From contig NZ_CP031598.1 of assembly GCF_008728195.1 (NCBI RefSeq), positions 3,224,001-3,288,000 of the forward strand: a stretch of 64,000 bases of DNA. The letters run 5' to 3'. This document shows, piece by piece, positions 1-64,000 of the stretch. The notes under the pieces were generated by a model. That model was not told the origin of the DNA. It searched no databases and worked only from the letters and a program-made list of their open reading frames with translations. A program made the translations under genes and the position numbers. Within the stretch, counting starts at the first letter, position 1; every line of letters starts with the position of its first letter. This DNA comes from Roseovarius indicus (lineage in GTDB: Bacteria > Pseudomonadota > Alphaproteobacteria > Rhodobacterales > Rhodobacteraceae).

Positions 1-878
1 AAGAACAGCTCGGCACCAAGCCCCCCGCATTCCGGGCAGGCCCCGAACGGCGCGTTGAAAGAAAACAGCCGCGGCTCGATCTCGGGGATGGTGAAACCAC
101 TGACCGGACAGGCAAAATTCTCGGAGAAGGTATGCCGCTCCGGCTCCCCCTCCTTCGGGGAGGTCTCAAGCACGGCAATCCCGTCAGCCAGATCGAGAGC
201 GGTGCGGAAACTGTCGGCCAGCCGGGTGCCAATGTTGTCCTTCACCACCAGCCGGTCGACCACCACGTCGATATCGTGGCGAAACTTCTTGTCGAGCTTG
301 GGCGGATCGTCGAGCTCGTGAAACTCCCCGTCGACCTTCACTCGCTGGAAGCCCTGCTTGCGCAACTCCAGGAATTCCTTGCGATATTCGCCCTTCCGGT
401 CACGCACAATGGGCGCCAGAAGATAGGCGCGCGTGCCTTCCTCCATGCCCAGCACACGGTCGACCATGTCCTGCACCTGCTGCGCCTCGATGGGCAGGCC
501 GGTCGCCGGCGAATAGGGCGTGCCGACCCGGGCGAACAGCAACCGCAGGTAGTCGTAAATCTCGGTGACGGTGCCAACGGTCGAGCGCGGGTTCTTGCTC
601 GTCGTCTTCTGCTCGATCGAGATCGCCGGGGAAAGACCGCTGATATGGTCCACATCCGGCTTTTCCATCATGTCGAGGAACTGCCGCGCATAGGCCGACA
701 GGCTTTCGACATAGCGCCGCTGCCCTTCGGCATAGATCGTGTCGAAGGCCAGCGATGACTTGCCCGAGCCCGAAAGCCCGGTGATCACCACCAGCTCGTT
801 GCGCGGAATATCCACGTCGATGCTGCGCAGGTTATGCTCCCGCGCACCGCGCACTTCGATATGCTTGAGCTCGGCCAT
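1..878 (-). CDS. uvrA: UvrABC excinuclease subunit A, N-terminal part (runs off window)
   Basis: Damage-recognition ATPase of nucleotide excision repair, acting with UvrB and UvrC. About 292 N-terminal residues are present and the rest lies before base 1. The reading begins [17 protein letters not shown], with Walker [10 protein letters not shown] near residues 34-42. A zinc-finger region with Cys pairs (FACPVSG and ACPECGG) lies close to the window edge. The ATG at 876-878 is preceded by a GGGGGAG ribosome site. A GTTC-N7-GTTC LexA box lies about 67 bases upstream, so SOS control is expected. The family is certain; only the C-terminal half cannot be checked. Confidence 0.97.
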
Positions 879-944
879 CTGCTCCCCCGGTTCACACTGG
901 TTAAGAGATAGTGGAGCCGGTCGGATCTTCCAAGTCAAAACTGC

Positions 945-959
945 GAACATAACGGGAAC
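945..959 (-). promoter_or_regulatory. LexA (SOS) box in front of uvrA
   Basis: On the minus strand the bases read GTTC-CCGTTAT-GTTC, an exact match to the GTTC-N7-GTTC direct repeat bound by LexA in alphaproteobacteria. It lies between lpdA and uvrA and points at uvrA. The operator role follows from the known consensus; binding itself is inferred. Confidence 0.85.
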
Positions 960-961
960 AC

Positions 962-978
962 CTGACAAGCCCTGTCAG
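962..978. terminator. Short stem-loop downstream of lpdA
   Basis: CTGACA and TGTCAG (arms 962-967 and 973-978) surround a five-base loop between the lpdA stop and the uvrA promoter. There is no clear T-run, so it may be a weak terminator or part of the uvrA control region. Confidence 0.35.
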
Positions 979-1049
979 CACGGCGATTATTTCCCCGTCA
1001 TGCTCGGAAACATGCCGATTCTGCGCTTCGTGTCCCGGCCCTGACCGCG

Positions 1050-2444
1050 TCAGATGTGGATCACCCGGTCATAGGCGTCGAGCACCGTCTCGTGCATCAT
1101 CTCGCTCAGCGTCGGGTGCGGGAAGACGGCGTGCATCAGGTCTTCCTCGGTGGTCTCGAGCTGCCGGCCCACGACGTAGCCCTGGATCAACTCGGTCACC
1201 TCTGCGCCCACCATGTGCGCGCCCAGAAGCTCGCCCGTCTTCTCGTCGAAAACAGTCTTCATCATCCCTTCCGCCTCGCCAAGGGCGATGGCCTTGCCGT
1301 TGCCGATAAAGGGGAAGCGGCCGACCTTGATCTTGTAGCCCTTCTCCTTGGCCTGCGCCTCGGTCATGCCGACGCTGGCAATCTGGGGATGGCAATAGGT
1401 GCAGCCGGCAATGCTGTCGGGGCGCACGGGGTGCGGATGCCCACCGGCAATCAGTTCAGCCACCATCACGCCTTCATGGCTGGCCTTGTGCGCCAGCCAC
1501 GGTGCACCGGCCAGGTCACCGATGGCGTAAAGCCCGTCGACGCCGGTGCGGCAGTACTCGTCGACGATGACGTGGGTCCGGTCGACCTTCACGCCCAGAT
1601 CTTCCAGCCCCAGCCCTTCGACATTGCCGACAATCCCCACGGCCGAGATCACCGTGTCGAACTCGTGCGTCTCGGTCTTGCCGCCGGTTTCGATATGGGC
1701 GGTCACCTTGCCCTTGGCGCGGTCGAGCTTCTTGACCGTCGCCTTCTCCATGATCTTCATCTTCTGCTTCTGGAACGCCTTCTTGGCAAAGGCCGAAATC
1801 TCGGCGTCTTCGACCGGCAGGATCCGGTCCATCACCTCGACCACGGTCGTGTCGGCGCCCAGCGTGTTGTAGAAACTGGCGAACTCGATCCCGATGGCGC
1901 CAGAGCCGATGACCAGCAGCTTCTTCGGCATCCGGGGGGGCAACAGCGCATGCTTGTAGGTCCAGACGAGATCGCCATCCGCCTCGAGACCCGGCAATTC
2001 GCGCGCGCGCGCGCCCGTGGCCAGCACGATCGCCTTCGACTCCAGCTCCTCGGTGCCCTTCTCGGTCTTGACCGAGACCTTGCCCTTGGAAGGAAGAGTC
2101 GCCTCGCCCATCACGGTTGTGATCTTGTTCTTCTTCATCAGGTGCCCGACGCCAGAGGCCAGCTGTTTGGCCACCCCGCGCGAGCGTTTCACCACGGCGT
2201 CGAGATCGTAATCGATCCCGTCGGCCTTCAGGCCGAACTCCTTGGCGCGGTGCATCAGGTGGAACACCTCGGAACTGCGCAGCATCGCCTTCGTGGGAAT
2301 GCAGCCCCAGTTGAGACAGATACCGCCCATGTGCTCACGCTCGACGATGGCCACGTTCAGGCCAAGCTGCGCCCCGCGAATGGCGGCCACATAGCCCCCC
2401 GGCCCCGCGCCGATAACGATCATGTCAAAGGATTTTGCCGCCAT
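1050..2444 (-). CDS. lpdA: Dihydrolipoyl dehydrogenase (E3)
   Basis: FAD enzyme of 464 residues that reoxidises dihydrolipoamide in 2-oxoacid dehydrogenase complexes (and in glycine cleavage), passing electrons to NAD. It has the FAD motif GAGPGG (12-17), the redox disulfide GICLNWGC (Cys43 and Cys48), a second dinucleotide fold with VIGSGAIGIE, and the C-terminal dimer segment HPHPTLSEMMHE that supplies the catalytic His-Glu. The length is normal for the family. It stands alone, without E1 or E2 genes beside it, so it may be a shared E3. A perfect 6-bp dyad lies about 31 bases upstream of its start and may be an operator. Confidence 0.96.
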   Translation of the reverse strand: MAAKSFDMIVIGAGPGGYVAAIRGAQLGLNVAIVEREHMGGICLNWGCIPTKAMLRSSEVFHLMHRAKEFGLKADGIDYDLDAVVKRSRGVAKQLASGVGHLMKKNKITTVMGEATLPSKGKVSVKTEKGTEELESKAIVLATGARARELPGLEADGDLVWTYKHALLPPRMPKKLLVIGSGAIGIEFASFYNTLGADTTVVEVMDRILPVEDAEISAFAKKAFQKQKMKIMEKATVKKLDRAKGKVTAHIETGGKTETHEFDTVISAVGIVGNVEGLGLEDLGVKVDRTHVIVDEYCRTGVDGLYAIGDLAGAPWLAHKASHEGVMVAELIAGGHPHPVRPDSIAGCTYCHPQIASVGMTEAQAKEKGYKIKVGRFPFIGNGKAIALGEAEGMMKTVFDEKTGELLGAHMVGAEVTELIQGYVVGRQLETTEEDLMHAVFPHPTLSEMMHETVLDAYDRVIHI

Positions 2445-2475
2445 TTCCGTCTCCGTCTGGCTGTGTTCCGGAATT

Positions 2476-2493
2476 TAGTTTGATATTAAACTA
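2476..2493. promoter_or_regulatory. Palindrome upstream of lpdA
   Basis: TAGTTT-GATATT-AAACTA has perfect 6-bp arms around a 6-base centre. It sits in an AT-rich stretch about 30 bases before the lpdA ATG, where an operator or promoter would be expected. The binding protein is unknown. Confidence 0.4.
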
Positions 2494-2593
2494 TCTATCG
2501 TCTTCACACAACGCAGCAAACGCGCCCCGCAACGCAATGTCACGGGGTGCGCAGCTAACGGGTTCATTCGCAATGCTTTTCCACCACCCATTG

Positions 2594-3178
2594 TCAGGCG
2601 GCGTCGGCCTCCTGCAGAGCGCGCACGGTCGAGCCATAGCCGCCCTGTTCGACATAATCGAGCTCGGGCTCGGTCGAATTGCGGCTCAGCGCCGCGTTTC
2701 GATAGGGGAAGCGGCCGAACATGCGGATCACCTCGCGATGGGCACGGGCGTGCAGCAGATTGTCGTCTCCGCCCTGCGGCATCCGCTCCATCACCAGCCG
2801 GATGCAGCGTTCCTGGTCGCAGAGGTTCTCGGAATGCATCAGAGGCAGGTAGAAGAACTGGCGAGCCGGCTCGTCGATGCGAAGATCCCACTTTCGGTGA
2901 ATGGCGGCCTTGGCCGCGGCCACGGCATGCTTGTCGGTCGAAAAGGCCTGAGTCTTGCCGCGGTACATGTTCCGCGGGAACTGGTCCATGACGATGATGT
3001 AAGCCAGCGTGCCGGTGGGATAGGTCAACCAAAGGCCGTAGGTGCCCTCGCGCGCCCTCTCCCATGTTTCCTGGAACCTGTCGCGCACGGTGCCGTCAAG
3101 TTCGTCGGACACCGCGTACCAGCCCTGAGGCCCGACCTCATCGAGCCAGAACCGCAAGACCTCCTCAGGGGTCGTCAT
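2594..3178 (-). CDS. DUF924 family protein
   Basis: Soluble protein of 194 residues of the DUF924 family, which is all-helical with a tetratricopeptide-like fold. Recognisable features are VLRFWLDEVGPQGWY at the N-terminus, the central IIVMDQFPRNMYRG and FFYLPLMHSE, and GRFPYRNAALSR near the C-terminus. No signal peptide or membrane segment is visible. The biochemical role of the family is not established. The ATG at 3178 follows a GAGGAGTGACCA-type ribosome site. It stands between lpdA and an MFS gene with gaps over 100 bases on both sides, so it is probably transcribed separately. Confidence 0.9.
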   Translation of the reverse strand: MTTPEEVLRFWLDEVGPQGWYAVSDELDGTVRDRFQETWERAREGTYGLWLTYPTGTLAYIIVMDQFPRNMYRGKTQAFSTDKHAVAAAKAAIHRKWDLRIDEPARQFFYLPLMHSENLCDQERCIRLVMERMPQGGDDNLLHARAHREVIRMFGRFPYRNAALSRNSTEPELDYVEQGGYGSTVRALQEADAA

Positions 3179-3297
3179 TGGTCACTCCTCATCTTTCCCA
3201 CACCCGAATAGGGAAGCTTAGTCCCATATCCTTTTCTTTGGACAGTAAAAAATTGCAACATCGGCAATAGTCCGTGACTGTGGATAACTCGTTAGCG

Positions 3298-4554
3298 CTA
3301 TCCGGCTTCCTGTTCGTCCTGAGCGGTTTCGTAGTCGTATTCGGCCGCCAGGTTCACGGCCATCGGCGAGGCAGACATCGACACCATGGTAAAGCTTTCC
3401 GTCTCGTCCACAGAGGGTGCCGCACGCTGCGTCATCCGGTAGGCGGCATAGGCGGTGACAGCGAAGCACAGCACCGAGATGACAAGGAAGAAGGCCCAGG
3501 CACCAAGCTGCCCCATGAGCCAGCCGGTCGCGACCGGCCCTGCAACCGCTCCCAACCCGTTGATGAACACCATGCCGCCCGCCGCGGCGGCCATGTCCTC
3601 GTGGTTCAGGAAGTCATTGGTGTAGGCGATGAGAAGCGAATAGAGCGGGTTCGACATGCCCCCCACCATCAGCCCGGCGAGCAGCAGCGCCGGAAAGAAC
3701 GATCCGAAGATCGCGCCCACGACACCGCCCAGACCGCATATCGCCGCCGCAATGAGGATCAGCAGGCGCCGGTCCATGCGGTCAGACAGCCAGCCAATGG
3801 GGAACTGCAGCACCATGGCCCCAACGAAGAAGGTCGACACGAAGGTCGAGATCTGCGCCACAGTGAGCCCCACCTCGGCGCCGTAGACCGGCGCCATGCC
3901 GAACTGTGCCGAGAAGACGCCGCCCAGCAGGAACATGCCGACACAGCCCAGCGGCGAGATCTTCATGATCTGGCGCAGGCTAAGCGGTTTGGCGGTATCG
4001 AAGGCCGGCGTCGGGCTGATCGACAGGAGAATGGGCGCGAAGGCCAGCGAGATCAGAACCGAGGGAATGATGAACAGCACGAACCCGCCCGGATCGGCGA
4101 CCAGCATGAGGGCCTGTGCCGAAACGATGCCGACCATCTGCACGATCATGTAGAGCGACAGCGCCTTGCCGCGGTTCTCGTTGCTGGCCGCTTCGTTCAG
4201 CCAGCTTTCGGCCGTCACATAGACGCCCGAGAAGCAGAACCCGATCAGGATGCGCCCGATGCCCCAGGCATAGGGGTCGGCGAAGGTCGGATAGAGGATC
4301 ATCACGGCGGAAATGAGCGAGGCCAGCGCCGCAAAGACCCGCACATGACCGACACGCCGGATCATGTCCGGTGCCATCCGCGACCCGAAGAGGAACCCCA
4401 CGAAATAGCCGGACATGACGAGCGACATCTGAAGCGTCGAAAAGCCTTCGATCTCGCCACGAATACCGAGAAGCGTGCCCTGCATGCCGTTGCCGACCTG
4501 CAGAAGCATCATACCAAGAAGCAGCGCCCATGCGCTGGACAAAACCGAAAACAT
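3298..4554 (-). CDS. MFS transporter
   Basis: Major facilitator superfamily protein of about 418 residues with roughly twelve hydrophobic segments. It contains a loop 2-3-like motif (GSRMAPDMIRRVGHVRV) and a second-half counterpart (GWLSDRMDRRLLIL). I start it at the ATG at 4554 because GGGAGG lies 7-12 bases upstream; a longer frame beginning at 4596 lacks a good site. The sequence resembles the YcaD/UMF2-like group of small-molecule exporters, but the substrate cannot be read from it. The C-terminal tail is acidic and cytoplasmic. It is not obviously in an operon with queA, whose stop is about 100 bases upstream. Confidence 0.88.
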   Translation of the reverse strand: MFSVLSSAWALLLGMMLLQVGNGMQGTLLGIRGEIEGFSTLQMSLVMSGYFVGFLFGSRMAPDMIRRVGHVRVFAALASLISAVMILYPTFADPYAWGIGRILIGFCFSGVYVTAESWLNEAASNENRGKALSLYMIVQMVGIVSAQALMLVADPGGFVLFIIPSVLISLAFAPILLSISPTPAFDTAKPLSLRQIMKISPLGCVGMFLLGGVFSAQFGMAPVYGAEVGLTVAQISTFVSTFFVGAMVLQFPIGWLSDRMDRRLLILIAAAICGLGGVVGAIFGSFFPALLLAGLMVGGMSNPLYSLLIAYTNDFLNHEDMAAAAGGMVFINGLGAVAGPVATGWLMGQLGAWAFFLVISVLCFAVTAYAAYRMTQRAAPSVDETESFTMVSMSASPMAVNLAAEYDYETAQDEQEAG

Positions 4555-4658
4555 AAACGTGCCTCCCGTACAGACCCGGCCTGAGTGCCTTAACACACCA
4601 AAGGTGTCACGGCCAAAACCGATTCAGGCTGACCTGCCCCTGCCGCCGTGCCAGCCTT

Positions 4659-5708
4659 TCAGCCGGGGATCAACAGCGAAGCGTCTCCATAGGAAAAGAA
4701 ACGGTACTCTTCGGCGACCGCATGCTCATAGATGTCCCGGATGCGCCCCTGCCCCATCAGGGCCGAAACGAGCATCATCAGGGTCGAGCGCGGCAGGTGA
4801 AAATTGGTCATCAATGCATCGGTCACCCGGAACTTGAAGCCGGGATAGATGAAAATCTCGGTCTCGCCCCGCCACGGCGTGATCTGCCCGCCCTGGGCCG
4901 CGCTTTCGATCAGGCGCAACGCGGTCGTGCCGACGGGAATGACGCGATGGCCGGCCGCCTTCGTCTCCGCGATCTCGGCAGCGGCGGCCTCGCTGACCTC
5001 GCCCCACTCGGCGTGCATCTTGTGGGTGGTCACGTCCTCGACCTTCACAGGCAGGAAGGTACCTGCACCGACATGCAGCGTGACATGGGTGAAGGTCACG
5101 CCCATATCGGCCAGCGCCGTCAGCAACGCCTCATCGAAATGCAGGGATGCGGTCGGCGCAGCCACGGCGCCTGTGTTGCGGGCCCAGACGGTCTGGTAAT
5201 CCTCGCGGTCCTGCTCATCCGCCGCCCGGCGCGCTGCGATGTAGGGCGGCAGCGGCATCGCGCCCGCCTGGTTCAGCGCCGCATCGAACTCATCGCCCTC
5301 AAGGTTAAAAGCCAGCACCGCCTGCCCGTCTTCCTTGGCCCGGCACGTGGCCTCCAGCCCCGCACCGAAACGCACGACCTCTCCCTCGCGCAGCTTCTTG
5401 AGCGGCTTTACCATCGCCCGCCAGCCGCCATCCGGGGCCGGGTCGAGCAGCGTCACCTCGATCCGGGCTTCGGTTTCGCCGGTCGCGCCTTCGCGCCGCC
5501 GCGTTCCCGTCAGCCGCGCCGGGATCACCTTGGTGTCGTTCAGCACCAGCCGATCCCCCGGCCGAAGCCACCGGCCGAGATCGGCCACCTTCGCGTCGGT
5601 GATGGCATCGCCGTCGGCCACCAGCAGACGGGCCGAGCTTCGCGGCCGCGCAGGCCGTGTCGCGATCAGCCGTTCGGGCAGATCGAAATCGAAATCGGAA
5701 AGCTTCAT
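4659..5708 (-). CDS. queA: S-adenosylmethionine:tRNA ribosyltransferase-isomerase
   Basis: Makes epoxyqueuosine in tRNA by moving the ribosyl part of S-adenosylmethionine onto preQ1 at the wobble base. At 349 residues it has the usual family length. Conserved segments are [35 protein letters not shown], the ALPPYI-type segment ([10 protein letters not shown]), [15 protein letters not shown], and the C-terminal [16 protein letters not shown]. The start lies two bases after the stop of the upstream AsmA-like gene, so the two are probably co-transcribed. No other queuosine genes are in the window. Confidence 0.96.
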
Positions 5709-5710
5709 GA

Positions 5711-8700
5711 TTACCGGTCCTGGCTCCGAGTCGTGTCTTCGCGTGTTTGGCTTTCCCCCGTGCTGGAGGCAACACCCGAACGCTTGGGCGGCGCCCGGCG
5801 AAAGAGTTCGCGAAACATTCCCGGCGTCAGCACCGAAAGGGGGTTCACCTGAACTTTCGGCTGGCTTGTCGGCCCCTTCAGTGAATACTGGAAACCCAAC
5901 AGGCCCTCGCCCTGCCGCGAGAACAGCCCTCCGAGCATGTTGACGGCGTAGACAGGAGAAATCACGCCTTCCATGTCCATCTGCTGGGCTTCCAGCCAGT
6001 AATACCCCTCCATCGAGATACCGAGCGATGCTCCGACGGCGCTCCCGTTGTATACGGTCACGCGGTCGGGCCCCAGCTGGAACTCGGTTTCGACCCGGTT
6101 GAAATGCAGCCCCTCGCCGGCGAGCTGTTCGAGAATGCCGACAACGCTCAGCGCATTGAGCAGCGCGGCCATCGCCGGCGCATCCTTGACCCGCAGGTTG
6201 TCGACCGTCAGCTTGCCGTCATAGGTGCCTTCTGCCTGCCCCGGCACCAGTACCAGCGCCAGCGACCCGTCGCGCGCCTGTTTGAGCACGTTGGCCGAGC
6301 GCAAGACGCCGCCGGCATCCTGTGACGTGATGGTAAAGGCGCTGCGCCCATCGCGGGGAAGGACCCGCCCGACAATCGGCGTTCGCCCGTTGACCTTGCC
6401 GGTAAACTTCCCGTCGGCGCCTTGCGACATGTCCAGCTCTGCATTGAACTCGGTCAGCGCGATCTTGTCGGATATCTGCAGCCGGTCGAGCCGCAGCGAC
6501 ACCGGTCCCTGCTCCCCCCTTGGGCCGTCGCCCTTTGCGGCCAGCGACGTCTGTCGCAGGTCGATCTCGCCGCCCGTGACCCGGACGAGTGGCGGCTTGT
6601 TCGGCCCCAGCCCGACTAGGTCAACCGGGGCATCGACCCAGGAGCCAAGCTGCACCCTGCCGAAATTGGCCTGCTGAAGCGTACCGTCGTCATTGAGGGT
6701 CACCGACCCGTTGGCCCGCAGCCCGGCCGCATCCAGCCGGATCCGGTCGATGCTGGGCGGCTGCCCAAGCGCGCCGCTTACCTCGAGCAAGCCGGTCGCA
6801 TCCGCTCCGATCGCCCAGTCGAGCGGCCGCAGGCGAAGCGCCACACCGCCAAGGTCGGAGGACATGCGGAAGACAGGCGGCGTCTCGTTCTCGAAGTCGA
6901 TCTCGATCTGTCCACGCCCCGCACCGGAAATGCTGCCCGGCGGCAGTCCGATGCGGAACTCGTCGGCGAAGCGTTCCGACAGTTCGATCCAGCCATCGAC
7001 ATGCGAGCGCCCGTTGCTGCCCTCGACCAGGGGCATCGACCAGGTTCCCCCGAACGGGACCCGACCGACCCGACCCTCGCCGGATATGTTCAACCGCTCG
7101 TTGGTCGCGTCGATCTTCAACTCCGAAGAGGCCAGCACGCGTTCCTCGATCAGCGTCTCGCTGCGCACGTCCTGCATCGCGCCGGTCAGGCCGAAGGCCA
7201 CGTCGTCGGGCTGAAGGTCATCGATCACGAGAAAATCGAGCTGGCCTTCCAGCGTCGCCCGTCCGTCGGCCAGCGTAACCGGCCGACCGGCCTTGTCGAG
7301 AAAACGGAACGGTTCCTCGTTCAGAAGCGACAGCGCGGCGGTGATGGTGCTGCTGGTCTTCAGCCGCACGCGCCCGGGGCCGCGCTTGACGCGGATGTCG
7401 GGGATGTCGAAGCTCGACCCGGATATGTCGATCTTTCCCCCTTGCGCGGCAGTCACATAGCCCTCGTGCGCGGCAATCACGAAGCGGTTGTCATGGATCG
7501 TTGCATGGCCACGCCCGTCTTCGATCACCGGGACATTCTTGATGAATCGCGAGGTGAGCTCGGAAAAGTCGAACCCCAGGAACACGTCCGGCTTGTGACC
7601 GGGGACCGAGCGCAGCGCCACCTGTATGTCGCTCAGTGTCGCGGTCACGATATTCTCTTCGATCCAGGTCCGGGTCTTGGGTTCAAGCCCCTCCGGCCAG
7701 AGTGTCATCAATCGGTCCGGATCGATCCCCGGCAACCGGCCGTCAACGCTTGCATACCAGCCGTCGGGCTTTGCGTGCACGTCCCCCGTGACCACGAGGT
7801 TCTGGCCTTGGTCCGACAGGCTGAGTTCGCCCAGCGTGATGCGGAACGGGTCGAGCGTCAGCCGCATGTCCATCATCGCCCCCTCGAAGGCGACCGGCTC
7901 ATCGTAGATCTCCATCGGATTGGCGGTCAGGTCATGCACGCGAAACTGCGAGACAAGCGCATTCGGCCAGCCGTCCTCCATGCCGGCAAGATAGGTCTGG
8001 CCCTCGATCCGGGCGCTGACCCACCTGCTTTTCAGATCCAGTTCGTGAAACCTGATGAGCTGATCGGCAGGATCGTAGGTGAAATGGGTACTGGCATGAT
8101 CGAAGGCCACCGGGCTCGCCGCCTCGTTGGGATGCAGGACCCCGGCCCCGATTTCTAGCTTGGTATCGAGCGGGCCCAACTGGCCCTCCTCGTCCACCGC
8201 GGCGCGGATCGAGCCTGAAATCGGCGCCTCCAAGGCGGTCAGCCACGTCAGGGCGGGCGACTGACCGGCAATATCGCCCGCAGGCATATCCTCGAAATCC
8301 ACGGCGATTTCTGCCGCGGTCTCACCGATCCGGCTGGAATAGGCGACCGCCAGCGTCGTCGCGTAATCCCGCGCGCCCAGCAACGCGAAATCCGTGCGGA
8401 TCGTCAGATCCTGTCCGTCGCGCTGCACCTGGATGCGGCCGCCATCCACGGTCCAGGCCTTGCCGGCGCGGGCATCTTCGAACCGCAGCGTAAGGTTTTC
8501 TGCCGACACCTCTGTCAGCGCCGAGAAATGCGGCCTCTGAAAGAACGTGTCCGCCTGCTTGATCAGGGCGGTCACGGTTTCGGCTTCCTCGACCGGGCCT
8601 GCCGTGTCGCCCACGCTGACGCCGACGGCACCGTCGGCGGCCCGCCGCAGGGTCACGCGCGCACCGGTCAGCGATATCCGGCCGGGCTGCAATTGCCCCT

Positions 8701-9058
8701 TGAGGAGCGGCCCCAGGGCAACGGCGCTCTGCACATCCGACAATTGCGCGATGGGCGTGCCGGCCTCGTCGCGGATCGTCACCCGGTTCAGCGCCAGCCT
8801 CGGCACCCAGTCGTTTTCCAACACGACCGACACATCGGCAAACCCGATCGACAGCCCCTGTACATCGCTATTGATCTTTTCGGTGATCCGCTCTCGCAGC
8901 CAGTCGGGTGCCGAAATCCGCGTTCCGAGCAGGGACAGGGTCGCAACAACTGAGGCCGCGGCAAGCGCAACCATCAGCCCGCCGCTCCAGAGCCCGGCCT
9001 TTTTCAGACGCCGGCCGCGCGGCCGTTCCTGTTTTTCATCGGTCATTCTTGTCTTCAA
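5711..9058 (-). CDS. Large AsmA/YhdP-like membrane-anchored protein
   Basis: Protein of 1,115 residues with one N-terminal membrane segment (about 22-48) after a basic cytoplasmic stretch, then a long periplasmic region rich in beta structure. The C-terminal part ([19 protein letters not shown]) matches the AsmA-like/DUF3971 group related to YhdP and TamB, which form bridge-like channels for phospholipid movement to the outer membrane. The frame opens with TTG at 9058, with AGG 7 bases upstream; an ATG at 9046 is the alternative start. It is followed at once by queA and divergent from bcp. Assignment to the superfamily is firm, the exact subfamily less so. Confidence 0.85.
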
Positions 9059-9139
9059 ACGGTGACCTGCCTCTGGCTGTTTATTCTGGCGTCTCGCGCC
9101 CTAATATGAAACTCAATTCTTTGCTGAAGGAGAAAGCCC

Positions 9140-9601
9140 ATGCTGAAACCCGCCGAAGAGGCCCCCGATTTCACCCTGCCCCGCGATGGCGGCGAAGATG
9201 TGACACTGTCCGGCCTGCGCCCTGCGCCGGTTGTCCTGTTCTTCTATCCCAAGGACGACACCTCGGGGTGCACCAAGGAAGCCATCGCCTTCACCGGTCT
9301 TGCGGGCGAGTTCGAGGCCGCCGGCGCCAAGGTTTTCGGCATCTCCAAGGACACCGTCGCCAAGCATGACAAGTTCCGCGACAAGCACGAGCTGGGCATC
9401 CCGCTTTTGTCCGACGCCGAGTCCGACGTGTGCGAACGCTACGGCGTCTGGAAGGAAAAGAGCATGTACGGCAAGAAATTCATGGGCATCGAACGCACCA
9501 CTGTGCTGATCGGCGGCGACGGCAAGGTCGTGCAGGTCTGGCCCAAGGTGAAGGTGCCGGGACATGCCGAAGAGGTACTCGAGGCGGTGAAGGCGCTTTG
9601 A
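9140..9601 (+). CDS. bcp: Thioredoxin-dependent thiol peroxidase (BCP/PrxQ type)
   Basis: Peroxiredoxin of 153 residues that reduces hydrogen peroxide and organic peroxides. The peroxidatic Cys44 is in DDTSGCTKEA and the fold motif is FFYPKD. The resolving Cys that many family members carry five residues later is replaced by Ile49; another Cys (98, DVCERYG) is the only obvious partner. This suggests a 1-Cys mechanism or a different disulfide. An AAGGAGAAAG ribosome site precedes the ATG. Its stop overlaps the TTG start of the following DUF455 gene. Confidence 0.94.
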   Translation: MLKPAEEAPDFTLPRDGGEDVTLSGLRPAPVVLFFYPKDDTSGCTKEAIAFTGLAGEFEAAGAKVFGISKDTVAKHDKFRDKHELGIPLLSDAESDVCERYGVWKEKSMYGKKFMGIERTTVLIGGDGKVVQVWPKVKVPGHAEEVLEAVKAL

Positions 9602-10416
9602 CGGAACAGACGCTGTCCCAGATGGCGGTCGAGGTTCTCACCACCGCCGACGGGCGCGAAAAGACCGCCCTGTCCCGCCGCCATGCGGCGGCTTGGTTTG
9701 CCGCGCGAGAGGCGGGTCAGCCGATACCTTTGGGCCATGCCACCCCGCCCGATTTTCCCGCCCGGCCCGTAACGCCGGAGCTTCTCGACCCGCGCGACGT
9801 GCCGCGCCGCAGACCCGGCTCGCCCAAGGGACGTTTGGCGATGCTGCACGCGGTGGCGCATATCGAACTGAACGCCGTCGATCTGCATTGGGATATCATC
9901 GCGCGGTTCACCGATGTCTCGATGCCCATCGGGTTTTACGACGACTGGGTGAAATCCGCCGACGAGGAATCGAAACATTTCAACCTGATATGCGATTGTC
10001 TTGAATCGCATGACAGCTTTTACGGCGCCATGCCCGCCCATGCCGGCATGTGGCGCGCGGCCTCTGACACGGCAGAGGATTTCATGGGCCGGCTCGCCGT
10101 CGTGCCCATGGTGCTCGAAGCCCGCGGCCTGGATGTGACGCCCGGCATGATCGACCTGTTCGAAAAGGCCGGCGACACCGGCGCGGTGGAAGCGATGAAG
10201 GTGATCTATGCCGAGGAAGTGCATCACGTGGCCTATGGCTCGAAATGGTTCCACTTCCTCTGCGGCCGGCACGAGGAAGACCCCAAGGAGGCCTTCCACA
10301 CCCTCGTGCGCCGCTATTTTCACGGCGCGCTGAAGCCGCCCTTCAACGAGGAAAAGCGCGCCGAAGCCGGCCTGCCGCCCGACTTTTACTGGCCCCTCAC
10401 CGAGAAAGCGGGCTGA
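9598..10416 (+). CDS. DUF455 ferritin-like protein
   Basis: Protein of 272 residues of the DUF455 family, a ferritin-like four-helix fold with a predicted di-iron site. Candidate metal ligands are visible in HAVAHIELNAVDLHWD, DEESKHFNL and VIYAEEVHHVAYG. I place the start at TTG 9598 because it overlaps the bcp stop (TTGA) and the protein aligns from MTEQTLSQMAVEVL. A longer frame from 9430 would run inside bcp and is rejected. Overlap with a peroxidase gene suggests a role near oxidative stress or iron, but the reaction is not known. Confidence 0.87.
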   Translation: MTEQTLSQMAVEVLTTADGREKTALSRRHAAAWFAAREAGQPIPLGHATPPDFPARPVTPELLDPRDVPRRRPGSPKGRLAMLHAVAHIELNAVDLHWDIIARFTDVSMPIGFYDDWVKSADEESKHFNLICDCLESHDSFYGAMPAHAGMWRAASDTAEDFMGRLAVVPMVLEARGLDVTPGMIDLFEKAGDTGAVEAMKVIYAEEVHHVAYGSKWFHFLCGRHEEDPKEAFHTLVRRYFHGALKPPFNEEKRAEAGLPPDFYWPLTEKAG

Positions 10417-10452
10417 TTCTTGCGTTTCTGTTAGCGCTCAACCCATTGAGAT

Positions 10453-10468
10453 CGGCAATTTTTTGCCG
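10453..10468. terminator. Hairpin after the DUF455 gene
   Basis: CGGCAA-TTTT-TTGCCG forms a 6-bp stem about 35 bases after the stop. There is no downstream T-run, so its terminator role is only likely. The rest of the 200-base gap up to the peptidase gene shows nothing else I recognise. Confidence 0.35.
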
Positions 10469-10619
10469 TCTGTGCGGTAAATCGCCGGATTCATGGACTC
10501 TGTTGTCCAAAAACCTTGCCCATCCGATTTCCAGCCGATAATCACACCAAAGGTCCACGTGTAAGAAAAAGTGAACGACGGGGCCGCCTTGGGGATGGGG
10601 CAAAAGGGACGGGGTTTAC

Positions 10620-11939
10620 GTGCGAACACGACTCGCAATCAAGTTTCATGCGTTTCTGGAAAGGTATTTCCCGGAGCGCAGGGTTTTCCTTCGGTCAGAT
10701 AACGACACGCGGTTCATCCGCCTGAAACCCGGATCGCAACTCATTGCCTTCGTTGGTGTTTCGGCAGTTGTCGCCTGGACGATCATCGCGACCGCCGTCT
10801 TGCTGATGGACTCGATCGGATCCGGCAACTTCCGCGAACAGGCCAAGCGCGACCAGCGCACTTACGAGGCCCGGCTCAACGCACTCGAAGCAGAACGCAA
10901 CAGCCGCGCCGAAGAAGCCGCCGCCGCGCAGGAGCGTTTCAACTCCGCGCTGAAACAAATCTCGACCATGCAATCCGACCTGCTGGCCTCCGAAACGCGC
11001 CGGCGCGAGCTGGAAACCGGCATCGAGGTCATCCAGTCGACCCTGCGCCGCACGATGAAGGAACGCGACACGGCGCGCGACGAGAACGCAGAGCTTGCGC
11101 TGGCCCTGCGCGACAGCGACCCGGACACGCTGGCCGACGAGGAGGGCATGGGCACCGACGCCACGCTCGAGACCCTGACCGCCGCGCTTTCCGACACGGC
11201 CCGCCAGCGCGACAAGATCAACAACGACGCCCAGATGGCGCTGCTCGAGGCCAACGAAATGGCCGCGCAGATCCAGCTGATGAAGGACCAGAACGACCAG
11301 ATCTTCCGTCAGCTCGAAGACGCGATGACGATCTCGGTCGAACCGCTCGACAAGATGTTCACCGCCGCCGGCATGGACACCGACAACATGCTCGACACCG
11401 TGCGCCGCGGCTATTCGGGCCAAGGCGGGCCGCTGATGCCCCTTTCCTTCTCGACCCGGGGCGAAGAACCCACGCCGGACGCCATGCGCGCCAACCGCAT
11501 CCTCAACCAGCTCGACCGCCTGAACCTGTACCGGATCGCCGCCCAGAAGGCGCCATTCGCCCTGCCGGTTAAGTCGACCTTCCGCTTCACCTCGGGCTTC
11601 GGCATGCGCTGGGGCCGGATGCACTCGGGCACCGATTTCGCCTCCAAGCACGGTACGCCGATCTATGCCACGGCTGACGGTGTCGTCATTCATGCCGAGT
11701 GGCTTTCGGGCTATGGCCGCCTCGTGAAGATCCAGCATGAATTCGGCATCGAGACCCGATACGCCCATATGTCGCGCATTCGGGTCAAAAAAGGCCAAAG
11801 GGTCTCGCGCGGGGAACGTATTGGTGATATGGGGAGCACTGGACGTTCCACGGGCACGCATCTACACTACGAGGTCCGTGTCGGCGGCAAGGCCGTCAAC
11901 CCCATGATCTACATCAAGGCTGCGAGAAATGTTTTCTAA
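10620..11939 (+). CDS. M23 family metallopeptidase, bitopic membrane protein with coiled coil
   Basis: Protein of 439 residues with a cytoplasmic N-terminus, one membrane helix (about 41-63), a long coiled coil (about 70-200) and a C-terminal LytM/M23 domain. The zinc motifs HSGTDFA and THLHYEV are both present, so it should be an active peptidoglycan endopeptidase rather than a degenerate activator. The start is GTG at 10620. The last eleven bases overlap the bactofilin gene. This pairing is known from other alphaproteobacteria, where the M23 protein works with the bactofilin scaffold in localised cell-wall growth. Confidence 0.93.
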   Translation: MRTRLAIKFHAFLERYFPERRVFLRSDNDTRFIRLKPGSQLIAFVGVSAVVAWTIIATAVLLMDSIGSGNFREQAKRDQRTYEARLNALEAERNSRAEEAAAAQERFNSALKQISTMQSDLLASETRRRELETGIEVIQSTLRRTMKERDTARDENAELALALRDSDPDTLADEEGMGTDATLETLTAALSDTARQRDKINNDAQMALLEANEMAAQIQLMKDQNDQIFRQLEDAMTISVEPLDKMFTAAGMDTDNMLDTVRRGYSGQGGPLMPLSFSTRGEEPTPDAMRANRILNQLDRLNLYRIAAQKAPFALPVKSTFRFTSGFGMRWGRMHSGTDFASKHGTPIYATADGVVIHAEWLSGYGRLVKIQHEFGIETRYAHMSRIRVKKGQRVSRGERIGDMGSTGRSTGTHLHYEVRVGGKAVNPMIYIKAARNVF

Positions 11940-12480
11940 GAGCAAAATCAACGATCCCGCCCCCAAGCAAGATGCCGCGGCCAAACCGGCAGTTCCGGAA
12001 AAGCCCGACACTTCGCGCAACGACTCACCCTCGACCGAATTCAAGGCCGCGGCCCCCAAGGCCAAGCCGCCGGCGTCGGTTCTGTCGTCTGACCTGCACG
12101 TCACCGGCAACCTGAAGACCACCGGCGATATCCAGGTCGAAGGCACCGTCGAAGGCGACATTCGCGCGCACCTGCTGACCATCGGCGAAGGCGCCACGAT
12201 AAAGGGCGAAGTCATCGCCGATGACGTGGTGATCAACGGCCGCATCGTGGGCCGGGTTCGCGGCCTCAAGGTTCGCCTGACCTCGACCGCGCGGGTCGAA
12301 GGCGACATCATCCACAAGACCATCGCCATCGAATCCGGCGCGCATTTCGAAGGTTCGGTGCAGCGTCAGGACGACCCGCTCAATTCCAAGCCGAAGAACC
12401 AGCAGCAGGCCGGTGGCGGCCAGCAAAACCAGCAGGGGCAGCAGAAGCCCCAGCAGGTTCAGGAAGCCGCCAAGGGCTGA
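11929..12480 (+). CDS. Bactofilin
   Basis: Polymer-forming cytoskeletal protein of 183 residues. The central right-handed beta-helix (about 55-140) shows regular hydrophobic repeats such as LHVTGNLKTTGDIQVEG, TVEGDIRAHLLTIGEGA and GRVRGLKVRLTSTARVEGD. The ends are unstructured: a Lys/Pro/Ala-rich N-terminus and a Gln-rich C-terminus (QQNQQGQQKPQQ). It overlaps the upstream M23 peptidase gene, so the two are translationally coupled. A strong terminator follows. It probably recruits the peptidase to sites of envelope remodelling. Confidence 0.94.
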   Translation: MFSKSKINDPAPKQDAAAKPAVPEKPDTSRNDSPSTEFKAAAPKAKPPASVLSSDLHVTGNLKTTGDIQVEGTVEGDIRAHLLTIGEGATIKGEVIADDVVINGRIVGRVRGLKVRLTSTARVEGDIIHKTIAIESGAHFEGSVQRQDDPLNSKPKNQQQAGGGQQNQQGQQKPQQVQEAAKG

Positions 12481-12505
12481 TACCCGACGGCTTGACCGAC
12501 ACGGG

Positions 12506-12541
12506 AAAGGCGCCCTGCTTCGCAGCGGCGCCTTTTGTTTT
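12506..12541 (+). terminator. Rho-independent terminator after the bactofilin gene
   Basis: AAAGGCGCC pairs with GGCGCCTTT. An inner CTGC-TTC-GCAG stem extends the hairpin, and TTTTGTTTT follows on the plus strand. It separates the peptidase-bactofilin pair from the convergent minus-strand operon. Confidence 0.85.
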
Positions 12542-12557
12542 GGAGGTGGCAGCCGCC

Positions 12558-14246
12558 CTACCCGCCCCGGTGCTTGAAGCTGTCTCGCCTGAATGAATAA
12601 AGCGCCGAAGGGTCGACCATCGTGTCGATCACCGCGGGCTTGCCGCATTGCAGTGCATCCTCCACCGCCTCGGCCAGTTGCGGCAGCGTGTCGGCCCGAT
12701 AGCCCTTTGCCCCGTACAACTCGGCCAGCTTGTCGAACGGCGGGCTAGACACATCGGCGCCGATGTAGCGCTCGCCGAAGAAGTCGCGCTGATAGGCCTT
12801 CTCGGCCCCCCAGCAGCAGTTGTTCATCACCACGGTCACGGTATTGATCCCGTGATCCACCGCCGTCGACAGCTCGGACACGGTCATGCCGAACCCGCCA
12901 TCGCCCATGAGCGACACCACCGGCCGGTCGGGTGCGGCCAGCTTCACGCCCAGCCCGCAGGCGAAGGAAAACCCGACCAGCCCGAAATCGAGCGGCGTGA
13001 ACAGGCTCTTGGGCTGCCAGTAGTTCAGCGCGTCGGTCGCCTGAAGGCAGAGCGTGCCGGCATCCATCGTGATCGCCGCATCCTTCGGGAGCACGTCCCG
13101 CAAGGTCTTGAAGAGGCCCGAGGGCTGCAACGGCGTGGAGTCGACATCGGCCTCGGCGTCGCGTGTCTGAAGGTAAGCCGAGCGCTCAGCCTTGAAAGCC
13201 TCGGTCCAGGCCTCGGCCTTTGTCCGCGCGTCCATTTTCGCCAGCGCGGCAGTCAGTTGCCCCGCCACCGTGGGCGCGTCTCCGTGAATGCCCAACGACA
13301 CCGGGAAATACCGCCCGATCGCCGTCGGCTCCATTTCGACCTGTATTATCTCGGCCCGTTCATTAATGTTATCATAGCTGTAGAAGGTGGAGTTGAAGCC
13401 GATCCGCGTGCCGAGCGCAAGGATCACATCGGCCTCCTTCACCAGCCGCGAAGCAACGACATTCCCTCGGGGCCCCATCTGCCCTGCATTGAGAGGATGG
13501 CCGAAAGGCACCGCGTCACCATGGCCGGGCGATGTCACCACCGGACAGCCCGCCGCCTCGGCCAGCGCGAGGCATGGCTCGGCTGCGCCGGTGTTCTTGA
13601 TGCCGCCGCCGGCGATGATCACGGGCCGCGCCGCCTTTGCCAGCATCGCGGCCGCCCGGTCGATGGCCTCAGGCGCGCCCGCCGGGGCGGCGAAGGGGCG
13701 GTATTGCCCAGGCGTCTGGAACGCGCCGAACTCCGCCTGTCCCGACAGCACGTCGCGCGGCAGGTTCAGCTGAACCGGGCCGCGCCGCGGCGCCAATGCC
13801 TCGCGAAACGCCTCGCGCATCATTTCGGGCACACGGTCGGCGCCCGTCGCCGTCCACACCTTCTTGGTGACCGGCTTGAACAGGGCCTGTTGGTCGACCT
13901 CCTGGAAGGCGTCACGGTAGACATGCCCGCTTGCGAGGGCACCGGCGAGGCTCACGACAGGCGAATAGGCGGCCTTCGCCTGCGCCAACCCGGTCACCAA
14001 GTTGGTGGCCCCCGGCCCGTTCTGCCCGGCAAGGATCACCCCCGCCTGCCCGCTCATCCGGGCATAGCCATCGGCCATATGGGTGCCGGTCCGCTCGTCA
14101 TGCACGCCGATGAAGCGGATGCCCCTGGCATCGTAAAGTGCGTCAAACATCTCCATCGTCGCGGAACCGATCAAACCGAACAGGGTCGAGACCCCTTCCG
14201 CCTCCAGCGCCTTCACCGCGGCCTGCCCGCCCGTCATCTTTTCCAT
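12558..14246 (-). CDS. Thiamine-diphosphate-dependent enzyme (acetolactate synthase / Xsc-like)
   Basis: Protein of 562 residues with the three-domain layout of thiamine-diphosphate decarboxylases. The N-terminal domain has the activating Glu in VHDERTGTHMADGYAR and the GQNGPG turn; the C-terminal cofactor motif is GDGGFGM with NNCCWG about 30 residues later. FGLIGSATM and FQEVDQ recall sulfoacetaldehyde acetyltransferase (Xsc), but residues specific for that enzyme cannot be confirmed by eye. Start at ATG 14246, with GGAGGAC just upstream. It is the last gene of the minus-strand catabolic operon, so it probably acts on a 2-oxoacid or aldehyde produced by the earlier steps. Confidence 0.85.
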   Translation of the reverse strand: MEKMTGGQAAVKALEAEGVSTLFGLIGSATMEMFDALYDARGIRFIGVHDERTGTHMADGYARMSGQAGVILAGQNGPGATNLVTGLAQAKAAYSPVVSLAGALASGHVYRDAFQEVDQQALFKPVTKKVWTATGADRVPEMMREAFREALAPRRGPVQLNLPRDVLSGQAEFGAFQTPGQYRPFAAPAGAPEAIDRAAAMLAKAARPVIIAGGGIKNTGAAEPCLALAEAAGCPVVTSPGHGDAVPFGHPLNAGQMGPRGNVVASRLVKEADVILALGTRIGFNSTFYSYDNINERAEIIQVEMEPTAIGRYFPVSLGIHGDAPTVAGQLTAALAKMDARTKAEAWTEAFKAERSAYLQTRDAEADVDSTPLQPSGLFKTLRDVLPKDAAITMDAGTLCLQATDALNYWQPKSLFTPLDFGLVGFSFACGLGVKLAAPDRPVVSLMGDGGFGMTVSELSTAVDHGINTVTVVMNNCCWGAEKAYQRDFFGERYIGADVSSPPFDKLAELYGAKGYRADTLPQLAEAVEDALQCGKPAVIDTMVDPSALYSFRRDSFKHRGG

Positions 14247-14273
14247 GCTGTCCTCCTCCACGTCATGACCACT

Positions 14274-15077
14274 CTACGCCTGGGCCCCCTCCTGCCCAAG
14301 GAAGGTCTTCAACGGCCCGACAAACAGCTCGGGCCGCTCGATCAGGCCAAGGTGCTGAAGCTCCGGCACGATCACCACGTCGGCCTCGCCCATTTCCTTT
14401 GCGATGGCCCAGCTCATCGCCGGGGTCGACCCGCTGTCATTCTGGCAGGTCATGACCAGCGCCGGCTGATGGATCGGCGGTTCGGGCCGGATCAGTTCCG
14501 TGACACCCTCCGCAAGCACCACGCGGTGAGCGGCATAATTCCGATGATCATTGGCCAGAACCGTCGCGCGAACTTCGGCAACGATCTCTTTGTGATCGTT
14601 ACGAAAGTCTTCTGTGAACCACCGCTCCAACGTCGCGTCGATATTGGCCGCCGGCCCGCGGGTACCGGTCTCCCGCGCGCGGTCCTCGACGAGCTTCTGC
14701 TGCGCCTCGCCCCGCTCATGCGGCGAGTTAAGGATCGCCAGCGCCGACACACGGCCGGGGTGATCCATCGCCACCCGGCGGTTGATCATCCCGCCCAGCG
14801 AGAACCCCACGAGCGCCGCCTGCGCGATCCCAAGCTCATCCATCAGGTCGATCAGTTGCTGCCCGAGCGCCGTCAGATTGACCTCGCCCTGCGGCAGCGC
14901 GGTCTCGCCATGCCCCAGGAGGTCATAGCTCAGCACCCGGAACCGATCGGCCAGCACCGGGGCCACCCCGCCCCATGTCACCTGCCGGGTCAGCCCCAGC
15001 CCGTGCAGCAGCACGACCACCGGTGCATCGTCGGGCCCGGTCAGGTCATAGGCCGTACCACCCCGGCTGACAGGCAT
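14274..15077 (-). CDS. Alpha/beta hydrolase
   Basis: Hydrolase of 267 residues with the canonical fold. The oxyanion-hole segment is LLHGLGL (24-30) and the nucleophile is Ser93 in GFSLGG. An acid is likely in CQNDSG and the His in ELQHLGL. It resembles 3-oxoadipate enol-lactonase and RutD-like enzymes. The ATG overlaps the stop of the DUF1185 gene by one base (TGATG), so translation is coupled. In this operon it could cleave an ester, enol-lactone or N-formyl/enamide intermediate after ring opening by the flavin monooxygenase. Confidence 0.88.
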   Translation of the reverse strand: MPVSRGGTAYDLTGPDDAPVVVLLHGLGLTRQVTWGGVAPVLADRFRVLSYDLLGHGETALPQGEVNLTALGQQLIDLMDELGIAQAALVGFSLGGMINRRVAMDHPGRVSALAILNSPHERGEAQQKLVEDRARETGTRGPAANIDATLERWFTEDFRNDHKEIVAEVRATVLANDHRNYAAHRVVLAEGVTELIRPEPPIHQPALVMTCQNDSGSTPAMSWAIAKEMGEADVVIVPELQHLGLIERPELFVGPLKTFLGQEGAQA

Positions 15078-15673
15078 CACACGCCCGCCGGGTTGTCGAC
15101 GTCGTGGCCCATGGCCCGCAAATCGGCATAGCGGTCGCCGATCCGGTGGTTCGGGTGCCCGCCCACCGACGCGCCAAGCGCCACCACCACCTCATCCGGC
15201 CCCGGCGCATCGGGGATATCGAGGTGTATGGTCTGGTAATGAGAACGCATCCCGGCATCGTCCTTGTGCATCAGCGGAATCATGATCGGCTGCCCCGCGA
15301 CGCCCTTGCAGTTGGTGAAAGCGAGGTAGGATTTTGCCTTGATTGCATCCCGTAACTGGTTGCCAAACCACAAGGAATGGGTCAGCGCCTGCGCGTGTTC
15401 CACTTCGCCCCCCATGCCCACGACCGAGGCCTTGCCGCACCCTTCCAGCGCGTCGCCCGTGACGTCGAGCAGCATCTCGGTCAGCAGCTTGCCGATCTCG
15501 GGGCAGATCTCCTGAACCTCGGGGCTCAGATCCTCGACATGGCCCCTCCCGAACCACGGGTTGCGAATGACGGCCAACGCGGCCACCAGCTTGGTGGGCG
15601 TCGCCACCTCTTTCCAGCCTTCCTTGTAGGTCGTCTGAACCTGCAGCAACGTGCGCCTGATCTCAGCCGGCAT
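15077..15673 (-). CDS. DUF1185 ("amino acid synthesis") family protein
   Basis: Protein of 198 residues matching the DUF1185 family by length and by segments such as RNPWFGRGHVEDLSPEV, GKASVVGMGGEVEHAQA and ASVGGHPNHRIGDRYAD. Homologues are annotated "amino acid synthesis", but no reaction is established. The start lies inside the end of the monooxygenase gene (11-base overlap) with AAGGAG upstream. Its stop overlaps the start of the hydrolase gene. This tight packing shows that it belongs to the same pathway. Confidence 0.85.
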   Translation of the reverse strand: MPAEIRRTLLQVQTTYKEGWKEVATPTKLVAALAVIRNPWFGRGHVEDLSPEVQEICPEIGKLLTEMLLDVTGDALEGCGKASVVGMGGEVEHAQALTHSLWFGNQLRDAIKAKSYLAFTNCKGVAGQPIMIPLMHKDDAGMRSHYQTIHLDIPDAPGPDEVVVALGASVGGHPNHRIGDRYADLRAMGHDVDNPAGV

Positions 15674-16721
15674 GGGCCATCTCCTTTTCTGCGAATTCCG
15701 GCATCACCTTGTCGATGAACAGCTGCAGCGAGCGTTTCTGCTGCGCCATGTCCATGCCCATCGACGCGTAATAGACAAACGCATCGGCCCCCACGGCCTC
15801 ATGCGCCTTGAGCTTCTCGACCACCTGATCGGGCGTGCCGAACATCAGGTTCTCTTCCAGCATCTCGGGGTCGACCCTGGCATTCCCGTCCAGCTCTTCG
15901 AGTGGAACTTGTTCCGGGAAGCCGTTGATAACCTCGCCTTTTTTCATCATCAGGTTGCCGAATTGCCCCAACACATGCCGGATCGAACCCATCGCCGCCT
16001 TGCGGTCATCCTCGGTCTCGTAGACGGCGGAATGGCGCATTACGGCCCAGGTTCCCTTGTAGGGCTTGCCCGCCTTATCGACCGCCTCGTCCAGCCGCCG
16101 GCGATACGTCTGCACCTCCGAAAGCGGCATCGTCAGTGGCCAGCTCAGGATGTCGCAATCATGTTCGACGGCATAATCGAAAGTGATCGGCGCCCGCGCG
16201 GCCACCCAGACGGGCACCTTTTGCTGCACCGGTTTGGGGCAGGATGTGGCGGTGGGAAACTGCCAGAACTCGCCGTCATGAGCATAATCCCCCTCCCAGA
16301 GCTTGAGCACCACCGGCAGCATTTCCTGCATGTAGCGCCAGCTGTCACGCTGATCGAGACCAGGCTTCATTCGATCGAACTCCCGCTGGTAAGCGCCTGA
16401 TCCGATACCGAATTCCAGCCTTCCATCGCTCAGCAGGTCCAGCATCGCGGCCTCGCCGGCCAGGTTGATCGGGTGCCAGTAAGCCGCGTTCACCACACCG
16501 ATGCCCAGCCGGATGTTCTTCGCGTGCTCGCCCCACCACGTCAGGATCTGGAACGGGTTCGGCGCAATCGTCATCTCGAGCGCGTGGTGCTCGGCCGCCC
16601 AGGCGATCTCGAACCCGGCCGCATCGGCCATTTTCACCATTTCCAGCGTATGGTCGCGCACCTCCCGCATATCTGTCTCGGGGCTCATGCGCTCAAGGTT
16701 GATTGCCAAATGGAACTTCAT
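15663..16721 (-). CDS. LLM-class flavin-dependent monooxygenase
   Basis: Luciferase-like monooxygenase of 352 residues, expected to use reduced flavin supplied by a partner reductase. Family segments are WAAEHHAL, a flavin-pocket run IRLGIGVVNAAYWHP, and GRLEFGIGSGAYQREFDRM. I start it at ATG 16721, where GGAGAGAGTG lies just upstream; GTG 16724 is an alternative. The operon also encodes a flavin reductase, an aldehyde dehydrogenase and a hydrolase. This makes it the likely ring-opening or dealkylating oxygenase of the pathway. Confidence 0.92.
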   Translation of the reverse strand: MKFHLAINLERMSPETDMREVRDHTLEMVKMADAAGFEIAWAAEHHALEMTIAPNPFQILTWWGEHAKNIRLGIGVVNAAYWHPINLAGEAAMLDLLSDGRLEFGIGSGAYQREFDRMKPGLDQRDSWRYMQEMLPVVLKLWEGDYAHDGEFWQFPTATSCPKPVQQKVPVWVAARAPITFDYAVEHDCDILSWPLTMPLSEVQTYRRRLDEAVDKAGKPYKGTWAVMRHSAVYETEDDRKAAMGSIRHVLGQFGNLMMKKGEVINGFPEQVPLEELDGNARVDPEMLEENLMFGTPDQVVEKLKAHEAVGADAFVYYASMGMDMAQQKRSLQLFIDKVMPEFAEKEMAHAG

Positions 16722-16734
16722 CACTCTCTCCTTC

Positions 16735-18207
16735 TCATCGCATCTGGAACGGGTTTCCGACCGGCGCGTCGGACATGTTCATCCAGACTGTCTTGGGACG
16801 GGTGTAATCGTAGACGGCCTGAAGCCCGCTTTCCCGGCCATAGCCCGAGGCCTTGTTGCCCCCGAACTCCGCTATCGGTGAAATCACCCGGTAGGTGTTC
16901 ACCCAGACGATGCCAGCGCGCACCGCGCGGCTCATCCTCAGGGCGCGGGCACTGTCGCGGGTGAAGATGCCGGCAGCCAGCCCGTGCTCGGTATCGTTGG
17001 CAAGACGCAGCGCTTCCTCCTCGGTCCGGAACCGCAGGACACACAGGACGGGGCCGAACAGCTCGGTATCGACGATCTTCAGATCGGGCGACGGGCAATC
17101 GATCACGGTGGGCTGAAAGAACATCTCGCCCGCCTCGGCCCGGCGCCCGCCGCAGACCACCGTCGCACCTTGCGCGACCGCGCCGACCACCTCCCGCTCG
17201 ATCGTCTCGAGCTGGCCCCTGGTGCAGAGCGGGCCCATCTCGGTCTCTTCGGCCATCGGGTCACCGATGCGGATGCCCTCCGCGATCGCCTTCATCCGGG
17301 CGATGAACTCGTCCGCCACGTCTTCGTGCACGATCAGCCGCGAGCCAGCCACACAGCTTTGCCCCGAAGCGCCGAAAATCCCGGCAACAGACCCGTTTAC
17401 GGCGCTTTCCACATCTGCATCATCGAACACGATGAAGGGCGATTTGCCGCCAAGCTCGAGGCTCACCTCGGCAAAGTTGCTGGCCGAGTTCATCACCACA
17501 TGCCGCGCCGCCACAGGCCCGCCGGTAAAGCTGACCCGCGCCACCAGAGGATGCGAGGTCAGCACCTTGCCGCACGGGTCGCCATGACCGGAGACGATAT
17601 TCACCACGCCATCCGGTATCCCCGCCTCGGCAATCAACTTTCCGAATTCGAGGATCGTTGCCGGCGCGTGTTCCGAGGTCTTCAGAACCACCGTATTTCC
17701 AGCCGCCAACGCCGGGCCGATCTTCACCGAGGTCAGAAACAGCTGGCTGTTCCATGGCACCACGGCGGCAACGACGCCCACCGGTTCGCGGTTGGTGAAA
17801 ACGAAGAGGTCGGGCTTGTCGATTGGCAGCGTCTCGCCGCTGATCTTGTCGGCGGCGCCGGCGTAGAAATGAAAGAACTCGGCGATGTACTTTGCCTGCC
17901 AGCGGGTTTCCTTGAACATCTTGCCGCTGTCGCGCGTCTCGATCTCGCCCAACGCCTCCGACCGGTCGGCCAGAAGATCGCCCAGCTTGCGCAGGCAGCG
18001 GCCCCGCTCGGTGGGTGTCATCCGCGCCCAAGGACCTTCATAACAGGCCTCGTGCGCCGCTTTCACCGCGCGGTCGATGTCTTCGGCCGTGGCTTCCGGG
18101 GCGATGGCCCAGACTTTGCCGGTTGCGGGGTTCGTCGTTTCAAACGTGCCCCCGTCCGACGCGGCGACCCACGCGCCGCCGATCAGCATCCTGTATTCTT
18201 CGATCAT
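16735..18207 (-). CDS. NAD(P)-dependent aldehyde dehydrogenase
   Basis: Aldehyde dehydrogenase superfamily member of 490 residues. The catalytic Cys285 is in GQSCVAG, the general base Glu251 in LELGGKSP, and Asn153 in PWNSQ. The N-terminal segment MIEEYRMLIGGAW is typical of betaine/hydroxymuconic-type aldehyde dehydrogenases. The start at 18207 is fixed by AAGGAG 7 bases upstream; a longer frame would run into the flavin reductase gene and is rejected. It lies between the reductase and monooxygenase genes in one operon, so it should oxidise an aldehyde formed by the oxygenase. Confidence 0.94.
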   Translation of the reverse strand: MIEEYRMLIGGAWVAASDGGTFETTNPATGKVWAIAPEATAEDIDRAVKAAHEACYEGPWARMTPTERGRCLRKLGDLLADRSEALGEIETRDSGKMFKETRWQAKYIAEFFHFYAGAADKISGETLPIDKPDLFVFTNREPVGVVAAVVPWNSQLFLTSVKIGPALAAGNTVVLKTSEHAPATILEFGKLIAEAGIPDGVVNIVSGHGDPCGKVLTSHPLVARVSFTGGPVAARHVVMNSASNFAEVSLELGGKSPFIVFDDADVESAVNGSVAGIFGASGQSCVAGSRLIVHEDVADEFIARMKAIAEGIRIGDPMAEETEMGPLCTRGQLETIEREVVGAVAQGATVVCGGRRAEAGEMFFQPTVIDCPSPDLKIVDTELFGPVLCVLRFRTEEEALRLANDTEHGLAAGIFTRDSARALRMSRAVRAGIVWVNTYRVISPIAEFGGNKASGYGRESGLQAVYDYTRPKTVWMNMSDAPVGNPFQMR

Positions 18208-18218
18208 GTTCAGCTCCT

Positions 18219-18734
18219 TCATCCGGCGCGGGCGTGGGGCACGACCCGGTGATACGCCCCGTCGCGATAGGCCAGCGGCGGCGCCGCGCTGTCCAGAACA
18301 TCGCGGACATGGCCCACGACGATCAGGTGGCTGCCAGAGCGCACGACCTGTTGCAGATCGCACTGAAACGCCGTCGCCCCGTCGATCACTGGCGCGTGGC
18401 CTCTCGGTGCAAACACCTCGATACCGTCGAACCTGTCAGGCACGCTGCCATCATGCCGCCCGGCGAAGCGGTCGGCGATGTCCGAGGAACGTTCGGGAAG
18501 AACATTGACGCAGAAGCGTTTGTTTTCCTGCACGAACCCCGCAATGCGGCTTTGGGCGTGAAGACAAACCAGCACGGTCGGTGGATCGGCCGAGACAGAG
18601 GAGAACGCACTGACTGTCGCACCGGCCCGGCCCGCCGGGCCGTCTGTCGTCACCACCGTCACAGAGGCCGCAACGCGCCGCATTGCCGAGATGAAGTCCT
18701 CTCTGGGCACAAGCCCGTCGATCTGCCGGAACAT
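18219..18734 (-). CDS. Flavin reductase (two-component monooxygenase partner)
   Basis: Flavin reductase-like domain of 171 residues. It has the typical N-terminus DFISAMRRVAASVTVVTT, then GATVSAFSSVSADPPTVLVCL (FMN-binding barrel) and FCVNVL. I start it at ATG 18734, where GGAG lies 8 bases upstream. It is the first gene of the minus-strand catabolic operon and should feed reduced flavin to the luciferase-like oxygenase. Its 5' region is shared with the divergent LysR gene and contains the operator motif described below. Confidence 0.92.
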   Translation of the reverse strand: MFRQIDGLVPREDFISAMRRVAASVTVVTTDGPAGRAGATVSAFSSVSADPPTVLVCLHAQSRIAGFVQENKRFCVNVLPERSSDIADRFAGRHDGSVPDRFDGIEVFAPRGHAPVIDGATAFQCDLQQVVRSGSHLIVVGHVRDVLDSAAPPLAYRDGAYHRVVPHARAG

Positions 18735-18819
18735 GTCGCATCTCCTGTTCACTCATCCTGTCGCGGTCTTAGAGGTGCCACAAAAGAGAAATTCTTGAAA
18801 ACGAATTGTTTTGCGTCAT

Positions 18820-18840
18820 AAATTCGAAATATTCGAATTT
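18820..18840. promoter_or_regulatory. LysR operator candidate between lysR and the catabolic operon
   Basis: A perfect 9-bp inverted repeat (AAATTCGAA and TTCGAATTT around ATA) lies 14-34 bases before the LysR ATG and about 86 bases before the flavin reductase start. It contains TTCGAA-N3-TTCGAA. The same core recurs at 19721-19735. A weaker AATTC/GAATT pair lies at 18790-18807. The location suits an autoregulating LysR protein that also activates the divergent operon. Confidence 0.7.
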
Positions 18841-18853
18841 TAGATCTCGGCCC

Positions 18854-19699
18854 ATGAACATCACAGCCCTTCAGACCTTCCTTGCCATCGTCGATACCGG
18901 CAGCCTTGTGCGGGCCTCGCAGGTTCTGCACGTCACCCAGTCGACCGTCACCGCCCGGCTGAAGACGCTGGAAGACGAGCTTGGCCAGCAGCTGCTCAAC
19001 AGGCAGAAATCGGGCACCACGCTGACGCCGGCGGGTACCAGGCTCTTGCGATATGCCCGCATCATGACCGGGCTCTGGCGCCAGGCGCAGCATGAAACCA
19101 GCCTGCCCGCCGGGCTTGCCTCGGTCTGCACGCTCGGGTGCGACCGCGAGCTTTGGCATGGGCCGGGGCGCAACTTCTTCAACGGGCTGATATCCGGCAA
19201 CCCGGAAATGGCGGTCTCGGTCCTGCAGGGCAGTGGCAGGGATCTCGAGGAATGGCTCGCGACCGGTGTCGTCGATGTCATTCTGACCTTCGATACCCTC
19301 ACGAGGGGCAACCAGACGGTGCACGCCCTTCCGCCCGAGGAGCTGGTGCTCTACTCCGACGACCCGGAGACGCCGATCGACGCCGGGTCGTTCTACATCT
19401 TCGTCGATCATGGCGAGGAATTCCGCCGGCAGCACGCCGAAACCTACTATGGCGCCGGGGTCGCGCGGGTCAGCTTCGACAGCTCGTGGTGGGCGCTCCA
19501 AACCATGCTCGATCGCGGCGGCTCGGCCTACCTGCCGCGCTCGCTGGCCGCGCCATACGTCGACGACGGGCTTCTGCATCAGCTCGACGCGCCGATCTAC
19601 ACGCGCAAAAAGAATCTCATCGTCAACGACGCATCGGCCCAGAACTGGACATGGTTCACCCCCCTTGTGGCCGTGCTCAGGACGGCTGCTTCGGGTTAA
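18854..19699 (+). CDS. LysR-family transcriptional regulator
   Basis: Regulator of 281 residues with a winged helix-turn-helix at about 1-60 (TFLAIVDTGSLVRASQVLHV, then TQSTVTARLKTLEDELG) and a shortened effector-binding domain. The start at ATG 18854 (MNITALQTF) is the usual LysR beginning; the in-frame extension upstream would cover the operator. It is divergent from the monooxygenase operon and upstream of the betaine-type transporter. The same palindromic motif flanks it on both sides, which suggests it controls both. Confidence 0.93.
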   Translation: MNITALQTFLAIVDTGSLVRASQVLHVTQSTVTARLKTLEDELGQQLLNRQKSGTTLTPAGTRLLRYARIMTGLWRQAQHETSLPAGLASVCTLGCDRELWHGPGRNFFNGLISGNPEMAVSVLQGSGRDLEEWLATGVVDVILTFDTLTRGNQTVHALPPEELVLYSDDPETPIDAGSFYIFVDHGEEFRRQHAETYYGAGVARVSFDSSWWALQTMLDRGGSAYLPRSLAAPYVDDGLLHQLDAPIYTRKKNLIVNDASAQNWTWFTPLVAVLRTAASG

Positions 19700-19720
19700 C
19701 TGAAAAGTCTTTTCTTAAAA

Positions 19721-19735
19721 TTCGAACATTTCGAA
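19721..19735. promoter_or_regulatory. Second copy of the LysR operator motif, before the transporter operon
   Basis: TTCGAA-CAT-TTCGAA repeats the core of the 18820-18840 palindrome with identical spacing and AT-rich flanks. It lies just after the LysR stop and about 245 bases before the binding-protein gene. The remaining 240 bases of leader up to 19979 show no gene or further element that I recognise. Confidence 0.65.
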
Positions 19736-19979
19736 CAAAAACTAGCAGTAAATTCCCTTTCCCAAAGTTTTTTGCCCCGCAGCACTTGCCTCGCCGTCTC
19801 CGGCCATGCTGCACTCTTGGTATTAACGGTGGGGGCAATTTGGCCCTACCCGCCAGTCCGGCGAGGGACGCACAGTGGGCCCGGTCAAAAAATAACAACG
19901 GGAAGACCCGGCCTTGCGCATCAACAGAAAACAATACGCGCAAATGGCTAACAAATAATCAACACGGAGGAACGGACTT

Positions 19980-20930
19980 ATGAAAAAGCTTTCAGCCCTC
20001 ATGGGCGGGACAGCGCTGATGGTTGCGGGGCCGGCGATGGCGGCGGATATCGTCATCGGCGTACCAAACTGGCCGTCGGTGAACGCGACGGCGCATATTC
20101 TCAAGGTGGCGATCGAACAGAATCTCGGGCTCGAGGTCGAGCTGCAGAACGGCACCAACCCGATCGTCTTCGAGGCGATGGACACCGGCGCCATGCATGT
20201 GCACCCCGAAGTCTGGATGCCCAACCAGCAGAACCTGCACGACACCTATGTGAAGGACAAGGGCACCGTGGTGATGAACCCCAACGGCGTCGAGGCCTTC
20301 CAGGGCATGTGCGTCGACAAGGCCACCGCCGATGCCAACGGCATCACCGCGATCGAGGATCTCACCAACCCCGACATCGCCTCGCTCTTCGACAGCGATG
20401 GCGACGGCGAGGGGGAGCTCTGGATCGGGGCGCCCGGCTGGGCCTCGACCAATGTCGAGAAAATCCGGGCGAAATCGTATGGTTACGACCAGACCTTCGA
20501 GCTGACCGAAATCGACGAAACGGTGGCCTATGCCAATCTCGACAATGCCATCAAGGCGGGCGATCCGTGGGTCGGCTTCTGCTACACGCCGCATTACGTC
20601 TTTGAACTGCACGACCTGCAGATCCTGGAAGAGCCCGATTACGACCCCGAGAAATGGACCGTGATCCAGCCTACCGACGACCCCGACTGGCTTGAGAAAT
20701 CCGATGCCGGCGTGGCCTGGGACCTGGCCTATCTGCATGTCCACTATGCCAAGGAGCTGGAAGACAGCTATCCGAGCGTCGCCACCCTTCTGGGCAATGT
20801 CGACCTGACCACCGACCAGGTCTCGGCCATGACCTATGCGCTGGTGATCGATGGCATCGAACCGATGGCCTATGCCGAACAGTGGGTCGCCGATAACGAA
20901 GATGCCGTGCTCACCTGGATGACCGAGTGA
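19980..20930 (+). CDS. ABC transporter substrate-binding protein, glycine betaine (OpuAC/ProX) type
   Basis: Periplasmic binding protein of 316 residues with a signal peptide cleaved after AMA at about residue 21. The mature part begins ADIVIGVPNWPSVNATAHI, typical of OpuAC-type binders of betaines, choline or trimethylamine N-oxide. Aromatic residues likely to box a quaternary ammonium occur in VPNWPS, VHPEVWMP, GAPGWAST and WVGFCYTPHYVF. GGAGG precedes the ATG. It is first in the transporter operon; a stem-loop before the ATPase gene probably lets it be made in excess. Confidence 0.92.
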   Translation: MKKLSALMGGTALMVAGPAMAADIVIGVPNWPSVNATAHILKVAIEQNLGLEVELQNGTNPIVFEAMDTGAMHVHPEVWMPNQQNLHDTYVKDKGTVVMNPNGVEAFQGMCVDKATADANGITAIEDLTNPDIASLFDSDGDGEGELWIGAPGWASTNVEKIRAKSYGYDQTFELTEIDETVAYANLDNAIKAGDPWVGFCYTPHYVFELHDLQILEEPDYDPEKWTVIQPTDDPDWLEKSDAGVAWDLAYLHVHYAKELEDSYPSVATLLGNVDLTTDQVSAMTYALVIDGIEPMAYAEQWVADNEDAVLTWMTE

Positions 20931-20964
20931 CGGAGCATCGCGGCCGCACCGCCTGACCAGACAA

Positions 20965-20989
20965 GGGCCGCCGGACAAACCGGCGGCCC
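20965..20989 (+). promoter_or_regulatory. Intra-operon stem-loop between binding protein and ATPase genes
   Basis: GGGCCGCCGG and CCGGCGGCCC form a perfect 10-bp stem around ACAAA, followed by only three T residues. It is likely a partial terminator or mRNA-stabilising hairpin. Confidence 0.6.
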
Positions 20990-21010
20990 TTTGCGCGAAA
21001 AGGGACAGAT

Positions 21011-22048
21011 ATGAGCGAAACAGTCGTCAAGTTGACGGATGTCTGGAAGATCTTCGGCGAGCGCGCCGAGGAAGCCATGACCGCCGTCAAATCCGAAGGG
21101 ATCGGCAAGCCGCAGGTGCTCGAGCGCTTCGGCTGCGTGGTCGGTGTTCAGGGGGCCAGCTTCGAAGTGCCCCGGGGTGAAATCTTCTGCATCATGGGGC
21201 TGTCGGGCTCCGGCAAATCGACGCTGGTGCGGCACGTCAACCGGCTGATCGAACCCACCGCCGGCAGCATCGAGATCCTCGGCCGGGATGTCTCGGCCAT
21301 CTCCGAAAGCGAGCTGCGCCGTATCCGCGCCCAGCAGATCGGCATGGTCTTCCAGCACATGGCGCTGATGCCGCACCGCTCGGTGCGCGACAACGTCGCC
21401 TACCCGCTTGAGATCCGCAAGGTGTCCAAGGCGAAACGCTGGGCGATCTCGGATCATGCACTGGGGCTGGTTGACCTGACCGGCTATGAAGACAGGCTCC
21501 CGAAAGAGCTGTCGGGCGGCATGCAGCAGCGCGTGGGCATCGCCCGGGCGCTGGCCTCCGACCCCGAGATCCTGCTGATGGACGAGCCCTTTTCTGCGCT
21601 CGATCCGCTCATCCGGCTGCAATTGCAGGACCAGTTCAAGGCGCTGGTCGCACAGCTCAAGAAGACCACGCTTTTCATCACCCACGACCTCGACGAGGCG
21701 ATCCGCATCGGTCACCGCATCGCCATCATGAAAGACGGCGTGATCGTGCAGATCGGCACACCCGAGGATATCGTGATGAACCCGGCCGACGATTACGTGC
21801 GCGAGTTCGTGCAGGGCATCTCCAAGCTCAAGCTGGTGAAAGCCCACTCGATCATGGAACCGCTCGACAGCCACAAGGGCTCGCTCGACGGGGCGCCGCG
21901 TGCCGACGAGGGTGCCGACCTCGACCAGCTGATCGACCTCTCCGTTGGCACCGACCAACCAGTGGTCATCACCGAAGGCGGCACCGATGTGGGTGTCGTG
22001 ACAAAACCGCGCCTGCTGCGCGGCATCCAGGGGGGCAAAGATGACTGA
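21011..22048 (+). CDS. ABC transporter ATP-binding protein, glycine betaine (ProV) type
   Basis: ATPase of 345 residues. Walker A is GLSGSGKST (63-71), the signature LSGGMQQR, Walker B LLMDEP and the switch THDLDEA. After about residue 270 it has a C-terminal extension of the ProV/OpuAA kind, though only part of a CBS-like region (VVITEGGTDVGVVTKPRLL) is recognisable. The 3' end overlaps the permease start by eight bases. It drives uptake of the ligand caught by the upstream binding protein. Confidence 0.93.
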   Translation: MSETVVKLTDVWKIFGERAEEAMTAVKSEGIGKPQVLERFGCVVGVQGASFEVPRGEIFCIMGLSGSGKSTLVRHVNRLIEPTAGSIEILGRDVSAISESELRRIRAQQIGMVFQHMALMPHRSVRDNVAYPLEIRKVSKAKRWAISDHALGLVDLTGYEDRLPKELSGGMQQRVGIARALASDPEILLMDEPFSALDPLIRLQLQDQFKALVAQLKKTTLFITHDLDEAIRIGHRIAIMKDGVIVQIGTPEDIVMNPADDYVREFVQGISKLKLVKAHSIMEPLDSHKGSLDGAPRADEGADLDQLIDLSVGTDQPVVITEGGTDVGVVTKPRLLRGIQGGKDD

Positions 22049-23627
22049 CGCAACCGACATGAAAGTCACCGCCGCCTCGGATATCGAGGTGGATCACGAG
22101 GCGCTCGACGCCTCCATCCGGGAATTCGCGGGGCCGAACGGCGAGTATTACGTCGGCGCGTTCCACAAGATCCACGAGGCCACCGGCTTCGTGCCGCGCA
22201 CTTTCAACATATGGGCCGCCGTGCTAGGGCCGCTCTGGGCCGCGAGTCGGGCGATCTGGGGGATGTTCTGGTCGTTCCTGATCCTCGAGATCATCGCCTG
22301 GGTGCAGATCGGGCGTGGCGCCTGGGGCAACCCCGGCGCCGATATGGCCGACCGCGCCGCGCGCCAGCAGGCCCGTGCCGAGGAGCTGATGCAACGGGCG
22401 AACGAGGCCACCGAGCAGGCCGATGTCGACCGCTTCACCAAGCTGGCCGAGAACATCCAGAAGGCTGCCGACGCCAGCTTCGAACGGGCCGAGGCCGCCC
22501 AGGCCGAGGCGCTGGGGATCATGCTGACCGGTCTTGTCCTGCTGGCGGTCTTCAAGATCATCCAGGGGCTTTATGCCGATCCGGTCTATGAAAAGCAGTA
22601 CTCCCGCTGGCGGATCGACCCCGCCGCAACGGAAAGCGGTCGATCGACGCGCAACACCGTGATGGGTGTGGTGCTGACGCTGCTGATCGGGCCGCTCATC
22701 GTCTACAAGTTCACCGTAAACGCCTCGTTCGCGCTGCTCGATGCCTTCCCGGAACAGGAGGTGTCGGCGATGATCCTCGGCGATGGGGCAGGCACGATTT
22801 TCTCCAATCTTGCCAGCTGGATGGAGGCGCGCATTGATGCGGCCGCCGCGGCCGGGGGCGATGTCTTCGATGGCATCGTCGCGGGCGTGCGCGGCGTGCT
22901 CGACGCGCTGACGCTGGCCCTGAACGGCTCGCCCTGGCCGGTGGTCATGCTGGTGATCGTCGTCACCGCATGGCGCTCGGCCGGGCCGCGCGTGGCGATC
23001 TTTACCGCCGCGGCGCTGGCCTATACGGCGCTGCTGGGCTATTGGGCCGTCGCGATGGAGACGGTGGCGCTGGTGGGCGCGGCGGTGATCCTCTGCGTGG
23101 TGATCGGCATTCCGCTGGGCATCTGGTTCGGCAAGTCGCGCCGGGCCTACAACATGGCAGAGCCGGTGCTCGACCTGATGCAGACCCTGCCCGCCTTCGT
23201 CTACCTGATCCCGATCATCGCGTTTTTCGGCACCGGCAACCCGCCGGGGATTTTGGCGACGATCATCTTCGGGATGCCGCCGGTGATCCGCCTGACGGCG
23301 CTGGGGATGCGCGGCGTGCCCGACAGCATCAAGGAGGCCGCCGTGGCCTTCGGCGCCTCCAAGTGGCAATTGCTGAAGGACGTGGAGATCCCCCTTGCCC
23401 TGCCCTCGATCATGACCGGCGTGAACCAAACCATCCTGATGTGCCTGTCGATGGTCGTGATCATCTCGCTGATCGGCGGCGGGGGCCTGGGCAAGGAGAT
23501 CCTCGAAGCGTTGCAATACGCGGCCAAGGGCCCCGGCCTGCTGGGCGGCTTCGCCATCCTTTTCCTCGCCATGGTGATGGACCGGATCGTGCAGGGCGCC
23601 TTCCGCCGCGAGGATCAGAAGGACTGA
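22041..23627 (+). CDS. ABC transporter permease, betaine/TMAO type, with N-terminal extension
   Basis: Permease of 528 residues. The C-terminal half (about 290-520) is a standard ProW-like domain ending with the coupling helix EAAVAFGASKWQLLKDVEIPLALPSIMTG. The N-terminal 200 residues are unusual: a hydrophobic stretch near GFVPRTFNIWAAVLGPLWAASRAIWGMFW, then a charged helical segment rich in Ala/Gln/Glu (about 105-155) and another membrane helix. ProW of enterobacteria lacks this. Similar long permeases occur with trimethylamine N-oxide and betaine systems of roseobacters. It is translationally coupled to the ATPase gene. Confidence 0.9.
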   Translation: MTDATDMKVTAASDIEVDHEALDASIREFAGPNGEYYVGAFHKIHEATGFVPRTFNIWAAVLGPLWAASRAIWGMFWSFLILEIIAWVQIGRGAWGNPGADMADRAARQQARAEELMQRANEATEQADVDRFTKLAENIQKAADASFERAEAAQAEALGIMLTGLVLLAVFKIIQGLYADPVYEKQYSRWRIDPAATESGRSTRNTVMGVVLTLLIGPLIVYKFTVNASFALLDAFPEQEVSAMILGDGAGTIFSNLASWMEARIDAAAAAGGDVFDGIVAGVRGVLDALTLALNGSPWPVVMLVIVVTAWRSAGPRVAIFTAAALAYTALLGYWAVAMETVALVGAAVILCVVIGIPLGIWFGKSRRAYNMAEPVLDLMQTLPAFVYLIPIIAFFGTGNPPGILATIIFGMPPVIRLTALGMRGVPDSIKEAAVAFGASKWQLLKDVEIPLALPSIMTGVNQTILMCLSMVVIISLIGGGGLGKEILEALQYAAKGPGLLGGFAILFLAMVMDRIVQGAFRREDQKD

Positions 23628-23635
23628 CACGAAGC

Positions 23636-23672
23636 GCAAGGCCCGGCCACCCTGCAAGCCGGGCCTTGCTTC
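23636..23672 (+). terminator. Terminator after the transporter genes
   Basis: GCAAGGCCCGGC and GCCGGGCCTTGC form a perfect 12-bp stem (arms 23636-23647 and 23658-23669) shortly after the permease stop. A weak T-run follows. Transcription of the next gene may need read-through or its own promoter. Confidence 0.7.
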
Positions 23673-23694
23673 ATCTTGCTAAAAATACTCAAAT
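23670..23694 (+). repeat. Dispersed 25-bp repeat, copy 1
   Basis: The bases contain CTTGCTAAAAATACTCAAAT. They match 24 of 25 positions of a second copy at 44492-44516 in the same orientation. Both copies lie in short gaps beside a ureohydrolase gene. Confidence 0.7.
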
Positions 23695-23709
23695 CCCCCG
23701 GCATGCCAC

Positions 23710-24711
23710 ATGGCGCAGAGGGCCTCCGAGATGACCGACCGTTACCAGCAATCGATGATGGACAACCTTTACTGGTGGGGCATTCCCACCATGTTCCGCT
23801 GTCCAAACGAGGGCCCCGAGGGGCAGGATATCGCCCTTGTCGGCGTGCCCCATTCCACCGGCAACGGCACCACGGAGCGCGATCAGCACCTCGGCCCCCG
23901 CGCGCTGCGCCATGTCTCGGCAGTGCAGCGGCGGGTGCATTCGGTCTTCGGCGTAGACCCTTGGAATGACGTGAAAATCGCCGATATCGGCGACGTGCCC
24001 TTCCCGCGCGCCAACGACAACGAAGACTGCATCGCGCGGATCACCGAATTCTACGAAGGCATCGACGCCGCCGGCGCCCGCCCCGTGTCGGTCGGCGGCG
24101 ACCACTCCATCACCGGCGGCATCGTGCAGGCGCTCGGGCGCGACAAGCTGGCCGGGGGCGAGCCCGTCTCGTTCCTGCATCTCGATGCGCATACGGATGT
24201 GTTCACCAAGGTCGATCACTTCCTCGGCGCCGAGAAATCCGCCGCCCATTGGGGCGCCTACCTTGCCGACCAGGGCGATGTGGACCCGACCCGCTCCATG
24301 CAGATCGGGCTGCGCGGGCATCCCCGCAGCCTCGACTGGCTGCAACCGTCCTACGATTACGGCTACAACATCGTCACGATGCGCGACTTTCGTGAACGAG
24401 GTCTTAACGACGTGGTTGCACAGACCCGCGAGGTTCTGGGCGACCGGCCGGTCTATATCACCTTCGACCTCGACTGCCTCGACCCCACTGTCGCGCCCGC
24501 CGTCTCGAACCTCGAGCCCGGCGAGAAGGGTTTCGACATCGACGAGGCCGTGGGCATCCTTCGCGCCGCGAGGGGGCTCAACGTGATCGGCGGCGACGTT
24601 GTCTGCATGATGCCCACGAAAGACTCGCCCAACAACATCACCGCGTTGACAGCGGCCGCGGTGATGTTCGAGATGATCTCGATGATCACCGAGACCATCG
24701 TCAAAGCATAA
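23710..24711 (+). CDS. Ureohydrolase (agmatinase/arginase family), divergent
   Basis: Binuclear manganese ureohydrolase fold, 333 residues. The metal motifs are intact: GGDHS (129-133), DAHTD (159-163) and FDLDCLDP (252-259). The loop after the last motif reads VAPAVSNLEPGEKGFD, instead of the usual FAPGTGTP..GGLT that helps bind the guanidinium group, so the substrate probably differs from agmatine. ATG 23731 is a possible alternative start, with GAGGG upstream. It lies between the betaine-type transporter and an alcohol dehydrogenase, so it may act on an imported guanidino or amide compound. Confidence 0.85.
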   Translation: MAQRASEMTDRYQQSMMDNLYWWGIPTMFRCPNEGPEGQDIALVGVPHSTGNGTTERDQHLGPRALRHVSAVQRRVHSVFGVDPWNDVKIADIGDVPFPRANDNEDCIARITEFYEGIDAAGARPVSVGGDHSITGGIVQALGRDKLAGGEPVSFLHLDAHTDVFTKVDHFLGAEKSAAHWGAYLADQGDVDPTRSMQIGLRGHPRSLDWLQPSYDYGYNIVTMRDFRERGLNDVVAQTREVLGDRPVYITFDLDCLDPTVAPAVSNLEPGEKGFDIDEAVGILRAARGLNVIGGDVVCMMPTKDSPNNITALTAAAVMFEMISMITETIVKA

Positions 24712-24725
24712 GGTTAAGAAAGCGT

Positions 24726-25772
24726 ATGAAAGCCGCCCTGATGACGGAATACGACGCGGAGCTTCCGCTCGAAACCGTCCCCGACCCGACCTGCCCCCGC
24801 GATGGCGTGGTTGTCGCCGTGCGCGCCTGTGGTGTCTGCCGCTCGGATCACCATGCCTGGAAAGGCGCCGACCCGGACGTGGCGCTGCCGCATGTCATGG
24901 GCCACGAATTCGCCGGCGACGTGCTGGAAGTCGGTTCGGATGTGCGCGCCTTCGACGTTGGCGACCGGGTCACCGCCCCCTTCATCCTCGGCTGCGGCAC
25001 CTGCCCCGATTGCCGTGGCGGCGAGCCCACGATCTGCAACCACCAGGAAGTGATCGGCTTCACCGGCTGGGGCGCCTTCGCCGAGCGGGTCGTCATCCGC
25101 AACGCCGATTTCAACCTCGTCCACCTGCCCGAAAACGTCGGTTACACCGCCGCGGCCGGCATGGGCTGCCGCGTCACCACCGCCTTTAGGGCCGTGGTCG
25201 ACCGGGGGCGCCTGCAACCCGGCGAATGGCTGGCGGTGCATGGCTGCGGTGGCGTGGGGTTGTCGGCGATCATGATCGGCGCGGCGCTCGGCGCGCCGGT
25301 CGTGGCGGTCGACATCAACCCCGACGCGCTGGAGATGGCCAGAAACTTCGGCGCCACGGCGACCGTCAACGCGAGTGACGGCGACACCGGCGCGGCGGTG
25401 CGCGAGATCACCGGGGGCGGCGCCCATGTCTCGATCGAGGGGCTGGGGATCACACCAACCTTCGAGACCTCCCTGCGCTCGCTGCGCAAGATGGGGCGGC
25501 ACGTGCAGATCGGCATGCCGGTGGGCGCGCACGCCACCCCGCCCCTGCCCTTGCTCGAGCTGGTCTATGCCCGGCAGCTGACCCTGCACGGCACCCGCGG
25601 CATCGGCGCCACGCGCTTTGCCGCGCTCTTCGAGATGATCGCGGCGGGGCGGCTTGACCCCTCCCGCCTTGTCACGCGAACCATCCCGCTCTCCGGCGCG
25701 GCGGCGGCCCTGCGCGAGATGGACAGTTTCCAAACCAGCGGGGTCACCGTGATCGATAGGTTAGATTGTTGA
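24726..25772 (+). CDS. Zinc-dependent alcohol dehydrogenase (MDR superfamily)
   Basis: Medium-chain dehydrogenase of 348 residues. Catalytic zinc ligands are Cys38 (CGVCRSDHH) and the GHE motif (His60-Glu61). The structural zinc site is complete (Cys90, 93, 96 and 104). The NAD(P) fold carries GCGGVGLSA. The start is 14 bases after the ureohydrolase stop with AAGAAAG upstream, so both genes are in one unit. It is likely to oxidise an alcohol, or reduce an aldehyde, of the same pathway; the substrate is unknown. Confidence 0.92.
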   Translation: MKAALMTEYDAELPLETVPDPTCPRDGVVVAVRACGVCRSDHHAWKGADPDVALPHVMGHEFAGDVLEVGSDVRAFDVGDRVTAPFILGCGTCPDCRGGEPTICNHQEVIGFTGWGAFAERVVIRNADFNLVHLPENVGYTAAAGMGCRVTTAFRAVVDRGRLQPGEWLAVHGCGGVGLSAIMIGAALGAPVVAVDINPDALEMARNFGATATVNASDGDTGAAVREITGGGAHVSIEGLGITPTFETSLRSLRKMGRHVQIGMPVGAHATPPLPLLELVYARQLTLHGTRGIGATRFAALFEMIAAGRLDPSRLVTRTIPLSGAAAALREMDSFQTSGVTVIDRLDC

Positions 25773-25914
25773 TAATTCAGCAACAAAGCCACGGTTCTGA
25801 CACAGGTTTGCTGTGGAAAAGTCTAGAAATGAGCCGCTCTTTATGAAACCTTTGTGACGGGGGCGCCCGTTGGCGCAGGTCAACCGGCGCTCTGTAAAGA
25901 GTAGGGAGCCGACC

Positions 25915-26043
25915 ATGGCCAAGACAGCGACACCGCCGCCGGATACGGGTAAGCCCAAGCCCCAGAACCCGACGAAAACCACACCCAATTCACCGCGCGT
26001 GACCGCGACCACCCGCGTCTTCAACGATTTCGCGGCGATCTGA
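25915..26043 (+). CDS. Small Pro/Thr-rich protein (42 residues), hypothetical
   Basis: Short frame reading MAKTATPPPDTGKPKPQN and ending RVFNDFAAI. A good GGGAG ribosome site lies 7 bases before the ATG. It has no signal peptide or membrane segment and should be largely unstructured apart from the C-terminal end. It stands alone between the dehydrogenase and convergent ndk. I do not recognise it. Support comes from the ribosome site and the codon pattern only. Confidence 0.45.
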   Translation: MAKTATPPPDTGKPKPQNPTKTTPNSPRVTATTRVFNDFAAI

Positions 26044-26118
26044 GCATCGCGCGGAAAAGAAAAGGCCGCCCCCTTTGACAGGCGCGGCCAATCCGATCGG
26101 TTCTGAAACGGGCGGCGC

Positions 26119-26541
26119 TTAGCCGACCAGTTCGAGACCCGAGAAGAAATAGGCGATCTCGACCGCCGCGGTTTCCGGTGCATCCGAGCCGTGAACCGAG
26201 TTTTCGCCGACGGATTCAGCGAACTCTGCCCGGATCGTGCCCGGCGCCGCATCTGCGGGGTTGGTGGCGCCCATGACGTCACGGTTTTTCGCGATGGCGC
26301 CCTCGCCTTCCAGCACCTGCACGACGACCGGCGCGCTGGCCATGAATTCGCACAGCTCGTCGTAGAACGGGCGTTCCTTGTGGACGGCGTAGAACACGCC
26401 GGCCTGTGCCTTGGTCAGGTGGATACGCTTCTGCGCGACGATGCGCAGGCCCGCATCCTCGAACTTGGCATTGATCTTGCCGGTCAGGTTCCGGTTGGTG
26501 GCATCGGGTTTGATGATGCTCAGCGTGCGTTCGACAGCCAT
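26119..26541 (-). CDS. ndk: Nucleoside diphosphate kinase
   Basis: Transfers the gamma-phosphate from ATP to other nucleoside diphosphates through a phospho-His intermediate. At 140 residues it has the normal length. The N-terminus is [11 protein letters not shown], and the active-site His is in [12 protein letters not shown]. The start at 26541 has GAGG upstream; the in-frame extension to 26760 is not coding because it would overlap the divergent ABC-F promoter region. Confidence 0.97.
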
Positions 26542-26676
26542 GTCAGCCTCTTTTCCTTGGGTTATGCGCGCGGGGGCAATACGCCCGCGCCGAAAGATCG
26601 CGGCTCCGATAGCATGGGGGATAGTGTTTGAAAAGCCGCGATTGACCCTCGCCCGTGGATGGGGCATGCGGGGGCC

Positions 26677-28530
26677 ATGCTGCGGATTGACGACATATCC
26701 TATTCGGTGGCGGGCCGCCCCCTGATCGAACACGCCTCGGCGGTGATCCCCGAGGGGCACAAGGTGGGCATGGTCGGCCGCAACGGCACCGGCAAGACCA
26801 CGCTCTTCCGGCTGATCCGGGGCGAGCTGGCGCTGGAGGGGGGCGAGATCACCCTGCCCAGGCGCGCCCGCATCGGCGGCGTCGACCAGGAGGTGCCGGG
26901 CAACGAGGTGTCGCTTCTCGATACCGTGTTGAAGGCCGACACGGAACGCGCTGAATTGCTTGAGGAATCCATGACGGCGACAGAGGCCGGAAGGATCGCC
27001 GAGATCCAGACGCGGTTGGCGGATATCGACGCCTGGTCAGCCGAGGCGCGGGCCTCGTCGATCCTCAAGGGCTTGGGTTTTACCGACGAGGAGCAGGCGA
27101 TGCCCTGCTCGGCCTTCTCGGGCGGCTGGCGGATGCGCGTGGCGCTGGCGGCAGTGCTGTTTTCGGCGCCTGACCTGCTCCTGCTCGACGAGCCGACCAA
27201 CTATCTCGACCTCGAAGGCGCCTTGTGGCTTGAGAGTTACCTCGCCCGCTATCCGCATACCGTGCTGATCATCAGCCACGATCGTGGCTTGCTGAACCGG
27301 GCGGTGGGGGCGATCCTGCATCTGGAGGACCGGAAGCTGACGCTCTACCAGGGCGGTTATGACCGGTTTTCCCAGACCCGCGCGGCCAAGCTGGCGGCGG
27401 CGGAGTCGGAGGCCAAGAAGCAGGAAGCCCGGCGGGCGCATCTGCAGTCTTACGTCGACCGGTTCCGTTACAAGGCCGACAAGGCGAAACAGGCGCAGGC
27501 GCGGATCAAGGCGCTGTCGAAGATGCAGCCGATCACAAGGCCGCAGGAGGCCGCCTTGCGGGCGTTTTCCTTCCCCGAGCCCGAGGAGCTGTCGCCGCCG
27601 ATCCTGCGGCTGGAGGAGGCCGCCGTGGGATATGACGGTCGGGCAGTTCTGCGGCGGCTCGACCTGCGGATCGACCAGGATGACCGGATTGCCCTGCTGG
27701 GCCGCAATGGCGAGGGGAAATCCACGCTTTCCAAGCTGTTGGCGGGCAAACTTGAGGCGATGGAGGGGCAGATGCACGCGTCCTCCAAGCTGCGGGTGGG
27801 GTATTTCGCCCAGCACCAGCTCGAGGAGTTGCGCCCCGACGAGACCCCGCTCGACCATATCCGCCGGATGCGGCCGGGCGAGGCGCCGGGCAAGCTGCGG
27901 GCACGGCTGGGCGGCTTCGGCATCGGCGCCGAGCAGGCGGATACCGAGGCAGGCCGGCTGTCGGGCGGGCAGAAGGCGCGGTTGTCGCTGTTGCTGGCGA
28001 CGCTGGATGCGCCGCATATGCTGATCCTCGACGAGCCCACCAACCACCTCGACATCGAGAGCCGCGAGGCCCTCGTGGAGGCGCTGACCGCCTATACCGG
28101 CGCCGTGATATTGGTGAGCCATGACATGCACTTGCTGAGCCTTGTGGCCGACAGGCTGTGGCTGGTGAAGGACGGGCGGGTGCGGCCGTTCGACGGGGAC
28201 CTGGAGGCGTACCGGCAGATGCTTTTGGGCGGGAACGGCGAGGAGAAAACCACGTCGAGACCCAAGGCCGAGAAGCCCAAACGCCCCTCGCGGGATGCCA
28301 TCCTAGCCATGCGGCAGGAGGTGAGGAAATGCGAGGAACGTGTTGAAAAGCTTCAGGGAATGCGTGATCGCATTTCCACGAAACTCGCCGATCCCGAGCT
28401 CTACGACGACGCCCGCGCCGACGACATGGCCGAGTGGCAGAAGAAATATGCCGAGGTCATGAACGGGCTCGACCGGGCCGAGGCGCTGTGGTTGTCGGCG
28501 CTGGAAAAACTGGAAAAGGCCGAGCGCTAA
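26677..28530 (+). CDS. ABC-F family ATPase
   Basis: Soluble protein of 617 residues with two ATPase domains and no membrane segments. Walker A motifs are GRNGTGKTT and GRNGEGKST, signatures SGGWRMR and SGGQKAR, and Walker B segments [12 protein letters not shown] and [11 protein letters not shown]. Between the domains lies the charged linker of ABC-F proteins. The C-terminal part is a coiled coil ([16 protein letters not shown]). These proteins act on ribosomes; this one is closest in layout to YheS/Uup. The start is taken at 26677 (MLRIDDI), which is family-like; an ATG at 26659 is also in frame. Confidence 0.93.
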
Positions 28531-28558
28531 ACCGGGCCGAAACAACCGCAAATTCAAC

Positions 28559-28599
28559 GTCGGTATAACGTCGGTATTTTGTCGGTATTCCATCGGTGC
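28559..28599 (+). repeat. Four 11-bp-phased direct repeats upstream of the MarC gene
   Basis: GTCGGTAT occurs at 28559, 28570 and 28581, and a fourth degenerate copy (ATCGGTGC) at 28592, each exactly 11 bases apart. The block sits between the ABC-F stop and the MarC ATG. This helical phasing suits cooperative binding by a regulator; the protein is unknown. Confidence 0.55.
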
Positions 28600-28650
28600 C
28601 AGTGACCGACCCGCCTTTCCCTGGCCCCCGCCTTCTGCAATGGTGACACC

Positions 28651-29280
28651 ATGGATACCGGGTTTCTCATCACCGCCTTCGTGACGCTTGTCGTCATCAT
28701 CGACCCGGTTGGGATGACGCCCCTCTTCGTCGCGCTCACGCAAGGCATGACCAACGCGCGGCGCCGGGCCATCGCGCTGCGCGCGTGCATCACCTCGGCG
28801 CTGATCCTGGTCGTATTCGCCGCCTTCGGCGAGGCGGTGCTGGGCTTCATCGGCATTTCCATGCCCGCCTTCCGCATCGCCGGGGGCATTCTGTTGTTCC
28901 TGACCGCGCTCGACATGCTGTTCGAGCGCCGCAGCAAGCGGCGCAAGTCGCAGGCCGACGAGGCCGAGGAGGAGGATGACAGCGACGACCCCTCGATCTT
29001 TCCGCTGGCCATTCCTCTCATTGCCGGGCCGGGCGCGATTGCCTCGGTGATCCTGCTGGCCGGGCAGCGGCCGGGGCTGGAGGGGTTGGCCTGGGTGATC
29101 GGCGTGATGCTGTCGGTGTTGGTGATCGTCTTCGTGCTGTTCCTGACCGCGGGCCTTCTCGAGAAGGCGCTGGGGCGGACGGGGATCAACGTGGTGACCC
29201 GCCTGCTTGGCATGCTGCTGGCGGCGCTGGCGGTACAGTTCGTGCTTGACGGGCTGCGCGGGTTCGGGCTGGCGGCATGA
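28651..29280 (+). CDS. MarC family integral membrane protein
   Basis: Membrane protein of 209 residues with about six helices. The family hallmark DPVGMTPLFVALT lies near the N-terminus, and AIPLIAGPGAI begins the second half. A very acidic cytoplasmic loop (EAEEEDDSDDP) separates the halves. The name is historical: a role in multiple antibiotic resistance was not upheld, and the function is unknown. Phased direct repeats precede it. The next gene follows after 37 bases. Confidence 0.9.
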   Translation: MDTGFLITAFVTLVVIIDPVGMTPLFVALTQGMTNARRRAIALRACITSALILVVFAAFGEAVLGFIGISMPAFRIAGGILLFLTALDMLFERRSKRRKSQADEAEEEDDSDDPSIFPLAIPLIAGPGAIASVILLAGQRPGLEGLAWVIGVMLSVLVIVFVLFLTAGLLEKALGRTGINVVTRLLGMLLAALAVQFVLDGLRGFGLAA

Positions 29281-29317
29281 CCTTCCCAACCACCCTGCCC
29301 CCGCCTATATCGGACCC

Positions 29318-29899
29318 ATGAGCGAATTCGATTATGCCCGCGTCTTCTACCTCGTGCTGCTGGGCGGCGCGGTGGTGCTGTGGTTCTTTGCCCAGAACCG
29401 CGACTCCCTCGGCAAGGTCACGCAGCAGGCCATGGTCTGGGCGCTGATCTTCGTTGGGGTGATCGCCGCGGTGGGGCTTTGGGGCGATATCCGCAACACG
29501 GTGATGCCCGGGCAGGCCGTGGTCGCCGAGGGCGGGCGGATCGAGCTGCCCCGCGCCGCGGACGGGCATTATTACCTGACGGCGGATGTGAACGGCGAGG
29601 CCATTCGGTTCGTGGTCGATACCGGGGCGAGCCAGATCGTGCTGACCAAGGCCGACGCGCGGAAGGCCGGGCTGAACACCGACGACCTGGCTTTCGTGGG
29701 CCGGGCCTATACCGCCAATGGCGAGGTGCGCACGGCGCCGGTGCGGCTGGAACGGGTCGCCGTGGGGCCGCTGGTCGACGAGGATGTGCGGGCGGTGGTC
29801 AACGAGGGCGAGCTGGATCAGTCGCTTCTGGGGATGGAATACCTGCAGCGGTATTCCAGCGTCGAGATCACCAACGGGACGCTGGTTCTCACGCGCTGA
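29318..29899 (+). CDS. Membrane-anchored retropepsin-like aspartic protease (TIGR02281 type)
   Basis: Protein of 193 residues with two N-terminal hydrophobic segments (about 8-25 and 38-54), then a soluble aspartyl-protease-like domain. The active-site motif is FVVDTGASQIVL; the domain ends LLGMEYLQRYSSVEI and NGTLVLTR. As in retroviral-type proteases, one Asp motif per chain implies a dimer. The ATG at 29318 fits the first membrane segment. The substrate is unknown. It probably shares a transcript with the MarC gene. Confidence 0.88.
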   Translation: MSEFDYARVFYLVLLGGAVVLWFFAQNRDSLGKVTQQAMVWALIFVGVIAAVGLWGDIRNTVMPGQAVVAEGGRIELPRAADGHYYLTADVNGEAIRFVVDTGASQIVLTKADARKAGLNTDDLAFVGRAYTANGEVRTAPVRLERVAVGPLVDEDVRAVVNEGELDQSLLGMEYLQRYSSVEITNGTLVLTR

Positions 29900-29946
29900 A
29901 GCGGCTTTTACCGCGTCTTAACCATGTTCGGGGCAGGCTTTGGCCC

Positions 29947-30177
29947 ATGGACAATCGCAGTTCTCCCCTCTCGCCCGAGCTTTGGCTCAACGATCTCTTT
30001 TCCTGCAAGGCGGTGCAGCAGGGCGGCGTGATCCGCCGCAAGGCGCGGGATGTGGAGCGGTTCGCGGGGATGGAGACGTTCCTCTCCGAGGTGCGGCGGC
30101 GCGGGTTCCGCGTGGCGGCGAATGGCGGGCAGATCGTGATCTTCTGCAACCGGGAGCCGGTGAGGTGGCTCGACTGA
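29947..30177 (+). CDS. Conserved hypothetical small protein (76 residues)
   Basis: Short soluble protein beginning MDNRSSPLSPELWLNDLF and ending IVIFCNREPVRWLD. It carries a basic amphipathic middle (IRRKARDVERF, EVRRRGFRVA). I do not recognise a domain. The pattern of a basic helix followed by two beta strands looks conserved rather than random. It is the last gene before three hairpins and the convergent holC. No signal peptide. Confidence 0.65.
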   Translation: MDNRSSPLSPELWLNDLFSCKAVQQGGVIRRKARDVERFAGMETFLSEVRRRGFRVAANGGQIVIFCNREPVRWLD

Positions 30178-30188
30178 GGGTGCGGGGG

Positions 30189-30260
30189 CGTTTTCTTGAA
30201 AAGAAAACGGGTCGAAATCTTTAAAAGATTTCGATGCCCGGCGCGCGAGGTATCGCGCGC
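30189..30260. terminator. Three consecutive perfect hairpins between convergent genes
   Basis: Stem 1: CGTTTTCTT and AAGAAAACG around GAA (30189-30209). Stem 2: TCGAAATCTT and AAGATTTCGA around TAA (30212-30234). Stem 3: GCGCGCGA and TCGCGCGC around GGTA (30241-30260). All arms pair perfectly. The group probably ends transcription from both sides. Confidence 0.65.
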
Positions 30261-30266
30261 AAGCCA

Positions 30267-30725
30267 TTATTTTTCCGCCTTTTTCTCCCAACGGCCAGAC
30301 TCTTCCGACCAGTATTGCGCCGAACAGCCGGCATCCGTGAGCGCCTTCCACTGGCCCCGCGCGGTTTGCAGCGCCGCCTCGTCATTGCCGTCGAAGAGCA
30401 CACAGACCCGGTCGAGGCGCTGCACCTCGTCCGCCGCCACCCCGGCGCCGTCGATGGTCATGATGCAGTGCGGGTCGTTGGGGCTTTCGGTGCCGGTCGT
30501 CAGCAGGATCGGCTGGCGCGCGGCATGGGGCGCGGTGGCAAGGCCGTGGGGGAGGAAGCCCTCCTCCGGGCCGAGCCAGAGTTTCTCGTCGAGCCATTCC
30601 ATCCGCGCCGGCGTCGTGCCGCGCACCGCGACCCGCCAGCCCGCCTGTTGCGCCTTGCCCAGCAGCATGGGCAGGGTCGCCTCGAGCGGGCGGCGGGTGA
30701 GATGGTAGAAATAGGCGGCCCCCAT
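30267..30725 (-). CDS. holC: DNA polymerase III subunit chi
   Basis: Clamp-loader accessory subunit of 152 residues that links the loader to single-strand-binding protein. Family segments are AAYFYHLTRRPLEATLPMLLGKA, WRVAVRG, LDEKLW, FLPHG and PILLTTG. The ATG overlaps the pepA stop by one base (TGATG), the usual pepA-holC arrangement. The C-terminus is close to the triple hairpin. Confidence 0.94.
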   Translation of the reverse strand: MGAAYFYHLTRRPLEATLPMLLGKAQQAGWRVAVRGTTPARMEWLDEKLWLGPEEGFLPHGLATAPHAARQPILLTTGTESPNDPHCIMTIDGAGVAADEVQRLDRVCVLFDGNDEAALQTARGQWKALTDAGCSAQYWSEESGRWEKKAEK

Positions 30726-32197
30726 CACTTGCCTTCGTAATTGTCCGCGATCATCCGGTTGAGCGCCAGCACGCCCCAGCCCGACGAGCCCTTGGGGGCA
30801 TAGGTGGTGTCCTCGCCCACGCGCGCCACGCCGGCGATGTCGAGGTGGATCCAGGGCGTGCCTTCCTGCACGAAGCGCTGGAGGAACTGCGCCGCGGTGA
30901 TCGAGCCTGCCGGGCGGCCGCCCACGTTCTTCATGTCGGCGATAGAGGATTTGAGCTGCTTGTCATAGCTGTCGCCCATCGGCATGCGCCAGGCGCCCTC
31001 GCCCTCGGCCTCGGCCGCCTTGAGAAAGCTGTTGCAGAAGGCGTCGTCGTTCGAGAAGACGCCGGCCTTATCATGGCCCAGCCCGATGATGATGGCGCCG
31101 GTGAGCGTGGCGAGGTCGACGATGCCGGAGGGCTTGTAGTTCTCCTGCGCGTACCAGAGCACGTCGGCCAGCACGAGCCGGCCCTCGGCGTCGGTGTTGA
31201 TGATCTCGACGGTGTCGCCCTTCATCGACTTCACCACGTCGCCGGGGCGGGTGGCGCGGTCCGACGGCATATTCTCGACGAGGCCGACGAGCCCCACCAC
31301 GTTGGCCTTGGCCTTGCGGGCGGCGAGCGTGTGCATGACGCCGGTGACGACGCCGGCGCCGCCCATGTCCATGGTCATGTCCTCCATTCCGGCGGCGGGC
31401 TTGAGGCTGATGCCGCCGGTGTCGAAGACGACGCCCTTGCCGACCAGTGCGAGGGGTGCGTCCCCCTTGGCGCCGCCCATCCATTCCATGATGGCGAGCT
31501 TGGAGGGGGTGGCGCTGCCGTGGCCGACGGAGAGGAGCAGGTGCATGCCCAGCTTGCGCATCTCGTCCTCGTCGAGGATCTTGACCTTCAGCCCGGATTT
31601 CTCCAACCCCTTGATCCGGTTGGCGAATTCCTCTGTGGTGAGGTGGTTGGCGGGCTCGGAGACAAGGTCGCGGGTGAGGAAGACGCCTTCGGCCACCGAA
31701 AGGTGCGGCGCGACGGCGTCATTGAGCTCGTCGGGCTTGCCGGTCATCACGGTGATGCCCTCGGGCGCGTCGCGCTCGGCGGTCTTGTGGGCGGTGAACT
31801 CGTAGGCGCGCAGGACGAGGCCCAGCACCATCTCGTCGGCCCGGCGCAGCGGGCCCGCGAGGACCAGCAAAGCCGCGTCGCCCTTGTTACGGCCAAGCGC
31901 GACACCGGCCTTGCGGGCTTCGGCCACGTCGGCATTGCGGGGCAGGCAGACCACGTCGAGCGCCTCGGCCTTCATGCCGGTGGGCCAGGCCAGCGTCTTG
32001 ACGTCGCCGGGTTTCATCTTGCCCCAGCTTTCGGCCTCGGTCATGCGCTGCACCGCGCCCTTGGTCTGGCGGTTGGCGCGCCGCGCGCCGGGGTCGAGCT
32101 TGCCGTCGGGGGTGACGAAGATGGCCACGCGCCCCTCGAATTCGGCGATCTGTTCGATATCGGTTTCGGTGATGGTCACGGCGGCGGGGGTGGTCAT
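30725..32197 (-). CDS. pepA: Leucyl aminopeptidase (M17)
   Basis: Cytosolic two-metal aminopeptidase of 490 residues. The catalytic domain shows the hallmark NTDAEGRLVLADVL, with GKGVVFDTGGISLKP and the metal ligands in MTMDMGGAG. The N-terminal domain is divergent, as is common. Start at 32197 with AGGAGCAG upstream. It is coupled to holC downstream and divergent from lptF. Confidence 0.96.
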   Translation of the reverse strand: MTTPAAVTITETDIEQIAEFEGRVAIFVTPDGKLDPGARRANRQTKGAVQRMTEAESWGKMKPGDVKTLAWPTGMKAEALDVVCLPRNADVAEARKAGVALGRNKGDAALLVLAGPLRRADEMVLGLVLRAYEFTAHKTAERDAPEGITVMTGKPDELNDAVAPHLSVAEGVFLTRDLVSEPANHLTTEEFANRIKGLEKSGLKVKILDEDEMRKLGMHLLLSVGHGSATPSKLAIMEWMGGAKGDAPLALVGKGVVFDTGGISLKPAAGMEDMTMDMGGAGVVTGVMHTLAARKAKANVVGLVGLVENMPSDRATRPGDVVKSMKGDTVEIINTDAEGRLVLADVLWYAQENYKPSGIVDLATLTGAIIIGLGHDKAGVFSNDDAFCNSFLKAAEAEGEGAWRMPMGDSYDKQLKSSIADMKNVGGRPAGSITAAQFLQRFVQEGTPWIHLDIAGVARVGEDTTYAPKGSSGWGVLALNRMIADNYEGK

Positions 32198-32327
32198 GAT
32201 CTGCTCCTGATATCCTCTGGTTTGACCAGAGTCCTAGCGCGGGTTCGCCGGCTTGGCCAGTTAGCAGTTTTCCCCCGTGATCAATTCCGATAAGTTACCC
32301 GAAAAGACGAACCGGGGGGTTTAGAGC

Positions 32328-33473
32328 ATGACCAGATTCGACAGGTATATGCTGTCGCAATTCATGGTGTTGTTCGGATTCTTCTCGCTGGTTCTGGTCG
32401 CGATTTTCTGGATCAACAAGGCCGTGCGGATGTTCGACCGGCTGATCGGCGACGGACAGCCAGCCTGGGTATTCCTTGAATTCACCGCCCTCACCCTGCC
32501 CGGGGTGATCGGCATGGTGCTGCCGATCGCGGCCTTCGCGGGGGCCGTCTATGTCACCAACCGGCTGTCGACGGAAAGCGAGCTGACGGTGGTGCAGGCG
32601 ACGGGCTATTCGCCGTTCCGGCTCATTCGGGCGGCGGCGGTGTTCGGGGTGATCGTGGCGCTGATCATGTCGCTTCTGAGTCATTACCTGATCCCCACCA
32701 GCCTGAGCGAGCTGCGCCAGCGCGAGGCGGAGGTGCGGCAAAGCATCTCGGCCCGGTTCCTCGAGGAGGGGGAGTTCCTGCACCCTGCCCCCGGCATCAC
32801 CTTCTACATTCGCGACATCAGCCCCGAGGGCGAGCTGCGCGACGTCTTCCTGTCGGACCGGCGCGACCCGGACAGCCCGGTGACCTATACCTCGACCCAG
32901 GCCTACCTGGTGCAGGATCCGGGCGGCACGAAGCTGGTGATGGTGAAAGGGCTGGCCCAGACCCTGCGGCCCGACGGCAAGCGGCTTTTCACCACGCATT
33001 TCGACGATTTCTCGTATGATATCAGCCGGCTGATCGCGCGGAACCCGACCGGCCTGAACAAGGCCGAGTTCGCCCATACCGCCGACCTGATCCTGCGGCC
33101 CGACGAGATATCCGAGCAGACCGGGGCCAGTCTCGACGAGCTGCAGTTCATCCTGCACAGCCGCTTCACGCAGGCGCTGATGTGCATCGTGGCGGCGATG
33201 ATCGGCTTTGCCACCCTGCTTCTGGGCAGTTTCAGCCGGTTCGGGGTGTGGTGGCAAATCTTGATGGCCTTCGTGATCCTGGTGGTGATCAAGCTGATCG
33301 AAAGCAGCGTCACCAGCATGGCGATCAGCGATTCCACGAAATGGCCGTTCATGTACCTGCCCGCGGGGCTGGGCTTCCTGACGACACTGGGGCTCTTGAA
33401 TTTCGCGGCGCGGCCCGGCCTCTTGCGACGGCTCATACCCAAGCGGCGCAACGCGGCGGGGGGCGCGGCATGA
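32328..33473 (+). CDS. lptF: LPS export ABC transporter permease LptF
   Basis: YjgP/YjgQ family permease of 381 residues, part of the LptB2FG complex that extracts lipopolysaccharide from the inner membrane. It has three N-terminal and three C-terminal membrane helices around a periplasmic beta-jellyroll domain (about 130-270). Typical segments are FDRYMLSQF, VLPIAAFAGAVYV, and NRLSTESELTVVQATGYSPF (coupling helix). First gene of an operon; its stop overlaps the lptG start (ATGA). Confidence 0.95.
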   Translation: MTRFDRYMLSQFMVLFGFFSLVLVAIFWINKAVRMFDRLIGDGQPAWVFLEFTALTLPGVIGMVLPIAAFAGAVYVTNRLSTESELTVVQATGYSPFRLIRAAAVFGVIVALIMSLLSHYLIPTSLSELRQREAEVRQSISARFLEEGEFLHPAPGITFYIRDISPEGELRDVFLSDRRDPDSPVTYTSTQAYLVQDPGGTKLVMVKGLAQTLRPDGKRLFTTHFDDFSYDISRLIARNPTGLNKAEFAHTADLILRPDEISEQTGASLDELQFILHSRFTQALMCIVAAMIGFATLLLGSFSRFGVWWQILMAFVILVVIKLIESSVTSMAISDSTKWPFMYLPAGLGFLTTLGLLNFAARPGLLRRLIPKRRNAAGGAA

Positions 33474-34561
33474 CCCTCGACGCCTATTTCGCGCGCAAGT
33501 TCTTCTGGTCGGTGATGCTGGTCTTCTCGATCTTCCTGGTGCTTCTGGCGCTGATCGACCTTGTCGACGAGCTGCAGGATTTTCCCAACCTGCCCTTTGG
33601 CAGCGTGCTCGAGATCGTTCTGCTGAACGTGCCCGCGGACAATTACGAGATCCTGCCGCTGGTGATCGTGCTGGCGACGACGGGGCTTTACATCCGGCTG
33701 GCGCGGTCGTCGGAGCTGGTGGTGGTCCGGGCGACGGGGCGGTCGGCGCTGCGCAGCCTAGCCGCGCCGATCATGGTGGCGCTGATGCTCGGCATTCTCG
33801 CGGTGACGATGCTGAACCCGATCGTGGCGGCCTCGTCGAAGCGGTACAACGACCTGGTGAACAGCCATATCGGCGGCGGCGCGGCGATCCTGGTGATTGC
33901 ATCCGAGGGGCTGTGGCTGCGGCAGGGCAGCCCCGAGGGGCAGACGGTGATCCATGCCGAGCGGGCCAGTTCCGACCTGACGGTGCTGTTCGACACCACC
34001 TTCATCGACTTCGACCCCGACGGCCAGCCCGCCCAGCGGATCATGGCCAATGCCGCGCGGCTGTCGAAGGGCGAATGGATGCTGTACGACGCCAAGATAT
34101 GGGACCTCTCGCGGGGCGAGAACCCGGAAGCCGCCGCCGAAACTGCGGAGACGATGCGGCTTTCGTCGGCGCTGACGCAGGACCGGATCATCGACACGTT
34201 CGGCAAGCCCGAATACATCCCGATCTGGGACCTGCCCCGCTTCATCGACCAGCTTGACCAGGCGGGCTTCTCGGCGCGGCGCTACGCGATGTGGTTCCAG
34301 ATGGAGCTGGCGCGGCCGCTGTTCATGGTCGCGCTGGTGATGATCTCGGCCGCCTTCACCATGCGGCACGCCCGTCTGTCGAACACGGGAATCTCGGTTC
34401 TGTCGGCCGTGCTGCTGGGATTCGGCCTGCACTACATCCGGAACTTCGCCCAGATCTTGGGGGAAAATGGCGAAATACCCATACTTCTTGCGGCTTGGGC
34501 GCCACCTGTGGCCTCAATACTATTGGCGACGGGCATCCTTTTGCATATGGAGGACGGATGA
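33470..34561 (+). CDS. lptG: LPS export ABC transporter permease LptG
   Basis: Partner of LptF, 363 residues. It starts MTLDAYFARKFFWSVMLVF and carries the coupling segment ARSSELVVVRATGRSALRSL. A periplasmic domain lies about 130-265, and the C-terminal helices end in the LGENGEIPILLAAWAPP stretch characteristic of LptG. The start overlaps the lptF stop and its own stop overlaps the lptD start by four bases, so the three are translationally coupled. Confidence 0.95.
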   Translation: MTLDAYFARKFFWSVMLVFSIFLVLLALIDLVDELQDFPNLPFGSVLEIVLLNVPADNYEILPLVIVLATTGLYIRLARSSELVVVRATGRSALRSLAAPIMVALMLGILAVTMLNPIVAASSKRYNDLVNSHIGGGAAILVIASEGLWLRQGSPEGQTVIHAERASSDLTVLFDTTFIDFDPDGQPAQRIMANAARLSKGEWMLYDAKIWDLSRGENPEAAAETAETMRLSSALTQDRIIDTFGKPEYIPIWDLPRFIDQLDQAGFSARRYAMWFQMELARPLFMVALVMISAAFTMRHARLSNTGISVLSAVLLGFGLHYIRNFAQILGENGEIPILLAAWAPPVASILLATGILLHMEDG

Positions 34562-36759
34562 GGGGTGCTGCCGCAATATGTCTCCTGGTGCTGGTCATGG
34601 CGCTGGCCCGGCCGGGTGCGGCCACGGCCCAGGCCGGCACGGGCACGGATGCGCCGCCCCCGCCCGCCGTCCTGGTCGCCGACGATGTCTACATGGAAGG
34701 CAACGAGCGGCTGGTCGCCACCGGCAATGTCGAGGCGCTCTATGACGGCACGCGGCTGCAGGCCGAGGGGATCATCTATGACCGGGCCGAAGACAAGCTG
34801 ATCCTGAGCGGGCCGATCGTCATTCATGAAGGGGGCGAGTCGGTAATCCTTGCCTCGTCGGGCGAGATGGACAAGGACCTGCGCGCGGGCATCCTGCGGG
34901 GCGCGCGGATCGTGATGGGCGATCACGTGCAGCTGGCCGCGCAGGAGCTGAACCGTTCGGCCGGGCGCTACAACCAGCTTGTGAAGGTCTCGGTCACCTC
35001 GTGCCGGGTGTGCGAAACCGGGCGGCCGCCGCTCTGGCAGATCCGGGCGCGGCGGGTGATCCACGACCAGGAGGAAAAGCAGCTCTATTTCGAGGATGCG
35101 CAGTTCCGGGTGATGGACACGCCGATCTTCTACCTCCCGCGGCTGCGCCTGCCCGACCCGTCGCTGGAACGCTCGACCGGCTTCCTGGTGCCGTCGCTTT
35201 ACAACTCGTCGCTGCTGGGCACGGGCCTTCGGGTGCCGTATTTCATCCGGATCGGCGATCACAAGGACCTGACGGTGACGCCGTTCATCACCTCGAAAAG
35301 CTCGACGCTCGAGCTGCGCTACCGGCAGGCCTTCCGCAATGGCCGGATCGAGTTCGAGGGGGCGATATCGGACGACAATCTCGGCTCGCGCAGCCGGCGG
35401 GGCTATATCTTCGGCGAGGGCGAGTTCACGGTGCTGGGCGACTATACCCTGCGCTTTGACATCGAGACGGTGAACGACGACACCTACCTGCTGGATTATT
35501 CCTATTACGAGAAGGACCGGCTCGACAGCGAGCTGGAGATCGAGCGGGCCAAGCGCGACAGCTATGTGCGCGGCGCGATCACCTATTTCCACAGCCTGCG
35601 GGTGGGCGAGCAGAACAGCACCCTGCCGACGCTGGTGACCAATGCCGAGTGGGAGCGGCGGATACACCCCAACTGGGCCGGCGGCGGCGAGATCCGGCTG
35701 GGGATGCTGGCGCATTCGCATATCCGCTCGTCGGGGCTGATCAGCGACGGGCCCGATATCGACGTCTGGGCCGACGGGCGCGATGTGGGCCGCATGACCG
35801 TCAGCGCCGACTGGCTGCGCAACTGGACCCTGCCGGGCGGGGTGTTGGCGCATGTGCGCACCGGCGTGGCGATCGACCATTTCGAGATCCGGCAGGCCGG
35901 GCTGACCAGCCTGTCGGAGGCGACCGAGGTCTCGCCCACCGTCGAGCTGGAGCTGCGCTGGCCGCTTCTGAATGCCGGCAATGGCCGGGCCACCCACGTG
36001 GTCGAGCCGATCGTGCAGTTCAGCTGGGTGGGCGGCAGCAACCCGTTCATCCCCAATGACGAGAGCACGCGGATCGAGTTCGACGAGGGCAACCTTTTCT
36101 CGACCTCGCGTTTCACCGCGCCGGACCGGCGGGAGCGGGGCATGATCGCGGCCTATGGCGTCAGCTGGACCCGGTTCGACCCCACCGGGCTTCAGACCTC
36201 GCTGGCGATGGGGCAGCTGGTGCGCGACGAGATCCAGCTGGAAACCAACGGGCTCGACAGTTTCACCAGTTCCTCGGGCCTGAATGGCAAGGTGTCCGAC
36301 GTGCTGGTGGCGGGACAGGTGAAAACCGGCAACGGGCTTGTGCTGACGGCGCGCGGCCTGTTCGACGACACGTTCAACACCACCAAGGCCGAGGCGCGGG
36401 CGAGCTGGCAGAACAGCCTGGCCAGCCTCAGCGCCACCTATATCTGGCTGGGCCGCGACCTGGCCGAAAGCCGGGCGACGACGATCTCGGAATGGGCGTT
36501 CGATGCGTCCTACCGGCTGTCGCGGCACTGGACCGGCAGCGCCAACTGGCGCTATGACGTGGCCAGCGACGACAGCGTGCGCGCCGGCCTCGGGGTGACC
36601 TACACGAACGAATGCGTGGAAGTCCGCCTTGCGGCCTCGCGCCGGTTCACGTCTTCAACGATCCTTGCGCCCTCGACCGATATCAGCTTGACGGTCGGGC
36701 TCAGGGGCTTCACCACAAAGACGAGCGACAAAAGCTACGTCAGATCTTGTAACAACTAA
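34558..36759 (+). CDS. lptD: LPS-assembly outer membrane protein LptD
   Basis: Outer membrane beta-barrel of 733 residues that inserts lipopolysaccharide. A signal peptide (about 1-25, ending ATAQA) is followed by an N-terminal jellyroll domain (VLVADDVYMEGNERLVATGNVEAL). The barrel begins near VSVTSCRVCETGRPPLWQIRA and ends at a Cys-containing tail. Cys in SCRVC and near the C-terminus (NECVEV, VRSCNN) could form the disulfides typical of LptD. The start is the ATGA overlap with lptG. LptE is not in the window. Confidence 0.95.
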   Translation: MRGAAAICLLVLVMALARPGAATAQAGTGTDAPPPPAVLVADDVYMEGNERLVATGNVEALYDGTRLQAEGIIYDRAEDKLILSGPIVIHEGGESVILASSGEMDKDLRAGILRGARIVMGDHVQLAAQELNRSAGRYNQLVKVSVTSCRVCETGRPPLWQIRARRVIHDQEEKQLYFEDAQFRVMDTPIFYLPRLRLPDPSLERSTGFLVPSLYNSSLLGTGLRVPYFIRIGDHKDLTVTPFITSKSSTLELRYRQAFRNGRIEFEGAISDDNLGSRSRRGYIFGEGEFTVLGDYTLRFDIETVNDDTYLLDYSYYEKDRLDSELEIERAKRDSYVRGAITYFHSLRVGEQNSTLPTLVTNAEWERRIHPNWAGGGEIRLGMLAHSHIRSSGLISDGPDIDVWADGRDVGRMTVSADWLRNWTLPGGVLAHVRTGVAIDHFEIRQAGLTSLSEATEVSPTVELELRWPLLNAGNGRATHVVEPIVQFSWVGGSNPFIPNDESTRIEFDEGNLFSTSRFTAPDRRERGMIAAYGVSWTRFDPTGLQTSLAMGQLVRDEIQLETNGLDSFTSSSGLNGKVSDVLVAGQVKTGNGLVLTARGLFDDTFNTTKAEARASWQNSLASLSATYIWLGRDLAESRATTISEWAFDASYRLSRHWTGSANWRYDVASDDSVRAGLGVTYTNECVEVRLAASRRFTSSTILAPSTDISLTVGLRGFTTKTSDKSYVRSCNN

Positions 36760-36776
36760 CCCGAATGGACGTTTCA

Positions 36777-38012
36777 ATGCGTATTGTTGTCTTCAAAGCG
36801 GCGGTGGCCGCGCTGGTTGGCGCCCTGTTCCTGGCCCCCGCGCCCCAAGTCGCCGCACAGGGCCTGTTCCAGCCGGTCATCAAGGTCAACGACCAGGCCA
36901 TCACCCGGTTCGAAATCGAACAGCGCGCGCGCATGCTGACCCTGTTCCGCTCTCCGGGCGACCCGGTCGAGATGGCCCGGGAACAGCTGGTCGAGGATCG
37001 GCTGAAGCTGGGCGCGGCGAAGGTGAACGGGTTGCAGGTCAGCGAAGCTGCCGTCGACGAGGCGATGGAGGAATTCGCCCAGCGGGGGGACATGACCGCG
37101 GCGGAGATGACCCGGAGCCTAGCCGGGGCCGGTGTCGACGAGACGTCGTTCCGGGCCTTCGTGCGGGCCGGCGTGACCTGGCGCGAAGTGGTGCGGGCAA
37201 AATTCGCCAATTCCGTCTCGGTCAGCGAAGAGGACATGGAACGCGCCAAGCTGGCGCTGACCGGCACGTCGGGCGTGACGGTGCTGCTGTCGGAAATCGT
37301 GCTGCCCATTCCGCAGGGCAACAGCGAAGAGGTGATGGCGCGGGCCGAGGAGATTTCGCGGATCGAGAGCTTCTCGGAATTCGCCGCGGCGGCGCGGCGC
37401 TATTCGGCCTCGCCCTCGGCCGACAGCGGCGGCCAGATGGGCTGGACCGCGGTGAGCGAACTGCCCGAACCGCTGCGCCCGATCGTGCTTGGCCTGTCGC
37501 CGGGCGAGGTGTCAGCGCCGCTGCCGACCGAGCGCGCCATCGTGCTTCTGCAGCTGCGTGACATCGCCGAGACCGCGGTGCCGACGCCGCAATACTCGGC
37601 CATCGAATATGCCATGTACTACATCAATGGCGGGCGCAGCGAGGCCGCGTTGCAGCGGGCCGCCAATGTCGAGGCCGATGTCGATACCTGCGACGACCTT
37701 TACGGCATCGCCAAGGGCCAGCCGCCCGAGGTGCTTGACCGCGAGACCAAGGCGCCGAACGAGATTCCGCAGGACGTGGCGCGCGAGCTGGCCAAGCTCG
37801 ACCCGGGCGAGGTGTCGACCAGCCTGACGCGCACGAACGGGCAGACGCTGGTCTTCCTGATGCTCTGCGGCCGCACGCCGGTTCTGGAAGGCGGCGAAGG
37901 CCCCAGCTCGGAGGAGCTGACCAGCTTCATCCGCAACCGGCGGCTCGATTCCCTTGCCAACGGCTATCTTGAGCAACTGCGCGCCGAGGCCCGGATCGTC
38001 GAGTTGAGATGA
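36777..38012 (+). CDS. surA: Periplasmic chaperone/peptidyl-prolyl isomerase SurA
   Basis: Chaperone for outer membrane proteins, 411 residues. Signal peptide MRIVVFKAAVAALVGALFLAP, then the SurA N-domain (VIKVNDQAITRFEIEQRARML) and one recognisable parvulin domain (FSEFAAAARRYSASPSADSGGQMGW, about 205-265). The second parvulin region is degenerate, which is common in alphaproteobacteria. I choose ATG 36777 because GGACG precedes it; ATG 36765 has no ribosome site. It follows lptD and overlaps pdxA, the classic surA-pdxA-rsmA order. Confidence 0.92.
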   Translation: MRIVVFKAAVAALVGALFLAPAPQVAAQGLFQPVIKVNDQAITRFEIEQRARMLTLFRSPGDPVEMAREQLVEDRLKLGAAKVNGLQVSEAAVDEAMEEFAQRGDMTAAEMTRSLAGAGVDETSFRAFVRAGVTWREVVRAKFANSVSVSEEDMERAKLALTGTSGVTVLLSEIVLPIPQGNSEEVMARAEEISRIESFSEFAAAARRYSASPSADSGGQMGWTAVSELPEPLRPIVLGLSPGEVSAPLPTERAIVLLQLRDIAETAVPTPQYSAIEYAMYYINGGRSEAALQRAANVEADVDTCDDLYGIAKGQPPEVLDRETKAPNEIPQDVARELAKLDPGEVSTSLTRTNGQTLVFLMLCGRTPVLEGGEGPSSEELTSFIRNRRLDSLANGYLEQLRAEARIVELR

Positions 38013-38983
38013 CCGCACCGATCGCGCTGACATGTGGCGAGCCAGCCGGGATCGGCCCGGAACTGGCCGTCAGGGCGTGGGAGAAGCTTGAGGGGCGGCT
38101 GCCGTTCTTCCTGATCGGCGACCCCGACCACCTGCCCGAAGGCGCGCGCGTGGTCGAGATCGACAGCCCCGAGGGCTGTCTTTCCGCCCTGCCCCGTGGC
38201 CTGCCGGTTCTGCCGCACCGCTTCGAGGGGGAACTGACGCGCGGCACACCCAACCCGGCCCATGCGCAAGGCGTGATCGACGTGATCGCCCGCGCCGTGA
38301 CGCTGGTGCAGGACGGGTATGCCGGCGCCGTCTGCACCTCGCCCATCCACAAGAAGGCGCTGCAGGATGGCGCGGGGTTCGGCTATCCGGGCCATACCGA
38401 GTACCTGGCCGCGCTGGGGGGCGTCGAGCGGGTGGTGATGATGCTGGCGAGCGATGCGCTGCGGGTGGTGCCGACGACCATTCACATTCCGCTGAAGGAC
38501 GTGCCCGAGGCGCTGACGGCTGACCTTTTGCGCGACACGCTTCGGATCACCCATGCGGCGCTGGTGCGCGACTTCTCGATCCCGACGCCGCGGCTGGCGG
38601 TGGCCGGGCTCAACCCCCATGCCGGCGAAGGCGGCAAGATGGGCCGCGAGGAGATCGAGCTGATCGCGCCAGTGGTCGAGGACTTGCGCGCCGAGGGGCT
38701 GGACCTCGCCGGGCCGATGTCGGCCGACACGATGTTTCACGCGGGCGCGCGGGCTACTTATGACGCGGCCGTGGCGATGTATCACGACCAGGCGCTCATC
38801 CCGATCAAGACGCTCGATTTCGACCGGGGCGTGAACGTGACGCTGGGCCTGCCCTTCATCCGCACCTCGCCCGATCACGGCACGGCGCTGGATATCGCCG
38901 GCAAGGGCGTGGCCAACCCCAGTTCGACGATCGAGGCGCTGCGGCTGGCCGCTCGCATGGCCGTCGCCCGCAGCGCCGCATGA
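38009..38983 (+). CDS. pdxA: 4-hydroxythreonine-4-phosphate dehydrogenase
   Basis: NAD-dependent, metal-binding enzyme of vitamin B6 synthesis, 324 residues. Conserved segments: LTCGEPAGIGPELAVRAW, PIHKKALQDGAGFGYPGHTEYLA with the metal-binding His, GLNPHAGEGGKMGREE, YHDQALIPIKT and LPFIRTSPDHGTALDIAGKG. The ATG overlaps the surA stop (ATGA). An extra small membrane protein gene separates it from rsmA. Confidence 0.96.
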   Translation: MTAPIALTCGEPAGIGPELAVRAWEKLEGRLPFFLIGDPDHLPEGARVVEIDSPEGCLSALPRGLPVLPHRFEGELTRGTPNPAHAQGVIDVIARAVTLVQDGYAGAVCTSPIHKKALQDGAGFGYPGHTEYLAALGGVERVVMMLASDALRVVPTTIHIPLKDVPEALTADLLRDTLRITHAALVRDFSIPTPRLAVAGLNPHAGEGGKMGREEIELIAPVVEDLRAEGLDLAGPMSADTMFHAGARATYDAAVAMYHDQALIPIKTLDFDRGVNVTLGLPFIRTSPDHGTALDIAGKGVANPSSTIEALRLAARMAVARSAA

Positions 38984-39474
38984 GCGGCGCCCGGGCCGGC
39001 CGGTGCGGCCGGCCGCTTGCGGTGCTGCTGCTCGCTTTTGTCATCCAGAATACCGAGGAGGCGGTGTTCCTGCCCTTCTGGGCAATGGCGCATCTGCCGG
39101 CGCTGGCGGGGTCGCTCGGGGACCTGACGATCAGCCAGTTCGCGCTGGCGGCGGGGCTGCTGAACCTTTTCGCGATCGCGGTCGGGGTCTTTGGCTGGCG
39201 ACAGGGCGGGCCTTTGGGCGTGGCGGTGCTGGCGCTCATCGGCGGGGCGTTGCTGGCCAATACGCTGAGCCATGTGGCGGTGTCGCTGGCGACGGGCAGC
39301 GTGATGCCCGGGGCGGTGAGCGGGCTGGTGTTGCAGGGGCCCGCCGCGCTGTGGCTGCTGCTGTGCCTGCCGCTGACGCGGGCGCAGGCCGTGGGGGCCA
39401 CGGCGCTGGGGCTGGCGGTGGTGCCGGCATTTTCGCTGCCGGCCCTTGCCTTGGCGCGGTTTATGCTGAATTGA
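38980..39474 (+). CDS. HXXEE-domain-like integral membrane protein
   Basis: Protein of 164 residues with about five membrane helices. Near the N-terminus it reads [15 protein letters not shown], which resembles the HXXEE motif, but Gln stands where the His is expected. [19 protein letters not shown] in the middle also fits the family. The function is unknown. It overlaps the pdxA stop by four bases and is followed seven bases later by rsmA, so it has been inserted into the usual pdxA-rsmA pair. Confidence 0.75.
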
Positions 39475-39481
39475 GACGGGC

Positions 39482-40321
39482 ATGAGCGCAATCGACACCC
39501 TGCCGCCCCTGCGCGAGGTCATCGCCACGCACGGGCTCTCCGCCCGCAAGGCGCTGGGGCAGAACTTCCTGCTGGATCTGAACCTGACCGCCAAGATCGC
39601 CCGTGCGGCCGGCGACCTGGCCGGGTCGGACGTGCTGGAGATCGGGCCGGGGCCCGGTGGGTTGACCCGGGGGTTGCTGGCCGAGGGCGCGCGCAAGGTG
39701 CTGGCGGTGGAGAAGGACAGCCGCTGCATCCCCGCGCTCGAGGAGATCGCCGCCGCCTGCCCGGGCCGGCTGCAGATCATCGAGGGCGACGCGCTGGAGG
39801 TGGACCCGCTGGCGCATCTGACCCCGCCCATCCGGATCGCGGCCAACCTGCCCTATAACGTCGGCACCGAGCTTCTGGTGCGCTGGCTGACGCCGAAGGA
39901 CTGGCCGCCGTTCTGGGAGAGCCTGACGCTGATGTTCCAGCGCGAGGTGGCCGAGCGGATCGTGGCGCAACCGGGCGGCAAGGCCTATGGGCGGCTGGCG
40001 GTGCTGGCGCAGTGGCGCTGCGATGCGCGGATCGTGATGAGCCTGCCGCCGGGGGCGTTCTCGCCCCCGCCGAAGGTATCGAGCGCGGTGGTGCATCTGA
40101 CCGCCCTGCCCGCGCCGCGTTACCCGGCCAACCCGAAGATATTGCAGGACGTGGTGGCCCGCGCCTTCAACCAGCGCCGCAAGATGCTGCGGGCGGCGCT
40201 GAAGGGGCTGGGCCCGGATATCGAGGACCGGCTGCTGGCGGCGGGGATCAAGCCCACCGACCGGGCCGAGGTGGTGTCCCTGGAGCAGTTCTGCGCGCTG
40301 GCGCGGGGGTTCGAGGGGTAG
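39482..40321 (+). CDS. rsmA: 16S rRNA dimethyladenosine transferase
   Basis: Dimethylates two adjacent adenines near the 3' end of 16S rRNA. 279 residues. SAM-binding motif [16 protein letters not shown]; catalytic [24 protein letters not shown]; and the RNA-binding C-terminal region with [13 protein letters not shown]. The start follows the previous stop by seven bases. It ends the lpt-surA-pdxA-rsmA operon. Confidence 0.96.
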
Positions 40322-40450
40322 ACCTGAGCGTTCGGTCTGTCACGCCGCGTGATCGCCAAGCCGGGGGTGGCGATCCGGCAGTGGTGGATGGCACGTCATG
40401 CCGGCCAGAACCGACAAACTTGCGGAGGTTACGCCGGCTTCTCGAAATCG

Positions 40451-40810
40451 CTAACGAATGAGCGCCAGGTACTCGTCGCGCACGTCATCATCGACAAGGA
40501 CACCTCGGTTCCCTCCGTAGAGCCTGTCGTTCTGATCTTTTCGGGGCCCCGAGATCCAGTAGAAATCTCCGGTCTCGATGTCAAAATAGTTCGCCTTGAA
40601 ACCGGCCCCCTTCAGGCTTTGGAAGCGAAGGCCCTTGTAATAGAGAGTCTTGCCGGACTTCGAGAAATACACGCGACCGACGACTGCCTCTCCTTCAAGC
40701 CCATCGGATTTCGACTCGATATACATGATGCGCGACCGCGACAGGCGGAACGCCTTCGGAAGCGCTGCGTCCTGATCGAGTTTTTCCCGCCAATGATCGG
40801 CATGTCTCAT
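40451..40810 (-). CDS. Conserved hypothetical protein (119 residues)
   Basis: Small soluble protein, beginning MRHADHWREKLDQDAALPKA. The C-terminal half reads KGAGFKANYFDIETGDFYWI and ends DEYLALIR, with several conserved-looking aromatics and a lysine-rich beta hairpin (YFSKSGKTLYYKGLRFQSLK). I do not recognise a named domain. Base composition is clearly more AT-rich than the neighbours, as are the flanks at 40322-40450 and 40811-40920, which may indicate acquisition. It is convergent with rsmA. The start at 40810 has only a weak ribosome site. Confidence 0.7.
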   Translation of the reverse strand: MRHADHWREKLDQDAALPKAFRLSRSRIMYIESKSDGLEGEAVVGRVYFSKSGKTLYYKGLRFQSLKGAGFKANYFDIETGDFYWISGPRKDQNDRLYGGNRGVLVDDDVRDEYLALIR

Positions 40811-40915
40811 CTGGGATTTCCGTTCTGAACTGCCAGAAAATCCGCAGATAGCAAGAATTGCGAATGGCCGCAAAGTCCCTGTTGCTGCCCCTTTACCATG
40901 TTGACTTCTGTCGTA

Positions 40916-40947
40916 ACAAAAAAGCGCCACCCTTCGGCAGCGCTTTT
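40916..40947 (-). terminator. Rho-independent terminator after the DUF4167 gene
   Basis: On the minus strand AAAAGCGC and GCGCTTTT form an 8-bp stem with a loop containing CCGAAGG, followed by a run of T residues (A-run 40918-40923 on the plus strand). It lies directly downstream of the DUF4167 stop. Confidence 0.85.
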
Positions 40948-40972
40948 CCAGATTTCAACGTAGGGAAACAGC

Positions 40973-41656
40973 CTACTCCGCCGCCTCCTGCGAGTTCGGG
41001 CCCTTGTCGCCGCCGTCCCCGCCATCGCCGCCGTCATCGGTGGCCTTGGGCTTGGGCGTGCGCGGTTTGCGGGTGCGCTTGGGTTTTTCCTGCGGCTTTT
41101 CTTCCGCCTTCTCCTGCGGCTTGTCCTGCTTGCCCGATCCGCCGTCTTTCGACTTGCTTTCGGGCGTTTCGACAAGGCCGCTGTCGGGCTCGTCGCCGCT
41201 GGTTTCCAGAACGTCGGAGCGTTGCTGCTTCTTCGACTTGCCCTCGCCCTGCGACGGCTGGTCGTTCCGGTGTTGCGGCTGCTGCGGCTGGTCGTCCTCG
41301 ACCATTTCGCCGCCGTTCATTTCGCGTTCCTGCCGCTTGGCGCGCTCGCGGTCGCGCTCGGCCTGGCGTTCGCGGTTCTGGCGTTCCTGCTCTTCGCGCT
41401 TGGCGTCCTGCTCCTTCTGGGCCGAGCCCAGGAGGCGCAGGTAATGCTCGGCATGCTGCTGGAAGTTCTCGGCGGCCACACGGTCGCCCGACAGCTGCGC
41501 GTCGCGCGCCAGCTGGTTGTATTTATCGATGATCTGCTGAGGGGTGCCACGCACCTTGCCCTCGGGCCCCGAGCTGTCGAAAACCCGGTTGACCACATTG
41601 CCCATCGATCTATTGCGGTTCGACTTGTTCCGCGAACGTGACTTGGATGATCTCAT
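40973..41656 (-). CDS. DUF4167 domain protein
   Basis: Protein of 227 residues. The N-terminal DUF4167 domain (about 1-80) is basic at first (MRSSKSRSRNKSNRNRSMGN), followed by VVNRVFDSSGPEGKVRGTPQ and YNQLARDAQLSGDRVAAENFQQHAEHYLRLL. The rest is highly charged, low-complexity and Pro/Lys-rich, so probably disordered. The family is restricted to alphaproteobacteria; it is likely nucleic-acid-binding, but the role is not established. It follows prfA-prmC on the same strand after a 230-base gap. Confidence 0.88.
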   Translation of the reverse strand: MRSSKSRSRNKSNRNRSMGNVVNRVFDSSGPEGKVRGTPQQIIDKYNQLARDAQLSGDRVAAENFQQHAEHYLRLLGSAQKEQDAKREEQERQNRERQAERDRERAKRQEREMNGGEMVEDDQPQQPQHRNDQPSQGEGKSKKQQRSDVLETSGDEPDSGLVETPESKSKDGGSGKQDKPQEKAEEKPQEKPKRTRKPRTPKPKATDDGGDGGDGGDKGPNSQEAAE

Positions 41657-41886
41657 AGTTAAGTTGTCAGCCCTATGCTCAAAGCGTCTTCTGATCCGTC
41701 TGGCGCCCCTTGCGCCGAAAATTGACCCGGATCCGACATGTTCTGGCTTGGTGTCAAGCGGGACCGCCTGCCAGAGGCATCCACCGTCTTGACCCCTCCA
41801 GTAAACATGCCTGACCGCCCGAGACAAGGGGAAAGGCCAAAATTACATCGGATTCGGGCGATTTTTGCCGTTCGCGTGGCCCAATG

Positions 41887-42732
41887 TCACGGCCCCGAGA
41901 GGGTGCGGGCCGCGCTGACCACCCGGTCGCGGCCATCGAGGTCGGACAGAATGCGCAGGCTGTCAAAGCCCGCCGCCCGCAGGATTTCCGAGACGTCGGG
42001 CCCCTGCCGCCAGCCGATCTCGAGCAGCAGGCGGCCGCCGGGCCCGAGATGTGCCATCGCGCCCGCGGCGATGGCGCGGTAGGCGGTGAGCCCGTCGCCC
42101 TCATCCGTCAGCGCCCCGCGCGGCTCGTAACGCAGTTCCGGCTCCAGCGTATCCATCTCCCACGCGGCGATATAGGGCGGGTTCGAGACGATCAGGTCGA
42201 ACTGCCCCTCGACGGCGGAAAACCAGTCGGATTTCAGCAGGTTGCAGCGGTCGGCCACGCCAAGGCCTTGGGCGTTTTCCCGCGCCACCGCGAGCGCCTC
42301 TTCCGAGATGTCGGTGCCCGTCCCCTCGGCCCCCGGCCGTGCCGCCAGAAGCGACAGCAGGATACAGCCCGTGCCGGTGCCCAGGTCGAGCACCCGCTCG
42401 AACGGCGCGCCCAGCCCGGCCTCGACCAGCACTTCCGTTTCCGGGCGCGGGTCGAGCACGTGGCGGGTGACGCGGAATTCGTGGCGGTAGAAGGCGCGCA
42501 GGCCGAGGATATGCGCCAGCGGCTCACGCGCGCAGCGGCGCGCGGCCATGCCCGAGAGCCGGTCTTCGGCCGCATGGGGCAACGGGTCGGTCTGCATCAG
42601 GCTGACCCGGTCAGGCGCCACGCCCAGGGCCGCGGCCATGATCCGCCGCGCCTCGCGCGCCGAGCTTTCGATGCCCGCCGCGGCCAGCTTGCCGCGCAGC
42701 TCCGACAGGCCGTCGCCCACGGTGCGGCTCAC
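41887..42732 (-). CDS. prmC: Release factor glutamine methyltransferase
   Basis: Methylates the Gln of the GGQ motif of release factors. 281 residues. SAM site [16 protein letters not shown] and the catalytic NPPY in [14 protein letters not shown]. The GTG start overlaps the prfA stop (GTGA), so the enzyme is coupled to its own substrate gene. The 230-base gap between its stop and DUF4167 shows no gene. Confidence 0.95.
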
Positions 42733-43778
42733 CCCTCCATCTCCGCCAGGAGAGTGGCCTGGGCGTCGGCCGTGAGCGCGTCGGTGATCTCGTCGAGGTC
42801 GCCGCCCATGATCTGGTCGAGCTTGTAGAGCGTGAGGCCGATGCGGTGGTCGGTCATCCGCCCTTGCGGGAAGTTGTAGGTGCGGATCCGCTCCGACCGG
42901 TCGCCCGAGCCCACCATCGCGGCGCGGGCCGAGGAGCGTGCGTCATGGGCCTTCTGCCGTTCCATGTCGAAGAGCCGTGTTTTCAGCACCTGCATGGCGA
43001 TCTCCCGGTTCCGGTGTTGGGACTTCTCGGAGGAGGTCACCACGATGCCGGTGGGCAGGTGGGTGATGCGCACGGCGGAATCGGTGGTGTTGACGTGCTG
43101 GCCCCCGGCCCCGCTGGCGCGCATCGTGTCGATGCGCAGGGCGTTGGGGTCGATCTGGATGTCGACATCTTCCGCCTCGGGCAGCACGGCCACCGTCGCG
43201 GCGGAGGTGTGGATGCGGCCGCCGCTCTCGGTTTCGGGCACCCGCTGCACCCGGTGCACGCCGCTTTCATACTTCATCCGGGCAAAGACCCCGTCGCCCT
43301 TCACATGGGCCACCAGCTCCTTGATCCCGCCCAGCTCGGTCTGGCTCATCTCGATGATCTCGAAACTCCAGCCCTTCATCTCGGCATGGCGCTGGTACAT
43401 GCGCAGCAGGTCGCTGGCGAACAGCGCCGCCTCCTCGCCGCCCGTGCCGGGACGGATCTCGAGGATGACCGAGCGGTTGTCGGCCTCGTCCTTGGGCAGC
43501 AGGGCCAGTTGCAGGTTGGCTTCCAGCTCGGGCTTGCGCGCCTCGAGCGCCTCCATCTCCTCGCGGGCCAGGTCGCGCATCTCGGGGTCGTCGAGCATCG
43601 CCTCGGCGCCCTCGAGATCGTCGAGCAACTGCCGGTAGGCGCGGATTTCCTCGACCACCGGGCGCAGCTCGGCATATTCACGGCCCAGCCGCGCGATATC
43701 GCCGCCGCCCTCGGCCATCTTCGCCTCAAGATACTCGAAGCGCTGCGTAATCTCGTTCAGTTTGTCCAAGGGCACCAT
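42729..43778 (-). CDS. prfA: Peptide chain release factor 1
   Basis: Recognises UAA and UAG. About 349 residues from [18 protein letters not shown]. The catalytic motif GAGGQHVN, the [18 protein letters not shown] segment and [18 protein letters not shown] are all present. Start chosen at 43778 by family length; in-frame ATG codons a few residues earlier (43796, 43805) are possible because AAAGGA lies just before the first of these. Coupled to prmC. Confidence 0.95.
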
Positions 43779-43840
43779 GGCGCCGGTCTGTCCCATTCCT
43801 TTCATTTGGTCAAGCGCCAAGGCGGTGCTATACTGGGCCG

Positions 43841-44128
43841 ATGAAACGGCTCGCCATCCTTCTCTCCCTTCTTGCCGCCCCGGCGATGGCCGACGGGATG
43901 TATAACGGCAAGACGGTGGATTGCTACTGCACCGACAAGTCGGGCAGCCGGGTCGAGATCGGCGAGATGACCTGTCTGCATGTCGACGGGCGCACCTTCA
44001 TGGCGCAATGCCAGATGTCGCTCAACAACCCGATGTGGCGCGAGATCAGCGACGGGTGCCTGTCGTCATCCCTGTCGGAACCGGTTCAGCCACCCGTCAA
44101 CGCGCTTGGCGTTCACTCCCAGATCTGA
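43841..44128 (+). CDS. Small secreted protein, hypothetical
   Basis: 95 residues with a signal peptide ([17 protein letters not shown]). The mature part has several Cys ([28 protein letters not shown]), which suggests disulfides, and the run [13 protein letters not shown] recognise no named family. It is divergent from prfA. The last 63 bases overlap the 3' end of the convergent DUF1499 gene, so the final ~20 residues may be a recent extension. Confidence 0.7.
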
Positions 44129-44482
44129 CTTGCCGAAGCGCAGGCGGCCGTAGAGGCGGATCTTGCCGCCGGATTGCTGCACCGTGGTGTAATCGGGAAA
44201 GCCGAAAACCTTCGAGCGGGTGACATAGGTGATCATGCCCTCTTCGACCGAGCCTGCGAGCACCGTGGTGCGGGGCGTATCGGTGATGATTTCGTGCAGC
44301 CGGGCGAGGCCCCCCTCGCCCGCGTCGACCACCCGCATCGCGCCCCCTTCGAGGTCACGGTCGGTCACGTCGTCGGGCATCACGTGCCAGCGGTCGGGGT
44401 CAGACGGCGCCACCCGCACGTAGACGGCCAGCCCCACGGCCAGCACCAGCACCACAAGCAGAACGATGACGACTATGCGCAT
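44066..44482 (-). CDS. DUF1499 family protein
   Basis: 138 residues with an N-terminal membrane helix (MRIVVIVLLVVLVLAVGLAVYV), then a DUF1499-like domain showing YVTRSKVFGFPDYTTVQ and [20 protein letters not shown]. The function of the family is unknown. The 3' end overlaps the convergent secreted-protein gene by 63 bases. A dispersed repeat lies between its start and the agmatinase gene. Confidence 0.85.
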   Translation of the reverse strand: MRIVVIVLLVVLVLAVGLAVYVRVAPSDPDRWHVMPDDVTDRDLEGGAMRVVDAGEGGLARLHEIITDTPRTTVLAGSVEEGMITYVTRSKVFGFPDYTTVQQSGGKIRLYGRLRFGKSDLGVNAKRVDGWLNRFRQG

Positions 44483-44491
44483 CCCCAGCCT

Positions 44492-44516
44492 TTCATCTTG
44501 CCAAAAATACTCAAAT
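44492..44516 (+). repeat. Dispersed 25-bp repeat, copy 2
   Basis: Contains CTTGCCAAAAATACTCAAAT; differs at one position from the copy at 23670-23694 and has the same strand orientation. It lies in the 36-base gap between the agmatinase stop and the DUF1499 start. Confidence 0.7.
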
Positions 44517-44518
44517 TC

Positions 44519-45484
44519 CTACCCTTTCCGATGGCGCCAGCCCCAGAGGCTGATGAGGTCCGTCGCCACATGCGCCCCTGCGACGGCCGTCGCGCCGGAG
44601 GTGTCATAGGGCGGCGACACTTCCACAACGTCGCCCCCCACCATGTTGATCCCTGCGAGATCACGCAGGATGATCGAGGCCTGCACCGAGGTCAGCCCGC
44701 CCCAAACCGGCGTGCCGGTGCCCGGCGCAAAGGCGGGGTCGAGCCCGTCGATGTCAAACGACACATAGGTCGGATGGTCGCCGATGATAGTCTTGATCTT
44801 CTGTGCCGTGGCGGCAGGGCCGGCCTCGTAGACCTCGCGCGCGTCGATGATGTTGACGCCCAGCGGGTCGGAATTCGACGTGCGAATGCCCACCTGGACA
44901 GAGCGTGACGGCTCGATCAGGCCCATCTTCACCGCCTTGTAGAACATGGTGCCGTGGTCGATGCGCTCCATGTCGTCATCGGGCCAGGTATCGGTATGGG
45001 CGTCGAACTGGACCAGAGAGAGGCGGCCGTATTTCTCGGCATAGGCCTTGAGGATGGGGAAGGTGATGTAGTGGTCGCCCCCCAAAACGATGCTGGGCAC
45101 GTCCGCCGCGAGGATGGTGCGGATATGGTCGGTCACCGCGTCGGGGAAATCCTGGATCTTGGCGTAGTCGAAGGCCACGTCGCCATAATCGACGATGGCC
45201 AGCTCGCTCATCGCGTCATAGCCCCAGCCATAGGGCGCATCGAAGGCCTGAAGCGTGCTCGCCTCGCGGATGGCGCGGGGGCCGAGGCGGGTGCCGGGCC
45301 GGTTGGTGACCGCCTGGTCGAAGGGGATGCCGGTGACCGCCACGTCGACGCCGGTCAGGTTCTTCGTATAGGCCCGCCGCAGGAAGGAGAGCGCGCCGCC
45401 GAAGGTGTTTTCATGCGACAGCCCCTTCAGATCCTCCTGAATGAGCGCGTTGTCGACTTCCTTTTTCGCATCTTCCAGTGCCAT
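44519..45484 (-). CDS. speB: Agmatinase
   Basis: Ureohydrolase of 321 residues. All manganese-binding motifs are canonical: GGDHYITFP, FDAHTD and SFDIDGLDPAFAPGTGTP followed by GGLT. It is therefore a better agmatinase candidate than the divergent paralogue at 23710. The start at 45484 follows GGGAGGG. It would convert agmatine to putrescine and urea; related guanidino substrates are possible. It lies upstream of DUF1499 and downstream of an M20 amidohydrolase on the same strand. Confidence 0.9.
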   Translation of the reverse strand: MALEDAKKEVDNALIQEDLKGLSHENTFGGALSFLRRAYTKNLTGVDVAVTGIPFDQAVTNRPGTRLGPRAIREASTLQAFDAPYGWGYDAMSELAIVDYGDVAFDYAKIQDFPDAVTDHIRTILAADVPSIVLGGDHYITFPILKAYAEKYGRLSLVQFDAHTDTWPDDDMERIDHGTMFYKAVKMGLIEPSRSVQVGIRTSNSDPLGVNIIDAREVYEAGPAATAQKIKTIIGDHPTYVSFDIDGLDPAFAPGTGTPVWGGLTSVQASIILRDLAGINMVGGDVVEVSPPYDTSGATAVAGAHVATDLISLWGWRHRKG

Positions 45485-45563
45485 GCCGGTGTCCCTCCCC
45501 GTTGTTGATCGGAATAATTTGATCAAATTGTGCAGGTTCGGCGCAAGGCGTCAAGCCCGCGCA

Positions 45564-46727
45564 TCAGGCGGCGGGCTGCGCGCGCTCCACCAGCCGGGCA
45601 AAGAACGACGCCCCCACCGGCGCCACCGCGTCGTTGAAGTCGAATTTCGGGTGGTGCAGCCCCGCCGCCTCGCCTTGCCCGATGAAGAGGTAGGCCCCGG
45701 GCCGCGCGGCCAGCATGTAGGAGAAATCCTCGGCCCCCATTTCCTTGCGCCGGTCGTCGACGACCGTGCCGCCGGTGGCGACCTCGCGGGCGGTCTCGGC
45801 GGCAAAGGCCGTCTGGTCGGGGTGGTTGACCGTCGCGGGGTAGCCCACCTCGATATGCAGCTTTGCCTCGACCCCGTAGGAGGCCGCCTGCCCAGCCACG
45901 ATCTCGGCCAACCGGCGGTGGACCATGTCCTGCACCTCGGGGTCGAACGTGCGGATGGTGCCGTTGATATAGGCGGTTTCGGGGATGATGTTCTCGGCGC
46001 TGCCGGTGTGGATCTGGGTGACCGACACGACCAGTTCGTTCAGGGCATAGTGGTTGCGGCTGACGATTGTCTGGATCGCCTGCACCATGCCCACGGCCGC
46101 CACGACCGGGTCGCGCGTCTCGTGCGGCATGGCGCCGTGGCCGCCCTGCCCGGTGATGTCGATATCGAAGCTGTCGACGGCGGCCATCATCGGGCCCGGG
46201 CAGGTTTCGAAACTGCCCTCCGCCGCGCCGGGCATGGTGTGGAGCGCATAGACCTCGCTAATGCCGTAACGCTCCATGATGCCCTCCTCGACCATCACCC
46301 GGCCGCCGCCCGGCCCCTCTTCCGCCGGCTGGAAGATGAGCGCGACACGGCCCGCGAAATTGCGTGTTTCGGCAAGGTAGCGCGCGGCGCCCAGCAGCAT
46401 CGTGGTGTGCCCGTCATGGCCGCAGGCATGCATCCGGCCCGGGACCGCGCTGGCATAGTCGAGCCCGGTGGCCTCGTTGATCGGCAGCGCGTCCATGTCG
46501 GCGCGCAGGCCGATGGTGGGCCCCTCGCCGCGCCCCTCGATCACCGCGACGACGCCCGAGGTGGCGATGCCGGTCTCGATCTGCGTGATGCCGAATTCCC
46601 GCAGCCTTTCCACCACGAACGCCGCCGTTTCGTGGCACTCGAGCCCCAGCTCGGGATGCGTGTGCAGGTGCCGGCGCCATGCCGTCATGTCGTCGGCGAA
46701 CCCCGCGATGCGGTTTATCACGGCCAT
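45564..46727 (-). CDS. M20 family amidohydrolase (hippurate hydrolase / aminoacylase type)
   Basis: Metal-dependent hydrolase of 387 residues that cleaves N-acyl amino acids or similar amides. Motifs: HTHPELGLECHETAAFV, GLRADMDALPI, HACGHDGHTTMLLGAA, FQPAEEGPGGGRVMVEEG and GAEDFSYML. The dimer domain is in the middle (about 185-300). Start at 46727 with GAGGAG upstream. It is followed by the agmatinase gene and divergent from mazG. Confidence 0.93.
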   Translation of the reverse strand: MAVINRIAGFADDMTAWRRHLHTHPELGLECHETAAFVVERLREFGITQIETGIATSGVVAVIEGRGEGPTIGLRADMDALPINEATGLDYASAVPGRMHACGHDGHTTMLLGAARYLAETRNFAGRVALIFQPAEEGPGGGRVMVEEGIMERYGISEVYALHTMPGAAEGSFETCPGPMMAAVDSFDIDITGQGGHGAMPHETRDPVVAAVGMVQAIQTIVSRNHYALNELVVSVTQIHTGSAENIIPETAYINGTIRTFDPEVQDMVHRRLAEIVAGQAASYGVEAKLHIEVGYPATVNHPDQTAFAAETAREVATGGTVVDDRRKEMGAEDFSYMLAARPGAYLFIGQGEAAGLHHPKFDFNDAVAPVGASFFARLVERAQPAA

Positions 46728-46789
46728 GTCTGGACTCCTCGCGCCTCTGCGGTCACGCTGCATTCAACTGCAAGATTTGAGGGGGTGCA

Positions 46790-47605
46790 ATGCCTGACGA
46801 TCCGTTGATTTTCGACCCCCACGGGGGCATGCCGCGCCTGATCGAGATCATGCGGCGATTGCGTGACCCCGACTGCGGCTGCCCGTGGGATATCGAGCAG
46901 GATTTCGGCACGATAGCCCCCTACACGATCGAGGAAGCCTACGAGGTGGCCGACGCCATCGAGCGCGAGGCGTGGGGCGAGCTGAAGGACGAGCTGGGCG
47001 ATCTGCTGTTGCAGGTGGTGTTTCACGCCCAGATCGCGCGGGACAAGGGGATGTTCGGCTTCGACGACGTGGCCGATGCGATCTCCGACAAGATGGTGGC
47101 GCGCCATCCGCATGTCTTCGGCGACGAAAGCCGCGACAAGTCGGCCGAACAGCAGACGCGCGACTGGGAAACCGTGAAGGCCGCCGAGCGGGCGGCCAAG
47201 GCCCAGACCGGCGTGCTGGATGGCGTGGCGCTGGGGCTGCCCGCGCTGTTGCGGGCGGTGAAGCTGCAGAAGCGGGCGGCCCGGGTCGGGTTCGACTGGC
47301 CGGATGCGTCCCACGTGCTCGACAAGATCACCGAGGAAGCCGGCGAGCTGCGCGAGGCCGCCGAGACCCTGCCCCACGAGAAGGTCGAGGAAGAATTCGG
47401 CGACCTGCTTTTCGTCATGGCCAACCTGGCGCGGCACATGGGGGTGGAACCCGAAGCCGCCCTGCGCGGAGCGAATGCCAAGTTCACGCGGCGGTTCGAG
47501 AAGATCGAGGGGTGGCTCGCCGAGGATGGCCGGGAGCCGGGCCAGTCGGACCTCGACGAGATGGACGCGCTGTGGGACCGGGCGAAGGCGGAGGAGCGGG
47601 GATAG
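46790..47605 (+). CDS. mazG: Nucleoside triphosphate pyrophosphohydrolase
   Basis: 271 residues with two MazG domains. Domain 1 has CPWDIEQDFGTIAPYTIEEAYEV and ELKDELGDLLLQVVFHA (EExxE and ExxD metal motifs). Domain 2 has FDWPDASHVLDKITEEAGEL and EEEFGDLLFVMANLARHM. It removes aberrant nucleotides and affects stress alarmone levels. Divergent from the amidohydrolase. Confidence 0.95.
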   Translation: MPDDPLIFDPHGGMPRLIEIMRRLRDPDCGCPWDIEQDFGTIAPYTIEEAYEVADAIEREAWGELKDELGDLLLQVVFHAQIARDKGMFGFDDVADAISDKMVARHPHVFGDESRDKSAEQQTRDWETVKAAERAAKAQTGVLDGVALGLPALLRAVKLQKRAARVGFDWPDASHVLDKITEEAGELREAAETLPHEKVEEEFGDLLFVMANLARHMGVEPEAALRGANAKFTRRFEKIEGWLAEDGREPGQSDLDEMDALWDRAKAEERG

Positions 47606-47770
47606 GATCGCGCGTGACCCGGCGAGCTCGGCTCGTCACATGTAAGTTTCCGCCCAACTGTTTGGATAATATAGGATATTTCGAGAGGATTCCGCGCGCG
47701 GCTCCGGGGTGTTATTGAATATCGAGAAGGTCGGTAATAGGTTTACGTTGTGAAAACCTGGAGACCAAGG

Positions 47771-47872
47771 ATGTTCAAGACTCTCGCCGTGATCGTTGCC
47801 CTGATGGGCGGTGTGCTGACCGCGAATACTGCAGCAGCTTGTATCCTGTGCCCGCCCGTGGCGGAACGCTAA
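47771..47872 (+). CDS. Small secreted CxxC peptide (33 residues)
   Basis: Reads MFKTLAVIVALMGGVLTA, then NTAAACILCPPVAER. It looks like a signal peptide with a cleavage site near TAAA|C, leaving about ten residues with a CxxC pair (Cys24 and Cys27). Alternatively the first Cys is a lipobox and this is a tiny lipoprotein. GGAG precedes the ATG and a good terminator follows. An AT-rich stretch (47661-47735) could hold its promoter; nothing else is visible in the 165 bases after mazG. Not recognised. Confidence 0.5.
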   Translation: MFKTLAVIVALMGGVLTANTAAACILCPPVAER

Positions 47873-47881
47873 ACTCAACGC

Positions 47882-47910
47882 AACCCGCCGCTTCTTGACG
47901 ACGGCGGGTT
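47882..47910 (+). terminator. Terminator after the small peptide gene
   Basis: AACCCGCCG and CGGCGGGTT make a perfect 9-bp stem with an 11-base loop, nine bases after the peptide stop. It also lies at the 3' end of the convergent XRE gene and may serve both. Confidence 0.7.
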
Positions 47911-47920
47911 GCCACCTGCC

Positions 47921-49288
47921 TTATTCCGCGCGGGCAAGATGATCCCGGAAGCAGGATCGCATCGCCACGCCGTGCTGGCCCGTGTCCACCGCGTGAAAAG
48001 GAGGAATGAACGAGCACTGTTCCAGGTCGTTCGCTTCCCTGTAATCCTCGATCCACGTGCAGTCGGACGGCATGGCGACCCCCACAGGCAATTTCGGCCC
48101 GCACATCGATCCGTATCCGCAAACCGCGTTGGACAGTTGGGTCTGCGTCAGGCCTCGCACGTTGCGGAAATCCGCTCCGGAGATGTCGGCGCAGTCGAAA
48201 CTTGCGCCCGTCACATCCGCATTGCCGAATTCCGTACCAGCCAGAGTGGCCCCCGAGAACCGCGATCGGGACAGGTTCGTATCGGGGGGAAACGACACGC
48301 GCGGCAGGCCGGAGCCCCTGAAATCGACGTCGGACAGGGTGACGCGGCCGCAATGTTCGCGGATCTTGTCGAGGCTGAGCGTACGCAAGTCGAGCGCGGC
48401 CAGGTCAAGCCCGTTCGAGTTGGGGCACCCCTCGAGCAACGCCTGCGCCGCTCGCGCATCGGCCTCGGAGTCGAGGCCCCGGCCCCGATTGTAGATCGCG
48501 GCCTCGTATTCTGAAAGCCCTTCGTGCGACCTAGCGTTGCCCGCCTCGTCGAAATACCGAGCTTCGGACAGGAGACGCGCAACGGCCCCATCCGGCCGGA
48601 AATACGCGATCGAAAATCGATGGTAAAGGCCAGTGATGTTCGAGGCGAAGACCGTCACGAGCCCGATTGCCAAGGCCAGGACACCACCGAGAACAGCCGC
48701 GCCCCATCGGCGCCGGACTGACCATTGTCGGTCCAACATACTGGCTTCGATATCCGCCAGTTTCGCCAGGAGCAGCCGGTAGGCGCGGCTGTCCTCCTCC
48801 GCCAGTTGATCCTGCGTGGCGGCCTGCCGCGTCTGCTCCAATACCTCCGACAGGCTTGCGACGGCTGCATCGAAATCTTTCGGTGTGCTGCCGGTGTATC
48901 GGTTCGCCAGCTCGATCAGTGCCCCGTCGCGGAAGCCGACTTCCCGTGCAGCTTCCGTCTCGCGGCCAACCAGAAGCGCCACCTGATCATACACATCCTG
49001 CACGACCTTGCCCGAGGGCCGCAAGGCGGAATTGGCCTCCGGCCAGCGCAGCGACGTCGGTATCTCCTCGGGCTCGATATCGAGGGCGACGGCAAGGCTT
49101 CTGACCGTAGAGCTTTTCAAGGCCTTCCGCTTGCCGAGTTCGATATCCGAAACATGGCCCTTCCGGTCGATGTTCGAAAACGCCATTCCCGCAAGGGTTT
49201 CCAGGGTCCATCCCCGGTGCTTCCTGCGTTCCCTTACCAGCTCCCCAAATCGCTGCAAGTCCGTCGGCTGTTCGGTTCCGGGAGTCAT
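47921..49288 (-). CDS. Membrane-bound XRE regulator with pentapeptide repeats
   Basis: Protein of 455 residues with an uncommon layout. An N-terminal helix-turn-helix of the XRE type spans about 11-80 (FGELVRERRKHRGWTLETLA). A helical region follows (100-190), then one membrane helix (195-216) preceded by RRRW. The periplasmic part has a helical stretch, Cys288 and Cys313, then pentapeptide repeats at about 316-380 (DFRGSG, RFSGATLAGTEFGNADVTGA) and a Cys-rich tail. It could be a one-component transmembrane sensor. Start ATG 49288 with AAGGGG upstream. Divergent from a lysozyme-like lipoprotein gene, with a dyad in between. Confidence 0.85.
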   Translation of the reverse strand: MTPGTEQPTDLQRFGELVRERRKHRGWTLETLAGMAFSNIDRKGHVSDIELGKRKALKSSTVRSLAVALDIEPEEIPTSLRWPEANSALRPSGKVVQDVYDQVALLVGRETEAAREVGFRDGALIELANRYTGSTPKDFDAAVASLSEVLEQTRQAATQDQLAEEDSRAYRLLLAKLADIEASMLDRQWSVRRRWGAAVLGGVLALAIGLVTVFASNITGLYHRFSIAYFRPDGAVARLLSEARYFDEAGNARSHEGLSEYEAAIYNRGRGLDSEADARAAQALLEGCPNSNGLDLAALDLRTLSLDKIREHCGRVTLSDVDFRGSGLPRVSFPPDTNLSRSRFSGATLAGTEFGNADVTGASFDCADISGADFRNVRGLTQTQLSNAVCGYGSMCGPKLPVGVAMPSDCTWIEDYREANDLEQCSFIPPFHAVDTGQHGVAMRSCFRDHLARAE

Positions 49289-49321
49289 CCCAATCCCCTT
49301 AACTAACTGTTCTAAAACAAA

Positions 49322-49350
49322 GTTACATCCCGGCGTAACCTGAATGTAAC
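49322..49350. promoter_or_regulatory. Inverted repeat between the XRE gene and the lysozyme-like gene
   Basis: GTTACAT (49322-49328) and ATGTAAC (49344-49350) are perfect inverse complements 15 bases apart, with a further GTAAC at 49335-49339. Position in the divergent promoter region suggests an operator of the XRE protein. Confidence 0.5.
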
Positions 49351-49425
49351 GACCTTTATTGCCGGCATACCCATAACAGTATCACACGGCTCCGGAGTCG
49401 TCCTTTCAACCGCACGGAGGGCGAC

Positions 49426-50172
49426 ATGAAACGCCAGAAACAGAGTGTGACGGCACTCAAAAAATACATTCCCGCAGCACTGGCTGCGGTCTTCATGGCA
49501 TCGGTCACGGCCTGCGCGCCGGTAGCTATTACCGGCGGCTCGCTGGACAGCCATGCCGAGGCCACGGTCGAGAAGGACACGCCCGCGGCCAGCATCGGCG
49601 TGACGCTCAAGCTCGAATTCGTCAAGGACGCTCCCGCGCCCCACAGCGAGGCCGATGGGCCGAAGGCTGGCGAGAGTATCCTGGACATGGCCCCGCTCCT
49701 CGACCTGATCGGCGAGGCAGAAGGCACGGACAGGGGCGACGGGTATGACGAGACATTGGCCTATGGGGCTTTCACCGGCGGCAACGTGAGCCTGACCAGG
49801 ATGACTCTGGCGGAAATCGACAAGCTGCAAACCGCGATGCTCCAGCACCCGGGTAATCGGTGGAACTCTTCCGCGCTGGGCCGCTACCAGATCACGCGCA
49901 CGACGCTGCGCGGATTGAAACGGAAACTGGCGCTTCCCGAGACCGCGCTGTTCACCCCCGCCCTGCAGGATAAACTGGCCCATGAGCTGCTCAAGAACCG
50001 CGGGCTGCTGGGATGGAAGGCCGGGGAAATCAGCAACTACCAATTCGCCGCGAACCTGGCGATGGAATGGGCGTCGCTGCCTCACCCGGCAACTGGCGCG
50101 GGCCACTACCCTGGTCAGGCTGCGGCGGTCGACAGCGCAATCCTCGGGGCGATCCTGCGACGCCTTCGCTAA
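49426..50172 (+). CDS. Lysozyme-like lipoprotein
   Basis: 248 residues. Basic N-terminus, hydrophobic helix and lipobox SVTAC with Cys30, so a lipoprotein. Region 86-245 resembles phage-type muramidases of the lysozyme superfamily: LLDLIGEAEGTDRGDGYDET (candidate catalytic Glu near 97), NRWNSSALGRYQITRTTLRGL, and FTPALQDKLAHELLKNRG. Divergent from the membrane XRE regulator, which probably controls it. Possible uses are wall remodelling or attack on competitors. No immunity protein is visible. Confidence 0.8.
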   Translation: MKRQKQSVTALKKYIPAALAAVFMASVTACAPVAITGGSLDSHAEATVEKDTPAASIGVTLKLEFVKDAPAPHSEADGPKAGESILDMAPLLDLIGEAEGTDRGDGYDETLAYGAFTGGNVSLTRMTLAEIDKLQTAMLQHPGNRWNSSALGRYQITRTTLRGLKRKLALPETALFTPALQDKLAHELLKNRGLLGWKAGEISNYQFAANLAMEWASLPHPATGAGHYPGQAAAVDSAILGAILRRLR

Positions 50173-50291
50173 ACCGCGCATGCAGGCCACGAACCGCCGG
50201 AAATGCCCTCCGTAAAATTGGGGGGCGTTTTCGCGTACCGGCACCCGGCGCCCAACGGCGGAAAGGGGGCCGGCCCCCGGCACCGCCCGGC

Positions 50292-50762
50292 CTATGCCAC
50301 CACGCGCAGCCGCGGGATTCTCAGGCGGATATGGTCATGGGAATAGCCGCGCTGCCACGTCACGCCGGTCATCTGGCAGTTGGCCCGGGTGCCGACGGCG
50401 AATTCCTCTTCCGAGACCTCGTTGAAGAAGCCCACGCCGGTCAGCAGGTAGGTGTCACCCAGCAGCACCTTGGTGACCCCGCGCACCCGCATCGGCAGGT
50501 GTGCCTTCTTGACATAGGCCTGCCAGCGCTTGCCCTTCGTCCACATGCCACAGACCGCCACCTTGCCCTGCACCTCGCGGATCGTGATCGCGTAGAGCAT
50601 GCTGCCATAGGGCTTGAACGGGATCTCGATCGTGTAAGGCTCTTTCGGCATCGGCACCGAGAAGTCATTCGTCTGCGCCACAGAGGGCGCGACGCCGGAG
50701 AGGCCCATGGCAAGACAAAGCCCCAGACCGACGGCCCGGGCGGAGAACAGCAACTTACGCAT
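50292..50762 (-). CDS. Secreted protein of unknown function
   Basis: 156 residues from MRKLLFSARAVGLGLCLAMG, with a signal peptide ending near PSVAQ. The mature part is beta-rich with two Cys (VAVCGMW and RANCQM) and YGSMLYAITIREVQGKVAV. I do not recognise a family. I choose ATG 50762 because AAAGG lies 7 bases upstream; ATG 50777 is an alternative. The 119-base gap to the lysozyme gene holds a GC-rich palindrome (GGGGCCGGCCCC) that may end transcription. Confidence 0.7.
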   Translation of the reverse strand: MRKLLFSARAVGLGLCLAMGLSGVAPSVAQTNDFSVPMPKEPYTIEIPFKPYGSMLYAITIREVQGKVAVCGMWTKGKRWQAYVKKAHLPMRVRGVTKVLLGDTYLLTGVGFFNEVSEEEFAVGTRANCQMTGVTWQRGYSHDHIRLRIPRLRVVA

Positions 50763-50908
50763 AATGTACCTTTGCATTTCATCTTCTGATTGTATCGGAT
50801 GATCAGAAAACGCCGCCAACACCTTGGATGTCAACGAAAAAATCCCCCAATTGCGGCTTTTCCCGAGATGCGGCCCGTGGGCACCGGCGGCCCGTGCCGG
50901 CCCCCTCC

Positions 50909-51319
50909 CTAGCCCTCGCAGGCCCCCGCGGGCCAAAGCCGGAAACTGTCGCCGTTCCCCGTCAACACCACGTCCCCGCCAGCAACAAGCGCCTTTCGTT
51001 CCCTCAGCCGCGCGGGCACGGCAAGCCTGCCCCGGCTGTCGAGCGTGACGAGATGGGTTTGGCATCGGTACCGTCGGGAGAGGATCCGACGCGCGTACGA
51101 GGACCTTGGAAGCGCCGTGATTTTGCTGTCGATCGCCTCCATCGCGGCCATGGTGAAACATGGCAGGAACGGATCGTCTCCGCCGTATACGAAAACGCCC
51201 GCGACGCCTTTGTCGGCCTCCGGGTCCTGCGCCGCCAGGATCGCCCGAAAGGCCCGCGGAAGGCAGAGCCGCCCATGAGCGTCGAGCCGTCTGCGATAGT
51301 CTCCGGTAAAGCCCGTCAT
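50909..51319 (-). CDS. mraZ: MraZ-like transcriptional regulator
   Basis: 136 residues with two SpoVT/AbrB-type half-domains, the layout of MraZ: DAHGRLCLPRAFRAIL near the N-terminus and DSRGRLAVPARLRE in the second half. MraZ normally controls the division and cell-wall cluster and lies in front of rsmH (mraW). Here no rsmH or fts/mur genes are near; a secreted-protein gene follows. It may be a relocated copy or a paralogue. Start at 51319 (MTGFTGDYRRRLDAHG) by family fit. Confidence 0.82.
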   Translation of the reverse strand: MTGFTGDYRRRLDAHGRLCLPRAFRAILAAQDPEADKGVAGVFVYGGDDPFLPCFTMAAMEAIDSKITALPRSSYARRILSRRYRCQTHLVTLDSRGRLAVPARLRERKALVAGGDVVLTGNGDSFRLWPAGACEG

Positions 51320-51368
51320 GCTCTCGCTTTCGATAAAGTGGGACCGCACCCCGCCATGCCCGACGGTC

Positions 51369-52148
51369 TCAGCCAATCTCGCCCGCCTCCACCATCTGAC
51401 GGTACAAATGCCACGTCCCGTGCCCCAGCAGCGGCAGCACGAAAAACAGCCCCAGGAACCCCGGGATCATCGCCACGAAGGTCAGCCCCGCCACGATCAC
51501 CGCCCAGGCCAGCATCGGCCCGGGCGCGCGCAGCACGCTCTGGAACGAGGTGATCATGGCGGTGACGAAATCCACCTCGCGGTCCAGCAGCAGCGGCAGG
51601 GAAATCACCGTGATCATGTAGAGGAGCAGCGCGAAGGCCGCCCCCACCACCGTGCCGAAGCCCAGCATCGAAAGCCCCTCGCCGGTGAAGTAGATCTCGA
51701 GCGAGGTCGAGACGTTTGTCATGGTCGAGAACCCGAGGAAGAGCGCAAAGATCATGTGGGCGAGGAAGAACCAGAACAGGAACATGATGATGATCACCGC
51801 GCAGATCGACGGCAGTTGCCGCCGCCTCTGGTGGGCGATGACCCCGAAGATCTCGGACGGATCCAGCGGTTCGCCCGCGCTCAGCCGGTGGCTGACCTCG
51901 TAGAGCCCCACCGCCGCGAAGGGCCCGATCAGGGGAAAGCCCACGGCCGCGAAGATGAGCCAGTAGCTTTGCCCGGTGATCCATGTGACCCAGGCCATGA
52001 TCCAGCCGATCGCCACGTAGACGCCTGCGAATATGACGGCATAGCCCGGCGCGCGGCGCATGTCGCCCCAGCCCCGGCGCAGGGCCGTGCCCAGCATGTC
52101 GAAGCGCGCCGCGCCCATCGGCGGCACCCCGAGCGGTTTTTCCTGCAT
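51369..52148 (-). CDS. DUF2189 integral membrane protein
   Basis: 259 residues with about six membrane helices in two similar halves; segments such as LRRGWGDMRRAPGYAVIFAG, GFPLIGPFAAVGLYEVS and LLLDREVDFVTAMITSF are typical of DUF2189. The function is unknown. Start at 52148 (MQEKPLGVPPMG) with a GAGGGAGGA-type site upstream. It lies between the amidase and mraZ-like genes on the same strand. Confidence 0.88.
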   Translation of the reverse strand: MQEKPLGVPPMGAARFDMLGTALRRGWGDMRRAPGYAVIFAGVYVAIGWIMAWVTWITGQSYWLIFAAVGFPLIGPFAAVGLYEVSHRLSAGEPLDPSEIFGVIAHQRRRQLPSICAVIIIMFLFWFFLAHMIFALFLGFSTMTNVSTSLEIYFTGEGLSMLGFGTVVGAAFALLLYMITVISLPLLLDREVDFVTAMITSFQSVLRAPGPMLAWAVIVAGLTFVAMIPGFLGLFFVLPLLGHGTWHLYRQMVEAGEIG

Positions 52149-52215
52149 GACCGTCCTCCCTCGTCCCGGCTCAGGTTAGCCAAGCGGGCGGCGGGGGCAA
52201 AGATGTAAGTTGCGC

Positions 52216-53628
52216 TCAGCTTAGCAGCGGCGGGCGCGCCCGGGGCCAGTCGGTCGCCCGGTGATAGGCCTCGGCCATCTCGAGCAGCATGGCATCGGTG
52301 CCGGGCGCGCCGATCAGCTGCACGCCCATGGGCAGCCCCGCCGCGCCGAACCCGGCCGGGATGGCCACGACAGGCAGGCCCAGAAGGCTGGCGGGGATCG
52401 TGACCTCCATCCAGCGGTGATAGGTATCCATCTGCGTGCCGGCGATCTCTTTCGGCCAGTCGATATCGGCCGGGAAAGGCCAGGCCTGGGCGGTGGGAAG
52501 CGCCAGCACGTCATGGGTTTCGAAGAGCGTCATCGCCTCGCGGTACCAGTCGGAGCGGATCAGGCTGGCCCGGTGCACGTCGAGCGCCGAAAGCGCCCGG
52601 CCCTGCTCGATCTCCCACAGGGCGGCGGGCTTCAGTTGCCCGGCGGTCGCCGGGTCGTCGAGGAGCGGGCCAAGATCGGCGGCGTTGCTCCACGAGCGCA
52701 GGGTGATCCAGCTTTGCCAGAGCGCATCGCGGTCGAAGGGTGCGGCCGTGGCATCCACCCCGGCCCCGGCGGCATCCAGCACGCCCAGCGCGCTTTCGCA
52801 AAGGGCGAGGATGCCCTCTTCCATCGGCCAGGCGCCGCCCCAGTCGCGCAGCCAGGCGATGCGCCGGCCCCGGGCCCGGGGCTCGGGCGTGCCGCAGGGC
52901 GCGGCATCGCGGGTCATGGGCTGCATCCGCTCGGCCCCCGACATGACGTCGAGCTGCAGCGCCAGGTCGGCCGGGCAACGCGCCATCGGCCCCAGCGTCG
53001 ACAGCCGGTGCAGGTAGAGCTCGCCGCCGCCGCCCGAGGGCACGCGGCCCCAGCTGGGGCGCATGCCGTAGACGTTGTTCCAGCCCGCCGGGTTGCGCAG
53101 GCTGCCCATCATGTCGGAGCCGTCGGCCAGCGTCAGCATGCCCGCCGCCAGCGCCACCGCCGCCCCGCCCGACGAGCCGCCACAGGTGCGGTCGAGCGCA
53201 TAGGGGTTGCGGGTGGTGCCATGCACCGGGTTGTAGGTGTGGCTGCCCAGCCCGAATTCCGGCGTATTGGTCTTGCCGATGAAGATCGCGCCGGCGGCGC
53301 GCAGCCGGGCCACGTGGGGGTCGTCGGCCTCGGCCACCTGCCCCGCGAAGGCGGGCGAGCCCATGCTGGTGGGCAGGCCCCGCACGTTGGCGAGGTCCTT
53401 GATGGCGATGGGCAGGCCGTGAAGCGGGCCGGCCGGCGTGGCGCAATCGGCGGCGCGGGCCTCGGCCAGCAGCTCCTCGCTCGCGCGCAGCGACACGATG
53501 GCATTCACCGCCCCGTTCACCGCGCCGATCCGGTCGAGCGTGGCTTCCATCAGCGTTTCGGCCGTCAGTCGGCCGCGGGCGATCGCCGCGGCCTGTTCGG
53601 CCGCACTCAGGGTCAGGCAGGTTTCCAT
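52216..53628 (-). CDS. Amidase (amidase signature family)
   Basis: 470 residues. The Ser-Ser-Lys triad is visible: Lys in PIAIKDLANVRG, the Gly/Ser run CGGSSGGAAVALAAGM, and the second Ser in DGSDMMGSLRNPAG. The substrate cannot be read; neighbours give no clue. Start at 53628 (METCLTLSAAEQAA) is family-like. It ends just before the tandem fibre-gene array on the other strand. Confidence 0.93.
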   Translation of the reverse strand: METCLTLSAAEQAAAIARGRLTAETLMEATLDRIGAVNGAVNAIVSLRASEELLAEARAADCATPAGPLHGLPIAIKDLANVRGLPTSMGSPAFAGQVAEADDPHVARLRAAGAIFIGKTNTPEFGLGSHTYNPVHGTTRNPYALDRTCGGSSGGAAVALAAGMLTLADGSDMMGSLRNPAGWNNVYGMRPSWGRVPSGGGGELYLHRLSTLGPMARCPADLALQLDVMSGAERMQPMTRDAAPCGTPEPRARGRRIAWLRDWGGAWPMEEGILALCESALGVLDAAGAGVDATAAPFDRDALWQSWITLRSWSNAADLGPLLDDPATAGQLKPAALWEIEQGRALSALDVHRASLIRSDWYREAMTLFETHDVLALPTAQAWPFPADIDWPKEIAGTQMDTYHRWMEVTIPASLLGLPVVAIPAGFGAAGLPMGVQLIGAPGTDAMLLEMAEAYHRATDWPRARPPLLS

Positions 53629-53803
53629 GCGGTCTATCTGGACCGGGGCCCGGGCCTGGTGCAAGGCCATTTTCCCAACGCCGGCTGCATGAGCTGCACC
53701 GCCCCCCCGAAACGCGAAATTGCGCTTTGAATCAGACCCGGCTAGCCTCGCGGCAGAAGAAAACTTTCATTGACGTCGATTTCATTTTCAAAGGGGCATC
53801 CCC

Positions 53804-54889
53804 ATGAAACACCATGTATTGCGCAGCGCGGTCGGCCTGATCGCCCTGGCCGGCACCGCCGAGGCGGACGATCTGTTCAAGGAAAACGTTGTCATCCAGG
53901 GCAATCTCTGCACCGGGCCGGCCTGCCTCGAGACCGAGACCTTCTCGGGCGCGACGCCGATCAAGATCAAGGGCGCCTCGATCGGGCTGAAACTCGAGGA
54001 TACGGGCGGCTCGAGCACCAATGACTGGGACATTCTCGCCAACGCCGCCTTCGAGGACAGCTTCAACATCCGCGATGCGACGGCGAGCACGGTGCCGTTC
54101 AAGATCCTCGGCGGGGCGCAGACCAATGCCCTCGTGATCGACGACAACGGACGGATCGGGCTCAACACACAGATGCCGGAAGAAAGCCTGCATATCAGTG
54201 CCATTGCCCCGGCCCTGCGTCTGGAAGATACGCTCGGCTCGCCCGGTGTCTGGGATGTTCAGGCCAACGGTAGCAGGTTCTTCATCCGCGACGAGGTGGC
54301 CGAAACCGCACCGCTGATACTCGACGCGGCGGCGCCGACCTTTTCCTTCGTGGTTCGGGAAAGCGGGTTTGTCGGTCTTGGCACGAATGACCCCGACGCC
54401 CCGCTCGAGGTGTTCGGCGAGGACACGTTCAACTTCTTCCGCATCACCGCCGACGGGGCCGCAACCAACCAATCGGTCGATTTCGTCTTCACCGAGGGCC
54501 CGCTGGGCACGGGCGAGCTGCGCTACAACATCGTCGACAGTGACGGGCCCGAGATGCGCCTGAACGCCGATGGCGACATGGTGCTCGACGGTACGCTGAC
54601 CACCGGCGGGCCCACCTGCGCGGGCGGCTGCGACGCGGTGTTCAATGCCGGGTTCGAGCGGCTCTCGGTCTCTGACCATGCCGCCCTGATGTGGGAGAAG
54701 GGCCATCTTCCGGCGGTGGGCCCCACCCTGCCCAATGCACCGATGAACGTATCGGAGAAGATGGGCGCCATGCTCAACGAGCTGGAACATGCCCATATCT
54801 ACATCGAACAGCTTCATGACGAGGCCCGCGCCCGCGATGCGATCATCGCCGATCTCTTGGCCCGGCTCGAGGCGGTCGAGGCGCGCTGA
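53804..54889 (+). CDS. Tandem fibre-like secreted protein, copy 1 (tail type I)
   Basis: 361 residues. Signal peptide about 1-22 (cut near AEA|DD). Cap motif LCTGPAC (Cys36, Cys41). Module 1 (about 53-131) ends NGRIGLNTQMPEESLHI; module 2 (135-203) ends GFVGLGTNDPDAPLEV. The conserved core (208-280) holds GPLGTGELRYNIVDSDGPE, NADGDM and TCAGGCDAVF (Cys272, Cys276). The tail (284-338) reads RLSVSDHAALMWEKGHLPAV and NELEHAHIYIEQLH; a short coiled coil ends LLARLEAVEAR. It resembles the C-terminal parts of trimeric tail-fibre/S74-type proteins. AAGGGG precedes the ATG. First of the array; function not known. Confidence 0.85.
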   Translation: MKHHVLRSAVGLIALAGTAEADDLFKENVVIQGNLCTGPACLETETFSGATPIKIKGASIGLKLEDTGGSSTNDWDILANAAFEDSFNIRDATASTVPFKILGGAQTNALVIDDNGRIGLNTQMPEESLHISAIAPALRLEDTLGSPGVWDVQANGSRFFIRDEVAETAPLILDAAAPTFSFVVRESGFVGLGTNDPDAPLEVFGEDTFNFFRITADGAATNQSVDFVFTEGPLGTGELRYNIVDSDGPEMRLNADGDMVLDGTLTTGGPTCAGGCDAVFNAGFERLSVSDHAALMWEKGHLPAVGPTLPNAPMNVSEKMGAMLNELEHAHIYIEQLHDEARARDAIIADLLARLEAVEAR

Positions 54890-55054
54890 CGCGCCCGGCA
54901 TTCAGCAAACGGAGAAAGACCCGAGGCACAGGCACACATGGCCCGAAGGCACGACCGCTACACGCGTGAAAGGCGAGTAAAGCCTTGCCATGTTACCGGT
55001 ATTGGTTACGCTCTCTTCGAATAGTCCAAACATTTTCATTTTACGGAGTTCCCC

Positions 55055-56188
55055 ATGGCCCGCATCCTTCCCGCAATCCTGATGGCCGGCCTGCTGCCCA
55101 CCCCCGCGCTGACCCAGACCCTTCTCAACGGCGATCACTCGATCGCCGGCGACCTCTGCGTCGGGGGCCGATGTACGGATAACGAGAGCCTCCCTACCGG
55201 ACCACTGCACCTCAAGCAGGACATGCTCAGCATACGTGCCTATGACACCTCGGACTTGATCGGCTTTGCGTCCAATGACTGGGTGCTGCGTTTCAACGAG
55301 TCCGGCCAGGGAGGCCAGTCGTTTTTCGCGGTCCATGACGAAACCGCCGGCCTCACGCCGTTCCGCGTCGATGCCGGTGCGCCCGAGAACGCCCTGCGGG
55401 TCGACGCCACGGGCAATATCGGGATCGGCACGGGTCTGCCCCTCGTCAACCTGCATATCTACGACAGCGACGGCGCGGGCATCCTTATGGAGGACAACGC
55501 CTGGCAGTGGTTTGTGACAGGGACGCAGGACGCGTTCGTGCTGTTCGAGCCGCAATCGCCCGCGATCCCGTTCCAGATCAGAAGCGGCGCCCCGGATGCC
55601 TCGATCCATGTCGCGGCGAACGGCAATGTGGGGCTTGGCACCCACGCGCCCGGCGCGCCGCTCGAAGTCGTCAACAACTCGACCTTCAGCTACTTCCGCC
55701 TCACGGCGCGGCAGGCCGCGGTGAACCGCTCGGTCGACGTCACCTTCACCGGCGGCCCGCTCGGCACGGGCGAACTGCGCTACAACATCGTCGACGGTGA
55801 CGGGCCGGAGATGAAGCTCAACGCCAATGGCGACATGGAGATCGGCGGCACGCTCATCACGGGCGGGCCCACTTGCGCCAGCGGCCGCGACGCGGTGTTC
55901 AATGCCGCGTTCGAGCGCCATTCGGTGACGGATCACGCCGCGCTGATGTGGGAGAACGGCCACCTGCCGGCCGTGGGACCCACCCTGCAGGGCCAGCCCA
56001 TGAACGTCTCCGAGAAGATGGGCGCGATGCTCAACGAGCTGGAGCACGCCCATATCTACATCGAAGAGTTGCATGGCGAAAACGCCGCCCTCTCGGCCGA
56101 AGTCGCCGCCGAACGGGCGCTGAACGCCGCGCAGGCCGACCAGATCGCCGCCCTCAGCGCCCGGCTCGACGCGCTGGAGGGCAACTGA
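55055..56188 (+). CDS. Tandem fibre-like secreted protein, copy 2 (tail type I)
   Basis: 377 residues. Signal peptide about 1-20 (MARILPAILMAGLLPTPALT). Cap LCVGGRC (Cys35, Cys40). Modules end GNIGIGTGLPLVNLHI and GNVGLGTHAPGAPLEV. The core is close to copy 1, but the second Cys pair is broken: TCASGRDAVF has Arg278 (codon CGC at 55886-55888, one base from TGC). Tail RHSVTDHAALMWENGHLPAV is type I. The C-terminal coiled coil is longer than in copy 1 (about 340-377, AALSAEVAAERAL). A 165-base gap separates it from copy 1 and may contain its own promoter. Confidence 0.85.
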   Translation: MARILPAILMAGLLPTPALTQTLLNGDHSIAGDLCVGGRCTDNESLPTGPLHLKQDMLSIRAYDTSDLIGFASNDWVLRFNESGQGGQSFFAVHDETAGLTPFRVDAGAPENALRVDATGNIGIGTGLPLVNLHIYDSDGAGILMEDNAWQWFVTGTQDAFVLFEPQSPAIPFQIRSGAPDASIHVAANGNVGLGTHAPGAPLEVVNNSTFSYFRLTARQAAVNRSVDVTFTGGPLGTGELRYNIVDGDGPEMKLNANGDMEIGGTLITGGPTCASGRDAVFNAAFERHSVTDHAALMWENGHLPAVGPTLQGQPMNVSEKMGAMLNELEHAHIYIEELHGENAALSAEVAAERALNAAQADQIAALSARLDALEGN

Positions 56189-56241
56189 CTTCCACGCGCT
56201 CCCGCCGGCATGGGCCCATTTCAACCAAGGATATTGATTTC

Positions 56242-57384
56242 ATGAAGAGACGACTGACAGCAATCGGCCTTCTTGCTCTGGCCCTGCCGGCCACGGCGCA
56301 TTCCGACGAGGTCGTACCCACCGACCTGATCGTCACCGGGAATATCTGCACCGGGGGCAGCCTCTGCGTCGATGGCGAGAGTTTCGGCACCACCGACCTC
56401 CGGATCAAGGGCACGATCCCCGAGATCCAGTTTTTCGACACGACCACCGGCGACAGCACGTGGACCGTCAGCGTCGACAATCCGATGTCTGGCCTCGCCA
56501 ACGGCTTCACCATCAAGAACGAGACGAACCTGAGCTATCCTTTCCGGATAGAGGAAAATGCCCCGGACTCTGCCTTCTTCATCGGAGAAACCGGCCGTAT
56601 CGGGCTCGGCACCGTTATTCCGAGGGCCGACATCCACGTGGCCGGCGGGAACCTCGTCACCCTCAGGCTCGAGGATACCAGCGGCACCACGCGCGCGTGG
56701 GACTTCAACGCCTCCAGCACCGCCTTCTGGATCAGGGACCACACCTCCGACACGGTCCCGATGGCGATCGAGGCCGGCGCGCCGAACAATACGCTGTGGC
56801 TCGAGGACACCGGCAATGTCGGGATCGGCACCTTCACGCCCGGGGCCCCGCTCGAGGTCAGCAACGACGACACGTTCAGCTATTTCCGCATCTCCGCCAC
56901 CCAGGCCGCGATCAACCAGTCGGTCGACGTCACCTTTACCGGCGGCCCGCTCGGCACCGGCGAGCTGCGCTACAATATCGTCGACGGCGACGGGCCCGAG
57001 ATGAAGCTCAACGCCGATGGCGACATCGAGATCGGCGGCACGCTGACAACCGCGGGCTCCTGTTCGGTCGGTTGCGACGCGGTGTTCGAGGACGCTTACG
57101 ACCTGCCCAGCATCGAGGATCACCACGCCCGGACGCTGGCCTTGGGCCACCTGCCCAACGTGGGCCCGACCCGGGATGGCGAGCCGTGGGACGTGACCGA
57201 CAAGATGGGGCGGATGCTCAACGAGCTGGAGCACGCGCATCTCTTCATCGCCGGCCAGCAGCAACGGATCACCCGCCAGCAGGAGGAACTTGCCGCCCAG
57301 CGCGCCGAGCTTGACGAGACCCGCGCCGCCCTGGCGGCGCTCACCGCCCGGCTCGACCGTATCGACCAGACCGGCCAACCATAA
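56242..57384 (+). CDS. Tandem fibre-like secreted protein, copy 3 (tail type II)
   Basis: 380 residues. Signal peptide about 1-21 (MKRRLTAIGLLALALPATAH). The cap has one extra residue between its cysteines (ICTGGSLC, Cys36 and Cys42). Modules end GRIGLGTVIPRADIHV and GNVGIGTFTPGAPLEV. The core carries TAGSCSVGCDAVF in place of TGGPTC..GC. The tail is type II: YDLPSIEDHHARTLALGHLP, VTDKMGRMLNELEHAHLFIA. The C-terminal coiled coil is the longest (about 340-378, rich in Gln/Glu/Arg). The start at 56242 follows copy 2 by 53 bases with AAGGA upstream. Confidence 0.85.
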   Translation: MKRRLTAIGLLALALPATAHSDEVVPTDLIVTGNICTGGSLCVDGESFGTTDLRIKGTIPEIQFFDTTTGDSTWTVSVDNPMSGLANGFTIKNETNLSYPFRIEENAPDSAFFIGETGRIGLGTVIPRADIHVAGGNLVTLRLEDTSGTTRAWDFNASSTAFWIRDHTSDTVPMAIEAGAPNNTLWLEDTGNVGIGTFTPGAPLEVSNDDTFSYFRISATQAAINQSVDVTFTGGPLGTGELRYNIVDGDGPEMKLNADGDIEIGGTLTTAGSCSVGCDAVFEDAYDLPSIEDHHARTLALGHLPNVGPTRDGEPWDVTDKMGRMLNELEHAHLFIAGQQQRITRQQEELAAQRAELDETRAALAALTARLDRIDQTGQP

Positions 57385-57440
57385 GGAGTCCGCCTCGCGC
57401 CCTCCCCGCGGCCGGTTCACAGCCAGAAGGGAGAAGACAC

Positions 57441-58559
57441 ATGAAAGCCCACCACGCCGCCGCCCTCATCCTGATGCTGACGGCCCCGGCCCTTCGCGCG
57501 CAGACGGTCCTGCCCGGCGACCACAATGTGCAAGGCAATCTCTGTGTCGGAAGCCAATGCGCCGCCGAGACTTTCGGAGACGACACGCTTCGGCTCAAGG
57601 CATACAACATCCGCATCCATGTCGATGACCGGACCACCAATGCCGATTATTCGGGCCACGACTGGTCGCTGCTGTTCAACGACACCACCCAGTTCGGCGA
57701 GGATTACTTCGCCGTGCAGGATAGGACCCTCATGACCGTCCCCTTCCGGATCGACGGCTTCGCCCCTACCGACTCGTTCCGGATCGCGGGCAGCGGCAAG
57801 ATCGGCATCGGCACGGGCCTGCCTCAGCAGGACCTGCACATCGTCTCGAACGGCGGTACCGCCGTGATCCGGATGGAGGAAGCGGTGGGCACGGCGTCGC
57901 GCTGGGATATCGAGGCCAACAGCGCCGCCTTCGTCATCCAGGACGCGCTGGCCGGAACCATCCCCGTCGCCATCGAAAAGGGGTCGCCCTCCTACGCGTT
58001 CCGGGTGCTGAATTCCGGCAACGTCGGGTTTGGCACCAACAGCCCGCAGGCCCCGCTGGAGCTTTTCCGGCGAGAGCCGTTCACCTTCCTCCGGCTCACC
58101 GCCGCCGGGGCAACGATCAACGACTCGGTCGATATCGTCTTTACCGAAGGGCCGCTGGGCACCGGTGAGCTGCGTTACAACATCGTCGATGGCGACGGGC
58201 CGGAAATGCGTCTGAACGCCGATGGCGATATCCGGATCGACGGCACGCTGACCACCGCGGGCTCCTGTTCGGTCGGGTGCGACGCGGTGTTCGAGGCCGA
58301 TTACGACCTGCCCTCGATCGAGGAGCACCACGCCCGCACAATGGCCCTCGGCCACCTGCCCAACGTGGGCCCGACCCGCGATGGCGAGCCGTGGGACGTG
58401 ACCGACAAGATGGGTCGCATGCTCAACGAACTGGAACACGCGCATCTCTATATCGCCCAGCTGGAGGCACGCGACCGGACGCGGGCCGAGGAGACGGCCC
58501 GGATGGGCGCGCGCATCGCCCGGCTCGAGGCGATGGTGGCCGAGCTGGCGGCCCATTGA
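57441..58559 (+). CDS. Tandem fibre-like secreted protein, copy 4 (tail type II)
   Basis: 372 residues. Signal peptide about 1-20 (MKAHHAAALILMLTAPALRA). Cap LCVGSQC (Cys35, Cys40). Modules end GKIGIGTGLPQQDLHI and GNVGFGTNSPQAPLEL. Core GPLGTGELRYNIVDGDGPEM and TAGSCSVGCDAVF. Tail type II (YDLPSIEEHHARTMALGHLP), nearly identical to copy 3, so the two form a recent pair. The coiled coil ends RLEAMVAELAAH. GAAGGGAGAAG precedes the ATG; 56 bases follow copy 3. Confidence 0.85.
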   Translation: MKAHHAAALILMLTAPALRAQTVLPGDHNVQGNLCVGSQCAAETFGDDTLRLKAYNIRIHVDDRTTNADYSGHDWSLLFNDTTQFGEDYFAVQDRTLMTVPFRIDGFAPTDSFRIAGSGKIGIGTGLPQQDLHIVSNGGTAVIRMEEAVGTASRWDIEANSAAFVIQDALAGTIPVAIEKGSPSYAFRVLNSGNVGFGTNSPQAPLELFRREPFTFLRLTAAGATINDSVDIVFTEGPLGTGELRYNIVDGDGPEMRLNADGDIRIDGTLTTAGSCSVGCDAVFEADYDLPSIEEHHARTMALGHLPNVGPTRDGEPWDVTDKMGRMLNELEHAHLYIAQLEARDRTRAEETARMGARIARLEAMVAELAAH

Positions 58560-58592
58560 GGGGCCACGACCCTGATTGAAGGAGTTTGATCG

Positions 58593-59786
58593 ATGACCTA
58601 TTCCCGTATCCCCCTTGCGCTGCTGGCTTTCCTCGCCCTTCCATACGCCGCTGCGGCCGAGGTTCTCAGCACCAGCGACCCGACGATCGAAAACAGTCTC
58701 TGCGTCGGTCGGGATTGCGGCGACCCCGCCGACTTCGTGACCACACATGACGAGATCGTACTGTCGGCCAACAACATACGATTGCGGTTCGAGGACACCT
58801 CGGACCCCGGCGGAAACAATGCCAGCGACGACTGGGCGCTGGTCCCCAACGACAACCTTCCGGGCGGGCAAAACCGGTTCATTCTGCGCAATCTGACCCA
58901 TCACACCGACCCTTTCGTCGTCCACGGCGATGCCCCGACCAGCGCCGCCTATATCTCGGCCACCGGCCGCATCGGCATCGGCACCATGCTGCCGCAGGAA
59001 AGGATGCACATGGTCAGTGCCATCGGCCCCGGCCTTCGGTTCGAACAGACGGGCAACGGGCTGTTTCAGCCGCAAACCTGGACGATGCGCGGGCAGACCG
59101 CCTTCTATGTCAGCGACATCACCGCCGGCACCACGCCCTTCCGGATCAATCGGGCGGCGCCCGACAACACGCTGGTCGTCGATGACACGGGCAATGTCGG
59201 CATCGGCACCTTGACCCCCGGAGCACCGCTCGAGGTGCTGGATGACGAAACCTTCAGCTTCTTCCGCATCACCGCCGCGAGTGCCGCGATCAACCAGTCG
59301 GTCGACATCACCTTCACCCAAGGCCCGTTGGGCACGGGCGAGCTGCGCTACAACATCGTCGACGGCGACGGGCCCGAGATGCGCCTCAACGCCGATGGCG
59401 ACATGGTGCTCGACGGTACCCTGACCACCGGCGGGCCTACCTGCTCAGGCGGCTGCGACGCGGTCTTCACCAAAGCTCAGATCATCCCGGAACGCGACTA
59501 CGCCGCCCGGATGTGGGCCGACGGCCACCTGCCCCATGTCGGCCCGACCCCGCCCGAGGCGCCGATCAACGTCAGCGAAAAACTGGGCGGGATGTTGAAC
59601 GCGCTGGAACATGCGCATGTGTTCATCGACCGGCAGAACCGGCGCATCGAAACGCTCGAGGCAGAGAGGGCGGCGCAGGATGCGCGGTTCGCCCGGCTCG
59701 AGGCGGAGAAATCCGCACAGGCCGCGCGGCTGGCCCGGCTCGAGGCGCGGCTCACCGCCATCGAAACGGGCGCGTGGGCGGACTGA
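58593..59786 (+). CDS. Tandem fibre-like secreted protein, copy 5 (tail type III)
   Basis: 397 residues. Signal peptide about 1-22 (ending AAAAE). Cap LCVGRDC (Cys37, Cys42). Modules end GRIGIGTMLPQERMHM and GNVGIGTLTPGAPLEV. Core GPLGTGELRYNIVDGDGPEM and TCSGGCDAVF. Tail type III: QIIPERDYAARMWADGHLPH, NVSEKLGGMLNALEHAHVFI. The coiled coil contains repeated RLEAE/RLEAR units (about 355-392). AAGGAG precedes the ATG; only 33 bases separate it from copy 4, so copies 3-5 are probably one transcript. Confidence 0.85.
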   Translation: MTYSRIPLALLAFLALPYAAAAEVLSTSDPTIENSLCVGRDCGDPADFVTTHDEIVLSANNIRLRFEDTSDPGGNNASDDWALVPNDNLPGGQNRFILRNLTHHTDPFVVHGDAPTSAAYISATGRIGIGTMLPQERMHMVSAIGPGLRFEQTGNGLFQPQTWTMRGQTAFYVSDITAGTTPFRINRAAPDNTLVVDDTGNVGIGTLTPGAPLEVLDDETFSFFRITAASAAINQSVDITFTQGPLGTGELRYNIVDGDGPEMRLNADGDMVLDGTLTTGGPTCSGGCDAVFTKAQIIPERDYAARMWADGHLPHVGPTPPEAPINVSEKLGGMLNALEHAHVFIDRQNRRIETLEAERAAQDARFARLEAEKSAQAARLARLEARLTAIETGAWAD

Positions 59787-59909
59787 ACCGGCACACGGGC
59801 GGCGGAGCCGGTCAAAAAGGGGGCCCGGCGCGCCAATTTCGTTTGAGCCGACGCGGTCATACGCGTACCTTCGCCCGGAATTTTTTCAATTATCCAAAGG
59901 GAATTGCCA

Positions 59910-61040
59910 ATGCTCCGCCTTCATTCCGCCCTCCGCCTGCTCGCCATCGCCAGCGTCTTTCCCGCCGCCACCCATGCCCAGACCCTCCTGTCCGGCGATC
60001 ACAGCGTCGATGGCGCTCTCTGCGTTGGCGAAGGTTGTAGCAGCAGCGAGGACTTCGAGGACTTCGCCCTGAAGATCAAGCAGAACAACACATGGCTGAA
60101 ATTCGAGGATACTTCTTCAACCTCTAGCTTTCCCACCAATGACTGGCAGATCAGGGTGAACGACTCGTTGAACGGTGGCGCCGGCCATTTCTCGATCGTC
60201 GATGACGAAACCGGCAACACGATCCTCCGCCTCGACGCGGGCGCATTGAACGCCTCCCTCCATGTCGCCAGCAGCGGCCATGTCGGCCTGGGCACGACGA
60301 TACCGACTGACGAGCTGCACATCTTCGACAGTCTCGATCCGAGCATCACCTTCGAGGAGTCGTCCTGGAAATGGAAGCTGGCGGGCAATGTCGAAGGCTT
60401 CTACCTGTTGGACCCGCAGAACTCTGCCATCCCCTTCGAAATTCGCAGCGGGGCGCCGGCGCGGGCCTTCCACATCAACAGCGAGGGCCAGGTCGGCCTT
60501 GGCACCGATACGCCCGATGCGCCGCTCGAAGTCAGCGACGCGGACAGTTTCAGCTTCTTCCGCATCACCGCCCGGGGCGCGCCGGTCAACCAGTCTGTCG
60601 ATGTCGTCTTCACGCAAGGCCCTCTGAACACGGGCGAGCTGCGCTACAACATCGTCGACGGCGACGGGCCCGAGATGCGGCTCAATGCCGATGGCGACCT
60701 GGTGATCCGCGGCACGCTCACCACCGGCGGGCCGACCTGCGCGGGCGGCTGCGACGCGGTCTTCACCGAGCGCCGGATCATCCCCGAAGACGATTACGCC
60801 GCCCGGATGTGGGCCGACGGTCACCTGCCTTTCGTCGGCCCGACCGCCCCGGAGGCGCCGATCAACGTCAGCGAGAAGATGGGCGGGATGCTGAACGCGC
60901 TGGAGCACGCCCACGTGTTCATCGAGCGCCAGAACGAGCGCATCGCGACGCTCGAGGCGGAAAAGGCGGCACAGGACGACCGGATGGCCCAACTCGAAGC
61001 GCGGCTGATGGCGCTGGAAACGGGCCGCGGCGCGGATTGA
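59910..61040 (+). CDS. Tandem fibre-like secreted protein, copy 6 (tail type III)
   Basis: 376 residues from ATG 59910 (AAAGGG upstream; an in-frame TTG lies six bases earlier). Signal peptide about 1-23 (ending ATHA|Q). Cap LCVGEGC (Cys38, Cys43). Modules end GHVGLGTTIPTDELHI and GQVGLGTDTPDAPLEV. The core has GPLNTGELRYNIVD, where Asn replaces the usual Gly. Tail type III (RIIPEDDYAARMWADGHLPF). The coiled coil contains LEAEKAAQD. The 123-base gap before it may hold a promoter; its leader CCAAAGGGAATTGCC is shared in part with copy 7. Confidence 0.85.
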   Translation: MLRLHSALRLLAIASVFPAATHAQTLLSGDHSVDGALCVGEGCSSSEDFEDFALKIKQNNTWLKFEDTSSTSSFPTNDWQIRVNDSLNGGAGHFSIVDDETGNTILRLDAGALNASLHVASSGHVGLGTTIPTDELHIFDSLDPSITFEESSWKWKLAGNVEGFYLLDPQNSAIPFEIRSGAPARAFHINSEGQVGLGTDTPDAPLEVSDADSFSFFRITARGAPVNQSVDVVFTQGPLNTGELRYNIVDGDGPEMRLNADGDLVIRGTLTTGGPTCAGGCDAVFTERRIIPEDDYAARMWADGHLPFVGPTAPEAPINVSEKMGGMLNALEHAHVFIERQNERIATLEAEKAAQDDRMAQLEARLMALETGRGAD

Positions 61041-61171
61041 GGCCGGACAGGCCGGGGGCAAACGGGGCCGCGCCTCGCAGGGCGGCGCCGCTTATTCACT
61101 TTGATAAATCGACGCCAGAACGCTAGGCTTGTCGGGATTTTATCCAATCGTCACGACCCAAGGAATTGCCC

Positions 61172-62383
61172 ATGACCCGCCTGTTTCCCGCGCTGACCGC
61201 GCCAAGCCGCCTGTCCGCCCTGCCCCTGCTTGCCACGCTGCTGGCCCAGCCGGCCGCGTCGCAGGTGCTCGAGGCATCGAGCGACGCCACCATCCGCAAC
61301 CGTCTTTGCATCGGCGGAGAATGCACAGACAACCCCACGCCCGATTTCGTCGCCGACGGCTTCACCGCGTCGCTCGAGATCCGCGATTTCCGAACACGGA
61401 TAGATTTCGTCGACCGTTCGGACGCAAACTTTCCGAATACGAACTGGGCGATCGAGTTGAACGAACCGAATACCTCCATCCCCAGTGGCGGCACCGAGTA
61501 TTTCGCCATCCAGGACAACTCTGCCTTCACGGTCCCCTTTCTGGTCAGGGGAGGCGCGCCCACCAACGCCTTCTTTCTCGCCGAGTCAGGGGCCATCGGC
61601 CTGCAGACATCCCTGCCGCAGATGAACCTGCATATCGTCGACGCGGGCACTTTTGCCGAGGCTGGCATCCGATTGGAGGACACCACGGGAACACCGTACA
61701 GCTGGGACCTGCGGGGCAATGACGCCGGGTTCTACCTGTTCGATGTGACGGCCAACAGGCTGCCCTTCCAGGTCCGTCCCGGTGCGCCCAGCTCTTCGCT
61801 CGAGATCGCCAGCAGCGGCTTTGTGGGCATCGGCACCGAAAGCCCCGGCGCGCCCCTCGAGGTCAGCAACAACGACACGTTCAGCTACTTCCGCATCACC
61901 GCCGCGCAGGCCGCGGTCAACCAGTCGGCCGACATGACCTTCACCGGCGGGCCCCTGGGCACCGGCGAGTTCCGCTACAACATCGTCGATGGCGACGGGC
62001 CGGAAATGCGGCTCAATGCCGATGGCGACATGGTGCTCGATGGCACGCTGACCACCGGCGGCCCGACCCCCGCAGGCGGCTGCGACGCCGTCTTCGACGC
62101 GGAATTCGAGCGCCTCTCCGTCTCCGATCACGCCACGCTGATGTGGGAGAACGGCCACCTGCCCGCCGTGGGTGCGACGCTGCCGGGCGCGCCGATCAAC
62201 GTGTCGGAGAAGATGGGCGGGATCCTGAACGAGCTTGAGCACGCGCATATCTACATCGAAGAGCTGCACGCCCGGCTGGCCTTCCAGGAAGAGCAGCGCC
62301 AGGCACAGGAGGCGGTCAATATCGCGCTTTCCGAACAGCTCGCGGCCCTCGCGGCCCGGCTCGAAAAGCTGGAGGTCCGTTGA
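61172..62383 (+). CDS. Tandem fibre-like secreted protein, copy 7 (tail type I)
   Basis: 403 residues from ATG 61172 (AAGGAA upstream), the longest copy. Signal peptide about 1-30 (ending PAAS|Q). Cap LCIGGEC (Cys46, Cys51). Modules end GAIGLQTSLPQMNLHI and GFVGIGTESPGAPLEV. The first Cys of the core pair is lost: GGPTPAGGCDAVF (Pro codon 62069-62071). Core variant GPLGTGEFRYNIVD. Tail type I (RLSVSDHATLMWENGHLPAV). Coiled coil about 365-402 ending LAARLEKLEVR. The 131-base gap upstream could carry a promoter. Confidence 0.85.
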   Translation: MTRLFPALTAPSRLSALPLLATLLAQPAASQVLEASSDATIRNRLCIGGECTDNPTPDFVADGFTASLEIRDFRTRIDFVDRSDANFPNTNWAIELNEPNTSIPSGGTEYFAIQDNSAFTVPFLVRGGAPTNAFFLAESGAIGLQTSLPQMNLHIVDAGTFAEAGIRLEDTTGTPYSWDLRGNDAGFYLFDVTANRLPFQVRPGAPSSSLEIASSGFVGIGTESPGAPLEVSNNDTFSYFRITAAQAAVNQSADMTFTGGPLGTGEFRYNIVDGDGPEMRLNADGDMVLDGTLTTGGPTPAGGCDAVFDAEFERLSVSDHATLMWENGHLPAVGATLPGAPINVSEKMGGILNELEHAHIYIEELHARLAFQEEQRQAQEAVNIALSEQLAALAARLEKLEVR

Positions 62384-62466
62384 CGCAAGGCGGGCCCTGG
62401 CTTACAAAAATCCTTTATTAACCAATGACGTTGCCCGCGTGCAGCGCTTGAACAAAGGATTTCAGT

Positions 62467-63627
62467 ATGAAGGTTTTTCCGCTCTGCGCCGCACTTGTCG
62501 TCGCGGCCTTTCCTGTCACGGCCGAACAGGTCTTCAACGAGAATGTCATCGTCGGCGGCGGCCTGTGCGCCGGTAATTACTGCCAGGCCGGCACCAGCTT
62601 TCCCGAGGGGCTGCTGCGGCTCAGCACCCAGTCGCCGCGCATCCATTTCAACGACGCCTCGGCCGTCAATCAGCACGAATGGCAGATCCGCGCCAACGAG
62701 GACAGCAGCAGCTATCTCAGCATGTTCTCGATCCTCGACCTGACCGCGGCCACCACGCCCTTCACCCTGTTCGGCGGTGCGCCGGACAACGCGCTCTGGG
62801 TCGACGGCCATGGGCTGGTGGGCCTCGGCACATCGCTGCCCCAGCAGGATCTGCACATCGTGGCGTCGGGCAACTACCCCGGCATAAGGCTGGAGCGTAC
62901 ACAGGCCCCAGCCCATTCATGGGACATCCTGGCCGATCAGACAGGGTTCGGCATCCGGGATGTGACCAGCAACAACAAGCTGCCGTTCTTCATCGCCAGC
63001 GATGCGCCCCCCTGGGCGATCTGGCTCGACAGCGCCGGCTATCTCGGGCTCGGAACGGATGACCCCGCCGCGCCGCTGGAACTGCGGCGCGAGGACAGCT
63101 TCAACTTCTTCCGCATCACCGCCGCCGGCGCGACGTTCAACGAGTCGGTGGATTTCGTATTCACCGAGGGCCCGCTCGGCACCGGAGAACTGCGCTACAA
63201 CATCGTCGATACCGACGGACCCGAGATGCGGCTGAACGCCGATGGCGACATGCGGATCGAGGGCGCGCTGACCACCGGCGGCCCCGCCTGCGACAGCGGC
63301 TGCGACGCGGTGTTCGACGCCGGGTTCGAGCGCCTCTCGGTCTCCGACCATGCCGCGCTCATGTGGGAGAACGGCCACCTTCCGGCGGTCGGCCCCACCC
63401 TGCCGGGGGCACCGATGAACGTGTCGGAGAAGGTGGCCGGCATCCTGAACGAACTCGAGCATGCGCATATCTATATCGAAACCCTCCACCGACGGGCCGC
63501 AGCACAGGAAGACCAACTTGCCCGTCAGGCCGAACAGCTGGTCGCGCAGGGTGCGGCCCTTGCCCAGCAGCAGGCGCTTACCGCCCGGCTGATGGCCCGG
63601 CTGGACCAGCTTGAACAGGGCAGCTAA
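62467..63627 (+). CDS. Tandem fibre-like secreted protein, copy 8 (tail type I)
   Basis: 386 residues. Signal peptide about 1-19 (MKVFPLCAALVVAAFPVTA). Cap LCAGNYC (Cys34, Cys39). Modules end GLVGLGTSLPQQDLHI and GYLGLGTDDPAAPLEL. Core intact with ACDSGCDAVF. Tail type I (RLSVSDHAALMWENGHLPAV, NVSEKVAGILNELEHAHIYI). The coiled coil is Gln-rich (QLARQAEQLVAQGAALAQQ). AAAGGA precedes the ATG. Confidence 0.85.
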   Translation: MKVFPLCAALVVAAFPVTAEQVFNENVIVGGGLCAGNYCQAGTSFPEGLLRLSTQSPRIHFNDASAVNQHEWQIRANEDSSSYLSMFSILDLTAATTPFTLFGGAPDNALWVDGHGLVGLGTSLPQQDLHIVASGNYPGIRLERTQAPAHSWDILADQTGFGIRDVTSNNKLPFFIASDAPPWAIWLDSAGYLGLGTDDPAAPLELRREDSFNFFRITAAGATFNESVDFVFTEGPLGTGELRYNIVDTDGPEMRLNADGDMRIEGALTTGGPACDSGCDAVFDAGFERLSVSDHAALMWENGHLPAVGPTLPGAPMNVSEKVAGILNELEHAHIYIETLHRRAAAQEDQLARQAEQLVAQGAALAQQQALTARLMARLDQLEQGS

Positions 63628-63755
63628 GCCCCGTCCGGGCAGGCGGACCTTCCGGTTTTCCTCCATGGACGGAGCATCGCGAGCCACTTAACGTATATCA
63701 CATAGCCAACGGGCGACCTCGCCCGGCTTCCCCATAGTTAATAAGGTTGCCCCGA

Positions 63756-64000
63756 ATGTCCTTCATTATCCGTACCGCCTTTCCCCTTGCCATCGCCCTC
63801 GCCGCCGCCCCCGCCTGGGCACAAGACGTCATCGGAGACGACCTGGTCCTCTCCGGCGACATCACCCAGAACGGGTTCGGACCGAATTTCTTCGATGCCG
63901 CGTATTCCTCGTTCAGCGGCAGCATGTGTCTCGGGAACAACTGCACCACCAGCGAAGCCAACGGCCTCGGCAACCCGCCCCTCAAACTCAAATGGTCCGA
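63756..64000 (+). CDS. Tandem fibre-like secreted protein, copy 9, N-terminal part (runs off window)
   Basis: About 81 residues are visible. Signal peptide MSFIIRTAFPLAIALAAAPAWA, then DVIGDDLVLSGDITQNGFGP. The cap motif MCLGNNC (Cys58, Cys63) appears about 20 residues later than in other copies because of an insertion (about residues 35-55). It ends in the PLKLKWS segment that begins module 1 in the family. The frame is open to the window edge. AAGG lies 8 bases before the ATG. Membership rests on the signal peptide, cap and position. Confidence 0.7.
   Translation, partial: MSFIIRTAFPLAIALAAAPAWAQDVIGDDLVLSGDITQNGFGPNFFDAAYSSFSGSMCLGNNCTTSEANGLGNPPLKLKWS

What the first reader, a model, noticed from the sequence alone, without database searches (positions are those of the whole stretch)
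53804..64000. Tandem array of at least nine secreted fibre-like paralogues
Eight complete genes and the start of a ninth lie head to tail on one strand. All share signal peptide, LC-x-G-x(2,3)-C cap, two beta modules ending in a V/I-G-x-G-T-x2-P-x3-LH/E-I/V pattern, a near-invariant core (GPLGTGELRYNIVD) and a tail resembling S74/tail-fibre C-terminal parts. The middles vary strongly while the C-terminus is fixed. This is what one expects of a repertoire of trimeric ligand-binding or adhesive fibres with a common assembly domain. I know of no described system of this form in Rhodobacterales.
Basis: partly seen in the sequence, partly recalled or inferred. Interest (0 to 1): 0.88.

Follow-up and report, generated by a model that had tools for sequence, protein, structure and literature searches.

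The report
Mosaic array of bacterial fibre genes
A marine Roseovarius bacterium carries 23 side-by-side genes for secreted, fibre-like proteins whose front and back parts appear to have been reshuffled, probably a stock of interchangeable sticky fibres for gripping different surfaces or partners, although nobody has yet tested what they hold.

Summary
Window 53804-63627 holds eight intact paralogues and a ninth starts at 63756. The array continues past the window to 23 intact copies in about 29 kb; no other family member was found in the genome. It sits between an amidase-like gene and prfB, whose matches lie 42 bp apart in two of seven examined congeners without the family.

The nearest solved proteins by sequence are Bdellovibrio mosaic adhesive trimer (MAT) fibres. 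All 23 copies carry two loops like the published MAT capping loop. Two MAT features fail: no S74 protease, and the heads vary while core and tail are shared.

Tail similarity is uncorrelated with head and core similarity, three tail types are scattered through the array, close database relatives differ from single copies in the tail or the head alone, and four of nine heads compared with another Roseovarius have lower synonymous divergence than flanking genes. This points to recombination through the conserved core.

Elsewhere in Rhodobacterales the family goes with a type II secretion system (28 of 30 carriers, 50 of 360 non-carriers). This genome lacks it and its companion genes, so the export route is open.

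Best reading: a repertoire of secreted adhesive fibres. Trimer, surface location and ligand are inferred.

The parts
53804..54889 (+). fibre paralogue 1 (361 aa, tail type A)
55055..56188 (+). fibre paralogue 2 (377 aa, tail type A; the second tail Cys is Arg)
56242..57384 (+). fibre paralogue 3 (380 aa, tail type B)
57441..58559 (+). fibre paralogue 4 (372 aa, tail type B)
58593..59786 (+). fibre paralogue 5 (397 aa, tail type C)
59910..61040 (+). fibre paralogue 6 (376 aa, tail type C)
61172..62383 (+). fibre paralogue 7 (403 aa, tail type A)
62467..63627 (+). fibre paralogue 8 (386 aa, tail type A)
63756..64000 (+). start of fibre paralogue 9; it ends outside the window at window-equivalent 64964, and paralogues 10-23 follow to 83122
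52216..53670 (-). amidase-like gene (name by eye, not scanned) that marks the left flank of the insertion site; a prfB-like gene marks the right flank outside the window

Best explanation
The array is a repertoire of 23 secreted, fibre-like, probably homotrimeric adhesins that work like the Bdellovibrio mosaic adhesive trimers. Each chain leaves the cytoplasm by a Sec signal peptide. A small two-cysteine cap and two variable beta modules, each closed by a MAT-type capping loop, form the head. A near-invariant core and a tail with a C-terminal coiled coil form the common assembly end. The surface of the second beta module, between the two capping loops, is the likeliest binding cleft, and different heads bind different ligands. 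The conserved core doubles as a site of homologous recombination: crossovers there join heads to new tails, add or remove copies, and let heads pass between strains and species. Shown here: the array, open copies, the motif, the lack of correlation between tail and head, dN/dS below 1 in shared heads, the syntenic site. Inferred: export, trimer, surface location, binding cleft, ligand class (glycans of algae or of neighbouring bacteria), and the recombination mechanism.
Confidence: 0.6

Rival explanations
1. The proteins are cargo or surface parts of a dedicated type II secretion apparatus, working with the Sel1-repeat, 140-aa companion and ArsP/FG-GAP/UnbV proteins as a surface structure, and the window's array is a remnant or derivative that lost the machine. 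This does not exclude the best explanation; it differs on the export route and on what the fibre is part of.
For: T2SSG occurs in 28 of 30 family-bearing and 50 of 360 other Rhodobacterales genomes (Fisher p 9e-20, relatedness not corrected); in 24 of the 28 a listed family match lies within 6 kb of it, in 22 of these at 4.0-4.8 kb. 22 of 56 fetched loci carry Gsp genes, 31 the companion, 29 the FG-GAP protein. The Mameliella cluster is GspM, L, K, J, G, a prepilin peptidase, two Sel1 proteins, companion, fibre, ArsP_1/FG-GAP/UnbV protein (GspL is below its curated cut-offs). Plasmid pMME07001 of Roseovarius faecimaris carries the T2SS with several family copies.
Against: The genome with the most copies among the congeners scored has none of these partners, yet its copies are open and the shared heads have dN/dS below 1. 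G451 holds an array at the same site, away from its T2SS locus. 21 of 56 loci show none of the Gsp, companion or FG-GAP genes (some loci are cut by contig ends).
Confidence: 0.45
2. Structural, non-adhesive surface fibres or S-layer-like matrix, with the variation due to phage or predator pressure: the variable heads hide the cell rather than bind a target.
For: Heads diversify while the assembly end is shared; differences confined to head or tail between close relatives are what such pressure could also select.
Against: Low dN/dS in shared heads (0.04-0.35 in six of nine pairs) suggests conserved specificity of each head rather than escape.
Confidence: 0.2
3. Domesticated phage tail-fibre genes (a prophage remnant or tailocin fibre bank).
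For: Weak PHROG tail-fibre matches (best E 3.9e-7 among the 5 of 8 window copies scanned).
Against: Every copy has a signal-peptide-like N-terminus by a simple scan; by eye no phage structural genes stand beside the array in the ORF lists (not scanned with a phage library); with copy 2 as query only 3 of 50,697 phage records match, at E 8e-4 to 9e-4 with at most 33.3% identity.
Confidence: 0.05

Closest known systems
Mosaic adhesive trimer (MAT) fibres of Bdellovibrio bacteriovorus (PMC10769870; outline with abstract, passages, and sections 10, 11, 12 and 16 read)
   Same: Secreted beta-rich fibre-like proteins in about 20 paralogues (21 there, 23 here), capping loops of the same pattern, signs of exchange of ends, best sequence matches in the PDB.
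   Different: MATs are typically about 1,000 aa, have a conserved N-terminal domain of about 130 aa and a variable C-terminal tip, and 13 of 21 end in S74. Here the proteins are 361-425 aa, the head is variable, the C-terminal core and tail are shared, no S74 was found, and all 23 genes are one tandem array in a genus not known to me as predatory (recalled).
Phage tail fibres (T4 gp34, T5 and Mu fibres; PHROG 18345 and 9942)
   Same: Weak sequence and structural resemblance of the beta modules.
   Different: Signal-peptide-like start, no phage context seen, cellular paralogue array.
S74 (chaperone of endosialidase) fibre proteins
   Same: Capping-loop pattern shared with S74-type beta-helices.
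   Different: No SDxxxK motif and no Pfam S74 match.
T2SS-linked fibre gene clusters of Rhodobacterales (named here from the loci; no description found in print)
   Same: Relatives of this family are genetically linked to a T2SS.
   Different: No T2SSG or GspK match in this genome.

Membership tests
Bdellovibrio MAT superfamily | signal peptide | tested here: met
   Hydrophobic N-terminus with an AxA-like site in 23 of 23 by a simple hydropathy and pattern scan; no dedicated predictor was run.
Bdellovibrio MAT superfamily | capping loop V-G-G/N-pi-x-x-P-x-x-x-L | tested here: met
   Two loops in 23 of 23 with a relaxed pattern of mine; the strict pattern V/I-G-x-G/N-T-x-x-P-x-x-x-L occurs 35 times in the 23 copies (two each would give 46; copies 20 and 22 have none); shuffled mean 0.11 and 0.005 in total.
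Bdellovibrio MAT superfamily | sequence homology to solved MATs | tested here: met
   8ond E 8.2e-12, 8ojn 1.3e-4, 8oml 1.7e-3 with the 8-row profile; the matched parts are mainly the loop repeats.
Bdellovibrio MAT superfamily | trimeric beta-helix | tested here: inconclusive
Bdellovibrio MAT superfamily | conserved N-terminal domain with a diversified C-terminal tip | tested here: not met
   Mean pairwise identity is 32% in the cap, 42% in M1 and 38% in M2, but 77% in the core and 68% in the tail: the polarity is reversed.
Bdellovibrio MAT superfamily | display on the cell surface | not testable with these tools
   Needs labelling or proteomics.
S74 peptidase fibres | SDxxxK catalytic motif | tested here: not met
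   0 of 23 copies; no Pfam S74 hit in the 7 of 8 window copies scanned.
Trimeric autotransporters | C-terminal YadA-type membrane anchor | tested here: not met
   No anchor family in Pfam for the 7 of 8 window copies scanned; the model of copy 1 ends in a long helix; no 19-residue stretch past residue 40 exceeds the hydropathy threshold of 1.6 in 23 copies.
T2SS-linked fibre cluster | T2SS genes in the same genome | tested here: not met
   Own genome: no T2SSG candidates, no GspK match; T2SSG is present in 28 of 30 family-bearing genomes of the order sample.
T2SS-linked fibre cluster | 140-aa companion protein | tested here: not met
   No match in the own genome at E <= 0.001; matches in 7 of 7 other family-bearing congeners and 0 of 6 non-bearing ones tested.

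The most novel reading that the evidence does not exclude
A bacterial cassette bank for fibre specificity. Heads with fixed, conserved specificities are stored in one tandem array, move between strains and species as cassettes, and are re-joined to three tail types and variable coiled coils by recombination in the conserved core. The tail type and the very variable coiled coil (37% mean identity) could act as a homotypic assembly code that stops 23 co-expressed chains from mixing. The array has cut loose from the T2SS locus where its relatives live.
Probability: 0.4. Interest if true: 0.8.

Novelty: new variant of a known kind. Interest (0 to 1): 0.62.

Why it matters
A large chimeric fibre repertoire is described in a predator, where it is read as prey recognition (PMC10769870). 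A 23-gene array with apparently exchangeable heads in a marine roseobacter, and relatives linked to type II secretion across the order, would make fibre repertoires a more general cell-surface strategy. It offers a system, as far as I know harmless (recalled), for asking what such fibres bind, how they cross the outer membrane, and how recombination builds new combinations.

Tried and rejected
Prophage or tailocin bank: little phage similarity with copy 2 as query and signal-peptide-like N-termini. Phase variation by simple repeats: only short or weak tandem repeats, the one score above 50 being a 42-bp unit in the coiled-coil end of copy 5 (window part of the array only). Decayed copies: all 23 are open; head dN/dS is below 1 in the nine pairs examined. 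Recent foreign origin of the whole array: base composition is like the surroundings (window only), a weak argument. Concerted evolution within one genome: core dS within the own array is 0.41, between the two Roseovarius arrays 0.51 and within the other 0.51, so at most a small effect.

Fold comparison: Foldseek against 'pdb' and 'viral' never ran, so only the VIA re-ranking exists; families not listed there are not excluded.

Literature: Roseovarius with tail fiber, tandem and adhesin gave 0 papers; 'mosaic adhesive trimer' gave 3, of which one was read in part (PMC10769870) and two judged from title and start of abstract, all on Bdellovibrio; type II secretion with Rhodobacteraceae and tail fiber gave 1, listing only; Roseobacter with T2SS, plasmid and GspD gave 1 (PMC10090131), three passages seen, no fibres in them; at least three of FG-GAP, UnbV, T2SS and tail fiber domain gave 0. 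Other papers were seen as listings only.

Full report
OBSERVATION. The ORF list and the translated alignment confirm eight open head-to-tail genes between 53804 and 63627 and the start of a ninth at 63756. A profile of the eight finds 25 matches at E <= 1e-3 in the whole genome, all in one stretch of contig C1; two genes were hit in two pieces, so these are 23 genes. I fetched the continuation and read 15 further open genes, copy 9 being the one that starts in the window. The array spans window-equivalent 53804-83122, with gaps of 33-205 bp between genes. Proteins are 361-425 aa. A relaxed two-loop pattern occurs exactly twice in 23 of 23 proteins; shuffled versions of all 23 give 0.11 in total on average.

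ANATOMY. From N to C: a signal-peptide-like start; a short cap with C-x-G-x(2,3)-C (23 of 23); beta module M1 ending in capping loop 1; beta module M2 ending in capping loop 2; a near-invariant core with GPLxTGExRYNxVD (23 of 23); a tail of one of three types (A, B, C, called by a short motif); and a coiled coil. Segment borders were set by me. Mean pairwise identity is 32% (cap), 42% (M1), 38% (M2), 77% (core), 68% (tail) and 37% (coiled coil). Copies 11 and 18 have about 30 extra residues between the loops (spacing 106 and 105 against 70-77 elsewhere). The AF2 model of copy 1 (72-row alignment A3) has mean pLDDT 81.2 and pTM 0.59, beta strands from 35 to 262, a low-confidence joint at 266-279 and a helix from 316 to 360. 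It is a monomer model and says nothing on trimerisation.

MOSAICISM. If whole genes were duplicated and then diverged, similarity in one segment would predict similarity in another. Of 21 segment pairs, five have Mantel p below 0.05 without correction: SP-cap, SP-M1, SP-M2, SP-cc and tail-cc, with r 0.16-0.29. The tail is uncorrelated with SP, cap, M1, M2 and core (r -0.07 to 0.00). The split-half control within segments gives r 0.28-0.49, and 0.86 for the tail, so signal was available in the tail; for M1 (0.28) it is low and the test is weak there. Tail types in array order are AABBCCAAAAABCBABABCAABA. Of the 120 listed database relatives (268 passed the limit), 56 match one of the 23 copies at 75% identity or more, 26 of them at 95% or more, two being the own copies themselves. 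I compared 23 of these by segment. Examples: P0050 versus copy 2 is 96-100% through the core and 53% in the tail; P0030 (named Roseovarius indicus) versus copy 8 is 93-100% through the core, 82% in the tail and 34% in the coiled coil; P0007 (R. indicus) versus copy 14 is 47% in the cap, 75% in M1 and 100% from M2 on. Others differ more evenly (for example P0027, P0054), so not every difference is a clean swap. Their gene positions are not known, so that they are alleles of the same copy is an inference.

COMPARISON WITH A SECOND ARRAY. Roseovarius CCMP836_Bin15 (L058 and L059; by contig places the same genome as G451) has at least 14 copies at the same site: the amidase side lies on one contig and the prfB side on another, with an unread gap between. 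Blocks such as 'end of copy 19 plus copy 20' and 'end of copy 16 plus copy 17' are shared (only matches of 84% or more and 150 bp or more were listed for the array), but the order differs. For nine gene pairs, head dS is 0.11 (copy 20), 0.14 (22), 0.12 (23), 0.15 (17), 0.50 (8), 0.50 (4), 0.64 (3), 0.58 (19) and 0.55 (7); five flanking genes have 0.24-0.40. In copies 20, 22, 23 and 17 the core has dS 0.30-0.56 and the tail 0.32-0.89. Thus four heads look younger than the rest of their own genes and than the flanks, as expected if heads move as cassettes with breakpoints near the core. Head dN/dS is 0.04-0.35 in the six closest pairs and 0.37-0.64 in the other three, which speaks for purifying selection. 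Core dS within the array (0.41) is lower than M1/M2 dS (about 1) but close to the between-species core value (0.51).

SITE. Flanking gene names (amidase, DUF2189, prfB and others) are mine by eye, not from a scan. I looked at prfB in seven congeners without the family. In G031 and G008 the amidase and prfB matches lie 42 bp apart. In G034 they are 827 bp apart. G033 and G027 have DUF2189 next to prfB and no amidase match. G007 and G035 show neither beside prfB. So 2 of 7 show a tight empty site. G003, which has the family elsewhere, has amidase and prfB 1,462 bp apart. The prfB side of L108 and L109 (by contig places G025 and G002) carries a family C-terminus at the contig end.

DISTRIBUTION. 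8 of 79 genomes of the genus sampled, the own one included, have the family. In the order sample it is 30 of 390 genomes, 19 of 139 genera (at most five candidates per genome were scored, so copy counts there are lower bounds). 56 loci were found in genome contigs, mostly Rhodobacterales by title, with Maricaulis, a Nitratireductor MAG, an Acidobacteria MAG and a Saprospiraceae MAG; MAG binning errors were not excluded. With copy 2 as query nine plasmid records match, among them Roseovarius faecimaris pMME07001 (by length and places the 76-kb contig of G003) and a Phaeobacter plasmid from an Emiliania huxleyi culture.

CONTEXT OF RELATIVES. The neighbours of many relatives are constant. In Mameliella (L085): GspM, L (below its cut-offs), K, J and G, a prepilin peptidase, two Sel1 proteins, a 140-aa secreted-looking companion, the fibre, and a 1020-aa ArsP_1/FG-GAP/UnbV protein. 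Over 56 loci: Gsp genes in 22, Sel1 in 26, companion in 31, FG-GAP protein in 29, none of the Gsp, companion or FG-GAP genes in 21 (loci cut by contig ends are included). In the order sample T2SSG is in 28 of 30 family-bearing and 50 of 360 other genomes, Fisher p 9e-20 (relatedness of genomes not corrected); taking for each genome one listed family match, the nearer where I saw several, 24 of the 28 lie within 6 kb. Among 18 congeners T2SSG is in 5 of 8 family-bearing and 1 of 10 others. R. faecimaris pMME07001 carries T2SS genes annotated as GspG, I, J, K, L, M, D, E and F types, a protein N and an A24 peptidase, with several family copies, Sel1 proteins and an FG-GAP protein. This suggests type II secretion as the ancestral export route.

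THE EXCEPTION. The window's genome shows none of it: no T2SSG candidate, no GspK, no FG-GAP partner, no companion. Its one secretin match looks by eye like a Tad-pilus CpaC (not scanned). Two other family-bearing genomes, G025 and G002 (95 and 76% complete), also show no T2SSG, GspK or FG-GAP match but keep the companion. So either the array now uses another route, or the proteins stay in the periplasm. This is the main gap in the adhesin reading.

VERDICT. A real, large, open and mosaic fibre repertoire; a new variant of a known kind. The adhesive role and trimeric state are inferred from MAT-like features; the recombination reading rests on several sequence results, none of which is a direct observation of exchange.

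Noticed in passing
G000 whole genome: The genome with 23 fibre genes shows no match to the T2SSG, GspK, companion and FG-GAP genes that accompany the family elsewhere.
   Followed up: partly
L193/L194 (Roseovarius faecimaris plasmid pMME07001): A 76-kb plasmid with a T2SS, several fibre genes, a LuxR-family regulator between fibre genes, Sel1 proteins and sulfotransferases.
   Followed up: partly
L195 (Phaeobacter sp. G2 plasmid): A 144-aa hypothetical protein at the companion's place, fibre, methyltransferase and FG-GAP protein next to polysaccharide biosynthesis and export genes, from an Emiliania huxleyi culture.
   Followed up: no
window 59654-59747: A 42-bp unit repeated 2.2 times in the coiled-coil end of copy 5, i.e. 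14 codons, two heptads.
   Followed up: no
L104 and L112 (Marimonas arenosa): Family members split over two ORFs, possibly broken copies, in a genome with many dispersed family members.
   Followed up: no
window 50909-51376 (- strand): An MraZ-like ORF (by eye, not scanned) upstream of the amidase-like gene.
   Followed up: no
L067, L076, L084, L105: In Acidobacteria and Saprospiraceae relatives the stop-to-stop ORF runs about 220-315 aa ahead of the family match; one ORF per locus was scanned and no Pfam family reached its cut-off.
   Followed up: partly
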